NCBI RefSeq assembly: GCF_040892545.1
Contig: NZ_CP156079.1
Location: forward strand, 2,701,501-2,765,500
From: Paracidovorax avenae
GTDB taxonomy: Bacteria; Pseudomonadota; Gammaproteobacteria; Burkholderiales; Burkholderiaceae_C
Direction: 5' to 3'
DNA: 64,000 nucleotides
Made by a program: the position numbers and the translations under genes. Under the pieces are notes generated by a model. It made no database searches. It was not told the origin of the DNA and saw only the letters and a program-made list of their open reading frames with translations. This document shows, piece by piece, positions 1-64,000 of this stretch (position 1 is the first letter of the stretch; every line of letters starts with the position of its first letter).

Positions 1-1014
1 CAGCACTGCGGCCGCGAGCGCAGGGTCGCGGCCGAGCAGGGGATGGAGGGCGGCGGGAGGCCAGCGCGATTCGATGCCGTCGGTGTGCACGACGGCGAGC
101 GCATGCGCAGGGGGCTGCGTGGCGGTCTCGCCGCCCTTGCGGATGTGCAGCCCCACGGTGCCGTGCAGCGCGGGCACCGAGCGGTCGGCCACGCCGGAGA
201 CCAGCCGCGCCGCCACGTTGCCGATGCTGGCGCTGTGCATGGGGGCTTGCGGGCCGTCCCAGCGCAGGCTGCACATGGCAGCGCCGCGCGTGCCCTGCAG
301 CGCCAGGTGGGCCCGGTCGGTCACTCCGCCGAGCTCGCCGAACGGCGATTGCAGGAAGACCGACAGCGCCGCCTGCGCGGGCCGCGCCGCCTCGGGGCCG
401 TGTCCCAGGCCGTCGGCCACGCACAGTGCCATGCGCTCCCCGTCGATGGCGGCCGCCCACGCGTCGCCGCAGACGGTCTCTCCCCGCAGCGGCAGGCAGA
501 TCGCGCCGATGCGGACCGCAGGGAGGGGCGCCGCGCGGCGCGCAACGGCATCCGCGGCGGCGAAGCCATCCTCTTCTTCCTGCGGACGTTCCTGCACCCG
601 TGCAACGCAGACGGTGCCCTGGGGCGTGGAATGGAGATCGAAGCTGTCCGAGAGGCGCCGGACGGCGCCCAGCCCCGTGCCGGGCGATCCACCGGTGGAA
701 TAGCCGTCGCGCATCACCAGCCGCAGGTCGGCGATGCCGGGGCCGTTGTCGATGGCGATGACCTCCACCGTGCGCCGTCCGGGTATGGCCGCGATCAGCA
801 GCCGGCCGCCCCGGGCGTGCCGGCGCAGGTTGGTGGCCAGCTCGGTGACGACCAGCGACAGCCGGCCGGCATCGGTGGCGTTCCAGCCCAGTTCCCCGCT
901 GGCGTGCGCGCCGAAGCGCCGCGCCTCGCCGACGCGGCTGGCGTCGTCGATCGGGAAGGCCACGTGGGTCCAGCCGTGCAGGACCTCGGCGGAGGCATGG
1001 GGCGTCGCGTCCAT
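1..1014 (-). CDS. RsbX-like SpoIIE-family phosphatase with N-terminal HATPase domain (partial, runs off left edge)
   Basis: The visible 338 residues start at an ATG that overlaps the rsbT stop by one base (TGATG), and the 3' end lies outside the window. Residues 15-140 form a GHKL/HATPase domain of the RsbT/RsbW type: N-box ELATN at 58-62, DNGPGI at 89-94 and the Gly-rich GTGLG at 112-116. From about residue 165 a PP2C/SpoIIE phosphatase fold follows, with metal-binding VCGDAW at 181-186, VADGLGHG at 199-206 and HTDGIE at 310-315. In the RsbRST family such phosphatases reset the stressosome by dephosphorylating RsbS and RsbR; that role is inferred from position. It is the fourth gene of a tight operon, so translational coupling to rsbT is likely. 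The output gene is not visible. Confidence 0.85.
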   Translation of the reverse strand, partial: MDATPHASAEVLHGWTHVAFPIDDASRVGEARRFGAHASGELGWNATDAGRLSLVVTELATNLRRHARGGRLLIAAIPGRRTVEVIAIDNGPGIADLRLVMRDGYSTGGSPGTGLGAVRRLSDSFDLHSTPQGTVCVARVQERPQEEEDGFAAADAVARRAAPLPAVRIGAICLPLRGETVCGDAWAAAIDGERMALCVADGLGHGPEAARPAQAALSVFLQSPFGELGGVTDRAHLALQGTRGAAMCSLRWDGPQAPMHSASIGNVAARLVSGVADRSVPALHGTVGLHIRKGGETATQPPAHALAVVHTDGIESRWPPAALHPLLGRDPALAAAVL

Positions 1015-1418
1015 CACTTCCATTTCGTGATGGTCACGCAGGTGCCCTGGCCGGGGGCGGTACGGATGTCGAAGTCGTTCACCAGCCGGCGGCTGCCCGG
1101 CAGGCCCAGGCCCATGCCGCCCCCGGAGGTCCAGCCATCCGACAGGGCGAGCTGCAGGTCTGCAATGCCCGGGCCTTCGTCCTCGAAGTGCATGCGCAGC
1201 CCGGAGCGCCCGGCCTGGTCGAGCAGTTCCCAGCGCATGCGGCCTCCGCCGCCGTGGATCAGGGTATTGCGCGACAGCTCGCTGGCCGCGGTGATGACCT
1301 TGGTCTGGTCCACCAGCGAGAACCTGAGCCTGCCGCACAGCGTGCGGACGGCCTGGCGGCACAGCACGATGTGCTGCTCGGATTCGAGGGGCAGGGTGCC
1401 CGAGGTGTCATCGGCCAA
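1014..1418 (-). CDS. rsbT: RsbT-type serine/threonine kinase
   Basis: This 134-residue single-domain GHKL kinase has N-box ELSRN at 47-51, DEGPGI at 80-85 and GMGLGL at 101-106, all typical of RsbT. In the stressosome model RsbT phosphorylates RsbR and RsbS. It is then released to activate a downstream partner, which is the RsbU phosphatase in Bacillus and is unknown here. It overlaps the end of rsbS by 11 bases and the next gene by one, so the operon is compact. Homology and order make the family assignment secure. Its output in a betaproteobacterium, which has no sigma B, cannot be told from this window. Confidence 0.9.
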   Translation of the reverse strand: MADDTSGTLPLESEQHIVLCRQAVRTLCGRLRFSLVDQTKVITAASELSRNTLIHGGGGRMRWELLDQAGRSGLRMHFEDEGPGIADLQLALSDGWTSGGGMGLGLPGSRRLVNDFDIRTAPGQGTCVTITKWK

Positions 1419-1782
1419 GAGGGGCCTCCTCGCGGATGCGGCGCAGCAGTTCCATGCCGCGCTCCACGTTGAGCGCGGTGCGCACGCCGTCCAGCGACAG
1501 GCCGAGTTCCACGAGGGTGATGGCCACGGCCGGCTGCATGCCGACCACGACCGTATGTGCAGAAAGAATGCGCGCGATGCCGGAGATGCTGCTGAGCATC
1601 CGGCCCACGAACGAATCCACGATCTCCAGTCCGGAGATGTCGATCATCACGCCCGTGGCGCCGGTGTCGGCGATGCGCGTGGCGAGGTCTTCCTGCAGGG
1701 CGAGGGCGGTGCGGTCCTGCATGTCCACCTGGATGGTGACCAGCAGGGTGTTGCCCATGCGGAGAATCGGTATGCGTTCCAT
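1408..1782 (-). CDS. rsbS: RsbS-type STAS-domain antagonist
   Basis: This 124-residue stand-alone STAS domain has the phosphorylation motif IDISGLEIVDSFVGRM around residues 48-62. Ser57 falls at the position of the phosphoserine in Bacillus RsbS. RsbS forms the core of the stressosome and sequesters RsbT until it is phosphorylated. Upstream is rsbR, 12 bases away, and downstream rsbT overlaps by 11 bases, which is the canonical rsbR-rsbS-rsbT order. The ATG at 1782 is the only sensible start. Confidence 0.9.
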   Translation of the reverse strand: MERIPILRMGNTLLVTIQVDMQDRTALALQEDLATRIADTGATGVMIDISGLEIVDSFVGRMLSSISGIARILSAHTVVVGMQPAVAITLVELGLSLDGVRTALNVERGMELLRRIREEAPLGR

Positions 1783-1794
1783 GCCGTTCCCTGG

Positions 1795-2646
1795 TCAGTC
1801 GCGCACGCGGTCGATGCGCCAGCCGTTCTTTTGCAGCGCGAGGGAGAGGGCGTCCGCGAGCGTGGCACGCGTGTGGATGCCCTGCAGGTCGATGCCCAGG
1901 TGCACGATGGTCTGCGCGATCTGCGGCCGGATGCCGCTCACGATGCAGTCGGCGCCCATGAGCCGGATGGCGGCCACCGTCTTGAGCAGGTGCTGGGCTA
2001 CCAGCGTGTCCACGGTGGGCACGCCGGTGATGTCGATGATGGCGATGTCGGATCCGGTATCCACGATGCGCTGCAGCAGCGTTTCCATCACCACCTGGGT
2101 GCGGTTGCTGTCGAGCGTGCCGATCATCGGCACGGCGAGCACGCCGTCCCAGAGCTTGACCACCGGGGTCGAGAGTTCCAGCAGTTCTTCCTGCTGGCGG
2201 CGGATGATGTCCTCGCGCGCCTGCTGGAAGGTGTTGACCGTGTGCTGCGCCATGCGGTCCACCAGGGCGGTGGTGTTCCACAGCGCGGACTGCAGGGTGG
2301 TGGTGTCCTGCGATGTCGCCTGCAGCTGGGTGAACAGGGCCTTCTTGAGCGCCAGCACGAACAGGCTGGTGTCGCCGGCTGTCTCGCCGCGGGCGGCCCG
2401 GGAGCGCGACAGGGATTCCAGCACGCCGTCGAGCGTGTGCCATGCACTGCCCGCCTGCGGGTGGCCGGCGGGTGGCGGCGCGCTCTGCAGCGCGGTGCGC
2501 AGCGCCTGCAGGATGTCCCGCGCATCGGAGACGGCGCCAGCGGAATGCAGGGCGTCGCCCTGGGCCGCCTCGGCCAGCCATTCCTGGAGGATGGTCTCTT
2601 CCTTGCGATCCAGGATGGCCGCGAGGGCCTCGTACTGCAGAGTCAT
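1795..2646 (-). CDS. rsbR: RsbR-type stressosome protein (RsbRD N-terminal domain plus STAS)
   Basis: The protein has 283 residues from the ATG at 2646. A longer reading from a TTG at 2685 is possible but adds only 13 poorly supported residues. The N-terminal half is helical and matches the RsbRD-type domain rather than a globin, PAS or GAF sensor. The C-terminal third is a STAS domain beginning near ELSTPVVKLWDG. The phosphorylation loop IDITGVPTVDTL carries the Thr residues expected of RsbR. In the stressosome RsbR surrounds RsbS and modulates RsbT kinase access. It is the first gene of the minus-strand rsb operon, and nothing shows what signal it senses. Confidence 0.87.
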   Translation of the reverse strand: MTLQYEALAAILDRKEETILQEWLAEAAQGDALHSAGAVSDARDILQALRTALQSAPPPAGHPQAGSAWHTLDGVLESLSRSRAARGETAGDTSLFVLALKKALFTQLQATSQDTTTLQSALWNTTALVDRMAQHTVNTFQQAREDIIRRQQEELLELSTPVVKLWDGVLAVPMIGTLDSNRTQVVMETLLQRIVDTGSDIAIIDITGVPTVDTLVAQHLLKTVAAIRLMGADCIVSGIRPQIAQTIVHLGIDLQGIHTRATLADALSLALQKNGWRIDRVRD

Positions 2647-3042
2647 GGCCAAGGCCGCTTTCGCTCGATGTTGTAGATGTGTCAAATTCTAAGGGCGGGG
2701 GCATGTCCGTCCGGGGGGCAAGGGCTGCTTTTACGGAACTCTCCGACACGGCCTGTCCATGCTGTCGCACGCTTGTGGTGTGCAGGGGACAGCCGGCGCA
2801 CCGGTCCGGGGATTCGCGGACTGCATCCGTGCCCCGGGGACGCCGTTGCAGCCAGGGTTTCCCCGGAGGAAGCCCTGGTCTCCTTCTTGCATGGAGGGAC
2901 CCTGCGGCTTGACCGCCCGGCCTTGCTGCTCGCCATGCAGCCGGATGCGTGCGAGTTAACCCTGTATAGACAGCATGAGCAGGGGGCAAGAATGGGCGGG
3001 CAGTCGATTTTCCAGGTGCATTCATTCACGAGGAGCAGGACG
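2647..3042. other. Divergent intergenic region between rsbR and the hut-linked ABC transporter
   Basis: These 396 bases separate divergent genes and hold no credible ORF. The only structured element I see is the HutC-like palindrome at 2963-2972. A good ribosome binding site (AGGAG at 3031-3035) lies eight bases before the ATG at 3043. I could not pick a convincing -35/-10 pair for either direction. Confidence 0.6.
2961..2974. promoter_or_regulatory. Candidate HutC operator upstream of the ABC transporter operon
   Basis: TGTATAGACA at 2963-2972 differs at one base from the perfect TGTATATACA palindromes flanking the hutC-hutH gap. The flanks are alike too: AACCC precedes it here and AACC there. 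It lies about 70 bases before the first gene of the transporter-hutC run. That would let HutC control its own operon. Family knowledge: HutC of pseudomonads binds TGTA-N2-TACA type sites. Confidence 0.6.
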
Positions 3043-4008
3043 ATGGGCAGAACGGTATGGAGTGGTGTGTCGCGGCTCGCCGCGGCGGCGGGCATGGTCG
3101 GGCTGGCGATGTCCGCCCAGGCCCAGGAGACGAAGATCGCGCTGGGCATGTCCGGCTGGACCGGCTTCGCGCCGCTGACCCTGGCCGACAAGGCCGGCAT
3201 CTTCAGGAAGAACGGCCTGGATGTGGAACTGAAGATGATTCCGCAGAAGGACCGCCACCTCGCACTGGCATCCAAGGCCATCCAGTGCGCCGCTACCACG
3301 GTGGAGACGCACGTCGCCTGGAACACCAACGGCGTGCCCATCGTGCAGATCTTCCAGATGGACAAGTCCTACGGCGCCGACGGCATCGCCGTGCGCAACG
3401 ACGTGAAGAGCTTTGCCGACCTCAAGGGCAAGACCGTGGCCGTGAGCGCGCCGGGCACCGCGCCGTATTTCGGCCTCGCCTGGATGCTGTCGAAGAACGG
3501 CATGACGCTCAAGGACGTGAAGACCGTGTCGCTGGAGCCGCAGCCGGCCGCGCAGGCCTTCGTCTCGGGCCAGAACGATGCCGCGATGACGTACGAGCCC
3601 TACCTGTCCACCATCCGCGCCAACCCGCAGGCGGGCAAGATCCTCGCCACGACCATCGACTACCCGATGGTGATGGACACGGTGGGCTGCGCGCCCGATT
3701 GGCTCAAGGCGAACCCGAAGGCCGCACAGGCGCTCACGCAGTCGTATTTCGATGCACTGGAGATGATCAAGGCCGACCCCGCCAAGGCCAACGAGATCAT
3801 GGGCGCGGCCGTCAAGCAGACGGGCGAGGCATTCGCCAAGTCGTCGGCCTACCTGCGCTGGCAGGACAAGGCCGCCAACCAGAAGTTCTTCGCGGGCGAA
3901 CTGCAGCAGTTCATGAAGGATGCCGGCGCGATCCTGCTGGAGGCGGGCGTGGTGCGCAAGCAGCCGGACAACTTCGGCGCCATGTTCGATGACAGCTTCA
4001 TCAAGTGA
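3043..4008 (+). CDS. ABC transporter substrate-binding protein, NMT1/SsuA type
   Basis: This 321-residue periplasmic protein starts at the ATG behind AGGAGCAGGACG. A signal peptide covers residues 1-26 and cleavage is likely at AQA-Q. The mature N-terminus (KIALGMSGWTGFAPLTLADK, then AGIFRKNGLDVELK) is the typical opening of the NMT1/THI5-like and aliphatic sulfonate/taurine binding proteins. LKGKTVAV and the AFVSGQNDAAMTYEPY segment also fit the fold. With the permease and ATPase that follow it forms an importer. The substrate is not evident. Location ahead of hutC and a HutC-like operator suggest a histidine-pathway compound such as urocanate, which is inference. Confidence 0.85.
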   Translation: MGRTVWSGVSRLAAAAGMVGLAMSAQAQETKIALGMSGWTGFAPLTLADKAGIFRKNGLDVELKMIPQKDRHLALASKAIQCAATTVETHVAWNTNGVPIVQIFQMDKSYGADGIAVRNDVKSFADLKGKTVAVSAPGTAPYFGLAWMLSKNGMTLKDVKTVSLEPQPAAQAFVSGQNDAAMTYEPYLSTIRANPQAGKILATTIDYPMVMDTVGCAPDWLKANPKAAQALTQSYFDALEMIKADPAKANEIMGAAVKQTGEAFAKSSAYLRWQDKAANQKFFAGELQQFMKDAGAILLEAGVVRKQPDNFGAMFDDSFIK

Positions 4009-4052
4009 GGTGACGCAATGGACCGCCGAGCCTTGCCGTGGGAGCCCCGCCG

Positions 4053-4904
4053 ATGAGCCGGGTGATGGGCGCCGTGCCCGCTGACGACCAACCCGCCGCG
4101 CTGCCGGCGGCCCCGCTGCGACGCCGGACCCTGCGACCGCTGGAGCCGGTGGCCCCGCGCACGCGCTGGCTGCTGGGCGCGGCCTTCTTCGTGCTCTTCG
4201 TGGCCGCGTGGTCGGTGGCCACGCTGGGCGGCTACGTGTCGCCCACCTTCCTGGCGAGCCCGGTCACCATGGTGCAGGAGGGCTGGCTGCTGTTCACGCA
4301 GTTCAACTTCCTGCACGACATCGGCATGACGGTGTGGCGCGTGCTGGGCGGCTTCGTCCTGGCCGCGCTGGTGGCCGTGCCGCTGGGCATTGCCATGGGC
4401 GCGCACAAGGGGGTCGAGGCGTTCCTGGAGCCCTTCGTGTCCTTCTGCCGCTACCTGCCGGCATCGGCCTTCATCCCGCTGCTCATCCTCTGGGCCGGGC
4501 TGGGCGAACTGCAGAAGCTGCTGGTGATCTTCATCGGCTCCGTATTCCAGATCATCCTGATGGTGGCCGTCATCGTGGGCAACGCCCGCAAGGACCTGGT
4601 CGAGGCCGCGTACACGCTGGGCGCCACGCCCACGGGCATCGTGCGCCGCGTGCTCATTCCGGGCGCCGCGCCGGACATCGCCGAGACGCTGCGGCTGGTG
4701 CTCGGCTGGGCCTGGACCTACGTGATCGTTGCCGAGCTGATCGGCTCGTCGTCCGGCATCGGCCACATGATCACCGACAGCCAGGCGCTGCTGAACACCG
4801 GACAGATCATCTTCGGCATCATCGTGATCGGTGTCATCGGCCTGGTGTCGGACTTTCTCTTCAAGGCGCTCAACCGCCGCCTCTTCGCCTGGAGCGCCAT
4901 CTGA
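4053..4904 (+). CDS. ABC transporter permease, SsuC/TauC-like
   Basis: This 283-residue inner-membrane permease starts at the ATG preceded by GGGAG; an in-frame GTG at 4038 would add five residues. After a basic cytoplasmic N-terminus there are about six membrane segments, the first around residues 37-55. The cytoplasmic EAA loop shows as VEAAYTLGATPTGIVRRV, as in binding-protein-dependent transporters of the BPD_transp_1 family. It belongs with the substrate-binding protein just upstream and the ATPase downstream, from which a 176-base spacer with a hairpin element separates it. Confidence 0.88.
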   Translation: MSRVMGAVPADDQPAALPAAPLRRRTLRPLEPVAPRTRWLLGAAFFVLFVAAWSVATLGGYVSPTFLASPVTMVQEGWLLFTQFNFLHDIGMTVWRVLGGFVLAALVAVPLGIAMGAHKGVEAFLEPFVSFCRYLPASAFIPLLILWAGLGELQKLLVIFIGSVFQIILMVAVIVGNARKDLVEAAYTLGATPTGIVRRVLIPGAAPDIAETLRLVLGWAWTYVIVAELIGSSSGIGHMITDSQALLNTGQIIFGIIVIGVIGLVSDFLFKALNRRLFAWSAI

Positions 4905-4940
4905 AATGAAACGACACCCCCCTGAGGCCCTGCGGTCCTT

Positions 4941-4979
4941 CCCCCCGCTCTCGCCTTGCTGCGCAAGGCGGGCAGGGGG
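4941..4979. repeat. REP-like GC-rich hairpin between permease and ATPase genes
   Basis: The element has an 8-bp perfect stem, CGCCTTGC/GCAAGGCG, at 4952-4959 and 4963-4970 with a 3-base loop. C-rich and G-rich flanks extend the pairing. No T-tract follows on either strand, so it is not an ordinary terminator. Similar C-rich/G-rich intergenic elements are, from memory, common in Acidovorax and Delftia genomes. Only one copy is seen in this window. Confidence 0.45.
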
Positions 4980-5080
4980 ACGCAGCCCTCGCAGCGGGGC
5001 GGCCCTTGCTCGGCTGCCTGCGCGCGGGTCGCGCCAGTTGCGTGGACTGTGGGTGGCGCATCGTGTTACGGAGAACCGGG

Positions 5081-5860
<780 letters not shown>

Positions 5861-5903
5861 TGCGGGGCCGGCCACAGCACAGTGCGCTGATAGAGTCCCG
5901 CGC

Positions 5904-6683
5904 ATGACGACGACCGCCCGCAAGGGCCCCCGAACCGCCCGCCTGCCGGCCGCCGCCGAACCGGCGCTCGCCCTCTACCAGCAGATCAAGGACCACATCG
6001 TGCGCAGGATCCAGGACGGATCGTGGCGCGCGGGGGACCGGCTGCCGTCGGAGAGCGAACTGGTACAGCAGTTCGGCATGTCGCGCATGACCGTGAACCG
6101 CGCGCTGCGCGAACTGGCGGAGCAGGGCCGCATCGTGCGCGTGGCCGGCGTGGGCAGCTTCGTGGCGGAGGACAAGCCGCAGTCCACGCTGCTGCAGATC
6201 GCCAACCTCGCGAGCGAGATCCGGCAGCGCGGCCACGACTACCGCTGCGACGTACTCGCGGTGGAGCGTGTTTCCGCGCCGCTGGACATCGCGGCCGCCC
6301 TGGATTTGCGCACGGGCGAGTCGGTCTTCCATGCGGTCTGCGTGCACCGCGAGGACGGCGTGCCGGTGCAACTGGAAGACCGCTACGTGAACCCGCGCGC
6401 GGTGCCGCAGTTCGGCGCGCAGGACTTCACGCGGATGCAGCCGTCCGAGTACCTGGTACGCAATGTGCCGTTCGACCAGATGGAGCACGTGGTGGACGCC
6501 GTGCTGCCCACGCCCGAGCAGGCGCGCCTGCTGGAAATGGCCGGAGGCGACCCCTGCCTTCTGCTCACGCGCCGGACCTGGACGCGGGGCATGCCGGTCA
6601 CGCTGGTGCGCTGCCTGCACCCGGGTTCGCGCTACCGGCTCGGCAGCCGCATACGGGCCGACGGCCATCCGCTCGTCGGGTGA
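5904..6683 (+). CDS. hutC: Histidine utilisation repressor HutC (GntR family, UTRA domain)
   Basis: The protein has 259 residues. An N-terminal winged helix-turn-helix (ALYQQIKDHIVRRI, then LPSESELVQQFGMSRMTVNR at about 51-70) is followed by a UTRA effector domain from about residue 95. The C-terminal part LTRRTWTRGMPVTLVRCLHPGSRYRL resembles known HutC. HutC represses hut genes and is released by urocanate. Its gene sits between the first transporter and hutH. Two perfect TGTATATACA palindromes lie just downstream, before hutH, and a near copy lies before the transporter operon. Confidence 0.93.
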   Translation: MTTTARKGPRTARLPAAAEPALALYQQIKDHIVRRIQDGSWRAGDRLPSESELVQQFGMSRMTVNRALRELAEQGRIVRVAGVGSFVAEDKPQSTLLQIANLASEIRQRGHDYRCDVLAVERVSAPLDIAAALDLRTGESVFHAVCVHREDGVPVQLEDRYVNPRAVPQFGAQDFTRMQPSEYLVRNVPFDQMEHVVDAVLPTPEQARLLEMAGGDPCLLLTRRTWTRGMPVTLVRCLHPGSRYRLGSRIRADGHPLVG

Positions 6684-6696
6684 ATGCATGGAGGTC

Positions 6697-6714
6697 AACC
6701 TGTATATACAAGTT
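6697..6714. promoter_or_regulatory. HutC operator 1 upstream of hutH
   Basis: AACCTGTATATACAAGTT is an 18-base near-palindrome with one mismatched pair. The core TGTATATACA at 6701-6710 is perfect. It lies directly after the hutC stop and about 90 bases before the hutH start, within the presumed hutH promoter region. Confidence 0.75.
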
Positions 6715-6778
6715 GACGGTTCCGTGGTTCAATGCGCCCGCCGCCGGGGAAAAGATCGCCGGAACATTTTGCAGATTG

Positions 6779-6794
6779 ACTTGTATATACAGGA
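6779..6794. promoter_or_regulatory. HutC operator 2, abutting the hutH ribosome binding site
   Basis: A second perfect TGTATATACA core lies at 6782-6791. It is 81 bases after operator 1, close to eight helical turns, so both sites may sit on the same DNA face. It runs into the AGGAAGAG ribosome binding site of hutH, so a bound repressor would cover the 5' end of the gene. Confidence 0.72.
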
Positions 6795-6800
6795 AGAGCC

Positions 6801-8339
6801 ATGAGCGCCATGCCCCCCCTCGTACTGCACCCCGGCCGGGTCACCCTGGCCGAACTGCGCGCCATCGCCGCTGGCGGCCGGCGGCTGGCACTGGATACCT
6901 CCGCCCTGGCCGGCATGCAGGCCGCCCAGGCGACGGTGGACCGCATCGTCGAGGAAGACCAGGTGGTCTATGGGATCAACACCGGTTTCGGCAAGCTCGC
7001 CAGCACGAAGATCGCCCACGACCGGCTGGCCGAGCTGCAGCGCAACCTGGTGCTGTCGCACAGCGTGGGCACGGGCGAGCCGCTGCCCGACGACGTGGTG
7101 CGCATGGTGCTGGCCACCAAGGCCGTGAGCCTGGCGCGCGGCCATTCGGGCGTGCGCCCGGCGCTGGTCGATGCGCTGCTCGCCCTGGCCAATGCCGACG
7201 TGCTGCCGGTCATTCCCGCCAAGGGATCGGTGGGCGCCTCGGGCGACCTGGCGCCGCTGGCGCACCTGGCCTGCGTGCTGATCGGGGAGGGCGCTGCCAA
7301 GGTGGGCGGCCGGGTCGTCCCGGGCCGCGAGGCCATGGCCGCCATCGGGCTGGAGCCCTTCGTGCTCGGCCCCAAGGAGGGGCTGGCGCTGCTCAACGGC
7401 ACGCAGGTCTCCACTGCGCTGGCGCTGGCGGGCCTGTTCGCGGCCGAAAGCGTGTTCGCCGCCGGCCTGGTGTCGGGCTGCCTCACGCTCGAAGCCATCA
7501 AGGGATCGGTCAAGCCCTTCGACGCGCGCATCCACGAAGCGCGCGGGCAGGCCGGCCAGATCGCCGTCGCCGCTGCCGTGCGCGCGCTGCTGGAGGGCAG
7601 CGCCATCGACCCGTCCCATCCCAACTGTGGCCGCGTGCAGGACCCGTATTCCATCCGCTGCGTGCCCCAGGTCATGGGCGCCTGCCTGGACAACCTCTCG
7701 CATGCCGCCCGGGTGCTGCGGATCGAGGCCAATGCCGCGTCGGACAACCCGCTGGTGTTCACGGACACGGGGGAAGTGATTTCCGGCGGCAACTTCCATG
7801 CCGAACCGGTCGCCTTCGCGGCGGACATCATCGCCCTGGCGCTGTCGGAGATCGGTGCCATCTCGGAGCGCCGCCTCGCGCTGCTGCTGGACACGGGCCT
7901 GTCGGGCCTGCCGGCCTTCCTCATCCGGGACAGCGGCGTCAACTCCGGCTTCATGATCGCCCAGGTCACGGCCGCGGCCCTGGCCGCCGAGAACCAGTGC
8001 CTGGCACACCCCAGCAGCGTGACCAGCCTGCCCACCTCGGCCAACCAGGAGGACCACGTCTCCATGGCCACCTACGCCGCGCGGCGCCTGCTGGACATGG
8101 CACGCAACACGGCGGTGATCGTGGGCATCGAGGCCATGGCCGCCGCGCAGGGCATGGAGTTCGACCGCAGCCTCCAGTCTTCGCCGCTGATCGAAGGCCA
8201 GTTCACCGCCATCCGCGAGCGCGTGGCCTTCCTGGAGCAGGACCGCTACCTCGCACCAGACATCGAGGCCATGCGCCTGTGGGCCAGCACCTCGGCGTGG
8301 CCCGCGCCGCTCGCGGCCATCCTGCCCAGCTTCCAGTAA
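6801..8339 (+). CDS. hutH: Histidine ammonia-lyase
   Basis: This 512-residue enzyme converts L-histidine to urocanate and ammonia, the first step of histidine breakdown. The Ala-Ser-Gly triad that cyclises to the MIO cofactor is present at 146-148 within [15 protein letters not shown]. The conserved YGINTGFG is at 57-64. QDPYSIRC and the C-terminal [10 protein letters not shown] also match the family. Length is normal. AGGAAGAG precedes the ATG directly and overlaps the HutC operator region, consistent with repression by HutC and induction by urocanate. Confidence 0.97.
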
Positions 8340-8376
8340 TTCCCGCCTGTACCCGAACGCCCCAAGGAGCGATGCC

Positions 8377-10101
<1,725 letters not shown>

Positions 10102-10115
10102 CAGGGGGCGCGGAA

Positions 10116-10185
10116 AAAATGGAATGTGGACGCAAAGCCCGCGAAAGCGCAAAAAAGGGACGTCCATTCCCATTTTCCGGGAATG
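10116..10185. promoter_or_regulatory. Inverted-repeat region upstream of the IclR-type regulator, candidate operator
   Basis: Between hutU and the regulator gene lie an imperfect long inverted repeat (AAAATGGAATGTGGACG at 10116-10132 against CGTCCATTCCCATTTT at 10161-10176) and a tight one (CATTCCC-N7-GGGAATG at 10165-10185). The repeated GGAATG/CATTCC half-sites suggest a binding site for a dimeric regulator, most simply the adjacent IclR protein. No intrinsic terminator is seen after hutU. Confidence 0.45.
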
Positions 10186-10226
10186 AAAGGCTGTGACGCA
10201 CGTCGGCTTCCTTTGATACTGCCGGC

Positions 10227-10976
10227 ATGCCCAAGAGCGCCTTGCCCGCCGCCGTACCCACCGCAGACCGTGTGCTGCAGGTGCTGGCGGTGCTGGCCCA
10301 GCAGGGAAAGGCTTCGTCGGCGCCGGAGCTCATGGAACTCACCGGCCTCGCGCGCAGCACGCTGTACCGGCAGCTCGCGCGGCTCAAGCGCTGGGGCTTC
10401 GTGCTCGAGAGCGATGGCTTCTACGCACCCGGCCCGCTGAGCCTGCAGCTCGCTCTCGGGTTCGACCTGGCTTCGCACCTCGTGCGGCAGGCGCGGCCCG
10501 GCATGGTGGAGCTCTCGCAGCAATCGCACGAAAGCGTGGGCCTGATCGTGGCCGTGAACGACCAGGCGATCTGCCTCGACATGGTGGAGAGCCACCATTC
10601 GCTGCGCTGCTCGTTCGAGAAGGGGCGCAGCGTGCCGCTGCGCGCGGGCGCCTCGGCCAAATGCGTGCTGGCCCACCTGCCCGAAGCCGCACGCGACGCT
10701 GTGCTCGACGCCCAGTGGGGCCCGGGCACGCCGGGCCGCCGGGCCGCGCGCGACGAACTCGACGCCATCCGCACGGCAGGCTTCGCCGTGAGCGAAGGCG
10801 AGGTGGACCCGGGCGTGTGGGGCTGCAGCGTGCCGCTCTTCGGCGCTTCGCGCCAGGCCGCCGGCGCCATCACGCTCATGGCGCCGATCCTGCGGGCGCA
10901 GGGCCAGGAGCAGACGCTGATCCGCATGGCGGTCGTCGCCGCCGCGCGCATCTCCCGGGAACTGCTGCTGCACTGA
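10227..10976 (+). CDS. IclR-family transcriptional regulator
   Basis: The protein has 249 residues. The N-terminal winged helix-turn-helix is recognisable in DRVLQVLAVLAQQGK and LMELTGLARSTLYRQLARLK, residues about 11-55. The effector-binding domain occupies roughly 75-245, with DMVESHHSLRCSFEKGRSVP and RAGASAKCVLAHLP typical of IclR members. It lies inside the hut locus and just before the amino acid ABC transporter genes. It may therefore regulate that second transporter or respond to a pathway intermediate. Inverted repeats in its upstream region suggest autoregulation. The ligand is unknown. Confidence 0.85.
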   Translation: MPKSALPAAVPTADRVLQVLAVLAQQGKASSAPELMELTGLARSTLYRQLARLKRWGFVLESDGFYAPGPLSLQLALGFDLASHLVRQARPGMVELSQQSHESVGLIVAVNDQAICLDMVESHHSLRCSFEKGRSVPLRAGASAKCVLAHLPEAARDAVLDAQWGPGTPGRRAARDELDAIRTAGFAVSEGEVDPGVWGCSVPLFGASRQAAGAITLMAPILRAQGQEQTLIRMAVVAAARISRELLLH

Positions 10977-11035
10977 TTGCTTTCCTGGTTTCCTTCCGTT
11001 TTCCCGTTTCCCAGACCCTTGAACCGAGACCTGCC

Positions 11036-11788
11036 ATGATGACCTTCCGCCGCCGCCTTCTTCTCTCCAGCATGGCCGCCCTGGCCCTGGGACACGCCAG
11101 CGTGCATGCCCAGGACAACGTGCTGCGCGTGGGCACCGACGCCACTTTCCCGCCCATGGAATTCGTCGAGAACGGCAAGCGCACGGGCTTCGACGTCGAA
11201 CTCGTCGAGGCCGTCGGCAAGGCCCTGGGCAAGCGCGTCGAGTGGGTGGACATCGACTTCAAGGGCCTGATCCCGGGCCTGATCTCCAGGCGCTTCGACA
11301 TGGCCGTGTCGGCCATCTACATCACCGACGAGCGCAAGAAGGTGGTGGACTTTACCGAGCCCTACTACGCGGGCGGCCTCGTGGCCATGGTGAAGGACGG
11401 CAACACGTCCATCAGGAAGCCCGCCGACCTGGACGGCAAGAAAGTTACCGTACAGGTGGGCACCAAGTCGGTGGGATTCCTCACGCAGAACTATCCCAAG
11501 GTGCAGCGCGTCGAGGTGGAGAAAAACCAGGAAATGTTCAATCTGGTGGACATCGGCCGCGCCGATGCCGCCGTCACCGGCAAGCCCGCAGCCTACCAGT
11601 ACATCCGCACGCGCCCCGGCCTGCGCGTGCTCGAGGAGCAGCTCACCACCGAGGAATACGGCATGGCCCTGCGCAAGGACACGCCGGAGCTGACCCGCGC
11701 GGTGAATGGCGCCATCGCCCGGCTCAAGGCCGACGGCACCTATGCCGCCATCGAGAAGAAGTGGTTCAGCGCCCCGGCGGCCAAGTAA
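11036..11788 (+). CDS. Polar amino acid ABC transporter substrate-binding protein (HisJ/ArtJ type)
   Basis: This 250-residue periplasmic binding protein has a signal peptide ending at VHA-QDN (about residue 25). The mature part begins LRVGTDATFPPMEFVE and contains GFDVELVEAVGK, a classic SBP_bac_3 N-terminal signature. FDMAVSAIYITDERKKVVDF is the family motif. The Arg of the DER segment should contact the amino acid carboxylate. Two ATGs in tandem (11036 and 11039) are possible starts. With the next two genes it forms a one-permease importer. Position inside the hut locus makes histidine the likely substrate, by inference. Confidence 0.88.
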   Translation: MMTFRRRLLLSSMAALALGHASVHAQDNVLRVGTDATFPPMEFVENGKRTGFDVELVEAVGKALGKRVEWVDIDFKGLIPGLISRRFDMAVSAIYITDERKKVVDFTEPYYAGGLVAMVKDGNTSIRKPADLDGKKVTVQVGTKSVGFLTQNYPKVQRVEVEKNQEMFNLVDIGRADAAVTGKPAAYQYIRTRPGLRVLEEQLTTEEYGMALRKDTPELTRAVNGAIARLKADGTYAAIEKKWFSAPAAK

Positions 11789-11813
11789 GCACGGCCTGGC
11801 GACGAACTGAACG

Positions 11814-12482
11814 ATGGAACTCGATTTTTCCCCCGTGTGGGCCGGCTGGCCCCAATTGCTGGAGGGCGCGGCGGTGACCGTGGAGATCACGGCCGCCTCG
11901 CTGCTGCTCGGATGCGTCATGGGCCTGCTGGTGGGCATCGGCCGCCTCAATCCCCGCAACCGCATCGTGTACGGCCTGTGCACGGCCTACGTGGCCGTCA
12001 TCCGCGGCACGCCGCTGCTGGTGCAGCTCTTCATCCTGTTCTTCGGCCTGCCGCAGTTCGGCATCCTGCTGCCGGCTTTCGTGTGCGGTGTGATCGGGCT
12101 GGGCATTTACTCGGGCGCCTATGTGTCCGAGATCGTGCGCGGCGCGATCCAGTCGATCGACAAGGGGCAGATGGAAGCAGCGCGCTCCATCGGCATGTCC
12201 TCCGGCCAGGCCATGCGCAGCGTGGTGCTGCCCCAGGCCGTGGTGCGCATGATCCCGCCGCTGGGCAACGAATTCATCGCGCTGATCAAGAACTCGGCCC
12301 TGGTGTCGCTGCTCACCATCCACGACCTCATGCACGAGGGCCAGAAGATCATCAGCGTGTCGTACCGCTCGCTGGAGGTGTACCTGGCCATCGCGGTCGT
12401 GTACTTCGTGCTCACGGGGGCCACCACGCTGGTGCTGCGCCACATCGAACTGCGCCTGCGCGCCGGAGGGATGGTGCAATGA
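11814..12482 (+). CDS. Amino acid ABC transporter permease (HisM/GlnP type)
   Basis: This 222-residue inner-membrane protein is of the His/Glu/Gln/Arg permease family. It has about five membrane helices starting near residue 20, the family motif [11 protein letters not shown] at about 63-73, and the EAA loop [23 protein letters not shown]. Only one permease gene is present, so it probably acts as a homodimer. It follows the binding protein by 25 bases. Its stop overlaps the ATPase start in ATGA, indicating translational coupling. Confidence 0.9.
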
Positions 12483-13261
12483 CGATGCAAAACGGTTCCC
12501 CGAATGCCGGGCCCATGGTGCGCATCCGCGGCCTGCGCAAGGCCTATGGCGACCACGTCGTGCTCGATGGCATCGATTTCGACGTCCAGCCCTCGCAGGT
12601 GGTGGTGGTGATCGGCCCCAGCGGCTCGGGCAAGAGCACCTTCCTGCGCTGCTGCAACGGACTGGAACAGCCCCAGGGCGGACGCATCGACATCTGCGGG
12701 CGCACGCTGGTGGACGAGGGCCGGATGCTGCCGGACCGTGACCTCAACGCACTGCGCGAGGAGGTGGGCATGGTGTTCCAGTCCTTCAACCTGTTCCCGC
12801 ACCTGTCGGTGATCGACAACGTGACGCTGGGCCCGCGCAAGCTGCACGGCACGGCGCGCGCCGAGGCGGAGGCGCAGGCGCGCGTGCTGCTCGAAAAGGT
12901 GGGCCTCGCCCACAAGGCCGACGCCATGCCCGCGAGCCTCTCCGGTGGGCAGAAGCAGCGCGTCGCCATTGCCCGTGCTCTGGCCATGAAGCCGCGCGTG
13001 ATGCTGTTCGACGAGCCCACCTCGGCCCTTGATCCCGAACTGGTGGGCGAGGTGCTGCAGGTCATGAAGGTGCTGGCGCGCGAAGGCATGACCATGATGG
13101 TCGTGACCCACGAGATGGATTTCGCGCGCGAGGTCGGGGACGTCGTCGTCGTCATGGATGGCGGCGGCATCATCGAATCGGGCGCGCCCGCCACCATCTT
13201 CACCAACCCGCGCCAGGAACGCACGCGTTCGTTCCTGCAGGCCGTGCTCACGCGCGCCTGA
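12479..13261 (+). CDS. Amino acid ABC transporter ATP-binding protein (HisP/GlnQ type)
   Basis: This 260-residue ATPase has Walker [11 protein letters not shown]-loop [11 protein letters not shown], signature LSGGQKQR, Walker [17 protein letters not shown] and H-loop VVTHEMDFA, the standard set for polar amino acid importers. The [10 protein letters not shown] and [10 protein letters not shown] strings are diagnostic of the HisP/GlnQ branch. The start codon overlaps the permease stop by four bases. It completes the transporter that begins at 11036. Confidence 0.93.
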
Positions 13262-13286
13262 CCGAGTTCCCGAGGAGACCTCCGCC

Positions 13287-14147
13287 ATGGCATCCGCATC
13301 CCATGCCCTTCGCGACGACCTGCGCCAGCGTGTGCAGGAGCGCGTCACGCCCGACCTGGTGGCCGATTTCGCGCGCGACGGTGCCGTGTGCATCCGCCAG
13401 TTGCTCACGCCGGGCGAGGTGGCGCTGCTGCGGGAGGGCATCGACGCCAACCTGGCCACGCCCAGCCCGCGTGCCAAGGTCGCCAGCCGGCCGGACGATC
13501 CGGGCCGGTTCTTCGAGGACTTCTGCAACTGGCAGGACATCCCCGCGTTCGGCCGCTTCATCGGCGAGACGCCCGTGGCCCTGGCGGCGCAGCGGCTCAT
13601 GCAGTCGCGCGGGGTACGCCTCTACCATGACCACGTGCTGGTCAAGGAGCCCGGCACGCGCCAGCGCACGCCCTGGCACCAGGACCAGCCCTACTACAAC
13701 ATCGACGGCGCGCAGAACATCAGCTGCTGGATCCCGGTGGATCCGGTGCCGCGCGCCGGCACGCTGGAATTCGTCGCCGGCTCGCACCGTGGTCCCTGGC
13801 TCATGCCGCGCAGCTTCATGGACCACCAGGCGAAGTGGTTCCCCGAAGGCAGCCTGCAGGACCTGCCGGACGTGGACGCCGATCGCGCCGCCTTCGACAT
13901 CCTGGGCTGGGACATCGAGCCCGGCGACGTGGTGTGCTTCCACATGCTCACGCTGCATGCGGCCGGCGGCTTCGAGGGGCCGGGGCGGCGGCGGGTGTTC
14001 TCCGTGCGCTTCCTGGGCGACGACGTGCGGCATGCGCCGCGCGCCTGGAGAACCTCGCCGGAGTTCCCCGGCCTGGCCGACGAACTGCCTGCCGGCGCGC
14101 CCATGGTGCATCCGCTCTTCCCGCTGCTGGCGGGCGAGGGTGCCTGA
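13287..14147 (+). CDS. Phytanoyl-CoA dioxygenase (PhyH) family Fe(II)/2-oxoglutarate oxygenase
   Basis: This 286-residue enzyme starts at the ATG behind GAGGAGACC. The metal-binding HxD is seen in TPWHQDQPYYNI near residue 130. The distal His is probably in FHMLTLHAAGG, and the 2-oxoglutarate-binding Arg in RRRVFSVRF. The family hydroxylates small molecules and includes phytanoyl-CoA and ectoine hydroxylases. Nothing in the sequence fixes the substrate. It sits inside the hut locus, 25 bases after a transporter ATPase and 4 bases before hutD, so it may process a histidine derivative brought in by that transporter. That role is inference, and it is not a standard hut gene. Confidence 0.82.
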   Translation: MASASHALRDDLRQRVQERVTPDLVADFARDGAVCIRQLLTPGEVALLREGIDANLATPSPRAKVASRPDDPGRFFEDFCNWQDIPAFGRFIGETPVALAAQRLMQSRGVRLYHDHVLVKEPGTRQRTPWHQDQPYYNIDGAQNISCWIPVDPVPRAGTLEFVAGSHRGPWLMPRSFMDHQAKWFPEGSLQDLPDVDADRAAFDILGWDIEPGDVVCFHMLTLHAAGGFEGPGRRRVFSVRFLGDDVRHAPRAWRTSPEFPGLADELPAGAPMVHPLFPLLAGEGA

Positions 14148-14151
14148 CACC

Positions 14152-14760
14152 ATGGCGATGCAGCGTTTCGACCTGGGCTCGATCGAGCCAACCCCCTGGA
14201 AGAACGGCGGCGGCGCCACGCGCGAGATCGCCTGCTGGCCGCCCGGCGCCGGCATGGACGGCTTCGGCTGGCGCGTGAGTGCGGCCACCATCGACCGGGC
14301 CGGGCCGTTCTCCGCCTTTCCGGGCATCGAGCGGCAGATCATGCTGCTCGACGGCGACGGGGTGCACCTGCGCGCGCAGGGCATCGACCACCGGCTCGAC
14401 GAACCCTGGCGCCCCTGGGCCTTCGACGGTGCGGCTGCACTCGACTGCACCCCCCTTGGCGGCACCTCCACCGATTTCAATCTCATGCTGCGCCGCGGTG
14501 CGTGGCAGGGCACCATAGAAGTGGTGTCGGGGAGCGTGCAGCCGGGCTCCACGCCGGCCGGTGTCTGCCTGGTGCTCGCCGGCACATGGCGCGATGGCGC
14601 GGGCGAGGGCTATCGGCCCGGCCATGGCCTGTGGTGGGGTGAGCGCGCGCAAGCGCCCCTGCCGCTCGCTCCCGAAGATGCCCACGGTGCCGTGCTGGCC
14701 TGGATCGGCCTGGCGCCGGACGCCGGCCGGACCGGTGTTCCGGCCCTGCAGGACACTTGA
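14152..14760 (+). CDS. hutD: HutD-family protein
   Basis: This 202-residue cupin-like protein has the family opening WKNGGGATREIACWP and the core FGWRVSAATIDRAGPFSAFPG. HutD proteins accompany hut operons in many proteobacteria. In Pseudomonas fluorescens HutD has been proposed to limit hut expression by binding a pathway intermediate, but its biochemistry is not settled. It starts four bases after the dioxygenase stop and is followed 36 bases later by hutI, so it is part of the hut transcript. Confidence 0.9.
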   Translation: MAMQRFDLGSIEPTPWKNGGGATREIACWPPGAGMDGFGWRVSAATIDRAGPFSAFPGIERQIMLLDGDGVHLRAQGIDHRLDEPWRPWAFDGAAALDCTPLGGTSTDFNLMLRRGAWQGTIEVVSGSVQPGSTPAGVCLVLAGTWRDGAGEGYRPGHGLWWGERAQAPLPLAPEDAHGAVLAWIGLAPDAGRTGVPALQDT

Positions 14761-14796
14761 TGGAACAGGGGCGCTGCGCGCTCCAGAGGGAATCTC

Positions 14797-16047
14797 ATGC
14801 AGTCCACACTTTTTTCTTCCCTGCCCAGCGCCGACGGTTCCTGGACCGGCCTGCGGCTGGCGGAAGGCCTTTTCATTCCTGACGTGGCCGTGCCCGCCGG
14901 TGCCCTGTCCTGCGTGGTGGTGCAGGGCGGCTCCGTGCGCTGGGTCGGGCCGGAGGCCGCCGTGCCGCCGGCCTTCGCCGGGCTGCCCTGCCATGCGGGT
15001 GGAGGGGCCCTGGCCACGCCCGGCCTCGTGGACTGCCACACCCACCTCGTGTATGGAGGCCACCGCGCCAACGAATTCGCCATGCGGCTGGCCGGGGCCA
15101 GCTACGAGGAGGTCGCGCGGGCGGGCGGAGGCATCGTCTCGTCCGTGAAGGCCACGCGCGCGGCTTCGGAAGACGAACTGTTCGCCCAGGCCCTGCCGCG
15201 GTTGCAGTCGCTGCTGGACGAGGGCGTGTGCGCCATCGAGATCAAATCCGGCTACGGCCTGGCGCTGGAGCACGAGCGCAAGCAGCTGCGTGCCGCACGG
15301 CGGCTGGGCGAGGCCTTCGGCGTCACCGTGCGCACGACCTTTCTGGGCGCGCATGCGCTGCCGCCGGAATACGCCGGCCGTAGCCAGGACTACATCGATC
15401 TCGTCTGCCGGGAGATGCTTCCCGCGCTGGCCGAAGAAGGCCTGGTGGACGCGGTGGACGTGTTCTGCGAGCGCATCGCCTTCAGCCTGGCCGAGACCGA
15501 GCAGGTCTTCCAGGCCGCGCAGGCGCTGGGACTGCCCGTCAAGCTGCATGCCGAGCAGCTTTCGGACATGGATGGCGCCCGGCTCGCCGCGCGCTACGGC
15601 GCGCTGTCGTGCGACCATATCGAGCACCTGTCCGCCGAGGGCATCGCCGCGATGAAGGCGGCCGGCACGGTGGCCGTGCTGCTGCCCGGCGCCTACTACA
15701 CGCTGCGCGACACGCACCTGCCCCCCATCCAGGCGCTGCGCGACGCGGGCGTGCCCATGGCCGTCTCCACCGACCACAACCCCGGCACCTCGCCCGCGCT
15801 GAGCCTGCGGCTCATGGCCAACATGGCCTGCACGTTGTTCCGGCTGACGGTACCCGAAGCCCTGGCCGGCATCACCACCCATGCGGCGCGCGCCCTGGGC
15901 CTGCAGGACACCCAGGGCCTCGTCGCCGCCGGCCGGCCGGCCGACTTCGTGCTCTGGCCGTTCGCCGAAGCGGCCGAGCTGGCGTACTGGTTCGGGCACC
16001 AGCCGCCGCAGGCGATCGTCCGGCAGGGGAGGGTGGTGCAGCGATGA
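14797..16047 (+). CDS. hutI: Imidazolonepropionase
   Basis: This 416-residue amidohydrolase cleaves 4-imidazolone-5-propionate to N-formimino-L-glutamate, step three of the pathway. Metal ligands are visible in CHTHLVYGG (His81 and His83), and the other family signatures are HAEQLSD, DHIEHLS and [10 protein letters not shown]. Length is normal. The start follows AGAGGGAATCTC. Its stop overlaps the hutF start (ATGA), so the two are coupled. Confidence 0.96.
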
Positions 16048-17465
16048 CCGGCCAGACTTACCCCTCCGACGGCGGCGCGCTCTTCGCCGCACAGGCCCTG
16101 CTGCCCGGCGGCTGGGCGAAGAACGTGCTGCTGCGCTGGAACGGACACGGGCGCATCACGCACGTACAGCCGGACAGTGCCCCGCCGCCCGCCGTGGCGC
16201 ACGCACCCGGCCCGCTGCTGCCCGGACTGCCCAACCTGCACTCCCATGCCTTCCAGCGCGCCTTCGCCGGCCTGACCGAGTTCCGCGCGGCCAGCGACGA
16301 TTCGTTCTGGAGCTGGCGCGACCTCATGTACCGCTTCGCCGCGCGCATGTCGCCCGAGGCGCTGGAGGCCATCGCCACCTGGCTCTATGTGGAGATGCTG
16401 GAGGCAGGCTACACGGCGGTGTGCGAGTTCCATTACCTGCACCATGCCGAGGACGGCCGCCCCTATGCCGACGACGCCGAGATGTCGCTCGCGCTGCTGC
16501 GCGCAGCACGGCGTACCGGCATCGGCATCACGCTGCTGCCGGTGCTCTACCAGGCCAGCAGCTTCGGCGGCCAGCCACCGCGCGAGGGCCAGCGGCGTTT
16601 CCTGCACCGCACCGACGGCATGCTCGCGCTGCTCGAGCGCCTCGCGCCCGTGGTGCGTGCGCAGGGCGGCGTGCTGGGCCTCGCGCCGCACTCCCTGCGC
16701 GCGGTGCCACCCGACAGCCTGAACGCGGCACTGCAGGGCCTGGACGCCATCGCCCCCGGCGCGCCGGTGCACATCCACATTGCCGAGCAGACGCAGGAGG
16801 TGCATGACTGCATCGCCTGGAGCGGCCAGCGGCCCGTGGAGTGGCTGCTGGACCATGCGCCCGTGGATGCCCGCTGGTGCCTCGTCCACGCCACGCACCT
16901 GAGCGATGCGGAGGCCGCAGGCGCGGCCCGGTCCGGCGCCGTGGCGGGCCTGTGCCCGACGACGGAGGCCAACCTCGGCGACGGACTCTTCGACCTGCCG
17001 CGGTGGCGGGCGGCTGGCGGAGTCTGGGGCCTGGGCTCCGACAGCCATGCCTGCGTGAACGCGGCCGAAGAGCTGATGCTGCTCGAATACGGCCAGCGGC
17101 TGGCCCTGCGCCGCCGCAACGTGCTGGGCACCGATGCGCAGCCGCAGGTCGCCACCGCCATGCTGCTGCAGGCCGTGCAGGGCGGCGCGCAGGCCGCCGG
17201 CCATCTGATGTCGCCCGGCGCCCAGGCGGGCCTCGCGCCGGACGCTCCGGCCGACTTCGTCGCGCTGGACCCGGAGCACATCGCGCTGCGCGGCCTGCCG
17301 GCCGACAGCCAGCTCGCCGCCCATGTCTTCGCCAGCCACCGCACATCGGCCCTCGATGCCGTCTGGACGGCCGGCGTGCAGCGCGTCGCTGCGGGCCGCC
17401 ATGCCCTGCATGGAGAGAGCGCGGCCGCCTTCGCCGCGGTACGCTCCGTCCTGCTGCAACACTGA
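16044..17465 (+). CDS. hutF: Formimidoylglutamate deiminase
   Basis: This 473-residue amidohydrolase converts N-formimino-L-glutamate to N-formyl-L-glutamate and ammonia, the fourth step of the five-step (Pseudomonas-type) route. Family motifs are [16 protein letters not shown] with the metal-binding [20 protein letters not shown] and [20 protein letters not shown]. The ATG at 16044 overlaps the hutI stop; a longer in-frame reading through hutI is spurious. Having hutF together with hutG shows that this organism does not use the one-step formiminoglutamase. Confidence 0.95.
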
Positions 17466-17483
17466 AACTGCCTTGTCACGAGA

Positions 17484-18314
17484 ATGCCCATGAACGACGC
17501 ACCGGCCACGCCGCTCTTCCATTTCCACGCGGGCACCGCGCCCCTGCTGCTGTCCATGCCGCATGCCGGCACCCATGTGCCACCGGACATCGCCGGACGC
17601 CTGACGGACGAGGCCCGTCAGGTACCGGACACCGACTGGCACCTGGAACGCCTCTACGCCTTCGCGCGCGGCCTGGGCGCCTCCCTGCTCATCGCCACGC
17701 ATTCGCGCTACGTGGTGGACCTGAACCGCCCGCCCGACGGCAGCAGCCTGTACCCGGGCCAGAGCGTGACCGGGCTCTGCCCCGTGGACACCTTCGACGA
17801 CACCCCGCTCTACGCCGACCCGGCCCAGGCTCCGGCCGCCGCGGAGATCGAGGCGCGCCGCCGCCGCTACTGGGATCCGTACCACGCGCAGCTGCGTGCC
17901 GAGATCGACCGCACCCGCGCGCAGCACGGCGTGGCGGTGCTGTGGGATGCGCACTCCATCCGTTCCGTGCTGCCGCGCTTCTTCGACGGCCGGCTGCCCG
18001 ACCTCAACCTCGGCACGGCCGATGGCACCAGCTGCGATCCGGCGCTCGCGCGCGAACTGCTCGCCATCGGCATGGCCGCGCCCGGCTACAGCGCGGTGCT
18101 CAACGGCCGTTTCAAGGGCGGCTACATCACGCGGCACTACGGCGACCCGGGCCGCAACGTGCATGCCGTGCAGCTCGAGATGACGCAGGCCAGCTACATG
18201 CAGGAGGCCCTGCCGTTCGACTACCTGCCCGACACCGCCATGGGCGTGCAGCCCCACCTGCGCCGCATGCTGCAGGCCTGCCTGGACTTCGCCGCAGAGC
18301 GCGCGGCGGTCTGA
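17484..18314 (+). CDS. hutG: N-formylglutamate deformylase
   Basis: This 276-residue enzyme of the N-formylglutamate amidohydrolase family yields L-glutamate and formate, the last step. Conserved segments are LSMPHAGTHVP, DTDWHLERLYAF, IATHSRYVVDLNRP, LWDAHSIRSVLPRFF and the C-terminal GRFKGGYITRHYG. The start is 18 bases after hutF. An exporter gene follows after three bases and is probably cotranscribed. Confidence 0.95.
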   Translation: MPMNDAPATPLFHFHAGTAPLLLSMPHAGTHVPPDIAGRLTDEARQVPDTDWHLERLYAFARGLGASLLIATHSRYVVDLNRPPDGSSLYPGQSVTGLCPVDTFDDTPLYADPAQAPAAAEIEARRRRYWDPYHAQLRAEIDRTRAQHGVAVLWDAHSIRSVLPRFFDGRLPDLNLGTADGTSCDPALARELLAIGMAAPGYSAVLNGRFKGGYITRHYGDPGRNVHAVQLEMTQASYMQEALPFDYLPDTAMGVQPHLRRMLQACLDFAAERAAV

Positions 18315-18317
18315 GCG

Positions 18318-19229
18318 ATGTCCGCATCGCATGATTCACCGCTGATACCGGCCCTCGCCATCCTCGGGTCCGTGACCTTCCTCGGGGTCGGCACGTCCTG
18401 GGCCAAGCACTCCCTGTTCCCGCTGGTCGGTGCCCAGGGCACCACCGCCCTGCGCGTGGGCTTCTCGGCCCTGTTGCTGCTGCTCCTGTGGCGCCCCTGG
18501 CGGCGGCCGCTCGCACGGGCCGATGCGGCACGCATCGCCGCCTACGGCGCCGCCCTGGGCGCGATGAATCTCTGCTTCTATCTGTCGCTGCAGACCATTC
18601 CTTTCGGCGTGGCCGTGGCGATCGAGTTCTCCGGCCCGCTGTCGGTGGCGCTGCTGTCGTCCCGCCGCCCGCTGGATTTCATCTGGGTGGTCCTGGCGGT
18701 CGCGGGGCTGGGCCTGCTGCTGCCCTGGCAGCAGAGTGCCGGAATGCTCGACCTCCGGGGCGTGCTCTTCGCGCTGGCGGCCGCCGTGTTCTGGGCGGGC
18801 TACATCCTGTTCGGCAAGCGCCTGGGGCACCTGCACACCGGGCATTCCGTGTCCCTCGGGCTGGCCGCGGCCTCGCTGGTCGTGGTGCCCGTGGGCGTCG
18901 GGCATGCCGGGGCCGGCCTGCTGGCGCCGGGCGTGCTGTTCACCGGCATCGGCGTGGCCGCATTGTCCAGCGCCGTGCCGATCATGCTGGAGATGGTGGC
19001 GCTCAAGCGCCTGCCCCAGCAGGCCTTCGGCATCATGATCAGCATGGAGCCCGCCGTCGCCGCACTGCTGGCGCTGGTGCTGCTGGGCGAATACCTGAGC
19101 CCGGCCCAGTGGCTGGCCATCGGCATGATCGTCGCGGCCTCCATGGGATGCGCCTTCACCGCACCGCGGCGGCCCCCCCGGCCGCAACCCGTGCCGCCTG
19201 CGGATGCGGGCGCGGCCTCGCGCGGCTGA
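18318..19229 (+). CDS. EamA/DMT-superfamily exporter, RhtA-like
   Basis: This 303-residue membrane protein has two EamA repeats and about ten membrane segments, beginning LIPALAILGSVTFLGVGTSWAK. The GVAVAIEFSGPLSVALL and PIMLEMVALKRLP segments resemble the threonine/homoserine exporter RhtA. The C-terminal tail is Pro/Arg-rich. It is joined to hutG by a three-base gap. It may export excess amino acid formed during histidine breakdown, but the substrate is inferred only. Confidence 0.82.
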   Translation: MSASHDSPLIPALAILGSVTFLGVGTSWAKHSLFPLVGAQGTTALRVGFSALLLLLLWRPWRRPLARADAARIAAYGAALGAMNLCFYLSLQTIPFGVAVAIEFSGPLSVALLSSRRPLDFIWVVLAVAGLGLLLPWQQSAGMLDLRGVLFALAAAVFWAGYILFGKRLGHLHTGHSVSLGLAAASLVVVPVGVGHAGAGLLAPGVLFTGIGVAALSSAVPIMLEMVALKRLPQQAFGIMISMEPAVAALLALVLLGEYLSPAQWLAIGMIVAASMGCAFTAPRRPPRPQPVPPADAGAASRG

Positions 19230-19264
19230 CCGGTCCACCCCAGCCACCCGGAGGACGTTCGCCA

Positions 19265-19292
19265 CGAAAAAGGGCGGCCCGCGGGCCGCCCT
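19265..19292 (-). terminator. Intrinsic terminator between two convergent genes
   Basis: A 22-base perfect palindrome, AGGGCGGCCC joined to GGGCCGCCCT by GC, lies at 19271-19292. On the minus strand it is followed by five T, so it mainly ends the phosphatase gene at 19315. It may also help end the plus-strand exporter transcript. Confidence 0.85.
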
Positions 19293-19314
19293 TCGCATGC
19301 ACCGGGTCGAGCCT

Positions 19315-21270
19315 TCAGGCTGCAGCGTCGATGCGCAGTTGCACGGAGTTGTTCAGATACACCGGCGTCACGCGGTAGCCCGGCACGGACACCGCATCGA
19401 AGGCCCCGCTGAGGCCGCCATGGCGCAGCACGGTGATCGTAGAACCCACGGCGGGGCGCACGCCCTGGGAGAAGTTCACCTCGAGCGTGCCGGCCAGTGC
19501 CGCCGGGCCGTTGACGGTCAGGGTGCCGGCCGTGCCGCTGGCGCCAGCCATCTGCAGCGACAGCGTGCTGCCCGGGCGCTGGGTGTAGGAGCCGTTCACC
19601 ACCACGTCACCGGAGGCCGCGGTGCGCAGCGTGCCGCCGCCCACGTACACGGCACCGTTGCCCAGCGCCGCGCCGCTGCCGGCCTGCAGCGTGCCTGCCG
19701 CCAGCTCGATGCCGCCCGTGAAGCTGTTGTTGCCGGCCAGCACCAGCGTGCCGCTGCCGAGCTTCGTCAGCTTGCCGGCCCCGGCGATGTCGTTGCGCCA
19801 CGTGTCGCGCGCGCTGAAGCCGCCCTGGGCCGCGTCCATGGTCACGGCCACGTCGCCGTCGAAGCGGCCGTAGCCGTCGGCGGCGGCGAACAGGTTCAGG
19901 CGGCCCCAGCCTTCCGCGTCGTCCATGACGGGGTAGCCCGACGGCAGCGCCGTGGTCTTGAGCACCACGCGGCGCTGCGTGGCGTCCAGGTAGGGCAGGC
20001 GGGTTTCCAGCAGCGCTTCCGCCCCCTTGGGCACCACGGCCGGGCGCGAAGCGTCGCCGGTCTGCGGGAAGCCGAAGGTCATGCGCCGCAGGTACTCGGA
20101 GCGGTTCGTCGCATAGTCCGCGAACCGGTCCGTGCTCGCCGGCTGCGAATGGGCGAACTGCCACAGGTCGGCGGGCGTCTTGGCACCGGCAGCGGCCATC
20201 AGCGCGCTGCGTGCCTGCTGGAAGGCCGCTGCCTTGCGGGCCGCATTCGCACCCGTCGCGATGCTGGCGGTGGCCACGGCCTGGCCGTGCATGCGTCCGC
20301 TGATCACGTCCAGGGGGGAGTGCATGCCGGCCAGGATGCGGCTCTCGCCCAGTTCCAGCCCACGCGCGACCATTTCCTGGAAGCGTTCCGGCACGAGGTA
20401 GGCCATGGCGATGGAACTGCGCACGGCCTCGGCCGTGTGGCCGCTGGTGAAGCCGCCGTCGGTGGTCGGCGTGGTGCTGCGCGCCGGGAGCAGGGCGGGC
20501 ACCACCTGCACGGCACTGCTCCAGCGCCAGGGGCGCGCGTACTTGTAGAAGCGCTTGGCGGGCTCCGTGGAGCCGTTCTCGCCGATCCCGCCGACGAAAT
20601 CCACCGCCGTGCCGAAAGCAGCGTTGGCGCTGCCGCCCACGCCGGTGTTGTTGCCGCCATCGTTGTACACCACGGTGGTGGCATCGGCCGGGATCGCGGT
20701 GATGGTGGTCGTCTGCTGCGTGGCATTGCGCCACGCGGCCGTCAGCGGCCCCATGCCGTCGCTCACGCTGTAGGCCTTGCCGCGGCGGTCGTCCAGGTAG
20801 GCCTGGAGTTCCTGCGCGGGCGTGCGGCGGCCCGTGGCGTCCACGACGTACTGGATGTTGCGTGCATGCACCTGGGCATTGAGCACCGTGCCGTCGGTGG
20901 CGTCGCCGGGAATGCCGCTCCACGTGGAGGTGGGCACGGCGGGAAACGCGCCGTTCGCGGCGGCGCTCGTGCCCGCGTCCACCAGCAGTGTGGAGGGTTT
21001 CCAGATCGAGAGGAAGCCCGACAGCACCCGCACGCCGGCATTGGTATCGAGCGTGGCGTAGCGTGCATCGCCGCGCTGGTTCGTCGCGGCGTTGTCCACG
21101 AAGGGCGGAACCGTCGTCTCATTGGGGACGGGAGCGGTGTCCGCCTTGCCCAGTCCTGGCGGGGGGGCGGGAACGGCGCTGATGCCGGAACCGCCGCCAC
21201 CGCAGGCGGAAAGCGCGAAGGCAGCGGCAAGCGCCAGGATCAGGGGGCGGCGGGAGAGGGAAATCGTCAT
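19315..21270 (-). CDS. PAP2-type acid phosphatase lipoprotein with C-terminal autotransporter-associated repeat
   Basis: This 651-residue protein begins with a lipoprotein signal: hydrophobic stretch, then lipobox LSAC at about residues 20-23 followed by Gly. The central domain carries the three PAP2/class A phosphatase motifs: KRFYKYARPWRW, SGHT, and ESRILAGMHSPLDVISG. The C-terminal 190 residues are Gly/Ala-rich. They contain an autotransporter-associated beta-strand repeat (TKLGSGTLVLAGNNSFTGG, then IELAAGTLQAGSG), as in passenger domains. No autotransporter beta-barrel is present. It is probably an outer-membrane-anchored or periplasmic phosphatase. The substrate is unknown. Confidence 0.82.
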   Translation of the reverse strand: MTISLSRRPLILALAAAFALSACGGGGSGISAVPAPPPGLGKADTAPVPNETTVPPFVDNAATNQRGDARYATLDTNAGVRVLSGFLSIWKPSTLLVDAGTSAAANGAFPAVPTSTWSGIPGDATDGTVLNAQVHARNIQYVVDATGRRTPAQELQAYLDDRRGKAYSVSDGMGPLTAAWRNATQQTTTITAIPADATTVVYNDGGNNTGVGGSANAAFGTAVDFVGGIGENGSTEPAKRFYKYARPWRWSSAVQVVPALLPARSTTPTTDGGFTSGHTAEAVRSSIAMAYLVPERFQEMVARGLELGESRILAGMHSPLDVISGRMHGQAVATASIATGANAARKAAAFQQARSALMAAAGAKTPADLWQFAHSQPASTDRFADYATNRSEYLRRMTFGFPQTGDASRPAVVPKGAEALLETRLPYLDATQRRVVLKTTALPSGYPVMDDAEGWGRLNLFAAADGYGRFDGDVAVTMDAAQGGFSARDTWRNDIAGAGKLTKLGSGTLVLAGNNSFTGGIELAAGTLQAGSGAALGNGAVYVGGGTLRTAASGDVVVNGSYTQRPGSTLSLQMAGASGTAGTLTVNGPAALAGTLEVNFSQGVRPAVGSTITVLRHGGLSGAFDAVSVPGYRVTPVYLNNSVQLRIDAAA

Positions 21271-21496
21271 GGTGTGGAAGGAAAACGGGCCAAAGGAGCC
21301 TTGGGGCGAGCTCCAGACAGAACGGGCTCCCCAGGGAGCCCGCAGCGGCGCACTGTAGAGCGCGCAAATGACCGTTCCGTGACGCTGGCGTGCCCGGGCC
21401 GGCGCCAGCCCTCTCCAGGCGGCAAAAGCCCGACAGTGGCGCGGAATTTGTTGCAACTTGTGTGCTGGTGCCGCCAGGGCGCGCTAGCATCTGGCC

Positions 21497-21754
21497 ATGG
21501 ATGTCGCGCCGACTGCTTCCCTGGCTCTCCCCGTCGCTGCTGCGGAACGCCCGCAGGGATGGGGCGAGTTTTTCCACATGCCGGTTTTCCATCCGGGGAC
21601 CCGGGTCCGGTTCGGCGAACGCCTGGAAACCGTCAGCCACATCACCATCCGCCGCCACGACCTGTGCGTCCATCTCGTGGGACACGAGGCGCCCGTGGCC
21701 CCCGAGAAGCTGGTGCTGCAGCCAAGCGTGTTCGCCACCTGCCGCATGCCCTGA
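21497..21754 (+). CDS. Small conserved-looking hypothetical protein
   Basis: This 85-residue protein starts at an ATG preceded by a weak ribosome binding site. It has a plausible compact beta-rich core (GEFFHMPVFHPGTRVRFG, then ETVSHITIRRHDLCVHLVGH). I see no signal peptide or membrane helix and do not recognise a family. Codon use resembles the neighbours. It lies between two minus-strand genes, the phosphatase and psd, with no operon partner. Confidence 0.55.
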   Translation: MDVAPTASLALPVAAAERPQGWGEFFHMPVFHPGTRVRFGERLETVSHITIRRHDLCVHLVGHEAPVAPEKLVLQPSVFATCRMP

Positions 21755-21778
21755 CGGACGTGCGGCGGCCTGCCGTGA

Positions 21779-22636
21779 TCAGGCGTCGGCGGGCGGAAGG
21801 CCCATGGGTTCGCCCAGCCGCACGGCGCGCGCAGGCTCCCAGGTATCGGCGAAACGCAGGGCCCCGGGCTCGAAGAGCAGGACCACCGTCGAGCCGAGCA
21901 TGAACCGGCCCATTTCCTCGCCCTTGCGCAGCAGCACTTCCGGGCCGTCCTCATAGGTCCACTGGCGCAGGCCCGCGGTGCGCGGCGGGTTGACCGTGCC
22001 ATGCCAGACCGTGGCCATGCTGCCCACGATGGTGGCTCCCACCAGCACCAGGGCCATGGAGCCCAGCGGCGTATCGAACAGGCAGACCACCCGCTCGTTG
22101 CGCGCGAACAATCCCGGAACGCCGCGGGCGGTGAGCGGATTCACCGAGAACAGGGAACCCGGCACATAGATCATGCGGCGCAGCCGGCCGTCGCAGGGCA
22201 TGTGGATGCGGTGGTAGTCGCGCGGGCTCAGGTAGATGGTGGCGAAGCTCCCGTCCGCGAAACGGGCAGCCTCCTGCGCATCCCCACCCAGCAGCGCCGT
22301 GGTCGAGTAGCGGTGGCCCTTGGCCTGGAAGATCTGGTCCCTGTCGATGCGGCCGAACTGGCTCACCGCGCCGTCGACCGGGCAGACGGCGGGAGCGTCC
22401 GCGATGGGCCGTGCGCCCGGGCGCAGCGCGCGCGTGAAGAAATCGTTGAAGGTGGCGTAGCTGGCGATGTCCGGGTTCTCGGCCTCGGACATGTCCACCT
22501 TGTAGCGGGCCACGAAGCGGCGGATGGCAGCCGTGGTGCGGGTGCCTGCGCGCGCGGAGGCGAAGCGGCCGGCCAGCGAGGTCAGGGCCCGCTTGGGCAG
22601 CAGGTATTGCGGAAGAACGGCGAGGCGATCTGGCAC
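21779..22636 (-). CDS. psd: Phosphatidylserine decarboxylase proenzyme
   Basis: The 285-residue proenzyme starts at a GTG at 22636 preceded by AGGAG. This start gives the usual N-terminus MPDRLAVLPQYLLPK; an upstream ATG at 22666 is possible but less good. It decarboxylates phosphatidylserine to phosphatidylethanolamine at the inner membrane. The self-cleavage motif LGST, which yields the pyruvoyl group, is present near the C-terminus (MLGSTVVLLFE). YLSPRDYHRIHMPCDG is the other family signature. It appears monocistronic. Confidence 0.95.
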   Translation of the reverse strand: MPDRLAVLPQYLLPKRALTSLAGRFASARAGTRTTAAIRRFVARYKVDMSEAENPDIASYATFNDFFTRALRPGARPIADAPAVCPVDGAVSQFGRIDRDQIFQAKGHRYSTTALLGGDAQEAARFADGSFATIYLSPRDYHRIHMPCDGRLRRMIYVPGSLFSVNPLTARGVPGLFARNERVVCLFDTPLGSMALVLVGATIVGSMATVWHGTVNPPRTAGLRQWTYEDGPEVLLRKGEEMGRFMLGSTVVLLFEPGALRFADTWEPARAVRLGEPMGLPPADA

Positions 22637-23167
22637 GGAGGCTCCTGCGGCGAAAGGGCCGGCCATTCTAGGGCCTGTCCAATGGCCGGGAATGCCAGGG
22701 TCGTCCCGGAGGACAGGAGAGAGGGGGTCGAGGGCTGCGACAGCGGCCTTTTATTTTCCGGAAGCCGCCCCATCTGGGGAACATGGCCGGGATGGCGTGG
22801 TCCCGGCCGGCGCCATGGGCGTTCATCTCCTGCGGATGGGTGGCCTGCCGGCGCGTTTTGGCAACGCCACGCGGGAGCCTGCGCGCCGCCACGGTACAAT
22901 TGACAGGTTTTGCACCGGCCTGCCCAGGCCCTGCGCGCCCAAAAAAGCAAAGAAGAACAAAAAAGAGAAAAGAGAGCCGGCGGCACCGGCCGCCTTCCAT
23001 GCTCGGCAGCGCAGCGTTCATTCTGGCATCGCATGCCAGGCCTGGACGTAACGAAGCGCTTGCGTTTGCATCGCCGGCCCCGGCAGCCCGCGCCTGATTT
23101 CCCGTCTGTTATGCATGCCCGGAACCTGCTGTCGTACCGGTCCGGATTTTTAATTTCTAGTTGAACC
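22637..23167. other. Long infA upstream region and leader
   Basis: These 531 bases hold no credible ORF. TACAAT at 22895-22900 could be a -10 box, but no good -35 is seen. A purine-rich A/G tract lies at about 22930-22980. A hairpin with 7-bp arms (CTGGCAT-CGC-ATGCCAG) lies at 23033-23049. The last 25 bases before infA are AT-rich and lack a recognisable Shine-Dalgarno sequence. If TACAAT is used, the leader is about 260 bases, long enough for post-transcriptional control. Confidence 0.45.
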
Positions 23168-23425
23168 ATGGCTAAAGAAGAACTCATCGAAATGCAGGGC
23201 TCCGTGACGGAAGTGCTGCCGGATTCGCGGTTTCGTGTCACGCTGGACAACGGGCATCAATTGATCGCCTACACCGGCGGCAAGATGCGCAAGCACCACA
23301 TCCGCATCCTGGCGGGTGACAAGGTGTCCCTGGAAATGTCGCCCTACGACCTCACCAAGGGCCGCATCACCTTCCGCCACCTGCCTGGGCGCGGTCCCGG
23401 CCCGTCGTCCTCCGGCTCCCGCTGA
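23168..23425 (+). CDS. infA: Translation initiation factor IF-1
   Basis: This 85-residue S1-fold (OB) protein reads [20 protein letters not shown] at the N-terminus, with [20 protein letters not shown] and the IF-1 core [22 protein letters not shown]-1 binds the ribosomal A site during initiation. The C-terminal tail [10 protein letters not shown] extends beyond the usual 72 residues. Betaproteobacteria often carry more than one infA. This copy stands alone rather than in the ribosomal protein cluster, so it is probably the second paralogue. No Shine-Dalgarno is evident before the ATG. Confidence 0.93.
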
Positions 23426-23512
23426 GCGCGCCTGCGGGCTCCGGCATGCGCGGGCCTTGCAAATAATGTGCTGGAATCGGCCCGCCGGCCCGGAAGGGGC
23501 TCCGCGGCGGGT

Positions 23513-23518
23513 TAGAAT
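23513..23518 (+). promoter_or_regulatory. Likely -10 box of the tRNA-Pro gene
   Basis: TAGAAT ends ten bases before the mature tRNA 5' end, as expected for a stable RNA gene. The same TAGAAT hexamer appears before fadB and the thrS leader in this window. I see no strong -35. Confidence 0.45.
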
Positions 23519-23527
23519 CCCAGCTGT

Positions 23528-23604
23528 CGGAGCGTAGCGCAGCCTGGTAGCGCATCTGCTTTGGGAGCAGAGGGTCGCGAGTTCGAATCCCGCCGCTCCG
23601 ACCA
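23528..23604 (+). tRNA. tRNA-Pro (anticodon TGG)
   Basis: The 77-base cloverleaf has acceptor stem CGGAGCG/CGCTCCG, D-arm GCGCAGCCTGGTAGCGC, anticodon stem-loop TCTGC-TTTGGGA-GCAGA with anticodon TGG, and T-arm with GTTCGAATC. The 3' ACCA is genomically encoded. It reads Pro codon CCA, and wobble pairs with others. Confidence 0.97.
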
Positions 23605-23612
23605 TTGATATC

Positions 23613-23651
23613 AAGGGGTCAGGTCCACAAGGCCTGGCCCCTTTTGTCTTT
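23613..23651 (+). terminator. Intrinsic terminator after tRNA-Pro
   Basis: AAGGGGTCAGG at 23613-23623 pairs with CCTGGCCCCTT at 23633-23643, with one G-T wobble, and is followed by TTGTCTTTTT. It lies nine bases after the tRNA. Confidence 0.88.
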
Positions 23652-23847
23652 TTGCAGTCCCGTCCGTTCAGCGTGGCAGGATGTCCAGGGCGATGGGGCC
23701 GCCGGCATGAAATGCTACGTCGTGATACAGGCGCTCACTGCATCCGGGACATGATCCCGGATTCGTTCGTTTTCTTCGCCCGTCAGTGCAGAAGCGATGC
23801 CGCCGAGCCATTCGGCCAAGGCAGCCTGGCGGGCATCGTCATCCAAC

Positions 23848-24435
23848 ATGTCCATAGAAATTTTTGGCGACAGCCTCATGCGCGGCCCTGGCATCAGCAT
23901 GGCCGTTCCCCGAACCATGATGTCCCTGCGGCCCGGCTGGGTGGTCGAAGACCGTTCCGCCATCGGCCTGCTGATGCAGGATCTGATCCTCGGCTACAGG
24001 GAGCCGTACCCGGGTGCGCCGGCGGACGCCTATCCGCTCGGGCCGCAGCCCCCCTTCAACGCCATCCGCCGCCGGGGACAGATCATCGTGCTCGGCCTCG
24101 GGCTCAACGATGCCCTCGAAATGCGCAGCGTCGAGCAATACGAGGCCGACCTGCGCGATGCCCTGCGGATCATCCATTCGGAGTGGCGCACGCCCGTCCT
24201 GACCGGCATCGTGGATGTGCCGGTGGCCGATCTGTTCACGCCCGACCGCGTGCAGCGCCGCCACGAACTGAACCAGGTGACCCTCCGGGTGGCCGAGCAG
24301 ATGGGGGTCTCGCACGCGCGCTGGGGGGAAGACTACCGCGGCGTGGGCGACGTGATCGACAACATCCACCGCACGCAGGCCGCCAGCGACCGGCTGGCAG
24401 CGCTGCTGGTCGAGGCCATCGAGCGCACCTTCTGA
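23848..24435 (+). CDS. SGNH/GDSL-family hydrolase
   Basis: This 195-residue protein starts at the ATG at 23848, giving MSIEIFGDSLMRGPG with the block I Ser in GDS. Block III appears as GLGLNDA, and the block V Asp-x-x-His as DNIH near the C-terminus. The family are esterases, lipases or deacetylases. No signal peptide is seen, so it is probably cytoplasmic. Its substrate is unknown. In-frame upstream extensions to 23797 look non-coding. Confidence 0.75.
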   Translation: MSIEIFGDSLMRGPGISMAVPRTMMSLRPGWVVEDRSAIGLLMQDLILGYREPYPGAPADAYPLGPQPPFNAIRRRGQIIVLGLGLNDALEMRSVEQYEADLRDALRIIHSEWRTPVLTGIVDVPVADLFTPDRVQRRHELNQVTLRVAEQMGVSHARWGEDYRGVGDVIDNIHRTQAASDRLAALLVEAIERTF

Positions 24436-24547
24436 GGCCGGGCTCGGCCGCCGCCGCGGATGGACGGGCGGCAGGCCCGCGGCCCCCTTAACATCGCGGG
24501 GCCGCCGTCCCGGTACGGCGGCGTGTTGACCCACCCGCAGCCCAGGC

Positions 24548-25345
24548 ATGGCACGTCCTTCCCGCAACCATACCCTCCCCCTGTCGCAGGTCCCTGGCGG
24601 CAATGCGCGCGCCGACGCCGTCGATGCCTTGCGTGGCATCGCCATGGTCTGGATGACCGTCTTCCATTTCTGCTTCGACCTCAGCCATTTCGGCTACTGG
24701 CCGCAGGATTTCCGGGGCGATCCGGCCTGGACGATGCAGCGGACGGCCATCGTCAGCCTGTTCCTCTTCTGCGCAGGACTGGGGCAGGCGCTCGCCTGGC
24801 AGCAGGGCGTGGGCTGGCGCCGGTTCGGCCGGCGCTGGTTGCGGATCGCCGGCTGCGCATTGCTGGTGAGCGCCGGGTCCTACCTCATGTTCCCGCGCAG
24901 CTACATCCATTTCGGCGTGCTGCACGGCATGGCCGTGATGCTGGTGGTGGCCCGCTGTACGGCGGGATGGGGCGGCTGGCTGTGGCCGGCCGGAGCCCTG
25001 GCCCTGGCGGCCCCGTGGGCGGGGGGGTGGCTGCTGGCCGGACCGGCGGCAGACTGGGCGCCCTGGTTCAACGGCAATGCATTGAACTGGCTGGGCCTGG
25101 TCTCCCGCAAGCCGTTCACCGAAGACTACGTGCCCGTGCTGCCGTGGCTCGGCGTGATGTGGTGGGGGCTGGCCGCAGGGCAGTGGGCGCTGCGCCGCCG
25201 ATCCGGCTGGCTTTTGCAGCCGCTTCCCGCGGCACTGCGCCCCCTGGCGGTGCTGGGGCGCTGGAGCCTGAGCTACTACATGCTGCACCAGCCCGTGCTC
25301 ATCGGCGCGTTGCTGGCCACGGGGTGGATGCTGGGCCGCCCATAA
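24548..25345 (+). CDS. Membrane acyltransferase-like protein (DUF1624/HGSNAT type)
   Basis: This 265-residue polytopic protein opens with DAVDALRGIAMVWMTVFHFCFDL, the arrangement of a basic residue and His in the first membrane helix that marks DUF1624/heparan-alpha-glucosaminide acetyltransferase-like proteins. About seven hydrophobic segments follow. YIHFGVLHGMAVML and RWSLSYYMLHQPVLIG are other family strings. It may acetylate or modify a cell-envelope glycan, but nothing here shows the substrate. It ends at the shared bidirectional terminator. Confidence 0.78.
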   Translation: MARPSRNHTLPLSQVPGGNARADAVDALRGIAMVWMTVFHFCFDLSHFGYWPQDFRGDPAWTMQRTAIVSLFLFCAGLGQALAWQQGVGWRRFGRRWLRIAGCALLVSAGSYLMFPRSYIHFGVLHGMAVMLVVARCTAGWGGWLWPAGALALAAPWAGGWLLAGPAADWAPWFNGNALNWLGLVSRKPFTEDYVPVLPWLGVMWWGLAAGQWALRRRSGWLLQPLPAALRPLAVLGRWSLSYYMLHQPVLIGALLATGWMLGRP

Positions 25346-25374
25346 AAAAAACGCGGCCATGGCCGCGTTTTTTT
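25345..25374. terminator. Bidirectional intrinsic terminator between convergent genes
   Basis: A perfect 30-base palindrome centred on GCGGCCATGGCCGC has an A-tract on the left and seven T on the right. It works equally for the plus-strand acyltransferase gene ending at 25345 and the minus-strand ppiC-type gene ending at 25395. Confidence 0.92.
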
Positions 25375-25394
25375 CGTAGGGTTCGGCAGGCCGG

Positions 25395-26180
25395 TCACTC
25401 GACCTTGGCCTTGGCGCGCAGTTCTTCCTGGAACTTGGCCAGCTTCTGCTGCTGCAGTTGCTGTGCGATCTGCGGCTTGACTTCGTCCAGCTTGGGCAGC
25501 TTGGCTTCGCGAACGTCGTCCAGGCGGATGACGTGCCAGCCGAACTGCGTCTTGACCGGGGTCTGCGTCATCTTGCCCTTGTCGAGCTTCACGAGGGCCT
25601 GGGTGAATTCGGCCACGTAGCTGCTGGGGGAAGCCCAGTCGAGGTCGCCACCGCGTGCGCCGGATCCGGGATCCTTGGACTGCTTCTTGGCGATGTCCTC
25701 GAACTTCGCGCCCTTCTTGATGGAAGCGATGATGGCCTTGGCCTGGTCTTCGGTTTCCACCAGGATGTGGCTGGCCTTGTATTCCTTGCCGGTGTTGGCG
25801 GCGACGAACTTGTCGTATTCGGCCTGGATCTCGGCGTCGGTGACGGGGTTGGCCTTCTGGTAGTCGGCGAACAGTTCGCGGATCAGGATGGTCTGGCGGG
25901 CCAGTTCCATCTGGTCCTTCACGTTCTGCGAGCCTTCCAGGCCACGCTTCTGCGCTTCCTGCAGGAAGATCTCGCGGGCGATCACTTCTTCCTTGATCTG
26001 GCCTTCGATCTCGGGGGTGATGGGCCGGCCGGAGCGTTCGACCTGCTGCTTCAGGACTTCGACGCGTTCCTTGGGCACGGCCTTGCCATTCACGACGGCA
26101 ACGTTCTGCGCGATGGCGGGCAGGGCGGACGTGCCCAGCACGGCAGCGGCCACAAGGCCGGACAAGAGCTTTTTCTTCAT
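25395..26180 (-). CDS. Periplasmic peptidyl-prolyl cis-trans isomerase (parvulin/PpiC type)
   Basis: The protein has 261 residues. A signal peptide ends at AIA-QN near residue 24. An N-terminal chaperone region (SurA_N-like, about 28-125) is followed by a parvulin rotamase domain, about 135-230. That domain has YKASHILVETEDQAKAI, GGDLDWASPSSYVAEF and the C-terminal TQFGWHVIRLDDVR. The tail is a charged helix. It probably helps fold outer-membrane or periplasmic proteins. It is the last gene of the minus-strand selO-msrB-yciB-bolA run, 76 bases after bolA. Confidence 0.92.
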   Translation of the reverse strand: MKKKLLSGLVAAAVLGTSALPAIAQNVAVVNGKAVPKERVEVLKQQVERSGRPITPEIEGQIKEEVIAREIFLQEAQKRGLEGSQNVKDQMELARQTILIRELFADYQKANPVTDAEIQAEYDKFVAANTGKEYKASHILVETEDQAKAIIASIKKGAKFEDIAKKQSKDPGSGARGGDLDWASPSSYVAEFTQALVKLDKGKMTQTPVKTQFGWHVIRLDDVREAKLPKLDEVKPQIAQQLQQQKLAKFQEELRAKAKVE

Positions 26181-26256
26181 TGGGAAATCCACAAAAAGGA
26201 AAGGGCAGGCTGCACGGTGTGCGCCATGGTGGCCCTGGACGTGGGAATCAAGACGA

Positions 26257-26526
26257 TCAGAGAACTTCAATCGCGATGGCGTGCGCACCCTGGTCAATGA
26301 ACTCCTGCAGCGCATCATACACAAGGCGGTGCCGGGCCACGCGGCTGCGTTCCGTAAACAAAGGTGACGAGATGCGTACCCGGAAATGTGTGCCCGCGCC
26401 GGTGCCGTTGGCGCCCGCATGGCCCGCGTGGGCCGCGCTTTCGTCGAGCACTTCGAGCAGGCTGGGCGCCAGGGTCTCGCGCAGCTTGCGCTCCATGGCC
26501 TGCGCGGTGATGACCACGCCGCTCAT
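26257..26526 (-). CDS. bolA: BolA-family protein
   Basis: This 89-residue protein starts [19 protein letters not shown] and has the BolA-type core [20 protein letters not shown], with RHRLVYDAL and the C-terminal [13 protein letters not shown]. The RxARHRLVY segment is diagnostic. BolA proteins bind glutaredoxins and iron-sulfur clusters and affect cell morphology and biofilm in E. coli. The start overlaps the yciB stop in ATGA, so the two are coupled. Confidence 0.9.
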
Positions 26527-27092
26527 GGCTTCGCATCCTCCGGAGCCGTGGCGGTGTCTTCCTGCGGCTCCTTCATGTAGCGGCTCAGGTACAGCGCCTG
26601 GCCGACCACGAAGAGGGCCATCAGGCCGATGCCGCCGAAGAGCTTGAAATTCACCCAGGTGTCGGTGCTGAAAGCGTGCGCCACCCACAGGTTGATGGCG
26701 CCCATCGCGGCGAAGAACGCCGTCCAGCTCCAGTTCATGGCGCGCCAGGCGGCCTCGGGCAGTTCCATCTGCCCGCCCATGAGCGCGCGGATGAGGTTCT
26801 TGCGGAAGAACACCTGGCCGACCAGCAGCGCGCCCCCCATCAGCCAGTAGAGGACGGTGGGTTTCCACTTGATGAAGGTGTCGCTGTGGGAGAGCAGCGT
26901 CGCGCCGCCGAACACCACGATCACGCCCAGGCTGACCCACTGCATCGGTTCGATCCGGCCGTGGCGTATGCGCAGGTAGGCGATCTGGACCACGGTGGCG
27001 GCGATCGCCACGGCCGTGGCCGTGTAGATGCCCCAGACCTTGAAGGCCACGAAGAACAGGATGATGGGGAAGAAGTCGATCAGCAGTTTCAT
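26523..27092 (-). CDS. yciB: Inner-membrane septation-type protein YciB
   Basis: This 189-residue protein has about five membrane helices and the family opening [20 protein letters not shown]. Other conserved pieces are [37 protein letters not shown] and [11 protein letters not shown]. YciB (also called IspA or IspZ) affects envelope synthesis and division in several bacteria. It is coupled to bolA. The tail is Glu/Asp-rich and hydrophilic. Confidence 0.92.
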
Positions 27093-27149
27093 AGATGGGG
27101 CAGGGCGGTTTCCAGGCTCGTCATGCGTGTGCCGCGCGCCGTCGCAGCA

Positions 27150-27563
27150 TCAGGCGCCGTCCGGCTCGAAGTCCAGCGAAGCGGAGTTCATGCAGTAGCG
27201 CAGTCCGGTGGGCGCGGGCCCGTCCTCGAACACATGGCCGAGGTGGGCACCGCATTGTGCACATACCGTCTCGGTGCGGACCATGCCGTGGCTGCGGTCC
27301 ACGATTTCGCGGATGGCGCCGGGCACCGCCTGGGAGAAGCTGGGCCAGCCGCAGCCGGCGTCGAACTTGGTGACCGAATCGAACAGCTTGGCGCCGCAGC
27401 AGACGCAGTGGTAGCTTCCGTCGTCCCAGTGGGCTTCGTACTTGCCGGTGAAGGGGCGCTCGGTGGCCGCATGCCGCGTGACCTGCCAGGCCACGGGTTC
27501 GGCCCCCTTGTCCTTCAGCAGCGCCTGCCATTCGGCGTCGGTCTTCTGGATGGGGTAGGTCAT
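27150..27563 (-). CDS. msrB: Peptide methionine-R-sulfoxide reductase
   Basis: This 137-residue single-domain enzyme reduces methionine-R-sulfoxide in proteins. Zinc-binding pairs are visible in CVCCGA and [12 protein letters not shown]. The catalytic Cys is in [12 protein letters not shown] near the C-terminus, and CGWPSF is another signature. The start overlaps the selO stop by four bases, so translation is probably coupled. No signal peptide is seen, so it is cytoplasmic. Confidence 0.95.
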
Positions 27564-29059
27564 GATGAACAGCTGATCTCGATGGAAGAGGCCCAGTCGG
27601 GCGGGAACCCCGCCCACTCGGCTTGGGCGGGATGTTCGTCGAAAGGCCGGGCCAGCACGGCCTGCAGCGCGTGCAGGGGCGCGAAATCCCCCGTCTTCGC
27701 CGCCCGGATGGCCTGCTCGCCCAGGTGGTTGCGCAGCACGAAGCGGGGATTGGTGCGCTGCATGAGGCCGGCCGCGTCCTGCGCGGCCTCGCTCCCGAGG
27801 CGCTCCCGGTAGCGTGCCGACCAGTCTTCCCATCCGGCCCGGTCGATGAACAGGTTGCGCACCGGTGCGAAGTCGCCGCCGGCCGCTGCCTGCGAGAGCC
27901 GGTGCCAGAAGATGGTGTAGTCCACGGCGTCCGCCGCCAGCAGCCCTAGCAGGTCGTCCACCAGCGCGGCGTCGCCTTCTGCGGCCGAGGCCAGGCCGAG
28001 CTTGGCGCGCATGCGGGCCATGTACTCCGCCGGGAAGGCCGTGCGGTAGGGTTCGAGCGCGGCCTGTGCGAGGCCGGTGTCTTCGATCAGCGGCATCAGC
28101 GCCTGGCCGAGGCAGAAGAGATTCCAGTAGGCGACCTGCGGCTGGCGGTTGAAGGCGTAGCGGCCCTGGCTGTCGCTGTGGTTGCAGATGTGCCCCGGCA
28201 CGAAGGCATCGAGGAACTGGAAGGGGCCGTAGTCGATGGTGAGCCCCAGGATGCTCATGTTGTCCGTGTTCATCACCCCGTGGCAGAAACCCGCGGCCTG
28301 CCACTGCGCCAGCAGCGCGGCGGTTCGTGCGCCCACGGCCTGCAGCAGCGCGGCATACGGGTTGCCGCCGGGCGCATCGCCGGCATCGCGGCAGCCGGGG
28401 TAGTAGCGGTCGATCACGTAGTCCGCGAGGGCGCGCAGTTCGCGCACCTGGTCGCGCGCCGCGAAGTGTTCGAAGTGGCCGAACCGCACGAAGCTGGGCG
28501 CCACGCGCGTCACCACGGCGGCGGTCTCGATCTCCTCGCGTACCACGGGTGCCGGCGAAGCCGTCAGGGCCAGCGCACGCGTGGTCGGGATGCCGAGCGC
28601 ATGCATGGCCTCGCTGCAGAGAAACTCCCGGATGGACGAGCGCAGCACGGCGCGGCCGTCGCCCATGCGCGAGTAGGGGGTGCGTCCGCTGCCCTTGAGC
28701 TGCACCTCGTAGCCGGTTGCGGTCTCGCCCAGGAGGATGGCGCGGCCGTCGCCCAGCTGTCCGGCCCAGACGCCGAACTGGTGGCCACTGTACACGCTCG
28801 CCAGGGGCCGCATGCCGCGCAGGAGCGCGTTGCCGGACAGCACCTGCACCGCCGCGTCGCTGCCCAGCCAGTCCGCTTCCATGCCGATGAGCCGTGCGGC
28901 GGACTCGCTGCCCGCCACCCACCGGGGATCGGGCAGCGGTGTCGGGACCAGTTCGGTGAAGAAGCCGGGCCCGAGGGCGGCGAAACCGTCCCGCCAGGCG
29001 AGCCCGGAGCGGGCCTCGGCCGTCGGGGCGGAGGGGGCGGAGGTCGTCATTGCCGCCAT
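27560..29059 (-). CDS. selO: Protein adenylyltransferase SelO (YdiU)
   Basis: This 499-residue pseudokinase-fold enzyme transfers AMP to Ser/Thr/Tyr of target proteins, as shown for SelO of E. coli. Signatures are [18 protein letters not shown] text at about 105-117, [40 protein letters not shown] and [12 protein letters not shown]. The protein ends SCSS, so the residue that is selenocysteine in animal SelO is Cys497 here. The SelO family is tied to redox stress. The overlap with msrB fits that theme. Confidence 0.95.
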
Positions 29060-29127
29060 TGTCTCCCAGCGCCTTTGCCTGGGCGGCCCACAGGGGCTTG
29101 CTCCGAGGAAGGAGCTCTCGCACCACG

Positions 29128-29149
29128 CCCTGTCAACCTGGTGACAGGG
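29128..29149. promoter_or_regulatory. Palindrome between divergent selO and acyl-CoA ligase genes
   Basis: CCCTGTCA-N6-TGACAGGG, with 8-bp perfect arms, lies in the 184-base divergent gap. It has no T-tract, so it is more likely an operator than a terminator. The regulator is unknown. Confidence 0.4.
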
Positions 29150-29243
29150 GGCGCCGGGCGCCGGGTTGCCCTGGGGGTGCGGTGCCTTGACGCAGGGTTA
29201 GGATTCGATGATCACCATATCCCCGGGAATAGAAGGAGACACC

Positions 29244-30884
29244 ATGCTGGGCCTGATGCAGAGCCAACCCCTGCTGATTTCGACGCTCGTCGAGTTCGCG
29301 GAACGCCACCACGGCGATGCGCAGATCGTCTCGCGGCGCGTGGAGGGCGACATCCACCGCTATACCTACCGGGACATGGCCGCCCGCGCGCGCCAGCTCG
29401 CGAACACGCTGGATGCGGAGGGCCTGGCCGCCAGCGCCCGCGTCGCCAGCCTGGCATGGAACGGCTACCGCCATCTGGAGATGTATTATGGGGTGAGCGG
29501 TTCGGGCCGCGTGCTGCACACGATCAATCCGCGGCTGCATCCCGACCAGGTCGCCTGGATCGTGAACCATGCGGAGGACGAAGTGCTGTGCTTCGACCTC
29601 ACGTTCCTGCCCATCGTGCAGGCCGTGCATGCGAAATGCCCGACGGTCCGCCGCTGGGTGGCGCTCTGCGATGCCGACCGGCTCCCGCAGGACACGGGCA
29701 TTCCGCAGCTCACGAGCTACGAGAGCTGGATCGGCGCGGCCTCCAGCGAGTACGCCTGGCCGGTGTTCGACGAAAACTCCGCTTCCAGCCTCTGCTACAC
29801 CAGCGGCACCACGGGCCATCCCAAGGGCGTGCTCTACAGCCACCGCTCCTCGGTCCTGCATGCGTACGCCGCGGCCCTGCCCGACGTCATGGGCCTGTCG
29901 GCCAGCGACTCGGTGCTGCCCGTGGTACCCATGTTCCACGTCAATGCCTGGGGCATTCCGTATTCGGCGCCGCTCACCGGATGCAAGCTGGTGTTCCCAG
30001 GGCCCGCTCTGGACGGCAAGTCCGTCTATGACCTCATGGACGCCGAGGGCGTGACCTTCGCGGCCGGCGTGCCGACCGTCTGGCAGATGCTGCTGCAGCA
30101 CGTGAAGTCGATCGGCGCGCGCTTCGGCAAGCTCCGGCGCACGGTGATCGGCGGCTCTGCCTGCCCGCCAGCGATGATCGAGGCCTTCCAGAATGACTAC
30201 GGCGTGCGCGTGCTGCATGCCTGGGGCATGACCGAGATGAGCCCCCTGGGCACGCTCTGCTCGCTCAAGAACAAGCACCTGGACCTGCCGGAGCCGGAGC
30301 GCATGAAGATCCTGCTCAAGCAGGGCCGCGCCATCTTCGGTGTCGACATGAAGATCGTCGATGGCGAAGGGCGCGAGCTGCCCTGGGACGGCAGGACCTA
30401 CGGCGACCTGCTGGTGAAGGGCCCCTGGATCGTGGACCGCTACTACCGCTCGGACGAGAGCCCGCTGGTGCCCGACGCGCAGGGCCGCGGCTGGTTCCCC
30501 ACGGGCGACGTGGCCACCATCGACCCCGACGGCTACATGCAGATCACGGACCGCAGCAAGGACGTGATCAAGTCCGGCGGCGAATGGATCAGTTCGATCG
30601 ACATCGAGAATATCGCCATGGCGCATCCGGCCGTGGCCATGGCGGCCTGCGTGGGCATGCCGCATCCGAAGTGGGACGAGCGGCCCATCGTGGCCGTCGT
30701 GCAGCGCCCGGGCGCGGAACTCACGCGCGAGGAACTGCTTGCCTTCTACGAGGGCAAGACCGCGAAATGGCAGATTCCGGACGACGTCGTGTTCCTGGAC
30801 GCGATCCCCATCGGCGCGACCGGGAAGATGCTCAAGGCCAGGCTGCGCGACCAGTTGCAGGGCTATCGCCTCCCCGGGCTCTGA
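29244..30884 (+). CDS. Fatty acyl/aryl-CoA ligase (AMP-forming)
   Basis: This 546-residue ANL-family ligase starts at the ATG behind AGAAGGAGACACC. The P-loop motif is SLCYTSGTTGHPKGVLYSH. A5-like HAWGMTEMSPLG, GWFPTGDVATIDPDGYMQIT, DRSKDVIKSGGEWIS and the final IGATGKMLKARLRDQL with catalytic Lys complete the set. The family activates medium or long fatty acids, or aromatic acids, to CoA thioesters. A complete branched-chain-type ABC importer follows, so it probably activates what that system imports. Substrate chain length cannot be told. Confidence 0.9.
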   Translation: MLGLMQSQPLLISTLVEFAERHHGDAQIVSRRVEGDIHRYTYRDMAARARQLANTLDAEGLAASARVASLAWNGYRHLEMYYGVSGSGRVLHTINPRLHPDQVAWIVNHAEDEVLCFDLTFLPIVQAVHAKCPTVRRWVALCDADRLPQDTGIPQLTSYESWIGAASSEYAWPVFDENSASSLCYTSGTTGHPKGVLYSHRSSVLHAYAAALPDVMGLSASDSVLPVVPMFHVNAWGIPYSAPLTGCKLVFPGPALDGKSVYDLMDAEGVTFAAGVPTVWQMLLQHVKSIGARFGKLRRTVIGGSACPPAMIEAFQNDYGVRVLHAWGMTEMSPLGTLCSLKNKHLDLPEPERMKILLKQGRAIFGVDMKIVDGEGRELPWDGRTYGDLLVKGPWIVDRYYRSDESPLVPDAQGRGWFPTGDVATIDPDGYMQITDRSKDVIKSGGEWISSIDIENIAMAHPAVAMAACVGMPHPKWDERPIVAVVQRPGAELTREELLAFYEGKTAKWQIPDDVVFLDAIPIGATGKMLKARLRDQLQGYRLPGL

Positions 30885-30962
30885 GCGGGGCAGGGTGGCC
30901 GCTGCCGGGGGGGCCGGCCGCCGTGAGTCGCCTGCGGGATAGGCGCTAGGGTGAATCCCTGA

Positions 30963-30997
30963 ACGCCGCAGCGTACCTCGCCTGTACGCTGCGGCGT
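30963..30997 (+). promoter_or_regulatory. Strong hairpin in the 5' region of the ABC transporter operon
   Basis: ACGCCGCAGCGTAC at 30963-30976 pairs perfectly with GTACGCTGCGGCGT at 30984-30997, with loop CTCGCCT. Only a short GTTC follows, so it lacks the T-tract of an intrinsic terminator. It lies 79 bases after the ligase stop and 34 bases before the next start. It may be a processing, stability or attenuation element. Confidence 0.55.
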
Positions 30998-31031
30998 GTT
31001 CGGTGACACCTACAACGCAAGGAGACAGGCG

Positions 31032-32267
31032 ATGAGATTTGCTATCAAACTGGTGGCTGTATCTGCAATGTTGGCGACCGCAGGCGGTGCCTTTGCCCAG
31101 AAGGGCGAAACCGTCAAGATCGCGTGGCTCGACCCGCTCTCGGGGCTGATGGCCGCGGTGGGCACCAACCAGCTCAAGAGCTTCCAGTTCCTGGCCGAGG
31201 AGTTCAGCAAGAAGAACGCCTCGGGCGTGAAGTTCGAGGTCATCGGCATCGACAACAAGCTCAGCCCGCAGGAGACCACGAGCGCCCTGCGCTCCGCGAT
31301 GGACCAGGGCGCGCGCTACGTGGTGCAGGGCAACGGATCGGGCCCCGCGCTCGCCATCATCGATGCGCTGGAAAAACACAATGCGCGCAATCCCGGCAAG
31401 GAGGTGCTCTACCTCAACTACGCCGCGGTCGATCCGGACCTCACGAACAGCAAGTGCAGCTACTGGCACTTCCGCCTCGATGCCGACACGTCGATGAAGA
31501 TGGAGGCCATGACCACCTTCATGAAGGACCAGCCCGACATCAAGAAGGTCTACCTCATCAACCAGAACTATGCGCACGGACAGCAGGTGTCCAAGTACGC
31601 CAAGGAGAACCTGGCCCGCAAGCGGCCCGACGTGCAGATCGTGGGCGACGACCTGCACCCCCTGGCCCAGGTCCGCGACTTCGCGCCCTACATCGCGAAG
31701 ATCAAGCAGTCGGGCGCCGACACGGTGATCACCGGCAACTGGGGCTCCGACCTCGCGCTGCTCATCAAGGCCGCGAACGATGCGGGCCTGAACAACGTCA
31801 ACTTCTACACCTACTACGGCGGGGTGACCGGTTCGCCCACCGCCATGGGTGCGGCCGCTGCCGGGCGCGTGTACATGGTCTCGTACAACCACCTGAACCT
31901 GCCCGGCGATATCGGCCGCGTGGTGGCCGACTACAAGAAGAAATTCAACGACGACATGTACACGGGGGCCGTCTACCATGCCTTCGCCATGCTGGATGCG
32001 GGCTTCGTGAAGGCCAAAAGCACCGACCCCGTGAAGGTGGCCAGCGTACTGGAGGGCATGAAGTTCAACAGCTTCAACGGCGAGGTGGAGATGCGCAAGT
32101 CCGACCACCAGCTGCAGCAGGGCCTCTTCGTCTCCAAGTGGGAGAAGGCGGGCGGCAAGTACCCCTACGACGCGGAGAATACGGGCTACACCTTCGTGCC
32201 CGTGAAGTACTACGAGCCCTACGTGGCGAGCACGCCCACCTCGTGCCAGATGAAGCGGCCTTCGTGA
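31032..32267 (+). CDS. Branched-chain amino acid-type ABC transporter substrate-binding protein
   Basis: This 411-residue periplasmic protein (Peripla_BP_6/LivK fold) has a signal peptide ending at AFA-Q, residue 23. KIAWLDPLSGLMAAVG opens the mature part. IGIDNKLSPQETTSALRSAM and YLNYAAVDPDLTNSKCSYWH are typical of the subgroup that is found with acyl-CoA ligase genes in Burkholderiales. Two Cys residues, one near 148 and one in SCQMKRPS at the end, may form a disulfide. The ligand may be an aromatic or fatty acid rather than an amino acid, judging by the ligase upstream. Confidence 0.88.
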   Translation: MRFAIKLVAVSAMLATAGGAFAQKGETVKIAWLDPLSGLMAAVGTNQLKSFQFLAEEFSKKNASGVKFEVIGIDNKLSPQETTSALRSAMDQGARYVVQGNGSGPALAIIDALEKHNARNPGKEVLYLNYAAVDPDLTNSKCSYWHFRLDADTSMKMEAMTTFMKDQPDIKKVYLINQNYAHGQQVSKYAKENLARKRPDVQIVGDDLHPLAQVRDFAPYIAKIKQSGADTVITGNWGSDLALLIKAANDAGLNNVNFYTYYGGVTGSPTAMGAAAAGRVYMVSYNHLNLPGDIGRVVADYKKKFNDDMYTGAVYHAFAMLDAGFVKAKSTDPVKVASVLEGMKFNSFNGEVEMRKSDHQLQQGLFVSKWEKAGGKYPYDAENTGYTFVPVKYYEPYVASTPTSCQMKRPS

Positions 32268-32388
32268 CCGCACGGCCCCGCCGCGGGGCCCTCGCATCGG
32301 ACGGGCCCGGAAGAACGCCATCCCGGGCCCGGTCTCCGGCCTTTCATCCCTCTCTCGCCTTCCCGCAGCGCCTCGCGGCCTGATCCCG

Positions 32389-33342
32389 ATGAACCTCGAG
32401 TTTTTCGTCATCTCCCTGCTCAATGGATTGAGCTACGGGCTCCTGCTGTTCATGCTGAGCTCCGGGCTGACGCTGATCTTCAGCATGATGGGCGTGCTCA
32501 ATTTCGCCCACACCAGCTTCTACATGCTCGGCGCCTATTTCGCCTATTCCATTTCGGGCGTGGTGGGCTTCTGGCCCGCGCTCGTCATCGCGCCGCTGGC
32601 CGTGGGGGCGCTGGGCGCGGCCTTCGAGCGCTATGCGCTGCGGCGCGTGCACAAGTTCGGCCATGTCCCGGAACTGCTCGTCACCTTCGGCCTGTCGTAC
32701 CTCATCCTGGAGATCGTGCAGCTCGTATGGGGGCGCTCCACCGTGCCCTACGGCCTGCCGTCCCAGCTGCAGGGGCCGCTCTTCACGCTCTACGGCACGC
32801 AGTTTCCCAAGTCCCGTTCCTTCGTCATGCTGGTGGCGCTGCTGATGCTGCTGTCGGTCTGGCTGGTCCTGACCCGCACACGCATCGGCCTCGTCATCCA
32901 GGCGGCGCTCAAGCAGCCCGAAATGGTGGAAGCGCTCGGCCACAACGTGCCCCGGGTCTTCATGCTGGTGTTCGGCGGTGGCTGCGCCCTGGCCGGGCTC
33001 GCGGGCGTCATCGGCGGCAATACCTATGTCACCGAGCCCGCGATGGCCGCTTCGGTGGGCTCCATCATCTTCGTGGTCGTCGTGGTGGGGGGCATGGGTT
33101 CGCTCGCGGGGGCGTTCCTCGCCTCGCTGATCATCGGCCTGGTGCAGACCTTCGCCGTCGCCCTGGACTACTCGCTGGCGGACGCATTGCGCACGGCGGG
33201 CATGGCCGTCACGGACCAGACCTTCGGCTACCCCGTGCTCAAGCTCACCATCTCGCAGGTCGCGCCGATCCTGCCGTACCTTTTCCTCGTGCTGATCCTG
33301 ATCTTCCGTCCCAAGGGACTGCTCGGAACGCGGGAGGACTGA
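32389..33342 (+). CDS. livH: ABC transporter permease, LivH type
   Basis: This 317-residue inner-membrane permease of the branched-chain family opens MNLEFFVISLLNGLSYGLLL. GLTLIFSMMGVLNFAHTSFY is the classic LivH signature, and the EAA-like region falls around residues 160-190. About eight membrane helices are seen. There is no clear Shine-Dalgarno before the ATG. It lies 121 bases after the binding-protein gene. Confidence 0.92.
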   Translation: MNLEFFVISLLNGLSYGLLLFMLSSGLTLIFSMMGVLNFAHTSFYMLGAYFAYSISGVVGFWPALVIAPLAVGALGAAFERYALRRVHKFGHVPELLVTFGLSYLILEIVQLVWGRSTVPYGLPSQLQGPLFTLYGTQFPKSRSFVMLVALLMLLSVWLVLTRTRIGLVIQAALKQPEMVEALGHNVPRVFMLVFGGGCALAGLAGVIGGNTYVTEPAMAASVGSIIFVVVVVGGMGSLAGAFLASLIIGLVQTFAVALDYSLADALRTAGMAVTDQTFGYPVLKLTISQVAPILPYLFLVLILIFRPKGLLGTRED

Positions 33343-33348
33343 CACACC

Positions 33349-34668
33349 ATGGCCATGCATCCAACTTCCGGGGTCTATCGTTTCCGGCCGCTCGACATCG
33401 GCCGCGCCGTGGTCTGGGGCCTGTTCGCGCTGGCGCTCATCGTTGCGCCCATGCTGTTCACCAGCAGCCTGGCGCTCACCATGCTCTCGCAGATCGGCTA
33501 TCTCATCATCATCTGCCTGTCCTACAACATCCTGCTGGGGCAGGGGGGCATGCTGAGCTTCGGGCACGCCGTCTATACCGGCCTGGGCTCGTTCATGGCC
33601 GTGCACGCCATGAACTGGGCCGGCAAGGGGGCGTTGCCCGTGCCGCTGGTGCTCATCCCGCTGGTGGGCGGGCTGGCCGGCATGTTCTTCGCGGTGCTGC
33701 TGGGCTTCGTCACCACGAAGAAATCCGGCACCACTTTCGCGATGATCACGCTGGGTATCGGCGAGCTGGTGGCCTCCATGGCGCTGATGTTCCCCGAGGT
33801 GTTCGGCGGGGAGGGCGGCATCACGACCGACCGGGTGTACGGCAAGGGGTTCTTCGGCATCACCTTCGGCCCGGCCATCCAGGTGTACTACCTGATCGCC
33901 GCCTATTGCTTTGCCTGCACGGCGCTCATGTTCGCCTTCACCGGCACGCCGCTCGGCCGCATGCTGAACGCGGTGCGCGACAACCCCGAGCGCGTGGAGT
34001 TCATCGGCTACAACACCCAGCGCGTGCGTTACTACGCCTTCATCATTTCCGGCTTCTTCGCCGGCATCGGCGGCGCGCTGGCCGCGATCAATTTCGAGAT
34101 CGTCACCGCGGCCGACAGCGTGAGCGTGATGCGCTCGGGCTCCTACCTGCTGTTCACCTTCCTGGGCGGCGCCACCTTCTTCTTCGGGCCCATCATCGGC
34201 GCGGTGCTGCTGGTCTTTGCCTCCGTGCTGCTGTCGGAGCTCTCCAAGGCTTGGCTGCTGTACCTGGGCCTGGTGTTCCTGTTCATGGTGATGTATGCGC
34301 CGGGCGGCATCGCGAGCCTGATCCTGATGAACCTGCGCGTCGCGCGCCACGGGCGCCTGAAGCCGCTGCTGCCGGGCTACCTCGCGCTGGCCTGCTCCGC
34401 GCTCGTTGCGGTCGCGGGCGCCGCCGCGATGATCGAGATGACCTACCACCTGCAGCTCAACGCGGCGCTCGGGCCGCAGATCGGATTCATGGGCATGACC
34501 CTCGACGCGCGCAGTGCCGCGACCTGGATCGGCGCCGGCCTCGTGTTCGCCGTGGGGCTGGGCCTGTTCGAGGTATGCCGCAGGCGCTTCACCCGCGCCT
34601 GGGGCGCCACCCAGGAAAGCATCGAGCGCGACCTGCAATCCACTTCGGGACGGGGAGGCCGCGCATGA
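33349..34668 (+). CDS. livM: ABC transporter permease, LivM type with C-terminal extension
   Basis: The protein has 439 residues. The permease core contains LSYNILLGQGGMLSFGHAVY and MLNAVRDNPERVEFIGYNTQ, both LivM hallmarks. After the usual end near residue 330, about 100 residues follow with two more predicted membrane segments and a basic tail. This makes it longer than E. coli LivM-type cores. It follows livH by six bases and overlaps livG in ATGA. Confidence 0.92.
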   Translation: MAMHPTSGVYRFRPLDIGRAVVWGLFALALIVAPMLFTSSLALTMLSQIGYLIIICLSYNILLGQGGMLSFGHAVYTGLGSFMAVHAMNWAGKGALPVPLVLIPLVGGLAGMFFAVLLGFVTTKKSGTTFAMITLGIGELVASMALMFPEVFGGEGGITTDRVYGKGFFGITFGPAIQVYYLIAAYCFACTALMFAFTGTPLGRMLNAVRDNPERVEFIGYNTQRVRYYAFIISGFFAGIGGALAAINFEIVTAADSVSVMRSGSYLLFTFLGGATFFFGPIIGAVLLVFASVLLSELSKAWLLYLGLVFLFMVMYAPGGIASLILMNLRVARHGRLKPLLPGYLALACSALVAVAGAAAMIEMTYHLQLNAALGPQIGFMGMTLDARSAATWIGAGLVFAVGLGLFEVCRRRFTRAWGATQESIERDLQSTSGRGGRA

Positions 34669-35459
34669 CGGCCGTGAACCACCATCCCGCAGTCCCCGCG
34701 CTGGAACTGCGCGACCTGCGCAAGCGTTTCGGCAAGACGGAAATCATTCGCGGCGCCAACCTGTCGGTGCGGGCCGGAGAACGTGTGGCCATCATCGGCC
34801 CGAATGGCGCGGGCAAGTCCACGCTGTTCAACCTGATCAGCGGGCGCTTCGGCCCCACGAGCGGTGAGGTGCTGCTCAACGGGCAGCGCATCGACGGCAG
34901 GGCGCCATACGAGATCAACCGCATGGGCCTGTCGCGCAGCTTCCAGATCACCAACATCTTCCCGAAGCTGAGCGTGTTCGAGAACCTGCGCTGCGGCGTC
35001 CTCTGGAGCCTGGGCTATCGCTACAGCTTCTGGCGCTTCCTGTCCCGGCTCCACGACGCGAATGCCCGGGCGGAAGAACTGCTGGGGCAGATCCACCTGG
35101 AATCCAAGCGCGACACCCTGGCCATGAACCTGACCTATGCGGAGCAGCGTGCGCTGGAGATCGGCATCACCATCGCCGGCGGTGCCAGTGTCATCCTGCT
35201 GGACGAGCCCACGGCGGGCATGAGCAAGAGCGAGACCGCGCGCTTCATCCAGCTGATCCGCGAAGTGACGCAGGGGCGCACGCTGCTCACCGTGGAGCAC
35301 GACATGGGCGTGGTCTTCGGCCTGGCCGACCGCATCGCGGTGGTGGTGTACGGGGAGGTGATCGCCTTCGACACGCCGGAAGCCGTGCGCGCCAACCCGC
35401 GCGTGCAGGAGGCCTACCTGGGATCGGTGATCGCTGCAGAGCAGGCGGAGGGCCACTGA
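34665..35459 (+). CDS. livG: ABC transporter ATP-binding protein, LivG type
   Basis: This 264-residue ATPase has Walker A GPNGAGKST, the LivG-typical segment GLSRSFQITNIFPKLSVFEN and Walker B VILLDEPTAGMSKSE. The H-loop is TVEHDMGVVFGLADRI. The signature motif is degenerate, NLTYAEQRALEIG, where the usual form is LSYGxQR. Its start overlaps the livM stop, and livF follows after one base. Confidence 0.92.
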   Translation: MTAVNHHPAVPALELRDLRKRFGKTEIIRGANLSVRAGERVAIIGPNGAGKSTLFNLISGRFGPTSGEVLLNGQRIDGRAPYEINRMGLSRSFQITNIFPKLSVFENLRCGVLWSLGYRYSFWRFLSRLHDANARAEELLGQIHLESKRDTLAMNLTYAEQRALEIGITIAGGASVILLDEPTAGMSKSETARFIQLIREVTQGRTLLTVEHDMGVVFGLADRIAVVVYGEVIAFDTPEAVRANPRVQEAYLGSVIAAEQAEGH

Positions 35460-35460
35460 C

Positions 35461-36156
35461 ATGCTGCATATCGACAATCTGCATGCCTACTATGGCAAGA
35501 GCCACGTGCTGCACGGCGTGGGCTTCGACGTGGCGCCCGGCGAAATCGTGGCCCTGCTGGGACGCAACGGCTCGGGCCGTTCCACCACGGCCAAGGCCAT
35601 CATGGGCCTGGTGCACTGGGAGGGCACGCTGGAGTGGAAGGGGCGGGGGCTCACGGGCCGCAAGCCCTACGAGATCGCGCACCTGGGCCTGGGCTACGTG
35701 CCCGAGAGCCGCGACGTCTTTCCCAACCTGACCGTGCACCAGAACCTGCTGCTGGGCCAGAAGGGCCGGGGCAGGGGCAGCCGCTGGGGCTTCGACGACA
35801 TGTATGCGATGTTCCCGCGGCTCAAGGAGCGCCAGCACACGGAGGCGGGGGTGATGTCCGGTGGCGAGCAGCAGATGCTCACGCTTTGCCGCACGCTCAT
35901 GGGCGATCCGGACCTCATCATCATCGACGAGCCCACCGAGGGCCTGGCCCCGAAGATCGTCGAACTGGTGGGCGAATACCTGCAAAAGATCCGCGAGCGC
36001 GGCGTCTCGGTGCTGCTGATCGAGCAGAAGCTCACCATCGCGATGCGCATTTCCGACCGGGCGCTTGTCATGGGCCACGGCAGCATCGTCTTCGACGGCA
36101 CGCCCGAGGGCCTGCGTGCAGACACGGCGGTACGCAAGGAATGGCTGGAGGTGTGA
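35461..36156 (+). CDS. livF: ABC transporter ATP-binding protein, LivF type, with Arg in Walker A
   Basis: The 231-residue ATPase has Walker A GRNGSGRST at 34-42, with Arg40 where the phosphate-binding Lys is nearly invariant. The codon is CGT and the surrounding frame is intact. Signature MSGGEQQM, Walker B LIIIDEPTEGLAPK and H-loop LLIEQKL are all present. Only the Lys is changed. LivG, its partner, has a normal Walker A. The pair may therefore be asymmetric, with ATP turnover mainly on one site. It ends the transporter operon. Confidence 0.92.
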   Translation: MLHIDNLHAYYGKSHVLHGVGFDVAPGEIVALLGRNGSGRSTTAKAIMGLVHWEGTLEWKGRGLTGRKPYEIAHLGLGYVPESRDVFPNLTVHQNLLLGQKGRGRGSRWGFDDMYAMFPRLKERQHTEAGVMSGGEQQMLTLCRTLMGDPDLIIIDEPTEGLAPKIVELVGEYLQKIRERGVSVLLIEQKLTIAMRISDRALVMGHGSIVFDGTPEGLRADTAVRKEWLEV

Positions 36157-36305
36157 AATTCCGAAATTTGGGATTTGTGTTGTTAATTTTGTAAGTTATC
36201 GCTTCTAGAATCCCTGCCATCGTCGTTGGGCGGGCGTGCATGCATCCAGCCGTATGGTTCTTGGTCCGCAATCGGCGACAGTACCAACCCTCTGGATGAC
36301 CGTTC

Positions 36306-36920
36306 ATGACCAAGGCATTGATTCTGCTTCTTTCCCTGTATTCAGGTATGGCCTTCGCCGTGACTTCGACCGTCACGGGTGGCCAGTCATCGACCAACGT
36401 GACCTACGCGCCGTCGATTTCCTCGGGGGTCAACACGAACATCACGTCCTATAGTTCCTCGTTCCGGTGGATCTATACGTTGCGGACTTTCCAGGTGTGC
36501 CAGTCGGGCGCCTATGCGGCTACTTCCACCACGACCGGCGTCGTCAACACCACGTTCTTCCTGACAGGGACGTATGCCCCGACCACCACATTCCCTCCAT
36601 CCACGCCCATATCGAATTTCTTCATTTCCGATTTCAGCGGTGGATTCACTGCCACATTCCCGAGCACGAACCCCAGCATGAACCTGACGGCGGGGCAGCA
36701 GTATTCGGTTCTGGTTGTCTATAACCAGACCACGGCAGGCTCCTATCCCTACGTCAATACGCTGACGATGGATGGGCCGGGGAAGGTGATTTTTGACGGT
36801 AACGGCAGCTGCGAGGTCAGCGTCGCACCAATCCCGACACTGTCGGAATGGGCGAAGATCCTGCTGAGCCTGGGGCTGCTCGGGGTGGCCGGCTGGCACA
36901 GCCGCCGGTACCTGTCCTGA
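36306..36920 (+). CDS. Secreted protein with IPTL-CTERM sorting signal
   Basis: The protein has 204 residues. A signal peptide ends at AFA-V, about residue 18. The mature part is rich in Thr, Ser and Asn with low charge. The C-terminus has the IPTL-CTERM arrangement: IPTLSEWAK, a hydrophobic helix (ILLSLGLLGVAGW) and a basic end (HSRRYLS). Such tails are thought to be processed by an exosortase-like enzyme (XrtH), which is not in this window. Function is unknown, and surface anchoring or export is inferred. Its upstream gap is AT-richer than the surroundings. Confidence 0.85.
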   Translation: MTKALILLLSLYSGMAFAVTSTVTGGQSSTNVTYAPSISSGVNTNITSYSSSFRWIYTLRTFQVCQSGAYAATSTTTGVVNTTFFLTGTYAPTTTFPPSTPISNFFISDFSGGFTATFPSTNPSMNLTAGQQYSVLVVYNQTTAGSYPYVNTLTMDGPGKVIFDGNGSCEVSVAPIPTLSEWAKILLSLGLLGVAGWHSRRYLS

Positions 36921-36935
36921 CCCTTCACGCTTTCG

Positions 36936-36969
36936 AAGCCGGCAGCCACACTGCCGGCTTTTTTCTTTT
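36936..36969 (+). terminator. Intrinsic terminator after the IPTL-CTERM gene
   Basis: AAGCCGGCAG at 36936-36945 and CTGCCGGCTT at 36951-36960 form a perfect 10-bp stem with loop CCACA. TTTTCTTTT follows. Confidence 0.93.
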
Positions 36970-37099
36970 CGTCCCGTACCGTGCTGGCGACGTGTCCAGT
37001 GCTGGTGCCGCACGCAAGGTCCACTGCGCAGCTTCCGTGTCATCAGCTTGAAATGTTTCGTCATTAACATTTTTTGACATCATTTCCGGCGCCGCAGGC

Positions 37100-38332
37100 A
37101 TGTCCGAATCCCGTGCGTATCTGACCGAATTCCGCCCCCGTTTCCGTCCCCCGAGCGCTGCGGATCTCTGCACCCCGGTGCCCAGCATGACCGCCGGGCA
37201 GACCAACGAAGAGGTCATGGAGGTGTTCAGCCGGCACCGGGATCTCGCCGCACTGCCCGTGGTGGAGGGCGAGCGGCCGATCGGCCTCATCAACCGCAAC
37301 ATCTTCCTCTCGCAGATGAGCAAGCAGTTCCGCATGGAGCTGTACGGCCGCAAGAGCTGCATCGCCTTCATGGACAAGGAGCCCCTGGTCGTGGATGCGG
37401 CGATGGACATCGACACGCTCACCCGCCGCACGGTGGAATACGGCGAGAAGGCGCTGTCCGACGGTTTCATCATCACGCGCGAGGGCACGTTCGCCGGCGT
37501 GGGCAACGGCCTGCAACTGATGCGCGTGGTCGCGGACATGCAGGCGTCGCGCAACCGGCAGATCATGCACAGCATCGAATACGCCAGCGTGATACAGCAA
37601 TCCACGCTGCGCACCTCCCGGGATACGCTGGCGCGCGCCTGCCCGCAGGCTGACCTGGTCTGGGAGCCGCGCGACGTGGTCGGCGGCGACTTCTACCAGT
37701 TCTGCCTGGAAGGCAGCGGCTGGTTCGGCGCCGTGGCGGACTGCACCGGACACGGCGTGCCCGGCGCCTTCATGACGCTCATCGCGTCCACCAGCCTGGG
37801 CCAGGCGATCGAGCGGCACGGACCGCGCGATCCGGCCTGCCTGCTGGGCAGCGTGAACCAGAGCATCAAGCAGGTGCTGGGCCAGGTGGACGGCAAGGAC
37901 GGAACACCGGGTTCCGACGACGGCATGGACGCCGCCTTCTTCTGGTACGAACCCGCCGCCGAGCGTCTGGTGTTCGCCGGTGCCCGGCTCTCGCTCCATG
38001 TGCTGAGGCCCGGTGCCGACGCAGTGGAAACCACCGAAGGCCAGCGCAAGGGCGTGGGCTACGTGGACAGCGGTATGGACTACGCGTGGCAGAACCAGGT
38101 CCTGCACCTGCCGGCAGGCAGCCTGGTGTTCATCGCCACGGACGGCCTGACCGACCAGGTGGGCGGCCCGCGTGCCATCGCGCTGGGCAAGCGCCGGGTC
38201 CGGGAACTGCTGCTGGACCACCGGGACGGCCGTCCCGAAGACATCAACCGTGCCGTGCGGGACGCCCTGCACCAGTGGCAGGGCGATCACGGTCGCCGCG
38301 ACGACGTGACGTTCCTGAGTTTCCGCACCTGA
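37100..38332 (+). CDS. CBS-domain SpoIIE/PP2C phosphatase, SiaA-like
   Basis: The protein has 410 residues. The N-terminal part (about 20-150) looks like a tandem CBS pair, for example LPVVEGERPIGLINRNIFL and DGFIITREGTFAGVGNG. The rest is a PP2C domain with metal-site motifs EPRDVVGGDFYQF, ADCTGHGVPGAF, GMDAAFFWYEP, ATDGLTDQVGG and RRDDVTFLSF. The order with the next three genes matches the Pseudomonas siaABCD operon. There SiaA dephosphorylates SiaC to switch on SiaD. Pseudomonas SiaA is membrane-bound with a HAMP domain. This one has no membrane segment, so it senses a different, probably nucleotide-like, signal. Confidence 0.87.
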   Translation: MSESRAYLTEFRPRFRPPSAADLCTPVPSMTAGQTNEEVMEVFSRHRDLAALPVVEGERPIGLINRNIFLSQMSKQFRMELYGRKSCIAFMDKEPLVVDAAMDIDTLTRRTVEYGEKALSDGFIITREGTFAGVGNGLQLMRVVADMQASRNRQIMHSIEYASVIQQSTLRTSRDTLARACPQADLVWEPRDVVGGDFYQFCLEGSGWFGAVADCTGHGVPGAFMTLIASTSLGQAIERHGPRDPACLLGSVNQSIKQVLGQVDGKDGTPGSDDGMDAAFFWYEPAAERLVFAGARLSLHVLRPGADAVETTEGQRKGVGYVDSGMDYAWQNQVLHLPAGSLVFIATDGLTDQVGGPRAIALGKRRVRELLLDHRDGRPEDINRAVRDALHQWQGDHGRRDDVTFLSFRT

Positions 38333-38373
38333 AACTGCCCGCCATCCACGATTTCCGCAGCAAGGCCTCACCC

Positions 38374-38934
38374 ATGATTTCCAGCAAATACGGCCCGTTC
38401 TTCAGCGTGGCCCGCGAGCACCAGGTCATCTTCTACTACGTGGGCTACTTCTCCCAGCACATCGTGGCTGCCATGGCGGACGCGGTGAAGCTGCAACTGG
38501 AGGTGGCCGGCATCGCCGGGCCGACGCGTCGCAAGCTGTTCTCGTCCTTCATCGAGATGGCGCAGAACATCATCCATTACTCCTCCGATTCCCTGACGCC
38601 GCCCAGCCAGACGGAAGGGGAGTTGCGCCACGGCTCGGTCTGCATCCGCCGCGAGGCCGACGGCCGCTTCCTGCTGCTCTGCGCGAACCCGATCGAGGCG
38701 GCCGCAGCCGACGAGCTGCGCGCCAAGCTCGAACAGCTGTGCAGCATGACGCTCGACGAGATCAAGCAGGCCTACCGCCAGACCCTGCGCGAGGAAACGC
38801 CCTCGGGCAGCAAGGGAGCGGGGATGGGATTCCTGACCGTCGCCCGCGATGCGAGCGCGCCGCTGGAGTTCGACTTCGAAGCCGCGCAGGGCGCGGCAGG
38901 CACGCCGGTCTTCTATCTGAAGGCCGCGATCTGA
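38374..38934 (+). CDS. siaB: SiaB-family kinase
   Basis: The protein has 186 residues and starts MISSKYGPFFSVAREHQVIF. A remote GHKL-like fold is suggested by SSFIEMAQNIIHYSSDS, where N and H fall in the N-box position, and by the Gly-rich SGSKGAGMGFLTVARD near residues 145-160. In Pseudomonas aeruginosa SiaB phosphorylates SiaC and so opposes the phosphatase SiaA. It lies between the phosphatase (41 bases) and siaC (32 bases). Confidence 0.82.
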   Translation: MISSKYGPFFSVAREHQVIFYYVGYFSQHIVAAMADAVKLQLEVAGIAGPTRRKLFSSFIEMAQNIIHYSSDSLTPPSQTEGELRHGSVCIRREADGRFLLLCANPIEAAAADELRAKLEQLCSMTLDEIKQAYRQTLREETPSGSKGAGMGFLTVARDASAPLEFDFEAAQGAAGTPVFYLKAAI

Positions 38935-38966
38935 AGCCGCGGCGGCCGCCCCAAGCAGAGAACACC

Positions 38967-39356
38967 ATGGACAATCTTTACATCGCACCGACCCCCAGCT
39001 CCCCCGAGGTGGACTTCCAGTTCGACAGGCACACCCTCCACCTGAGGGGCGAGTCCTATCCCGAGAATGCGGCAGCGTTCTACGGCGACGTCATCGCGCG
39101 CCTGCGCGAGTACCTGTCGCAGCAGCGGGAGCAGCGCATCGAAGCGCATATCGCGCTGGCCTACTTCAACAGCTCCAGCACGAAGATGCTGTTCAACCTC
39201 ATCGATGCGCTGAACGACGCGGCGGAGGAGGGCAACGCCGTCGCGCTGCACTGGTACTACGACGAGGAGGACGACACCATCCTCGAGTTCGGCCAGGAAC
39301 TGAGCGACGATTTTCCCGACCTCGAATTCTCCAGCCATCCGGTGATGCCGTCCTGA
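38967..39356 (+). CDS. siaC: SiaC-family regulatory phosphoprotein
   Basis: This 129-residue protein has the DUF1987/SiaC core: LHLRGESYPENAAAFYGD, then HIALAYFNSSSTKMLFNLID. Thr72 in the SSSTKM loop matches the Thr whose phosphorylation controls SiaC in P. aeruginosa. Unphosphorylated SiaC binds and activates the diguanylate cyclase SiaD. The acidic C-terminal half (YYDEEDDTILEFGQELSDD) is also typical. It is followed three bases later by the cyclase gene. Confidence 0.87.
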   Translation: MDNLYIAPTPSSPEVDFQFDRHTLHLRGESYPENAAAFYGDVIARLREYLSQQREQRIEAHIALAYFNSSSTKMLFNLIDALNDAAEEGNAVALHWYYDEEDDTILEFGQELSDDFPDLEFSSHPVMPS

Positions 39357-39359
39357 ACC

Positions 39360-40112
39360 ATGGACACCATGGCCACGCCACCCGACCTCTTCGAGTCCGA
39401 AAACCGCGCGCTGCTCGCCGCCCGGGCCGCCTACGACGCGTGCCATGCGCCAGCGCACGCGGAGGATTGCCGGCAGGCGCTGGGCGGGCTGCTCGCCGCC
39501 TATGAACGGCTCCTGCGCGAAACACGCCGGCTCGTGCGCCGCAGCGACCGCGCCGAACTGGAAATGAACCAGCTCAACCAGCAGCTGACGGAACTGGCCG
39601 AGCAACTCCACTACCGGGCCACCCACGATCCGCTCACCGGCGTGCTGAACCGCGCGGCCATCATCGAGCAGGTCAATGGCCAGTTCGAGGCCGGCAGCGT
39701 CGCGCTCATCGTGCTGGACATCGACCACTTCAAGAAGGTGAACGACAGCTTCGGCCATCCTGTCGGAGACCGGGTCATCCGCGGCGTGGTGGATTGCCTC
39801 AAGAGCGTGGTGCCCGGCTCTGCACAGATCGGCCGTGTCGGCGGAGAGGAGTTCACGGTGCTGCTGCCCGGCGAGGACGGACAGGCATGCGAGCGCGTGG
39901 CCGAGGCGGCGCGCGGGGCCATCGAGGGCGCCGACTTCGGCCTGCCGGACGGCAGCCGTGTCACCGCCAGTTTCGGCGTGAGCTGGCTGCCCGGCGGCTG
40001 CGTGTTCGACGATGCCTACGGGCTCGCCGACGAGGCGCTCTACGGCGCCAAGCGCGCGGGCCGCAATCGCGTCGTGTGCGCGGATCCGCCTGCGCACGCG
40101 CCGAGTCCATGA
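39360..40112 (+). CDS. siaD: SiaD-type diguanylate cyclase
   Basis: The 250-residue protein makes cyclic di-GMP from GTP. An N-terminal helical/coiled region (about 10-80, ending LNQQLTELAEQLHYRATHDP) leads into a complete GGDEF domain with active-site GGEEF in IGRVGGEEFTVLLPG and substrate motif DIDHFKKVNDSFGH. I see no RxxD inhibitory site upstream of GGEEF. Control is therefore probably through SiaC binding rather than product inhibition. The stop overlaps the next start in ATGA. Confidence 0.88.
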   Translation: MDTMATPPDLFESENRALLAARAAYDACHAPAHAEDCRQALGGLLAAYERLLRETRRLVRRSDRAELEMNQLNQQLTELAEQLHYRATHDPLTGVLNRAAIIEQVNGQFEAGSVALIVLDIDHFKKVNDSFGHPVGDRVIRGVVDCLKSVVPGSAQIGRVGGEEFTVLLPGEDGQACERVAEAARGAIEGADFGLPDGSRVTASFGVSWLPGGCVFDDAYGLADEALYGAKRAGRNRVVCADPPAHAPSP

Positions 40113-42358
40113 GCATCCAGATCGGGGTGGACGGCCTCGTCGCAGAGCCCGACTGCCCGCCGCCCACAGCGCCATGTTCGGCCCCGGCCTGGCAGGTGCT
40201 GGTCGTGGACTGCGATCCCGGCATGCATGGCCTGGTCCGCGGGGCGTTCGAAGGCCTGGAGCTGCTGGGCCGTCCGCTCGCCTCCCTGCATGCGTCCACC
40301 CGTGCGCAGGCGTGCGCGATGCTGCCCGCAGGGTCCGGCATCGCGGTGGTGCTGCTCGGCGCCCTCGCTGACGGAGACGCCGGCGACGGCGAAATGCTGG
40401 ACTTCATCCGCCACACGGCCGGACTGAGCGACACCCGCATCGTGCTGTGCACGATGCAATCAGGCCAGGCGCCGGACCAGGACACGCTGCTGCGCTACGA
40501 CATCAATGACTTCCGGGCGAAGTCCGAGCTCGCGCAGGGGCGGCTGCTGCCCGTGGTCCTTGCTGCCATCCGCTCCTACGAACAGCGTTGTTCCATCGAG
40601 GCGAGCCGCCGCAGCCTGGAGCTCATCGTGCGGTCCAGCGCGGCGCTGCTGGAGCAGCCCGATCTCCAGGCGTTCGCCGCAGGTGTCATCACCCAGCTCG
40701 AAGCCCTGCTGGACGGCGCTGCGCGGGGCATGGTGTGCATGCTGCATGGTGCCGCGCCCGACAGCTGCCGGGTGGTGGCCGCGACGGACCCCTTCGCCGC
40801 ATTCCCGGGCCGCGCGCTGGACGAACTGCCCGACACCCGCTGCCGGCAGCTGCTGGCCCGGGCGCTTAAGTTCTGCCAGAACATCCATGGGGAAGAGGGC
40901 GGCATCGCCCTGTACTTCGGCGACCGCAGCGAGCGCGGCATGGCCGTCTTCGTGGACACGCCCTATCCGCACAGCGCTCTCGATCGCCAATTGCTGGATG
41001 TGTTCTCCATCAACATGCGGACCCTGCTGCTCAACCGCGACCTGCTGGACCGCCTGCGCCGATTTGCCTACTACGACCCGCTGGTCCGCCTGCCCAACCG
41101 CGCCCACTTCGTCGAGAAGGTGGATGACTGCGTGCGGCGCGGCGGCGCGCAGGACCACATCCTCGCGTTGATCGATATCGACGATTTCAGCGCGGCGAAC
41201 GATGTGATGGGCCACACCTTCGGCGACCGGTTGCTGGAGGCCGCGGCCCGGCGCCTGGCCGATGCATTGCCTCCGGGCGTGCTCCTGGCACGCGTGGGCT
41301 CGGACACCTTCGGCGTGCTGGGCGAGGCCCGCCACGTGGCGTTGCCGCAATTGCTGCAGTGCATGCAGCCGCCGCCGGTCGTGGACGGCGTGCCTCAGAA
41401 GGTGTCGCTCACCTGCGGATACGTGCACCTGCCCTCGGCCGCCCAGGCCGGCGCGGACCTGGTCAAGGATGCGACCATTGCCCTGAAGCGGGCCAAGCGC
41501 GACCACCGCGGCCAGCACCTGCAATACCTCGAGCACATGGGCCGCGAGGCGCGGGACCGGGCCATGCTGCTGTCCGACCTGCGCGCGGCCATCGACGAGG
41601 CGCAGCTGTTCCTGGTGTACCAGCCGCAGCTGCATCTGGGCACGGGCGCCCTCGTGGGCATGGAAGCGCTGCTGCGCTGGCGCCTGCCCGACGGGCGGTT
41701 CGTCTCCCCGGACGATTTCATTCCGATCGCCGAGCATTCGGGCCTCATCGCGCCGCTCGGGCAATGGGTGCTGTCTACCGCCTGCCAGAGCCTGATCGCC
41801 CTGGCTCGCGAAGGCCTGGCGCCCCCGCGCATTTCCGTGAACGTGTCGGTGGTCCAGTTGCAGGACCCGGCATTTCCCGACACCGTGCGGGCGGCGCTGG
41901 CGGCCAGCGGCCTGCGGGGCAGCCAGCTGGAGCTGGAAATCACGGAGTCCGTCGCCGTGGTTCCCACCCAGCTGCTGCAGTCCACGCTGGCCTCGCTGCG
42001 CGCCGATGGCGTCAGCATCGCCATCGATGACTTCGGCACCGGCTACTCATCGCTGAGCTACCTGGAGCGGTTGCCGCTGGACCGCATCAAGATCGACCGC
42101 AGCTTCGTGCGCCGCCCCACCGGGGCGCAGGGTGCGCGCATCGCCGAAATGATCCTGAGGCTGGGGCACCAGTTGGGCCTGCGCGTGATGGCAGAGGGCA
42201 TCGAGGATGCCGCCACGTGGGACGCGCTGCTGCGCATGGGATGCGACGAAGGTCAGGGCTACCACATCGCCGCGCCCATGGACCTGGAGCAACTGCGGGC
42301 CTGGCTGGCCGCACGGCCCGCCGCGGCGGATCAGTTCGGGCGCAGCGGCGGCAGGTAG
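40109..42358 (+). CDS. Receiver-like/DUF3369/GGDEF/EAL protein, probable cyclic di-GMP phosphodiesterase
   Basis: The protein has 749 residues in four parts. Residues about 25-145 form a receiver-like domain that lacks the phospho-acceptor Asp: VVLLGALADG has Gly at that position. A DUF3369-like region follows at about 150-310. The GGDEF domain at about 320-480 is degenerate, with SDTF for GGDEF. The EAL domain at about 490-740 looks active: MEALLRW, NVSVVQLQD, LEITES, DDFGTGYSS, KIDRSF and EGIED. It is coupled to siaD, so it probably degrades the cyclase product. The 3' end overlaps the convergent cellulase gene by 28 bases. Confidence 0.87.
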   Translation: MSIQIGVDGLVAEPDCPPPTAPCSAPAWQVLVVDCDPGMHGLVRGAFEGLELLGRPLASLHASTRAQACAMLPAGSGIAVVLLGALADGDAGDGEMLDFIRHTAGLSDTRIVLCTMQSGQAPDQDTLLRYDINDFRAKSELAQGRLLPVVLAAIRSYEQRCSIEASRRSLELIVRSSAALLEQPDLQAFAAGVITQLEALLDGAARGMVCMLHGAAPDSCRVVAATDPFAAFPGRALDELPDTRCRQLLARALKFCQNIHGEEGGIALYFGDRSERGMAVFVDTPYPHSALDRQLLDVFSINMRTLLLNRDLLDRLRRFAYYDPLVRLPNRAHFVEKVDDCVRRGGAQDHILALIDIDDFSAANDVMGHTFGDRLLEAAARRLADALPPGVLLARVGSDTFGVLGEARHVALPQLLQCMQPPPVVDGVPQKVSLTCGYVHLPSAAQAGADLVKDATIALKRAKRDHRGQHLQYLEHMGREARDRAMLLSDLRAAIDEAQLFLVYQPQLHLGTGALVGMEALLRWRLPDGRFVSPDDFIPIAEHSGLIAPLGQWVLSTACQSLIALAREGLAPPRISVNVSVVQLQDPAFPDTVRAALAASGLRGSQLELEITESVAVVPTQLLQSTLASLRADGVSIAIDDFGTGYSSLSYLERLPLDRIKIDRSFVRRPTGAQGARIAEMILRLGHQLGLRVMAEGIEDAATWDALLRMGCDEGQGYHIAAPMDLEQLRAWLAARPAAADQFGRSGGR

Positions 42359-43677
42359 GTCGCCAGGCGTTCCTTGAAGAAGGGCTGCACGGCCGCGATG
42401 TTGCCCTTGACCGCGATGGTGTCCGCGCCGGTGTCCCGGCTCATGCCCAGCGGGTCTCCGTCCGGCCAGCCCGGGCCGAAGCACCACTGCGTGCTGGGCA
42501 CGTTGCTCCGCTGCAGGAGCTGCAGCATGCGCCGGGTCGCCACTTCGGCGCTCGCATTGTTTTCCGGATAGCCGTGCTCGCCCAGGAAGCCCCGCTTGCC
42601 GTTGTCCTGCAGCCATTGCAGGAAATTCGCCACCATCTTCTCGCCGGTATCCGGGGCCACGGTCTCCTGCGGATTCTTCCAGGCACCACCGCCCTGTCCG
42701 TTGTTGTCCAGATAGTTGTGGGCCTCGTACACGATCAGCCCGTACGGATCGGGAATGGTCGCCAGGGCGTCCGAGTATTTCTTCCACTCGCTGGCGGTCG
42801 CGAACTCGTTGCCGCAGATGAAGACGAAGTGCTTGCGGTCGTAGTCGAAGATGCGCGCGGCCGTGCGCGTCGCGGTGCGCTGCCACAGCGCCCGCATGTC
42901 CAGCGCGCTGCCATTGGCGTTCTTTTCCTTGCCGGTGTAGGGCTCGTTCATCAGTCCCCAGCCGAAGATCGCCGGATGCTCGCGGAACCGCTGCACGAGG
43001 CGCAGCCACAGGTCCGGCAGGCCGTCCTCGGTGTAGAGCTTGCAGCCCTGCGTGCCGATCACGCGGTACTCGTAGAGCTTGAGCAACTGGTCCCGGCTGT
43101 CGAAATATCCCACGTAGTTGAAGGGCCCCTGCGTGTAGGTGCCGCTCCACAGGGCGGCGTCGGCCGGATCGGCCACCGCGAGGCCATCCGGCCCCACGAG
43201 CTGGCCCGACTGGATGCGAAAGCCCTGGCGTGCCGCCACCCGCGTGGGCAGGCGCATGTAGTCGTGCAGTTCCAGGATCGCGCGCTTGCCCTGCGCCGCC
43301 AGGCGGTCCAGCACCGTGCCCACCTGCTTCGTGTACGTCTCGTCCAGGGGCATGCCCTGGCCCGTGCTGAAGCGCTGCGCCGTGGTGGGCAGGCGAAACA
43401 GCGGGCAGTCGCCGGCCGCGGCGATGTGCTTGTCGGAGATGTCGCGGTAATGCGTGCCGATCTGCGCGTTCTCCACGAAACTGTTCGAACCAAGGCCCGA
43501 CAGATTCATGCCCGCCAGGGGCAGCGACGCGGTGGCGGCGTGTCCTGCCGACCAGCCGGCCGTGGCGGCCCAGGCGGCAGCGCCCAGCCCGCCCTGGAGC
43601 ACGGAGCGGCGGGGCATGGTGGCGGCGGACGATGCGGAAGGAGCCTGCCGGGCGCCCCGGCGTGGTGGAATGGCCAT
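42331..43677 (-). CDS. Secreted glycoside hydrolase family 5 cellulase
   Basis: The 448-residue protein has an N-terminal export signal with MPRRSVLQGG and a hydrophobic Ala-rich stretch to about residue 48. The twin Arg suggests Tat export. GH5 features are NEP with acid/base Glu245, HNY around 320-322 and the nucleophile Glu367 in FLGEHGYPENN. HFVFICGNEFATASEW is also in the family style. The likely activity is endo-beta-1,4-glucanase on plant cell wall or bacterial cellulose. It lies beside the cyclic di-GMP genes, which could hint at cellulose-related biofilm, or it may be a virulence factor. Confidence 0.88.
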   Translation of the reverse strand: MAIPPRRGARQAPSASSAATMPRRSVLQGGLGAAAWAATAGWSAGHAATASLPLAGMNLSGLGSNSFVENAQIGTHYRDISDKHIAAAGDCPLFRLPTTAQRFSTGQGMPLDETYTKQVGTVLDRLAAQGKRAILELHDYMRLPTRVAARQGFRIQSGQLVGPDGLAVADPADAALWSGTYTQGPFNYVGYFDSRDQLLKLYEYRVIGTQGCKLYTEDGLPDLWLRLVQRFREHPAIFGWGLMNEPYTGKEKNANGSALDMRALWQRTATRTAARIFDYDRKHFVFICGNEFATASEWKKYSDALATIPDPYGLIVYEAHNYLDNNGQGGGAWKNPQETVAPDTGEKMVANFLQWLQDNGKRGFLGEHGYPENNASAEVATRRMLQLLQRSNVPSTQWCFGPGWPDGDPLGMSRDTGADTIAVKGNIAAVQPFFKERLATYLPPLRPN

Positions 43678-43944
43678 GGAAAAAACCTTTCAATGGGGGA
43701 TGGAGGGAGGCGGGGACAGCGCAACCGGAGCGGCTGTGCCGGGAGGGCAGGGCGCGCCGGGCGCGTCCCCTGGGACATGGCGCGGACCGGTCCCCGCGGG
43801 GTACTCCTTCGCGCCAACGCCACCTTAACGGGGCTGCAGGAACACGGCTGTAACCGCCTGTTGGCCGTGGCCTTTGCGCCACCCGTACAGGCGGCGCGCC
43901 GTCCCTCCCGGCCACGCGTTCTGTCCCAGCCGGGACAACCCTGG

Positions 43945-43973
43945 CTGGCATCCTCGTCCGGACTCTCTAGAAT
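43945..43973 (+). promoter_or_regulatory. Probable fadB promoter
   Basis: CTGGCA (4 of 6 to TTGACA) at 43945-43950 is 17 bases from TAGAAT (5 of 6 to TATAAT) at 43968-43973. The start point would fall near 43980, in the palindrome that follows. Confidence 0.5.
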
Positions 43974-43976
43974 CAA

Positions 43977-43994
43977 AAAGCACGACCGTTCTTT
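43977..43994. promoter_or_regulatory. Operator-like palindrome at the fadB start point
   Basis: AAAGCACGACCGTTCTTT is an 18-base imperfect palindrome in which seven of nine base pairs are symmetric. It sits over the expected transcription start, 26 bases before the ATG. TetR-type fatty acid regulators of Burkholderiales use sites of this style, so this is a candidate for acyl-CoA-responsive repression. Confidence 0.42.
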
Positions 43995-44019
43995 TCCATA
44001 CCAAACCAAGGGACAAGCA

Positions 44020-46119
<2,100 letters not shown>

Positions 46120-46162
46120 CCCGCGCCGTCCGCATGTTTGCAAAGAACCAGGGAATCCGCAC

Positions 46163-47338
46163 ATGACCTCCGCAGTGATCGTTTCCACCGCCCGCACGCC
46201 GCTCGCCAAGAGCTGGAAGGGCTCCTTCAACATGACCCACGGCGCCACGCTCGGCGGCCATGCGGTCCAGCACGCCGTGCAGCGCGCCGGCATCGACGGC
46301 TCGGAAGTCGACGACGTCATCATGGGCTGCGCCAACCCCGAAGGCGCGACCGGTGCCAACATCGCGCGCCAGATCGCGCTGCGCGCCGGCCTGCCCGTCA
46401 CCACCTCGGGCATGACCGTCAACCGCTTCTGCTCCTCCGGCCTGCAGACCATCGCGCTGGCCGCGCAGCGCATCATCGCGGGCGAGGCCGACGTGTTCGT
46501 CGCCGGCGGCGTCGAGAGCATCTCCTGCGTGCAGCAGGAAATGAACACGCACATGCTGCGCGACCTCGAGCTGGCCAAGGCCAAGCCCGAGATCTACTGG
46601 AGCATGCTGGAGACCGCCGAGCAGGTCGCCAAGCGCTATCACATCGGCCGCGACGCCATGGACGAATACGGCGCCGCCAGCCAGCAGAAGGCCTGCGCCG
46701 CGCAGGCCGCCGGCAAGTTCGACGACGAGATCGCGCCCATCACCGTCACGGCCGGCGTGGCCGACAAGACCCTGGGCCTCATTACCAAGCAAGTGACGGT
46801 GAGCAAGGACGAAGGCACGCGCGAAGGCACCACGAAGGAAGGCATCGCCGGCATCAAGCCCGCGCTGCCCGGCGGCGTGATCTCGGCCGGCAACGCGAGC
46901 CAGTTCTCCGATGGCGCGGGTGCCTGCGTCATCACGAGCGAAGACTATGCGAGCCGCAAGGGCCTCAAGCCCCTGGGCCGCTTCCTCGGTTTTGCCGTCG
47001 CGGGCTGCGAGCCGGACGAGATGGGCATCGGTCCCGTCTTCGCCGTGCCCAAGGTGCTCAAGAAGCTGGGCCTGACGGTGCAGGACATCGACCTGTGGGA
47101 GCTGAACGAAGCCTTCGCCGTGCAGGTGCTGTACTGCCGCGACAAGCTCGGCATCCCGGCCGATCGCCTGAACGTGAACGGCGGCGCCATCGCCCTCGGC
47201 CACCCCTACGGCGTGAGCGGCCAGCGCCTCACGGGCCACGCGCTCATCGAAGGCCGCCGCCGCGGCGCCAAGCGCGTCTGCGTCACGATGTGCATCGGCG
47301 GCGGCATGGGCGCAGCCGGCGTGTTCGAAGTGTTCTGA
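46163..47338 (+). CDS. Acetyl-CoA acyltransferase (thiolase)
   Basis: The 391-residue thiolase cleaves 3-ketoacyl-CoA with CoA. The nucleophilic Cys is in [16 protein letters not shown], near residue 90. The C-terminal His and Cys are in [15 protein letters not shown] and [16 protein letters not shown]. Length is standard. It forms the FadA/FadI-type partner of the multifunctional protein immediately upstream. Confidence 0.94.
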
Positions 47339-47345
47339 GCGCGCC

Positions 47346-47810
47346 ATGTCCAGCAGCCCGCAGGAGGTGGCGGCCCGGCCCCGCAGCGATGCCGAATGGC
47401 TCGCCCATGGCCGCGAGGTGCTGGCCCGGCAGCCCTTCAGTCAGCTGCTGGGCGCCGAACTGGCCGCCTTCTCTCCGTCGCGCTGCGAGTTGCGCCTGCC
47501 CGTCACGCCGCGACTGCTCCAGCAGCACGGCTTCGTGCATGGCGGCGTGGTGAGCTACCTGGCCGACAACGCGCTCACCTATGCGGGTGGCGCGGCGCTG
47601 CAGGTTCCGGTGGTCACCTCCGAGCTCAAGATCAACTACCTGCGGCCGGCCCGCGGCGAATGGCTGGTCGCACGGGCGGAAACACTGCACTGCGGGCGGA
47701 CCCAGGCCGTGTGCCGGTGCGAGGTCTATGCGGTCGCGGACGGGGAGGAAAACCTCTGTGCCGCGGCGCAGGGCACCATCGCGGCGCTGCCCTCCCGGCC
47801 CGGCGGCTGA
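47346..47810 (+). CDS. Hotdog-fold thioesterase, PaaI type
   Basis: The 154-residue hotdog protein has HGFVHGGVVSYLADNALTYA at residues about 58-77, with the HGG and acidic residue expected of PaaI thioesterases. VVTSELKINYLRPA is the second family string. It probably hydrolyses acyl- or aryl-CoA. It starts eight bases after the thiolase stop, so it is part of the beta-oxidation operon. Confidence 0.87.
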   Translation: MSSSPQEVAARPRSDAEWLAHGREVLARQPFSQLLGAELAAFSPSRCELRLPVTPRLLQQHGFVHGGVVSYLADNALTYAGGAALQVPVVTSELKINYLRPARGEWLVARAETLHCGRTQAVCRCEVYAVADGEENLCAAAQGTIAALPSRPGG

Positions 47811-47882
47811 TCCTCCGCCTCCCGCGCCGTGCCGGCGGATCCGGTACGGCGTCCCAACTTCGTTCCCTGCGGAAATGCGTCC

Positions 47883-49778
47883 ATGCCATTGCGTTCCACC
47901 CTCGACTTCCTGCTCCACGACTGGCTCGATGCCGCCGCGCTCACGCAGCGGGAGCGATTCGCCGACCATTCGCGCGAAACCTTCGACGCCGTGCTCGACA
48001 CCTGCGAGCGCATTGCCCGGGAGAAATACGCCCCGTTCAACCGCCTTGTGGACACCGAGGAGCCGCGCATGGAAGACGGGCGCGTCGTGCTGCCCCGCGC
48101 CACGCACGAAGCACGCAGGGCCTATGCCGAGTCGGGCATGCTGAGCGCGGCCCAGGATTACGCCATCGGCGGCATGCAGTTGCCCTACACCCTGGAGGCT
48201 GCGGCCAACAGCTTCTTCGCGGAGGCGTCGATCAGCATCGGCTCCAACCTGCTCACTGTCGGCAACGCCAACCTGCTCATGGTGCACGGCACCGAGGCCC
48301 AGCGCGAAGTCTTCGCCCTCAACGAATTCAACGGGCGCTGGTCCGGCACCATGTGCCTCTCCGAGCCCCAGGCAGGCTCCTCGCTCTCCGACATCGCCAC
48401 GCGCGCCGTGCCTGATGGAGACGATTTCGAGTCCGATCCGCTCGGCCCGCGCTACCGCCTGGCCGGCAACAAGATGTGGATTTCCTCCGGCGACCACGAG
48501 ATGACCGAGAACATCGTCCACCTCGTGCTGGCCAAGATCCCCGGGCCGGACGGCCGCCCGGTGCCCGGCGTGAAGGGTATTTCGCTCTTCATCGTGCCCA
48601 AGCATCTGGTGGACCGCTCCGGGCAGCTCACCGGCGAGCGCAACGATGTGGCTTTGGCGGGCCTCAACCACAAGCTCGGCTGGCGGGGCACCACCAACAC
48701 GCTGCTCAATTTCGGGGAGGGCACGTACCCCGTGCGGGCAGGGCAGGGGCCGGGCGGGCTGGACGGCCGCGGCGCGGGCGCCATCGGCTACCGGGTGGGC
48801 GGGCCGGGCGACGGCCTGAAGTGCATGTTCCACATGATGAACGAGGCACGCATCGGCATCGGCATGGCCGCCACCATGCTCGGCCTGGCCGGCTACCGCG
48901 CGAGCCTGCAGTACGCCAAGGACCGCACCCAGGGCCGGCCGATCGTGCCGCGCTCGGCAGCGGGCGACGGCAAGGCCGGCAAGGACGCCTCCGCGCCGCC
49001 CGTGCGCCTCATCGAGCACGCCGACATCCGGCGCATGCTGCTGGCGCAGAAGAGCTACGGCGAAGGCGCGCTGGCCCTCAACCTCTACTGCGCGCGCCTC
49101 GTGGACGAGCAGCACACGGGCAGCCCGGATGCCGCCGACGAGGCGCGGCTGCTGCTGGAGGTGCTCACGCCCATCGCCAAGAGCTGGCCCAGCGAATGGT
49201 GCCTGGAAGCCAACTCCCTGGCCATCCAGATCCACGGCGGCTACGGCTACACGCGCGACTTCCCGGTGGAGCAGTACTGGCGCGACAACCGCCTCAACAT
49301 GATCCACGAAGGCACGCACGGCATCCAGGCGATGGACCTGCTGGGCCGCAAGGTGGTCATGGAAGGGGGGCGCGGCCTGCAACTGCTTGCCGGGCGCGTG
49401 AACGCCACCATCCAGCGCGCCATGGAGCAGCCCGAACTTGCCGCGCATGCCAATGAGCTGGCCCGCGCGCTGTCCGAAGTCGGCGCGGCCACCAAGGCGG
49501 CCTGGGCCACGGGCGAACCTGCCGAGGCCCTGGCCAACGCCGTGCCCTACATGCAGGCGGCCGGGCACATGGTGCTGGCCTGGATATGGCTGGACATCGC
49601 GGTCGCCGTGCTCGCCCGGGCTGCGGCGTCTGCGTCGCCCCTGGCAGCCGACGACACGGGCCGGCTGGGTGCCATGCGCTATTTCTTCCGCTATGAGCTG
49701 CCCAGGATCGGGGCCTGGCTGAACGTCGTCCGCACCCGCGACATGACCTGTGTGGAGATGCCTGAAAATGGATTCTGA
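47883..49778 (+). CDS. Acyl-CoA dehydrogenase
   Basis: The 631-residue flavoenzyme starts at the ATG at 47883; a longer in-frame reading is less likely. It is longer than the usual 380-400 residues and belongs to the long FadE12/AcdA-like group with a C-terminal extension. FAD/substrate strings are GTMCLSEPQAGSSLSDI, KMWISSGDHEM, MMNEARIGIGMAATMLG and QIHGGYGYTRDFPVEQYWRD. The C-terminal 130 residues are a helical domain. It catalyses the first beta-oxidation step and follows fadB, thiolase and thioesterase genes. Confidence 0.92.
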   Translation: MPLRSTLDFLLHDWLDAAALTQRERFADHSRETFDAVLDTCERIAREKYAPFNRLVDTEEPRMEDGRVVLPRATHEARRAYAESGMLSAAQDYAIGGMQLPYTLEAAANSFFAEASISIGSNLLTVGNANLLMVHGTEAQREVFALNEFNGRWSGTMCLSEPQAGSSLSDIATRAVPDGDDFESDPLGPRYRLAGNKMWISSGDHEMTENIVHLVLAKIPGPDGRPVPGVKGISLFIVPKHLVDRSGQLTGERNDVALAGLNHKLGWRGTTNTLLNFGEGTYPVRAGQGPGGLDGRGAGAIGYRVGGPGDGLKCMFHMMNEARIGIGMAATMLGLAGYRASLQYAKDRTQGRPIVPRSAAGDGKAGKDASAPPVRLIEHADIRRMLLAQKSYGEGALALNLYCARLVDEQHTGSPDAADEARLLLEVLTPIAKSWPSEWCLEANSLAIQIHGGYGYTRDFPVEQYWRDNRLNMIHEGTHGIQAMDLLGRKVVMEGGRGLQLLAGRVNATIQRAMEQPELAAHANELARALSEVGAATKAAWATGEPAEALANAVPYMQAAGHMVLAWIWLDIAVAVLARAAASASPLAADDTGRLGAMRYFFRYELPRIGAWLNVVRTRDMTCVEMPENGF

Positions 49779-49853
49779 TCGCTGCAGCCGGCTGCGCGCG
49801 ATGATGGAGTTCGCGCCTCCCCATGGTTCATGGGAAGGGCGTTGTCTGCTCCG

Positions 49854-50531
49854 TCAGTCGCTTCGGTAACCTGAATGATGGTAGCTTTTTCTTTTCGGCA
49901 AGCCGTGTTCCGCCCTGACCGAGTTTTCAGAAGGTTCACCGGTTGCCGAATATTTATATTCTCCGAGTCCGACCGCTCGCAACTCTTCTTTGCCAGCAGG
50001 TGATTCAGGGTCGGTGGGATCACCGGAATTTCCTATCCAGGTACCGGCCATCATGTGTTTGGCATGCACGAGTTCATGGGCCAGAAGGCTCACCTTGTCC
50101 GTATGGCTGGCGCACGGGCCCGTGGGGTCTCCATCCGGGTCCAGTCCCATACTGGTCTGATGTGCTGTCCAGGATACCAGCGCGCTCGAGCCTTCATTGG
50201 GGCCGCTGCGGGTCTTGATGGCATACCGCTCCTCGGCAATTTCATTGATCTTGCTGAAACTGGTTGCGTTGGAGTGCCTTTCCAACTGATGGCGGGACAG
50301 CACGCCTTGCGCGCGCGGCCCTGCTCTGGAGGGCTCCATTTCGTGAATGGTGAGCTTGTGGTTCCGCCTGTCGCCGATCTCTGCCAGTTCTCTGAGCAAC
50401 TGGCCGCCTGAAGGGCGGGACTGAATGGCATGCAGATGGACGTTCACTTCAGCGGTGAATCTTTGCAGCTCGCGTTCTTCGTTTCGAATGCTCTGAGCGT
50501 AAATATTTCTGTAATTTGTTTCTATGGGCAT
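49854..50531 (-). CDS. Type III effector, XopG/HopH1 family (peptidase M91-like)
   Basis: This 225-residue protein carries the zinc protease motif HELVHAKH at 152-159 (His152, Glu153, His156) with KEELRAVGL at 181-189 supplying the probable third ligand. PSENSVRAEHGLP near 200-212 and LLRELAEIGDRRNHKLTIHE match my memory of Pseudomonas HopH1 and Xanthomonas XopG; NleD is a relative. There is no Sec signal, and the N-terminus is polar, as expected for a type III substrate. The gene is visibly AT-richer than its neighbours. A PIP box lies 66 bases upstream. It is a likely horizontal gain between housekeeping catabolic genes. Confidence 0.88.
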   Translation of the reverse strand: MPIETNYRNIYAQSIRNEERELQRFTAEVNVHLHAIQSRPSGGQLLRELAEIGDRRNHKLTIHEMEPSRAGPRAQGVLSRHQLERHSNATSFSKINEIAEERYAIKTRSGPNEGSSALVSWTAHQTSMGLDPDGDPTGPCASHTDKVSLLAHELVHAKHMMAGTWIGNSGDPTDPESPAGKEELRAVGLGEYKYSATGEPSENSVRAEHGLPKRKSYHHSGYRSD

Positions 50532-50596
50532 ATGTCAGCCTGACAGTCTGGTTAATCCTATTCTCGATATGTCCGGGCATGAACGGCTGAACCGCG

Positions 50597-50621
50597 ACGA
50601 ATGGATTGAATGCCAGGCGAA
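50597..50621 (-). promoter_or_regulatory. PIP box upstream of the type III effector gene
   Basis: Read on the minus strand, TTCGC at 50621-50617, 15 bases, then TTCGT at 50601-50597 exactly match the plant-inducible promoter consensus TTCGB-N15-TTCGB. TAGGAT about 36 bases downstream could be the -10 (TANNNT). In Acidovorax, Ralstonia and Xanthomonas such boxes are bound by HrpX/HrpB-type activators. Confidence 0.85.
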
Positions 50622-50808
50622 GCGATCTTCCTGATTGCAGTGCACGGTGCGGTGGTTCCTGAGTGGATTCCCTACCGTCCCACCAATCTTCGCGCTGCCA
50701 TTGGGCACGGGCCCGACAATCACTCTCGCGACAATGCCATCCATTCGGCCCTCCCATAATGGCCCGGCACATCAATCCGCATCCCATTACTCCAGGAGAC
50801 GCATACCC

Positions 50809-51600
50809 ATGACCCGCACGGTCCAGCAACTTTTCGACCTTTCCGGCAAGACCGCCCTCGTCACTGGCGGCTCGCGCGGCCTCGGGCTGCAGCTGGCCCA
50901 GGCGCTGGGCGAGGCGGGCGCGAAGATCATGCTGACGTCCCGCAAGGCGGCCGACCTGGAGGAGTCCGCTGCCACGCTGCAGGCCGCGGGCATCGATGCG
51001 CGCTGGATCGCCGCCGACTGCGGGCAGGAGGCCGACATCCAGCGCCTCGCGCAGGAAACGCTGCAGCGCATGGGCGATATCGACATCCTCGTGAACAATG
51101 CCGGTGCCAGCTGGGGCGCTCCCGCCGAGGACCATCCCACCGCGGCGTGGGACAAGGTCATGAACCTCAACGTGCGCGGCTACTTCCTGCTGTCGCAGGC
51201 CATCGCCAAGCAAAGCATGATCCCGCGCCGCAGCGGCCGCATCATCAATGTGGCCTCCATCGCAGGGCTGGGCGGCAACCCCGTCCAGATGAAGACCATC
51301 GCCTACAACACCTCCAAGGGTGCAGTGATCAACTTCACGCGTGCGCTGGCGGCGGAGTGGGGCGTCCACGGTATCAATGTCAACGCCATCTGCCCGGGCT
51401 TCTTCAAGACCAAGATGGCCTCGGTGCTCATCGAGACCCTGGGCGAGCAGAAGATGGCAGAGCACGCGCCGCTGCGCCGCCTGGGCGACGAGGAAGACCT
51501 CAAGGGCCTGTGCCTGCTCTACGCCTCGGATGCCGGCAAGCACATCACCGGCCAGTGGATGGCCGTCGATGGCGGCGTCAGCGTGGTGACCGGAGGCTGA
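50809..51600 (+). CDS. Short-chain dehydrogenase/reductase
   Basis: The 263-residue SDR starts at the ATG behind CCAGGAGACGC. The cofactor motif is TGGSRGLG near residues 19-26, NNAG follows near 100, and the active site has Ser and YNTSKGA (YxxxK). The C-terminal GQWMAVDGGVSVV is typical of classical SDRs. The Arg after TGGS suggests NADP preference. The substrate is unknown. It is the first gene of a run of catabolic genes after the effector. Confidence 0.88.
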   Translation: MTRTVQQLFDLSGKTALVTGGSRGLGLQLAQALGEAGAKIMLTSRKAADLEESAATLQAAGIDARWIAADCGQEADIQRLAQETLQRMGDIDILVNNAGASWGAPAEDHPTAAWDKVMNLNVRGYFLLSQAIAKQSMIPRRSGRIINVASIAGLGGNPVQMKTIAYNTSKGAVINFTRALAAEWGVHGINVNAICPGFFKTKMASVLIETLGEQKMAEHAPLRRLGDEEDLKGLCLLYASDAGKHITGQWMAVDGGVSVVTGG

Positions 51601-51697
51601 GGCTGTACAGCGCACGGCACAGTGCAACGCCTGCATCGCTGCGGCGACTGCGTTCGCTATGCTGGCAGCTTCCCCAGATCCTGATGGAGTGTTCCCC

Positions 51698-52114
51698 GTG
51701 TTGAGCTTCGGCGCCGAAATTCCCTTTGTCAGCCACCTCGGCTTCACCCTGCACCATATGCAGGGCGGAGAATCCGAACTGCACTACACCGCGCAGCCGG
51801 ACCACCTGAATTCCTTCGGCGTCACCCACGGCGGCGCCACCATGACCCTGATGGATGTCGCCATGGCCACGGCGGCCCGCAGCGACATACCGCCCGACAT
51901 CGGCGTGGTCACCATCGAGATGAAGACCAGCTTCATGCAGGCGGCCCGCGGGCCGCTGGTGGCGCGGGGCCGGCTCCTGCACCGCACGACCGCGCTCGCG
52001 TTCACGGAAGCCAGCATCTACGACGCCGAAGGCCGCCTCTGCAGCCACGGCACCGGTACCTTCAAGTACATGAAGCGGCCCGCACAGCCCGCGGCATCGG
52101 TTCCCACCGACTGA
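51698..52114 (+). CDS. PaaI-type thioesterase
   Basis: The 138-residue hotdog protein is taken from a GTG at 51698 with GGAG upstream; an ATG at 51659 would add 13 residues. NSFGVTHGGATMTLMDVAMA carries the HGG motif and the catalytic acidic residue, and VVTIEMKTSFMQAARGPL follows. It probably hydrolyses acyl- or aryl-CoA. The neighbouring SDR and MDR suggest one catabolic or detoxifying unit. Confidence 0.85.
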   Translation: MLSFGAEIPFVSHLGFTLHHMQGGESELHYTAQPDHLNSFGVTHGGATMTLMDVAMATAARSDIPPDIGVVTIEMKTSFMQAARGPLVARGRLLHRTTALAFTEASIYDAEGRLCSHGTGTFKYMKRPAQPAASVPTD

Positions 52115-52173
52115 CCCGTCACCCGCGCCGCCATCCACGCCTATCCGTTTTCCCGAACACAAGGAGATACCCC

Positions 52174-53190
52174 ATGCCACGCAACCAGCAGATCCTCCTG
52201 GACAACCGTCCGCAGGGCGAAGCCAGCACCGGCAACTTCAAGCTCGTCGCCACCGACACGCCCGCGCTGCAGGACGGCCAGGTGCTCGTGCGCCACCATT
52301 ACCTGAGCCTGGACCCGTACATGCGCGGCCGCATGAACGACAGCAAGAGCTACGCCGCGTCCCAGCCCCTGGGCGAAGTCATGATCGGCGGCACCGTCGG
52401 CGAAGTGGCGGAAAGCCGCCACCCCAAGTTCGCCGTGGGCGACAAGGTCGTCGGCATGGGCGGCTGGCAGGAGTGGAGCGTGGTGGACGGCAACGCTCCC
52501 GGCATGCTGCGCAAGGTGGACACCACCCACGTGCCGCTGTCGCACTACCTCGGCGCGGTGGGCATGCCCGGCGTGACCGCCTGGTACGGCCTCGTGAAGA
52601 TCATCGAACCCAAGGCCGGCGAGACCATGGTGGTAAGCGCCGCCTCGGGTGCCGTGGGCAGCGCCTTCGGTGCCCTTGCCAAGGCACGCGGCTGCCGCGT
52701 GGTGGGCATTGCCGGCGGCCCTGAAAAGTGCCGCTATGTGACCGAGGAACTGGGTTTCGATGCCTGCATCGACCACCGCGAGCACGGCGACCTCAAGAGC
52801 ATGTCCCAGGCCCTGAAGCAGGCCTGCCCCCAGGGCATCGACGGCTACTTCGAAAATGTCGGCGGCTACATCCTCGATGCCGTGCTGCTGCGCGCGAACG
52901 CCTTCGCGCGCGTGGCCATCTGCGGGATGATCGCCGGCTACGACGGCCAGCCCCTGCCGCTGCAGAACCCGGCCCTCATCCTGATCAACCGCATGAAGGT
53001 GCAGGGCTTCATCGTCAGCGAGCACATGGAGATCTGGCCCGAGGCGCTCAAGGAACTGGGCGGGCTCGTCGGCTCGGGCAAGCTCCGCCCGCGCGAGACG
53101 ATCGCGGAGGGCATCGCCGCCGCGCCGGAAGCCTTTCTCGGCCTGCTCAAGGGCAAGAACTTCGGCAAGCAGCTGGTCAAGCTGGTCTGA
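52174..53190 (+). CDS. NADP-dependent medium-chain oxidoreductase (alkenal/curcumin reductase type)
   Basis: The 338-residue MDR-family protein has the opening SLDPYMRGRMNDSKSYAA shared by leukotriene B4 dehydrogenase, CurA and 2-alkenal reductases. The cofactor site is SAASGAVGSAFGALAKARGC (nucleotide-binding AASGAVG), and ENVGGYILDAVL is another family string. It has no zinc-binding Cys set. It reduces conjugated double bonds with NADPH in characterised relatives. Ribosome binding site is AAGGAG. Confidence 0.9.
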   Translation: MPRNQQILLDNRPQGEASTGNFKLVATDTPALQDGQVLVRHHYLSLDPYMRGRMNDSKSYAASQPLGEVMIGGTVGEVAESRHPKFAVGDKVVGMGGWQEWSVVDGNAPGMLRKVDTTHVPLSHYLGAVGMPGVTAWYGLVKIIEPKAGETMVVSAASGAVGSAFGALAKARGCRVVGIAGGPEKCRYVTEELGFDACIDHREHGDLKSMSQALKQACPQGIDGYFENVGGYILDAVLLRANAFARVAICGMIAGYDGQPLPLQNPALILINRMKVQGFIVSEHMEIWPEALKELGGLVGSGKLRPRETIAEGIAAAPEAFLGLLKGKNFGKQLVKLV

Positions 53191-53660
53191 TGGCCGCGTC
53201 CCTGCTATGGCACTGGTCCCGCTTCGACGATCTCGGCGTGCATGCGCTGCACGATGCGCTCGCCCTGCGCTGCCGCGTGTTCATCCTGGAGCAGGGCCCC
53301 TACCAGGACCCCGACGGTGCCGACAAGTGCGCGTGGCACCTGCTCGGGCGTGACGCCGGAGGGCACCTGCTGGCCTACCTGCGCGTGGTCGATCCCGGGG
53401 TGAAGTACATGGAGCCGGCCATCGGCCGCGTGGTCACGGCGCCCGAGGCCCGCGGCTCGGGCGCCGGCCGCCTGATCGTGCGCGAAGGCCTCGCGCGCTG
53501 CGCGGCCGCATGGCCGGGCAGGGCGGTGCGCATCAGTGCGCAGGCCCACCTGCAGCGCTTCTACCGCGAGGCCGGGTTCACCACGGTCTCGCCCGAATAC
53601 CTGGAGGACGGCATCCCCCACGTCGAGATGCTGTGGACGCCGACCTCCGCTCCGGCGTAA
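53190..53660 (+). CDS. GNAT N-acetyltransferase, ElaA type
   Basis: The 156-residue protein opens with WHWSRFDDLGVHALHDALAL and RCRVFILEQGPYQDPDG, the ElaA signature. The acetyl-CoA loop is IGRVVTAPEARGSGAGRLI. QAHLQRFYREAGFTTVSPEY completes the GNAT fold. The start overlaps the MDR stop by one base. The acetylated substrate is unknown. Confidence 0.87.
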   Translation: MAASLLWHWSRFDDLGVHALHDALALRCRVFILEQGPYQDPDGADKCAWHLLGRDAGGHLLAYLRVVDPGVKYMEPAIGRVVTAPEARGSGAGRLIVREGLARCAAAWPGRAVRISAQAHLQRFYREAGFTTVSPEYLEDGIPHVEMLWTPTSAPA

Positions 53661-53694
53661 CCTGCGCCTGCCCGGAAACCCACCAGGAGAAGCC

Positions 53695-54651
53695 ATGGCC
53701 CCGTCCCTGCCCGAACCCATCCTGCACCACTATCCCTCGTCGCCGTTCTCCGAAAAGATCCGGCTCGCCCTCGGCTTCAAGCAACTGGCCTGGAAGTCGG
53801 TGATCGTTCCCAGCATCGCGCCCAAGCCCGACGTGGTCGCGCTCACGGGCGGATACCGCCGCACGCCGTTCCTGCAGGTCGGCGCCGACATCTATTGCGA
53901 CACGGCCCTCATCTGCGACGTGCTGGAGCACCTGCAGCCCGAGCCGGTGCTGTATCCCCTGGCCCTCAAGGGCGTGTCCCGCGTGTTCGCCCAATGGTCG
54001 GATACGACCCTGTTCTGGGCCGCCATGGCCTACAACCTCCAGCCGCGGGGCGCGGCCGAGCTGTTCGCCAACCTGCCGCCCACGGCCGCCCAGGCCTTCG
54101 GTGCCGACCGCAAGGCCATGAGCGCCGGCATGAACCGCCTGCGCCCGCAGGATGCCACGGCCGCCTACCGCTCCTACCTGCGGCGCATCGCCCACATGGT
54201 CGAGGAGCACGACTACCTCTTCGGCGCAGAACCCTGCGTGGCCGATTTCGCCGCCTACCACCCGCTGTGGTTCACCCGGCAGTGCGTGCCGGTGATGGCC
54301 GACATCTTCAAGGCCACCCCCGCCGTGCTGGAATGGATGGACCGCATCGCCGCCATCGGCCATGGCCGCATGGAGAAATTCAGCGCCCAGGATGCCATCA
54401 CGGTGGCCGCCAGGGCGGAGCCGCTGCCGCTCGTGGACGACGTCTTCCAGGACGAGCACGGCATACCGCTGGGTGCGCACGTGTCGATCGCCGCGGAGAG
54501 CTTCGGCACCGAGCCGACCGAAGGCCGCCTCGTCGCCGCCACCCGCACGCGCTACACGCTGGCGCGCACCGACCCTCGCGCGGGCACGCTCCACGTGCAC
54601 TTCCCGCGCATCGGCTACACGCTCACTTCCACGGAGACAACCACACCATGA
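53695..54651 (+). CDS. Glutathione S-transferase family protein with C-terminal extension
   Basis: The 318-residue protein has a thioredoxin-fold N-domain: LHHYPSSPFSEKIRLALGFK with Ser in the active-site position, RTPFLQVGADIYCDTALI with the cis-Pro. A helical C-domain follows to about residue 215. About 100 further residues are unusual for a GST of 210-230. The extra part is rich in beta-prone segments. It may detoxify electrophiles, fitting the MDR next door. Its stop overlaps the next start. Confidence 0.85.
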   Translation: MAPSLPEPILHHYPSSPFSEKIRLALGFKQLAWKSVIVPSIAPKPDVVALTGGYRRTPFLQVGADIYCDTALICDVLEHLQPEPVLYPLALKGVSRVFAQWSDTTLFWAAMAYNLQPRGAAELFANLPPTAAQAFGADRKAMSAGMNRLRPQDATAAYRSYLRRIAHMVEEHDYLFGAEPCVADFAAYHPLWFTRQCVPVMADIFKATPAVLEWMDRIAAIGHGRMEKFSAQDAITVAARAEPLPLVDDVFQDEHGIPLGAHVSIAAESFGTEPTEGRLVAATRTRYTLARTDPRAGTLHVHFPRIGYTLTSTETTTP

Positions 54652-55553
54652 TCGAAGACTTCCAGGGCAAGACCGCCGTGCTCACCGGCGCCGGATCGGG
54701 GTTCGGGCTCGAATGCGCCCGCATCGGCGCGCAACGCGGCATGCGCCTCGTGCTGGTCGACGTGCAGCAGGACGCGCTGGACCGGGCCGAGGCCGAGATC
54801 CGGGCCGCCGGAGCCGACGTGCTGGCCAAGCGGGTGGATGTTTCCGACGCCGGGCAGATGGAGCGGCTCGCCTCCGACGTCCGGGAGCGTTTCGGCGCCC
54901 CGCATTTCGTCTTCAACAATGCCGGCGTGGGAGCCGGGGGGCTGGTGTGGGAAAACACCGTCGCCGACTGGAACTGGGTGCTCGGCGTGAACCTCATGGG
55001 CGTGGTGCATGGCGTGCGCCTCTTCACACCCATGATGCTCGATGCCGCACGGCAGGATCCGGCCTGGCGTGGCCACATCGTCAACACCGCCAGCATGGCC
55101 GGCCTGCTCACGCCCCCGAACATGGGCATCTACAACGTGAGCAAGCACGCCGTGGTGAGCCTTACCGAAACGCTGTACCAGGATCTGGCCCTGGTCACGG
55201 ACCAGATCAGCGCCAGCGTGCTCTGCCCGTATTTCGTACCCACCGGCATCGGCCGCAGCGAGCGCAACCGGCCGGACGCGGTGACCGCGCCCCCCACGCG
55301 CAGCCAGCTCATCGGCCAGGCCATGACCGACAAGGCCGTGGGCAGCGGCAAGGTCACGGCCGCCGAGGTGGCGCAGATGGTGTTCGACGGCATCTCCGCC
55401 AACCGCTTCTACCTCTTCAGCCATCCCCAGGCGCTGGGCAACGTGCAAAGCCGCATGGAAAGCATCGTCGGCGTTCGCAATCCTCCGGACCCGTTCCTGG
55501 AGCGCCCTGACATCGGCCTGCGCCTGCGCGAGCAACTGCGCGCATCGACCTGA
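54648..55553 (+). CDS. Short-chain dehydrogenase/reductase
   Basis: The 301-residue SDR has cofactor motif TGAGSGFG near residues 13-20, NNAGVGAGG and the active-site YNVSKHAV. VDVQQDALDRAEAEIRAAGA has an Asp after beta-2, which suggests NAD. The long C-terminal part reaches about residue 300. The substrate is unknown. It is translationally coupled to the GST upstream through ATGA. Confidence 0.88.
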   Translation: MIEDFQGKTAVLTGAGSGFGLECARIGAQRGMRLVLVDVQQDALDRAEAEIRAAGADVLAKRVDVSDAGQMERLASDVRERFGAPHFVFNNAGVGAGGLVWENTVADWNWVLGVNLMGVVHGVRLFTPMMLDAARQDPAWRGHIVNTASMAGLLTPPNMGIYNVSKHAVVSLTETLYQDLALVTDQISASVLCPYFVPTGIGRSERNRPDAVTAPPTRSQLIGQAMTDKAVGSGKVTAAEVAQMVFDGISANRFYLFSHPQALGNVQSRMESIVGVRNPPDPFLERPDIGLRLREQLRAST

Positions 55554-55600
55554 CACCCGCACCCTGTCCTGCCCTGGCGGTTGCCTCCCGCCCGGCCCCT

Positions 55601-56359
55601 TCAGCGCGGTGCGAGGCGGATGGCGCCGTCCAGCCGGATCACCTCGCCATTGAGCATGTCGTTCTCGAAGATGTGGCGGGCCAGGCGGGCATAGTCTTGC
55701 GGCGTGCCGAGCCGGCTCGGGAAGGGCACGCCTGCGGCCAGCGCGTCCTGCACCTCCTGCGGCATGCCGAACAGCATCGGCGTGCCGAAGATGCCGGGCG
55801 CGATCGTCATGTTGCGGATCCCGTTGCGCGCCAGGTCGCGCGCGATGGGTAGCGTCATGCCCACGATGCCGCCCTTGGATGCGGAATAGGCCGCCTGGCC
55901 GATCTGGCCGTCGTAGGCCGCCACGCTGGCCGTGGAAATCAGCACCCCGCGCTCGCCGGTGGACTCGGGCTCGTTGCGGGCCATGGCCTCGGCCGCGAGG
56001 CGGATCATGTTGAAGCTGCCGATCAGGTTCACCGTCACCGTCTTGGCGAACAGCGCCAGTCCATGGGCACCGTTCTTGCCCACCGTCTTCTCGGCGGGGG
56101 CGATGCCCGCGCAGTTGACCAGTCCCATCAGCTTGCCCTGCGCCACGGCCTGCGTCACCACCGCCTGGCCGTCGGCCTCGCTCGTCACGTCGCAGCGCAC
56201 GAAAGTGCCGCCGATATCGCGTGCCACGGCTTCGCCCTTGTCCGCCTGCATGTCCGCGACGACCACGCGGCCGCCTGCAGCGGCGAGCATGCGTGCCGTG
56301 CCTTCGCCCAGGCCCGACGCGCCGCCCGTGACGATGAATACCTTGCCCTGGATCTCCAT
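55601..56359 (-). CDS. 3-hydroxyacyl-CoA dehydrogenase type 2 (HSD17B10-like SDR)
   Basis: The 252-residue SDR starts at the ATG at 56359 behind AAGGAGACAG; a longer reading to 56401 would run through the operator. [45 protein letters not shown] and the C-terminal [17 protein letters not shown] closely resemble human HSD10. That enzyme oxidises 2-methyl-3-hydroxybutyryl-CoA in isoleucine breakdown. A LiuR-type palindrome in front supports a role in branched-chain amino acid or fatty acid catabolism. Confidence 0.92.
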
Positions 56360-56385
56360 GGAACTGTCTCCTTGATGGTTTGACG

Positions 56386-56401
56386 TTGACGTAAACGTCA
56401 A
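56386..56401. promoter_or_regulatory. LiuR-like operator upstream of the HSD10-type gene
   Basis: TTGACGTAAACGTCAA has 7-bp perfect arms around a central AA. It lies 27 bases before the start codon at 56359. An additional TGACGT at 56381-56386 directly abuts it. LiuR, a MerR-type regulator of branched-chain amino acid degradation, binds sites of this TTGACGT/ACGTCAA type. Confidence 0.65.
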
Positions 56402-56431
56402 TTATGAACCAGGAAACAGCCACGCCACACG

Positions 56432-56461
56432 CACGAAAGCCCGGCAGGCCGGGCTTTCGTG
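56432..56461 (-). terminator. Hairpin at the 3' end of the iron-binding protein gene
   Basis: CACGAAAGCCCGG at 56432-56444 and CCGGGCTTTCGTG at 56449-56461 form a 13-bp perfect stem with a 4-base loop. It lies 26 bases after the stop codon at 56487. No T-tract lies beyond the stem, so termination may be partial. Confidence 0.72.
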
Positions 56462-56486
56462 GGGTGAGGGCGGCGCGGAACGCGGC

Positions 56487-57539
56487 TTACTTGAAGCCGA
56501 CCCGGTCCAGCATCTGCTGCACCTTGGGCATGTGCTCGCCCACGGCACTGATCGGGATCGTCTCGCTCTTGAACGGCTGGCCGCCGGTCATGGCACGCAG
56601 CGCGGGATTCTCGGACACCACGCCCTTGGCCGCCGGCCACTCGTTGTTGCCGTTCGCGAAGTAGTTCTGGGCCACGGGACTGGCCAGGTACTCGAGGAAC
56701 TTGACCGCATTGGCCTGGTTCTTCGAATACCGCGCCACGGCACCGCCCGCGATGTTCATGTGCGTGCCCCACGACTGCTGGTCGGGGAACACCACCGCCA
56801 CCTTGCTGGCCACGTCCTTGTCCTCCGGCTTGTCCGACCGCATGATGCGGGCTAGGTAATAGCTGTTGGTGACGGCGATGTCGCATTCGCCCGCCGCCAC
56901 GGCGCGGATCTGGTCGGTGTCACCGCCCTTCGGGGGACGCGCGAGGTTGGCGACCACCCCCTTGAGCCATGCTTCGGCCTTCTGCTCGCCCAGATGCTCC
57001 GTCACCGCGCCGAACAGGCTCAGGTTGTAGGGGTGCGAGCCCGAGCGGATGCAGATCTTGCCCTTGTTCTTCGGGTCGCCCAGTTCTTCGTAGGTGTCCA
57101 CGTCGTCCTTGTTCACCTTCGCCTTGTTGTAGACGATGACGCGTGCGCGGGTGGACAGGCCGAACCAGGCGATGCCGCCATCGGCGGCAGGACGCGCGCG
57201 CAGGTTCGCGGGAATCGCGTCTTCCAGGGCCTTGGATTGGATCGGCAGGAAGAGGCCGTCCGCCTCGCCGCGGTAGAGGCGGGCCGCGTCCACCAGCAGG
57301 ATCACGTCGGCCGGGGAGGCGGAGCCTTCGGCCTTCAGGCGCGCCATGATCCCCGCGTCATCGGCATCCACCCGGTTGACCTTGATGCCGGTGGCCTGCG
57401 TGAATCCGCTGTAGAGCGCCTCGTCCGTCGCGTAATGGCGTGCCGAGTACAGGTTCACGACCTGTTCCTGGGCGAGCGCGGTGCCGGCGATGGCCAGCAG
57501 GCTGGCGGATGCGATGAAGCTCAGGATGCGGTTGCGCAT
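56487..57539 (-). CDS. Ferric iron ABC transporter substrate-binding protein (FbpA/FutA type)
   Basis: The 350-residue periplasmic protein has a signal peptide ending at ALA-QE, residue 23. VNLYSARHYATDEALYSGFT opens the mature part, and the iron-ligand region near the C-terminal half is ITNSYY-like (AVTNSYYLARIM, paired Tyr). SARHY and NSYY are standard for FutA/FbpA. Its permease and ATPase are not in the window. A Fur-like palindrome lies about 70 bases upstream. Confidence 0.9.
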   Translation of the reverse strand: MRNRILSFIASASLLAIAGTALAQEQVVNLYSARHYATDEALYSGFTQATGIKVNRVDADDAGIMARLKAEGSASPADVILLVDAARLYRGEADGLFLPIQSKALEDAIPANLRARPAADGGIAWFGLSTRARVIVYNKAKVNKDDVDTYEELGDPKNKGKICIRSGSHPYNLSLFGAVTEHLGEQKAEAWLKGVVANLARPPKGGDTDQIRAVAAGECDIAVTNSYYLARIMRSDKPEDKDVASKVAVVFPDQQSWGTHMNIAGGAVARYSKNQANAVKFLEYLASPVAQNYFANGNNEWPAAKGVVSENPALRAMTGGQPFKSETIPISAVGEHMPKVQQMLDRVGFK

Positions 57540-57607
57540 GCGGTGGTTCTCTCTCTCTTGGTGGTCGGTGGAAGATGGTCCCGGAAGAGCGGGAATGATA
57601 TGGCAGA

Positions 57608-57622
57608 CGCGAATCATTCGCG
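57608..57622. promoter_or_regulatory. Fur-box-like palindrome upstream of the iron-binding protein gene
   Basis: CGCGAATCATTCGCG is a perfect 7-1-7 palindrome whose centre AATCATT matches the Fur 7-1-7 core (TGATAATCATTATCA). The outer bases are G/C-shifted. It ends 69 bases before the start codon. Confidence 0.5.
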
Positions 57623-57680
57623 ATAAAGACCGGCGCCAGCCCATGGCATTGCAGGACCGGCCTGCCATCGGCGCCTCACG

Positions 57681-57710
57681 GGCAAAGAAAAAGCCGGCAG
57701 GGCCGGCTTC
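57681..57710 (-). terminator. Intrinsic terminator after the SWIB gene
   Basis: AAGCCGGC and GCCGGCTT form an 8-bp stem with a 3-base loop at 57691-57709. On the minus strand it is followed by TTTTTCTTTG. It ends the transcript of the SWIB gene that stops at 57769. Confidence 0.85.
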
Positions 57711-57768
57711 TTCCTTGAGGGGCGACCGGAAACCGGCCACCTTCGGCCCCGCATGGGGCCGAGGCACG

Positions 57769-58074
57769 TCACTTCACGTGCTTGCCGATCAGGCCGGCCA
57801 TCTCGAACATGGAGACCTGCGGCTTGCCGAACACTTCCTTCAGCTTCGCGTCGGCGTTGATCATGCGCTTGTTGGCGGCGTCCTGCAGGTTGTTGGCCTT
57901 GATGTAGGCCCACAGCTTGCTGATGATCTCCGTGCGGGGCAGCGGGTCGGAGCCGACCACGGCGGCCAGCGCCGGGCTGGGCGTCAGGGCCTTCATGAAG
58001 GCGGCGTTGGGCGTGCGCTTCTTGGCGGGCGCCGCGGCCTTGTCGGCAGCCGGAGCTTTCTTTGCAGTTGCCAT
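57769..58074 (-). CDS. SWIB/MDM2-domain protein
   Basis: The 101-residue protein has a Lys/Ala-rich N-terminal tail (MATAKKAPAADKAAAPAKKR) and a SWIB domain from about residue 23. That domain contains LAAVVGSDPLPRTEIISKLW, AYIKANNLQDAANKRMINAD and VFGKPQVSMFEMAGLIGKHV. Stand-alone SWIB proteins occur in many betaproteobacteria and chlamydiae and are thought to bind DNA or chromatin. Related domains occur at the end of some topoisomerases. The start has AAGGAAAAACCAAC upstream. Its exact role is unknown. Confidence 0.92.
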   Translation of the reverse strand: MATAKKAPAADKAAAPAKKRTPNAAFMKALTPSPALAAVVGSDPLPRTEIISKLWAYIKANNLQDAANKRMINADAKLKEVFGKPQVSMFEMAGLIGKHVK

Positions 58075-58151
58075 GTTGGTTTTTCCTTGTTGGGAGTGAA
58101 ATAGCGGTGACCAGCGAAAACCTGCTGTTCACTGGTTCGGCGAATGCTAAT

Positions 58152-58194
58152 GGCAAAAAAACGCCTTTCCAAGGGAAGAGCGCGTTTTTTTGCC
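58152..58194. terminator. Bidirectional intrinsic terminator upstream of SWIB
   Basis: GGCAAAAAAACGC at 58152-58164 pairs with GCGTTTTTTTGCC at 58182-58194, with an inner CTTTCC/GGGAAG helix. It ends the minus-strand transporter transcript (58284) before the SWIB gene. Confidence 0.85.
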
Positions 58195-58283
58195 TCCAGT
58201 TGTTGCGACCCGGCCGTCGAAAGCGGCGTACGTTTCGAGGTGCGGAAAATCAAGGCCTGCGATACGTCCTCCGACGCCTGCCT

Positions 58284-59213
58284 CTAACGGCTCCGTACCC
58301 GGCGCTGGCCCAGCAGGATCATTCCCACGGCGAGCAAAATCACCGCGCAGGCCCAGCCCTCGCGGGAGGAAATCGCTTCGCCGGCCAGCGCGCAGCCCAG
58401 GGCGAGCGCCACCGCGGGGTTCACGAACGCATAGCTGGACGCCAGCGCCGGGCTGGCATGGGCGAGCAGGTACAGGTATGCGCTGAAGGCGACCAGGGAG
58501 CCGAACACCACCAGATAAGCCCAGGCGGCGAGCGCCGCGGCGCTGGGCGGCCAGGCGGGGCGTTCTCCCAGGGCGAAGGAAATCGCCATGAGCACGGCAC
58601 CGCCGCACAGCATCTCGCTGGCAAACCCCATCGGCCCGGGAGCCAGCGGCAGGCGCGTAGTGGAGAGCACCGAGCCGAGCGACCAGCATGCCGTGGCCGC
58701 CAATGCACACACCACGCTGGCCGGGGCTGCGGAGAAACTCTCGCCCCGCATCAGCAGCGCCACGCCCAGCGCGCCGAGGCACACCCCGGCCAGCTCCCAG
58801 GCACCCGGGCGGCGTCCCCAGAACAGGCCCCAGCCGGTAACCATCAGCGGCACGGAGGCGACGCATGTCGCGATCAGCCCGGAGCCCACGTGCACGCTGG
58901 CCGTGGCGATGAGTCCCATTCCGGCCCCGAGCATCAGGCTGCCCACGATGAACGCGTTGCGCCATTGCCGCGCCGTGGGGAGCAGGGCAGCGACTCCCGC
59001 ACCGCGGCCTCGCCAGGCCATGAACAGCGCCAGCAGCACGCCCGCCAGCAGGAACCGGGAGCCCATCTGGAAAAACGGCGGGAAGCTCTCCAGCGCAATC
59101 CGGATCGCCAGGTAGGTGGAACCCCAGACCAGATAGCAGCACAGCAGGGCCAGCAGCGTGCCTGCCGGAAGGCGGGCCGTGGTGAAAAAAGTCGGAGCGG
59201 TGGTGGTCGGCAT
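58284..59213 (-). CDS. EamA/DMT-family transporter
   Basis: The 309-residue membrane protein has two EamA repeats and about ten helices. ALLCCYLVWGSTYLAIRIAL is the family opening. SSYAFVNPAVALALGCALAG lies near the end, with the YedA-like EAISSREGWACAVILLAVGM. It is divergent from an Lrp-type regulator gene, 93 bases apart, a common arrangement for amino acid exporters. The substrate is inferred only. Confidence 0.88.
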   Translation of the reverse strand: MPTTTAPTFFTTARLPAGTLLALLCCYLVWGSTYLAIRIALESFPPFFQMGSRFLLAGVLLALFMAWRGRGAGVAALLPTARQWRNAFIVGSLMLGAGMGLIATASVHVGSGLIATCVASVPLMVTGWGLFWGRRPGAWELAGVCLGALGVALLMRGESFSAAPASVVCALAATACWSLGSVLSTTRLPLAPGPMGFASEMLCGGAVLMAISFALGERPAWPPSAAALAAWAYLVVFGSLVAFSAYLYLLAHASPALASSYAFVNPAVALALGCALAGEAISSREGWACAVILLAVGMILLGQRRVRSR

Positions 59214-59306
59214 GGCCCATATCCTATGAAAGCTGCCGGGCGCACAACAGGGCAATCCAAAGGTTAAATGGCTGCCTTGCCGGTGTTTTCATGGCCAAAT
59301 GGCAGG

Positions 59307-59798
59307 ATGACCGAAAAGAACGAAGTCGACGCCTACGATGCCCGCATCCTTGCGGCCCTCCAGCAGGATGGCCGCATCACCATGGCCGAACTGGGGCGGC
59401 AGGTGCATCTCAGCCAACCTGCGGTCACCGAGCGGGTGCGCAAGCTCGAGGCGGCCGGCATCATCCGGGGCTATGGCGCCCGGGTGGACCATGCCGCCCT
59501 GGGCTATGGCATCCGCGCCATCATCCGGGTGGGGCGCGCGGAATATGCGCGCGTCGTGCGGCTCATCGAGCAGACGCCCGAGGTGGTCAATGCCTACAAC
59601 GTGACCGGTGACGACAGCTGGATCCTGGAGATCGTGGTCATCGACGTCAGCCACCTCGACGCGGTCGTGACCGCGTTCTGCCTGCTGGCCGAAACCTCCA
59701 CCTGCATCGTGCTCAACGCGCCTCGGGAAAACGCCCCGGTACTGCCGGCCCGCCGCGACAGCATCAGGCCGCCCTTCCGCAAGGTCACGGGCCGCTGA
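59307..59798 (+). CDS. Lrp/AsnC-family transcriptional regulator
   Basis: The 163-residue protein starts at the ATG giving MTEKNEVDAYDARILAALQQ. The helix-turn-helix is GRITMAELGRQVHLSQPAVT at about 20-39, then ERVRKLEAAGIIRGYGARVD. An RAM/AsnC effector domain covers about 75-140. The regulator is divergent from a DMT exporter and near a second one, and probably controls one of them in response to an amino acid. Confidence 0.92.
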   Translation: MTEKNEVDAYDARILAALQQDGRITMAELGRQVHLSQPAVTERVRKLEAAGIIRGYGARVDHAALGYGIRAIIRVGRAEYARVVRLIEQTPEVVNAYNVTGDDSWILEIVVIDVSHLDAVVTAFCLLAETSTCIVLNAPRENAPVLPARRDSIRPPFRKVTGR

Positions 59799-59820
59799 GG
59801 CCGCGCGGCAGGTGGTCCGC

Positions 59821-60777
59821 TCAGGCCTGCGGGGGCTGCCCGCCGGACGCCGCCGGTTTCCGGCGCCCTGGCAGCGTGGCCAGCACCACGCTCGCCACCG
59901 CGATCCCGAAGGCCACCAGTTGCAGAGGGGTGAACCGCTCGCCCAGCACCACCACGCCGACCAGCGCTGCGCTGACAGGCAGCATCACGGTGAAGACACC
60001 GCCCTGCGCGGCGGGAACGACCTTCAGTCCGGTCATCCACAACCAGACGGTCCACACGCTCGCGGCCAGCGCATAGAACACCAGCAGCAGCCACATACCC
60101 GGCTTGAGTGACGAGAAATCGAACTGCAGTGCCGCATACAGCCCCATCGGCGTGGCCAGCAGGAATCCCCACAGGTTGATCAGCGCCGTGATGCGGCGCG
60201 GGCCCAGCGTGCCCGTGAGCTTCTTGCCGATCACCGAGTAGGCCGCCTCGCAGATCACTGCGCCGATCAACAGCAATTGCCCGAGCCAGACGAGGTGGCG
60301 GGGCTGGGCAACGCCCTGCGTGCCGGTATCGGCATGTGCGCCGGCTCCCGGCTGCGCCACGGAAAACAGCGCGATGCCCAGTACCGCGAGGCCCACGGCC
60401 GCCCAGGTGCGGCGGGGCACCCGCTCCTTCAGGAAGAACCAGCTCATCACCGCGACCGCCGCCGGAATGCCCGCCATGGTGACGCCGGCAGTGACCGCGC
60501 TGGTCAGCCCGACGCCCGAGATCATGCACAGCGTGAACAGGAAATTGCCCAGGAACGATTCCAGGAACAGCAGGCGGCGCACCTGCGGAGACATGGAGGG
60601 CTCGTCCGCCGGCTTGCGCAGCCACGACAGCATGCCCAGGCCACCGATCCCGAACCGCATCCATGCCAGCAGGAAGACCGGCAGCGCCTGGGACAGGGGT
60701 TTGGAAAGTGCGACATAGCTGCCCACCAGGATCATGCTGAGGGCAAGGCAGAGATAGGCGACTGGGCGGCTGGGCAT
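59821..60777 (-). CDS. EamA/DMT-family transporter
   Basis: The 318-residue membrane protein has about ten helices. It opens PVAYLCLALSMILVGSYVAL, contains AVTAGVTMAGIPAAVAVMSW and ends in VLGERFTPLQLVAFGIAVAS with a Pro/Gly tail. It lies convergent to the Lrp regulator, 22 bases away. The substrate is unknown, probably an amino acid or related metabolite. Confidence 0.88.
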   Translation of the reverse strand: MPSRPVAYLCLALSMILVGSYVALSKPLSQALPVFLLAWMRFGIGGLGMLSWLRKPADEPSMSPQVRRLLFLESFLGNFLFTLCMISGVGLTSAVTAGVTMAGIPAAVAVMSWFFLKERVPRRTWAAVGLAVLGIALFSVAQPGAGAHADTGTQGVAQPRHLVWLGQLLLIGAVICEAAYSVIGKKLTGTLGPRRITALINLWGFLLATPMGLYAALQFDFSSLKPGMWLLLVFYALAASVWTVWLWMTGLKVVPAAQGGVFTVMLPVSAALVGVVVLGERFTPLQLVAFGIAVASVVLATLPGRRKPAASGGQPPQA

Positions 60778-60841
60778 GCGGCGATCGTGGCCCGGATCGA
60801 TAGACTGCAGGGCCGACGCTGATTTCTAGGACCCATGCATC

Positions 60842-61270
60842 ATGCCTCAGCCGCCGCGCTCCGATTCCGCTCGCCACGTATTCGTCTACGGCACCCTGCG
60901 CCGCGGAGGGAGCAACGACATCACCCGGCTCGATCCGCCACCGGTGCCCGTCGGCACGGCAGCGGTGCCCGGCGTGCTCTACGACCTCGGTGCCTACCCG
61001 GGCATCGCGCTGACCGGCCCCGCGTCCGAAGGGGAAGGGCGGGTGCCCGTGCTGGGAGAGGTCTATGCAATCACCCCCGCGCTCGAGCGCTGCCTGGACC
61101 GGATCGAGGAGATCTGGCCCGAACCGTCCGGCGAATACGTCAAGCGCGAGGTGGTGGTTCGCCTCAAGGAGGGTGGGGCGGAGCTTTCGTGCCTGATATA
61201 TGAGATCGCGCCAGCTTTCCTGCGGGGTGCGCCCAGGCTTCTACATGGTGACTGGATGGCAGCGCGCTGA
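60842..61270 (+). CDS. Gamma-glutamylcyclotransferase-like (AIG2/GGCT) protein
   Basis: The 142-residue protein has the GGCT fold motif FVYGTLRRGGSND (YGTLRxG) at the N-terminus. VPGVLYDLGAYPGIAL follows, then GEVYAITPALERCLDRIEEI with the catalytic Glu candidate. Small cytoplasmic family members act on gamma-glutamyl amines or are uncharacterised. The last part of the gene turns AT-richer. It has no operon partner. Confidence 0.85.
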   Translation: MPQPPRSDSARHVFVYGTLRRGGSNDITRLDPPPVPVGTAAVPGVLYDLGAYPGIALTGPASEGEGRVPVLGEVYAITPALERCLDRIEEIWPEPSGEYVKREVVVRLKEGGAELSCLIYEIAPAFLRGAPRLLHGDWMAAR

Positions 61271-61333
61271 AATTTCACCCATGAAACGCCCATGCCGTAT
61301 TGTGAAAAGGCGAAATGTTGCGGTGCCGCATAA

Positions 61334-61350
61334 TTTCTCGATACGAGAAA
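61334..61350. promoter_or_regulatory. Inverted repeat in the aceA upstream region
   Basis: TTTCTCG-ATA-CGAGAAA, with 7-bp perfect arms, lies about 170 bases before aceA in an AT-rich stretch. It is a candidate protein-binding site. No gene or terminator role is evident. Confidence 0.4.
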
Positions 61351-61395
61351 ATGCATTTTGCAATTCGAAATTAGACATGTAAGTCATTGATCTTA

Positions 61396-61423
61396 TTGAA
61401 TAAAATTTTATGTCTTATATAAG
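61396..61423 (+). promoter_or_regulatory. Possible aceA promoter overlapping the large palindrome
   Basis: TTGAAT at 61396-61401 and TATAAG at 61418-61423 are 16 bases apart. TATAAG lies in the middle of the perfect palindrome at 61408-61429, which would allow direct repression. Confidence 0.4.
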
Positions 61424-61429
61424 ACATAA
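61408..61429. promoter_or_regulatory. 22-bp perfect palindrome upstream of aceA
   Basis: The palindrome has core GTCTTATATAAGAC with TTAT/ATAA on its flanks. It lies about 90 bases before the aceA start and is paired with a second related repeat 30 bases on. This looks like the operator of a dimeric regulator of acetate/glyoxylate metabolism. The regulator is not in the window. Confidence 0.65.
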
Positions 61430-61440
61430 GAGCTTGCGCG

Positions 61441-61456
61441 GGTCTTCTACAAGACC
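61441..61456. promoter_or_regulatory. Second operator-like repeat upstream of aceA
   Basis: GGTCTTCTACAAGACC has 6-bp perfect arms around CTAC. TCTT-N4-AAGA is shared with the perfect palindrome. The centres are 30 bases apart, about three helical turns. Confidence 0.58.
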
Positions 61457-61520
61457 TAAAGTTGTCTCCAAGGACGGCACACACCGCCTTCGTGTTTCCA
61501 CCCACTTCCTGGAGATGACC

Positions 61521-62840
<1,320 letters not shown>

Positions 62841-62847
62841 TCAGCCG

Positions 62848-62878
62848 CCGCGGGCGGGCCCTTGCGGCCCGCCCGCGG
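62848..62878 (+). terminator. GC-rich hairpin after aceA
   Basis: CCGCGGGCGGGCC at 62848-62860 and GGCCCGCCCGCGG at 62866-62878 form a 13-bp perfect stem with loop CTTGC. It starts eight bases after the aceA stop. There is no T-tract, so it may act as a partial or Rho-aided terminator or as 3' end protection. Confidence 0.65.
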
Positions 62879-62886
62879 GCACGGGT

Positions 62887-62892
62887 TAGAAT
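62887..62892 (+). promoter_or_regulatory. Probable -10 box of the thrS leader transcript
   Basis: TAGAAT lies 35 bases before the leader peptide ATG. The -35 would fall in the right arm of the aceA hairpin and is not recognisable. The same hexamer precedes the tRNA-Pro and fadB genes. Confidence 0.42.
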
Positions 62893-62926
62893 GCCTGCAT
62901 CAACCACTTGCAAGGGCGAGAAAGGC

Positions 62927-62977
62927 ATGACGGTTATGACACCGCGAACTACGGAGACCTCCTCCAGCAGCCGCTAG
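62927..62977 (+). CDS. thrS leader peptide, threonine-rich
   Basis: A 16-codon ORF encodes MTVMTPRTTETSSSSR. Five of 16 residues are Thr (codons ACG, ACA, ACT, ACG, ACC at 62930, 62939, 62948, 62951 and 62957). AGAAAGG lies just before the ATG as a modest ribosome binding site. It precedes the threonyl-tRNA synthetase gene and a terminator. Its codons overlap the first of four pairing segments of an attenuator. The function is read from design: ribosomes stalled for lack of charged tRNA-Thr would prevent termination. Confidence 0.82.
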   Translation: MTVMTPRTTETSSSSR

Positions 62978-63057
62978 GCTGCATGTTCGCGCCTGCACGT
63001 CACTCATTGTTGCCTGCACCCCCGAAAAAGCGCGGACATCGTTCCGCGTTTTTTTTT
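62943..63057 (+). promoter_or_regulatory. Transcription attenuator of thrS
   Basis: Four segments pair in alternative ways. Segment 1 CGCGAAC (62943-62949, inside the leader ORF) pairs with segment 2 GTTCGCG (62985-62991). Segment 2, extended to 62992, pairs instead with segment 3 GCGCGGAC (63030-63037), all eight bases with one G-U. Segment 3 also forms the terminator stem with segment 4 TCCGCG (63043-63048). A GCAGCC/GGCTGC hairpin at 62967-62982 nests in the 1:2 structure. This is the classical protector, antiterminator and terminator layout. Confidence 0.8.
63025..63057 (+). terminator. Intrinsic terminator in the thrS leader
   Basis: CGCGGA at 63031-63036 pairs with TCCGCG at 63043-63048 around a 6-base loop. 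Nine T follow, with an A-tract before the stem. It lies 49 bases upstream of the thrS start codon, so it controls read-through into thrS. Confidence 0.9.
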
Positions 63058-63106
63058 CGCCTTCGCTTTTCTCGCGCATCCTCCCGTCGAACCAAGGCTC
63101 CATCAC

Positions 63107-64000
63107 ATGATCCGGATCACGCTCCCCGACAACTCCCAACGCGAATACGCCGGCCCCGTCTCCGTGGCCGACGTGGCCCAGTCCATCGGGCCGGGGCTCG
63201 CCAAGATGACCGTGGCCGGCAAGGTCGATGGCCGCCTGGTGGACGCCAGCGATGTGATCGACCACGACGCGCGCCTGCAGATCATCACTCCGCGGGACCA
63301 GGAGGGCGTGGAAATCATCCGCCACTCCTGCGCCCACCTGGTGGGCCATGCCGTCAAGCAGCTCTACCCGACGGCGAAGATGGTGATCGGCCCGGTGATC
63401 GAGGAGGGCTTCTACTACGACATCGCCTATGAGCGTCCCTTCACGCCCGAAGACCTCGCGGCGATCGAGCAGCGCATGAAGGAACTCATCGCGCAGGATT
63501 ATGACGTCGTCAAGAAGATGACGCCCCGCGACGAGGTGATCGAAGTCTTCCGCGAGCGTGGCGAGGAATACAAGCTGCGCCTCGTGGAGGACATGCCCGA
63601 CGAGAAGGCCATGGGCCTGTACTACCACCAGGAATACGTGGACATGTGCCGCGGCCCGCACGTGCCGAACACCCGCTTCCTGAAAGTGTTCAAGCTCACG
63701 CGCGTCTCCGGTGCCTACTGGCGCGGCGATGCCAAGAACGAGCAGCTGCAGCGCATCTACGGCACCGCCTGGGCCGACAAGAAGGACCTGGAGGCGTACG
63801 TCAAGCGCATCGAGGAAGCCGAAAAGCGCGACCACCGTCGCCTCGGCCGCGAGCTCGACCTGTTCCACATCGACGAGCACTCCCCCGGCACGGTCTTCTG
63901 GCACCCGAAGGGCTGGACGATCTGGCAGGGCGTGGAGCAGTACATGCGCCAGGTGTACCGCGACAACGGCTACCAGGAGGTCAAGGGCCCGCAGATCCTC
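63107..64000 (+). CDS. thrS: Threonyl-tRNA synthetase (partial, runs off right edge)
   Basis: The first 298 residues are visible, and the frame is open to the window end. A TGS domain covers about 1-61 ([16 protein letters not shown]). The editing domain has HSCAH at 73-77 in [20 protein letters not shown] and the third pair in [12 protein letters not shown]. The catalytic core begins near 245 with [20 protein letters not shown] and TVFWHPKGW. It charges tRNA-Thr and edits Ser. The leader upstream carries a Thr-codon attenuator, so expression probably rises when charged tRNA-Thr is scarce. Confidence 0.96.

Follow-up and report, generated by a model that had tools for sequence, protein, structure and literature searches.

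The window analysed here, a stretch of 64,000 nucleotides from Paracidovorax avenae, belongs to a genome made up of one contig of 5.63 Mb. The region of interest (62841-63106) is flanked by aceA, of the isocitrate lyase family, on one side and by thrS, encoding threonyl-tRNA synthetase (ThrRS), on the other. The closest named relatives, as judged by the N-terminal part of ThrS, are Paracidovorax citrulli, cattleyae and oryzae. Genes with IF3, L35, L20, PheS, PheT, IHF/HU-type and MerR domains lie downstream of thrS, so that the gene order behind the leader reads thrS-infC-rpmI-rplT-pheST followed by an IHF-like gene. An initial annotation had described a transcription attenuator based on threonine codons ahead of thrS, and direct reading of the letters from 62841 to 63106 recovered in place all the features it named; those retained are listed in Table 1. 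Among the 51 family leaders, 39 have a match of five out of six positions to TATAAT on their 5' side; in the rows printed, its distance to the core is mostly 44-56 nt. A G+C-rich inverted repeat without a T run has also been observed between aceA and the leader (62849-62879), and may mark where the aceA transcript ends.

Table 1. Elements of the thrS leader and their position in the window.
Feature	Position	Strand	Basis
-10-like box TAGAAT, probable leader promoter	62887..62892	+	sequence; 5-of-6 match in family leaders
Shine-Dalgarno-like GAAAGG of the leader	62920..62925	+	sequence; GAGAAAGG recurs at the same place in the family leaders printed
Near-invariant 18-nt core GGTTATGACACCGCGAAC, coding for MTPRT	62932..62949	+	comparison of relatives
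Leader peptide gene MTPRTTETSSSSR, 13 codons, 4 Thr; stop TAG 62975-62977	62936..62977	+	conserved MTPRT start; in-frame Thr excess after codon 5
Segment 1, CGCGAAC, inside codons 3-5	62943..62949	+	perfect complement of segment 2; fold
Small hairpin, stop codon at the loop, nested in the 1:2 hairpin	62967..62982	+	folds
Segment 2, GTTCGCGC, partner of segment 1 or segment 3	62985..62992	+	sequence; pairing against shuffles
Segment 3, GCGCGGAC, antiterminator partner and left terminator arm	63030..63037	+	sequence; folds; pairing against shuffles
Intrinsic terminator, 13-pair stem 63024-63036 / 63043-63055, T run 63049-63057	63024..63057	+	folds; compensatory pairs in relatives
thrS, threonyl-tRNA synthetase, continuing past the window edge	63107..64000	+	TGS and tRNA_SAD domains

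Comparative data on the leader come from two family sets that overlap in species: one of 90 loci, combining the 30 best ThrS matches with 60 others from the same listing, mostly one per genus, and a named set of 80 loci. The 18-nt core precedes thrS in 75 of the 90 and 78 of the 80 loci, is lacking from the other 15 and 2, and is exact in 151 of the 153 core-bearing family loci, with one change (GGAC) in the remaining two. When 399 genomes of Burkholderiales were searched, the matches listed comprised 31 exact and 15 one-mismatch ones; every one of the 46 points the same way as thrS and sits 113-280 nt ahead of it, which excludes the core as a general repeat. Most of the two-mismatch matches that were fetched are not next to thrS, those that are being MTPLT forms and L180. 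Outside the window's own family (f1), the core leader is shared by eight further Burkholderiales families (f3, f8, f10, f32, f35, f39, f47 and f23, the last only as the MTPLT form). More distant Thr leaders, with Arg-Thr encoded as CGA-ACN, were recognised by eye in f5, f6, f14, f22, f28 and f51, among others. Two leaders look decayed, namely L164, with three changes in the core and ATA in place of the start codon, and L069, with six changes.

The leader open reading frame had first been described as 16 codons with five Thr codons, MTVMTPRTTETSSSSR (62927-62977). Such a frame is present, and its likely start is the second ATG, at 62936. Only 20 of the 153 core-bearing family leaders (13 of 75 from the 90-locus set and 7 of 78 from the named set) have an in-frame ATG corresponding to 62927, and the Shine-Dalgarno-like GAAAGG lies 1 nt from it, which is too close, as against 10 nt for 62936. 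Since the first ATG is rare in relatives and badly spaced from this site, leader translation probably starts at 62936, the equivalent of the ATG at which the relatives' common peptide begins with MTPRT, and would yield MTPRTTETSSSSR.

A strong bias toward threonine has been detected in this peptide. The expected conservation of Thr codons was borne out, with codons 2 and 5 retained by all 74 genus representatives, although these were picked for the core, which leaves this figure with little force as proof by itself and means that only codons past the core count for a test of threonine. From codon 6 on, Thr accounts for 111 of 492 in-frame codons in the 51 family genera (1.6% and 3.2% when the other two frames are read) and for 29 of 188 in 23 genera of other families (1.8% and 5.5%). 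At codon 6 the third base is free (ACA 11, ACC 13, ACG 17, ACT 4). Because this in-frame excess is accompanied by free third bases, the leader peptide is evidently translated and selected for threonine. Threonine excess apart, both sequence and length (10 to 27 codons) vary past codon 5, and 13 of the 74 representatives carry no Thr codon besides the two of the core, which counts against an attenuator. A rule demanding a Thr-rich ORF with a Shine-Dalgarno-like site before thrS was satisfied by just 18 of the 42 core leaders of other families. Of 70 other Burkholderiales loci, sampled irrespective of the core, 12 also satisfied it (0.4 in shuffles; 70 of 71 genomes examined, G386 being omitted as its match begins at residue 20), most of the other families sampled thus having no obvious Thr leader. 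Outside the order, none of 45 loci satisfied it (0.3 in shuffles); this sample covers 45 of 132 genomes of the class, two loci being dropped where the stretch ends at a contig end and one belonging to the window's family.

The base pairing drawn for the window proved accurate in its details. Segment 1 is complementary to GTTCGCG (62985-62991), segment 2 is complementary over eight bases, with one G-U, to segment 3, GCGCGGAC, the terminator ends in nine T residues located 49 bases before thrS, and Thr codons stand at 62948 and 62951. The folds of 62900-63060 (z -3.79, with 1 of 200 dinucleotide shuffles as good) and 62960-63060 (z -3.83, 0 of 200) are more stable than expected, and folding recovers a hairpin with a T run on the + strand that was missed by a simple consensus terminator scan, which reported no + strand terminator here and only a - strand one at the same hairpin. 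When the stretch between the core and the terminator of the window's leader was shuffled 200 times, 1.5% of the shuffles matched the 1:2 energy and 1.0% matched the 2:3 energy.

Among relatives, the three pairings fared unequally: the terminator covaries and the 2:3 pairing beats shuffles within and outside the family, whereas the 1:2 pairing is above chance in the family only. The finder used recovered a terminator for 189 of the 195 core leaders and none for the other six. Two-sided changes occur in 3 of its 11 pairs across 20 leaders of f8, f35 and f47 (alignment A2, 20 of 24 references), in which rows L196 and L197 seem broken at some terminator pairs, and in 1 of 17 pairs by RNAalifold in the family alignment (A1, 36 of 42 references). 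The 1:2 pairing shows no variation in the latter, whose rows were chosen for GTTCGCG. Pairing of the stretch between core and terminator, with the left terminator arm (2:3) and with segment 1 (1:2), was compared with shuffles of that stretch in 74 genus representatives drawn from the 195 core leaders, a selection without the coreless family loci (15 of 90 and 2 of 80). The mean z for 2:3 is -1.23 over the 74 genera (-1.22 in the family and -1.27 elsewhere), while that for 1:2 is -1.25 in the family and -0.33, near chance, in the 23 genera of other families; as the genera are related, these pooled values, like those of the simulation below, overstate independence. Taken singly, only 19 of the 74 leaders reach p<=0.05 for 1:2 and 17 for 2:3. 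Cognate pairs of segments 2 and 3 were matched by swapped partners in none of 5000 permutations, and in 164 of 5000 when partners were swapped within families. In the form drawn, the three pairings apply to the window and its nearer relatives; the sequence of segment 2 differs elsewhere.

Taken together, the threonine excess, the kept and covarying terminator and the 2:3 pairing lend support to the reading of this region as a Thr-codon attenuator before thrS, and the leader is very probably a classical ribosome-mediated transcription attenuator sensing charged tRNA-Thr ahead of thrS and the genes that follow. Of the elements associated with such a device, a short ORF rich in Thr codons (4 of 13 codons in the window, with the excess also seen in relatives), an intrinsic terminator between this ORF and thrS and an antiterminator (2:3) that excludes the terminator have been found, while an anti-antiterminator (1:2) within reach of the control codons stands out from shuffles in the window and its family and hardly elsewhere. 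From the arrangement of these elements we infer ribosome stalling, structural switching and a response to threonine. With plentiful Thr-tRNA, the ribosome would reach the stop codon and extend into segment 2, covering it, so that the terminator (3:4) would form and transcription would end before thrS. When Thr-tRNA is scarce, the ribosome would stall at Thr codon 2, 5 or 6 and mask segment 1, leaving segment 2 to pair with segment 3; the terminator would then be prevented, and transcription would run on into thrS and the genes that follow. If no ribosome is present, 1:2 and 3:4 would form. In a rough folding simulation, mean upstream pairing of segment 3 over the 74 representatives was 0.63 with no ribosome, 0.82 with a ribosome at codon 2, 0.77 at codon 5 and 0.62 at the stop, the codon-5 stall exceeding the stop in 59 of 74 leaders and the ribosome-free state in 56. 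The values for the window (0.98 with no ribosome, 1.00 at codons 2 and 5, 0.68 at the stop) do not separate the ribosome-free state. The switch may also set the genes beyond thrS, unless inner promoters exist, and with the genes for IF3, L35, L20 and PheRS following thrS, threonine supply could set several translation genes together.

One property of the leader is left over by this model. Silent sites in the core, and its bases 5' of the start codon, are nearly frozen, while segment 2 varies; this freezing exceeds what an attenuator needs, and pairing alone does not explain it. A double input, in which a trans factor (ThrRS, tRNA-Thr or another RNA) would read the core or the terminator loop besides the stalling at Thr codons, would explain why 18 nt are almost frozen across families while segment 2 changes, and is regarded as improbable. 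Binding of ThrRS in place of threonine sensing by the ribosome, with the start region or the terminator hairpin mimicking the anticodon arm of tRNA-Thr and leading to autorepression, appears very improbable. Such mimicry controls E. coli thrS (PMC11088916), and core freezing beyond pairing needs would fit it as well. Of the 51 family terminator loops, 22 contain a Thr anticodon triplet (NGU), against 13.5 expected (as many in 6 of 1000 shuffles), but in other families the figure is only 11 of 23 against 8.2 expected (137 of 1000). Moreover, few leaders of the order have a mimic-like hairpin less than 130 nt from thrS (5 of 51, 6 of 42 and 1 of 70, with 1.6, 0.9 and 2.0 expected), 9 of the first 11 being the terminator itself, and the in-frame Thr excess would be left unexplained. 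An operator of the E. coli type was rejected for the window, as its leader is not among the matches of a detector that finds the E. coli hairpin 21 nt before thrS.

A plain terminator with constant read-through and no sensing, for example one left from a tRNA-Val gene, could be imagined from the many loci of other families in which tRNA-Val, a similar terminator and thrS occur with no obvious Thr leader, and from some family members (such as L112 and L129) where the terminator has been kept and the leader is absent. Nonetheless, it would account for neither the leader, nor the selection for threonine, nor the excess of 2:3 pairing, and it is judged very improbable. The invariance of MTPRT in the 51 family representatives, a set chosen for the core, might suggest that the short ORF is a working micropeptide or acts by translation alone, for example against Rho, instead of sensing threonine, but past codon 5 only the Thr excess is constant, the core is frozen at silent sites too and the intrinsic terminator is retained, and this reading is rated very improbable.

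Leader-peptide attenuators are known from amino acid operons and pheST, such as thr, trp, his and pheST in E. coli. The thrS leader resembles them in having a short ORF with codons for the amino acid that is sensed, the alternative pairings 1:2, 2:3 and 3:4, and a terminator before the gene, and departs from them in its target, thrS, in the Thr at codon 2 of the leader and in the near-invariant core that spans the start codon. It does not correspond to an element already in Rfam 15, as the only match within 62500-63400 has an E value of 4.3 and falls far below the gathering score, and in 20 related loci only tRNA reaches that score; the families of Rfam 15 include the T-box and the threonine operon leader. 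Going by its title, the survey of Lopatovskaya et al. 2010 (doi 10.1134/S0026893310010164, cited in PMC4833913) deals with attenuation in amino acid and aminoacyl-tRNA operons, and this comparative study may have predicted a thrS attenuator earlier. In the open-licence literature consulted (PMC2965389, PMC4833913, PMC11088916, PMC3858243, PMC3110155, PMC5688073 and PMC2659441), no description of a Thr attenuator of thrS has been found. Short 5'UTRs number 82 in a study on B. cenocepacia, those of two tRNA synthetase genes included, which its text gives by locus tag only (PMC5688073).

E. coli ThrRS binds leader hairpins that resemble the anticodon loop of tRNA-Thr and blocks translation (PMC11088916; PMC3858243). 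The present system shares the gene and the placement of control within the mRNA leader, and differs in its terminator and Thr leader and in that no anticodon-like hairpin was found. Outside the order, an anticodon-mimic hairpin (NGU loop) has been detected a short distance ahead of thrS in 25 of 45 leaders from gammaproteobacteria, with 1.5 expected in shuffles, and at least one match, L311, is rather a terminator. From these comparisons, control of thrS seems to differ between Burkholderiales and groups outside it. While textbook control of E. coli thrS relies on the enzyme binding to a tRNA mimic, here the charging of tRNA is apparently read through a Thr leader, and the presence of this leader in several families of one large order, with the mimic in many relatives outside, would represent one gene changing its sensing logic. 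A His leader peptide precedes genes of the hisS family in bacilli (PMC2965389). That system is likewise one of leader-peptide control of a synthetase gene or a relative of one, in a different phylum and with a different amino acid.

The thrS gene itself appears to have a separate history from its leader. Among the matches listed, ThrS of 29 genomes from 14 genera is 82-100% identical to that of the window, and the others show about 61-66%. A tree built from the N-terminal parts of 94 ThrS proteins places the window type among ThrS from outside the order (100/100, in a bootstrap that had not converged), next to L311 (family f61) and L241 (f45), while other family members group with the order. 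In the 90-locus set, thrS of the window type has the core leader ahead of it at 24 of 29 loci, and thrS of the other type at 51 of 61. The window-type thrS was probably acquired by horizontal replacement behind the same leader, which appears to have persisted when the gene under its control was exchanged for a distant version. Outside the order, the ThrS nearest to that of the window belongs to L311 (80% identity), where a short ORF of its own, MSTTTAQR, and then a terminator-like hairpin precede thrS. In many loci, both of the order and of the class, the gene immediately ahead of thrS is a tRNA whose anticodon loop resembles that of tRNA-Val(GAC), an identity read by eye, and in some families, f35 and f47 among them, the leader is located behind this tRNA-Val-like gene.
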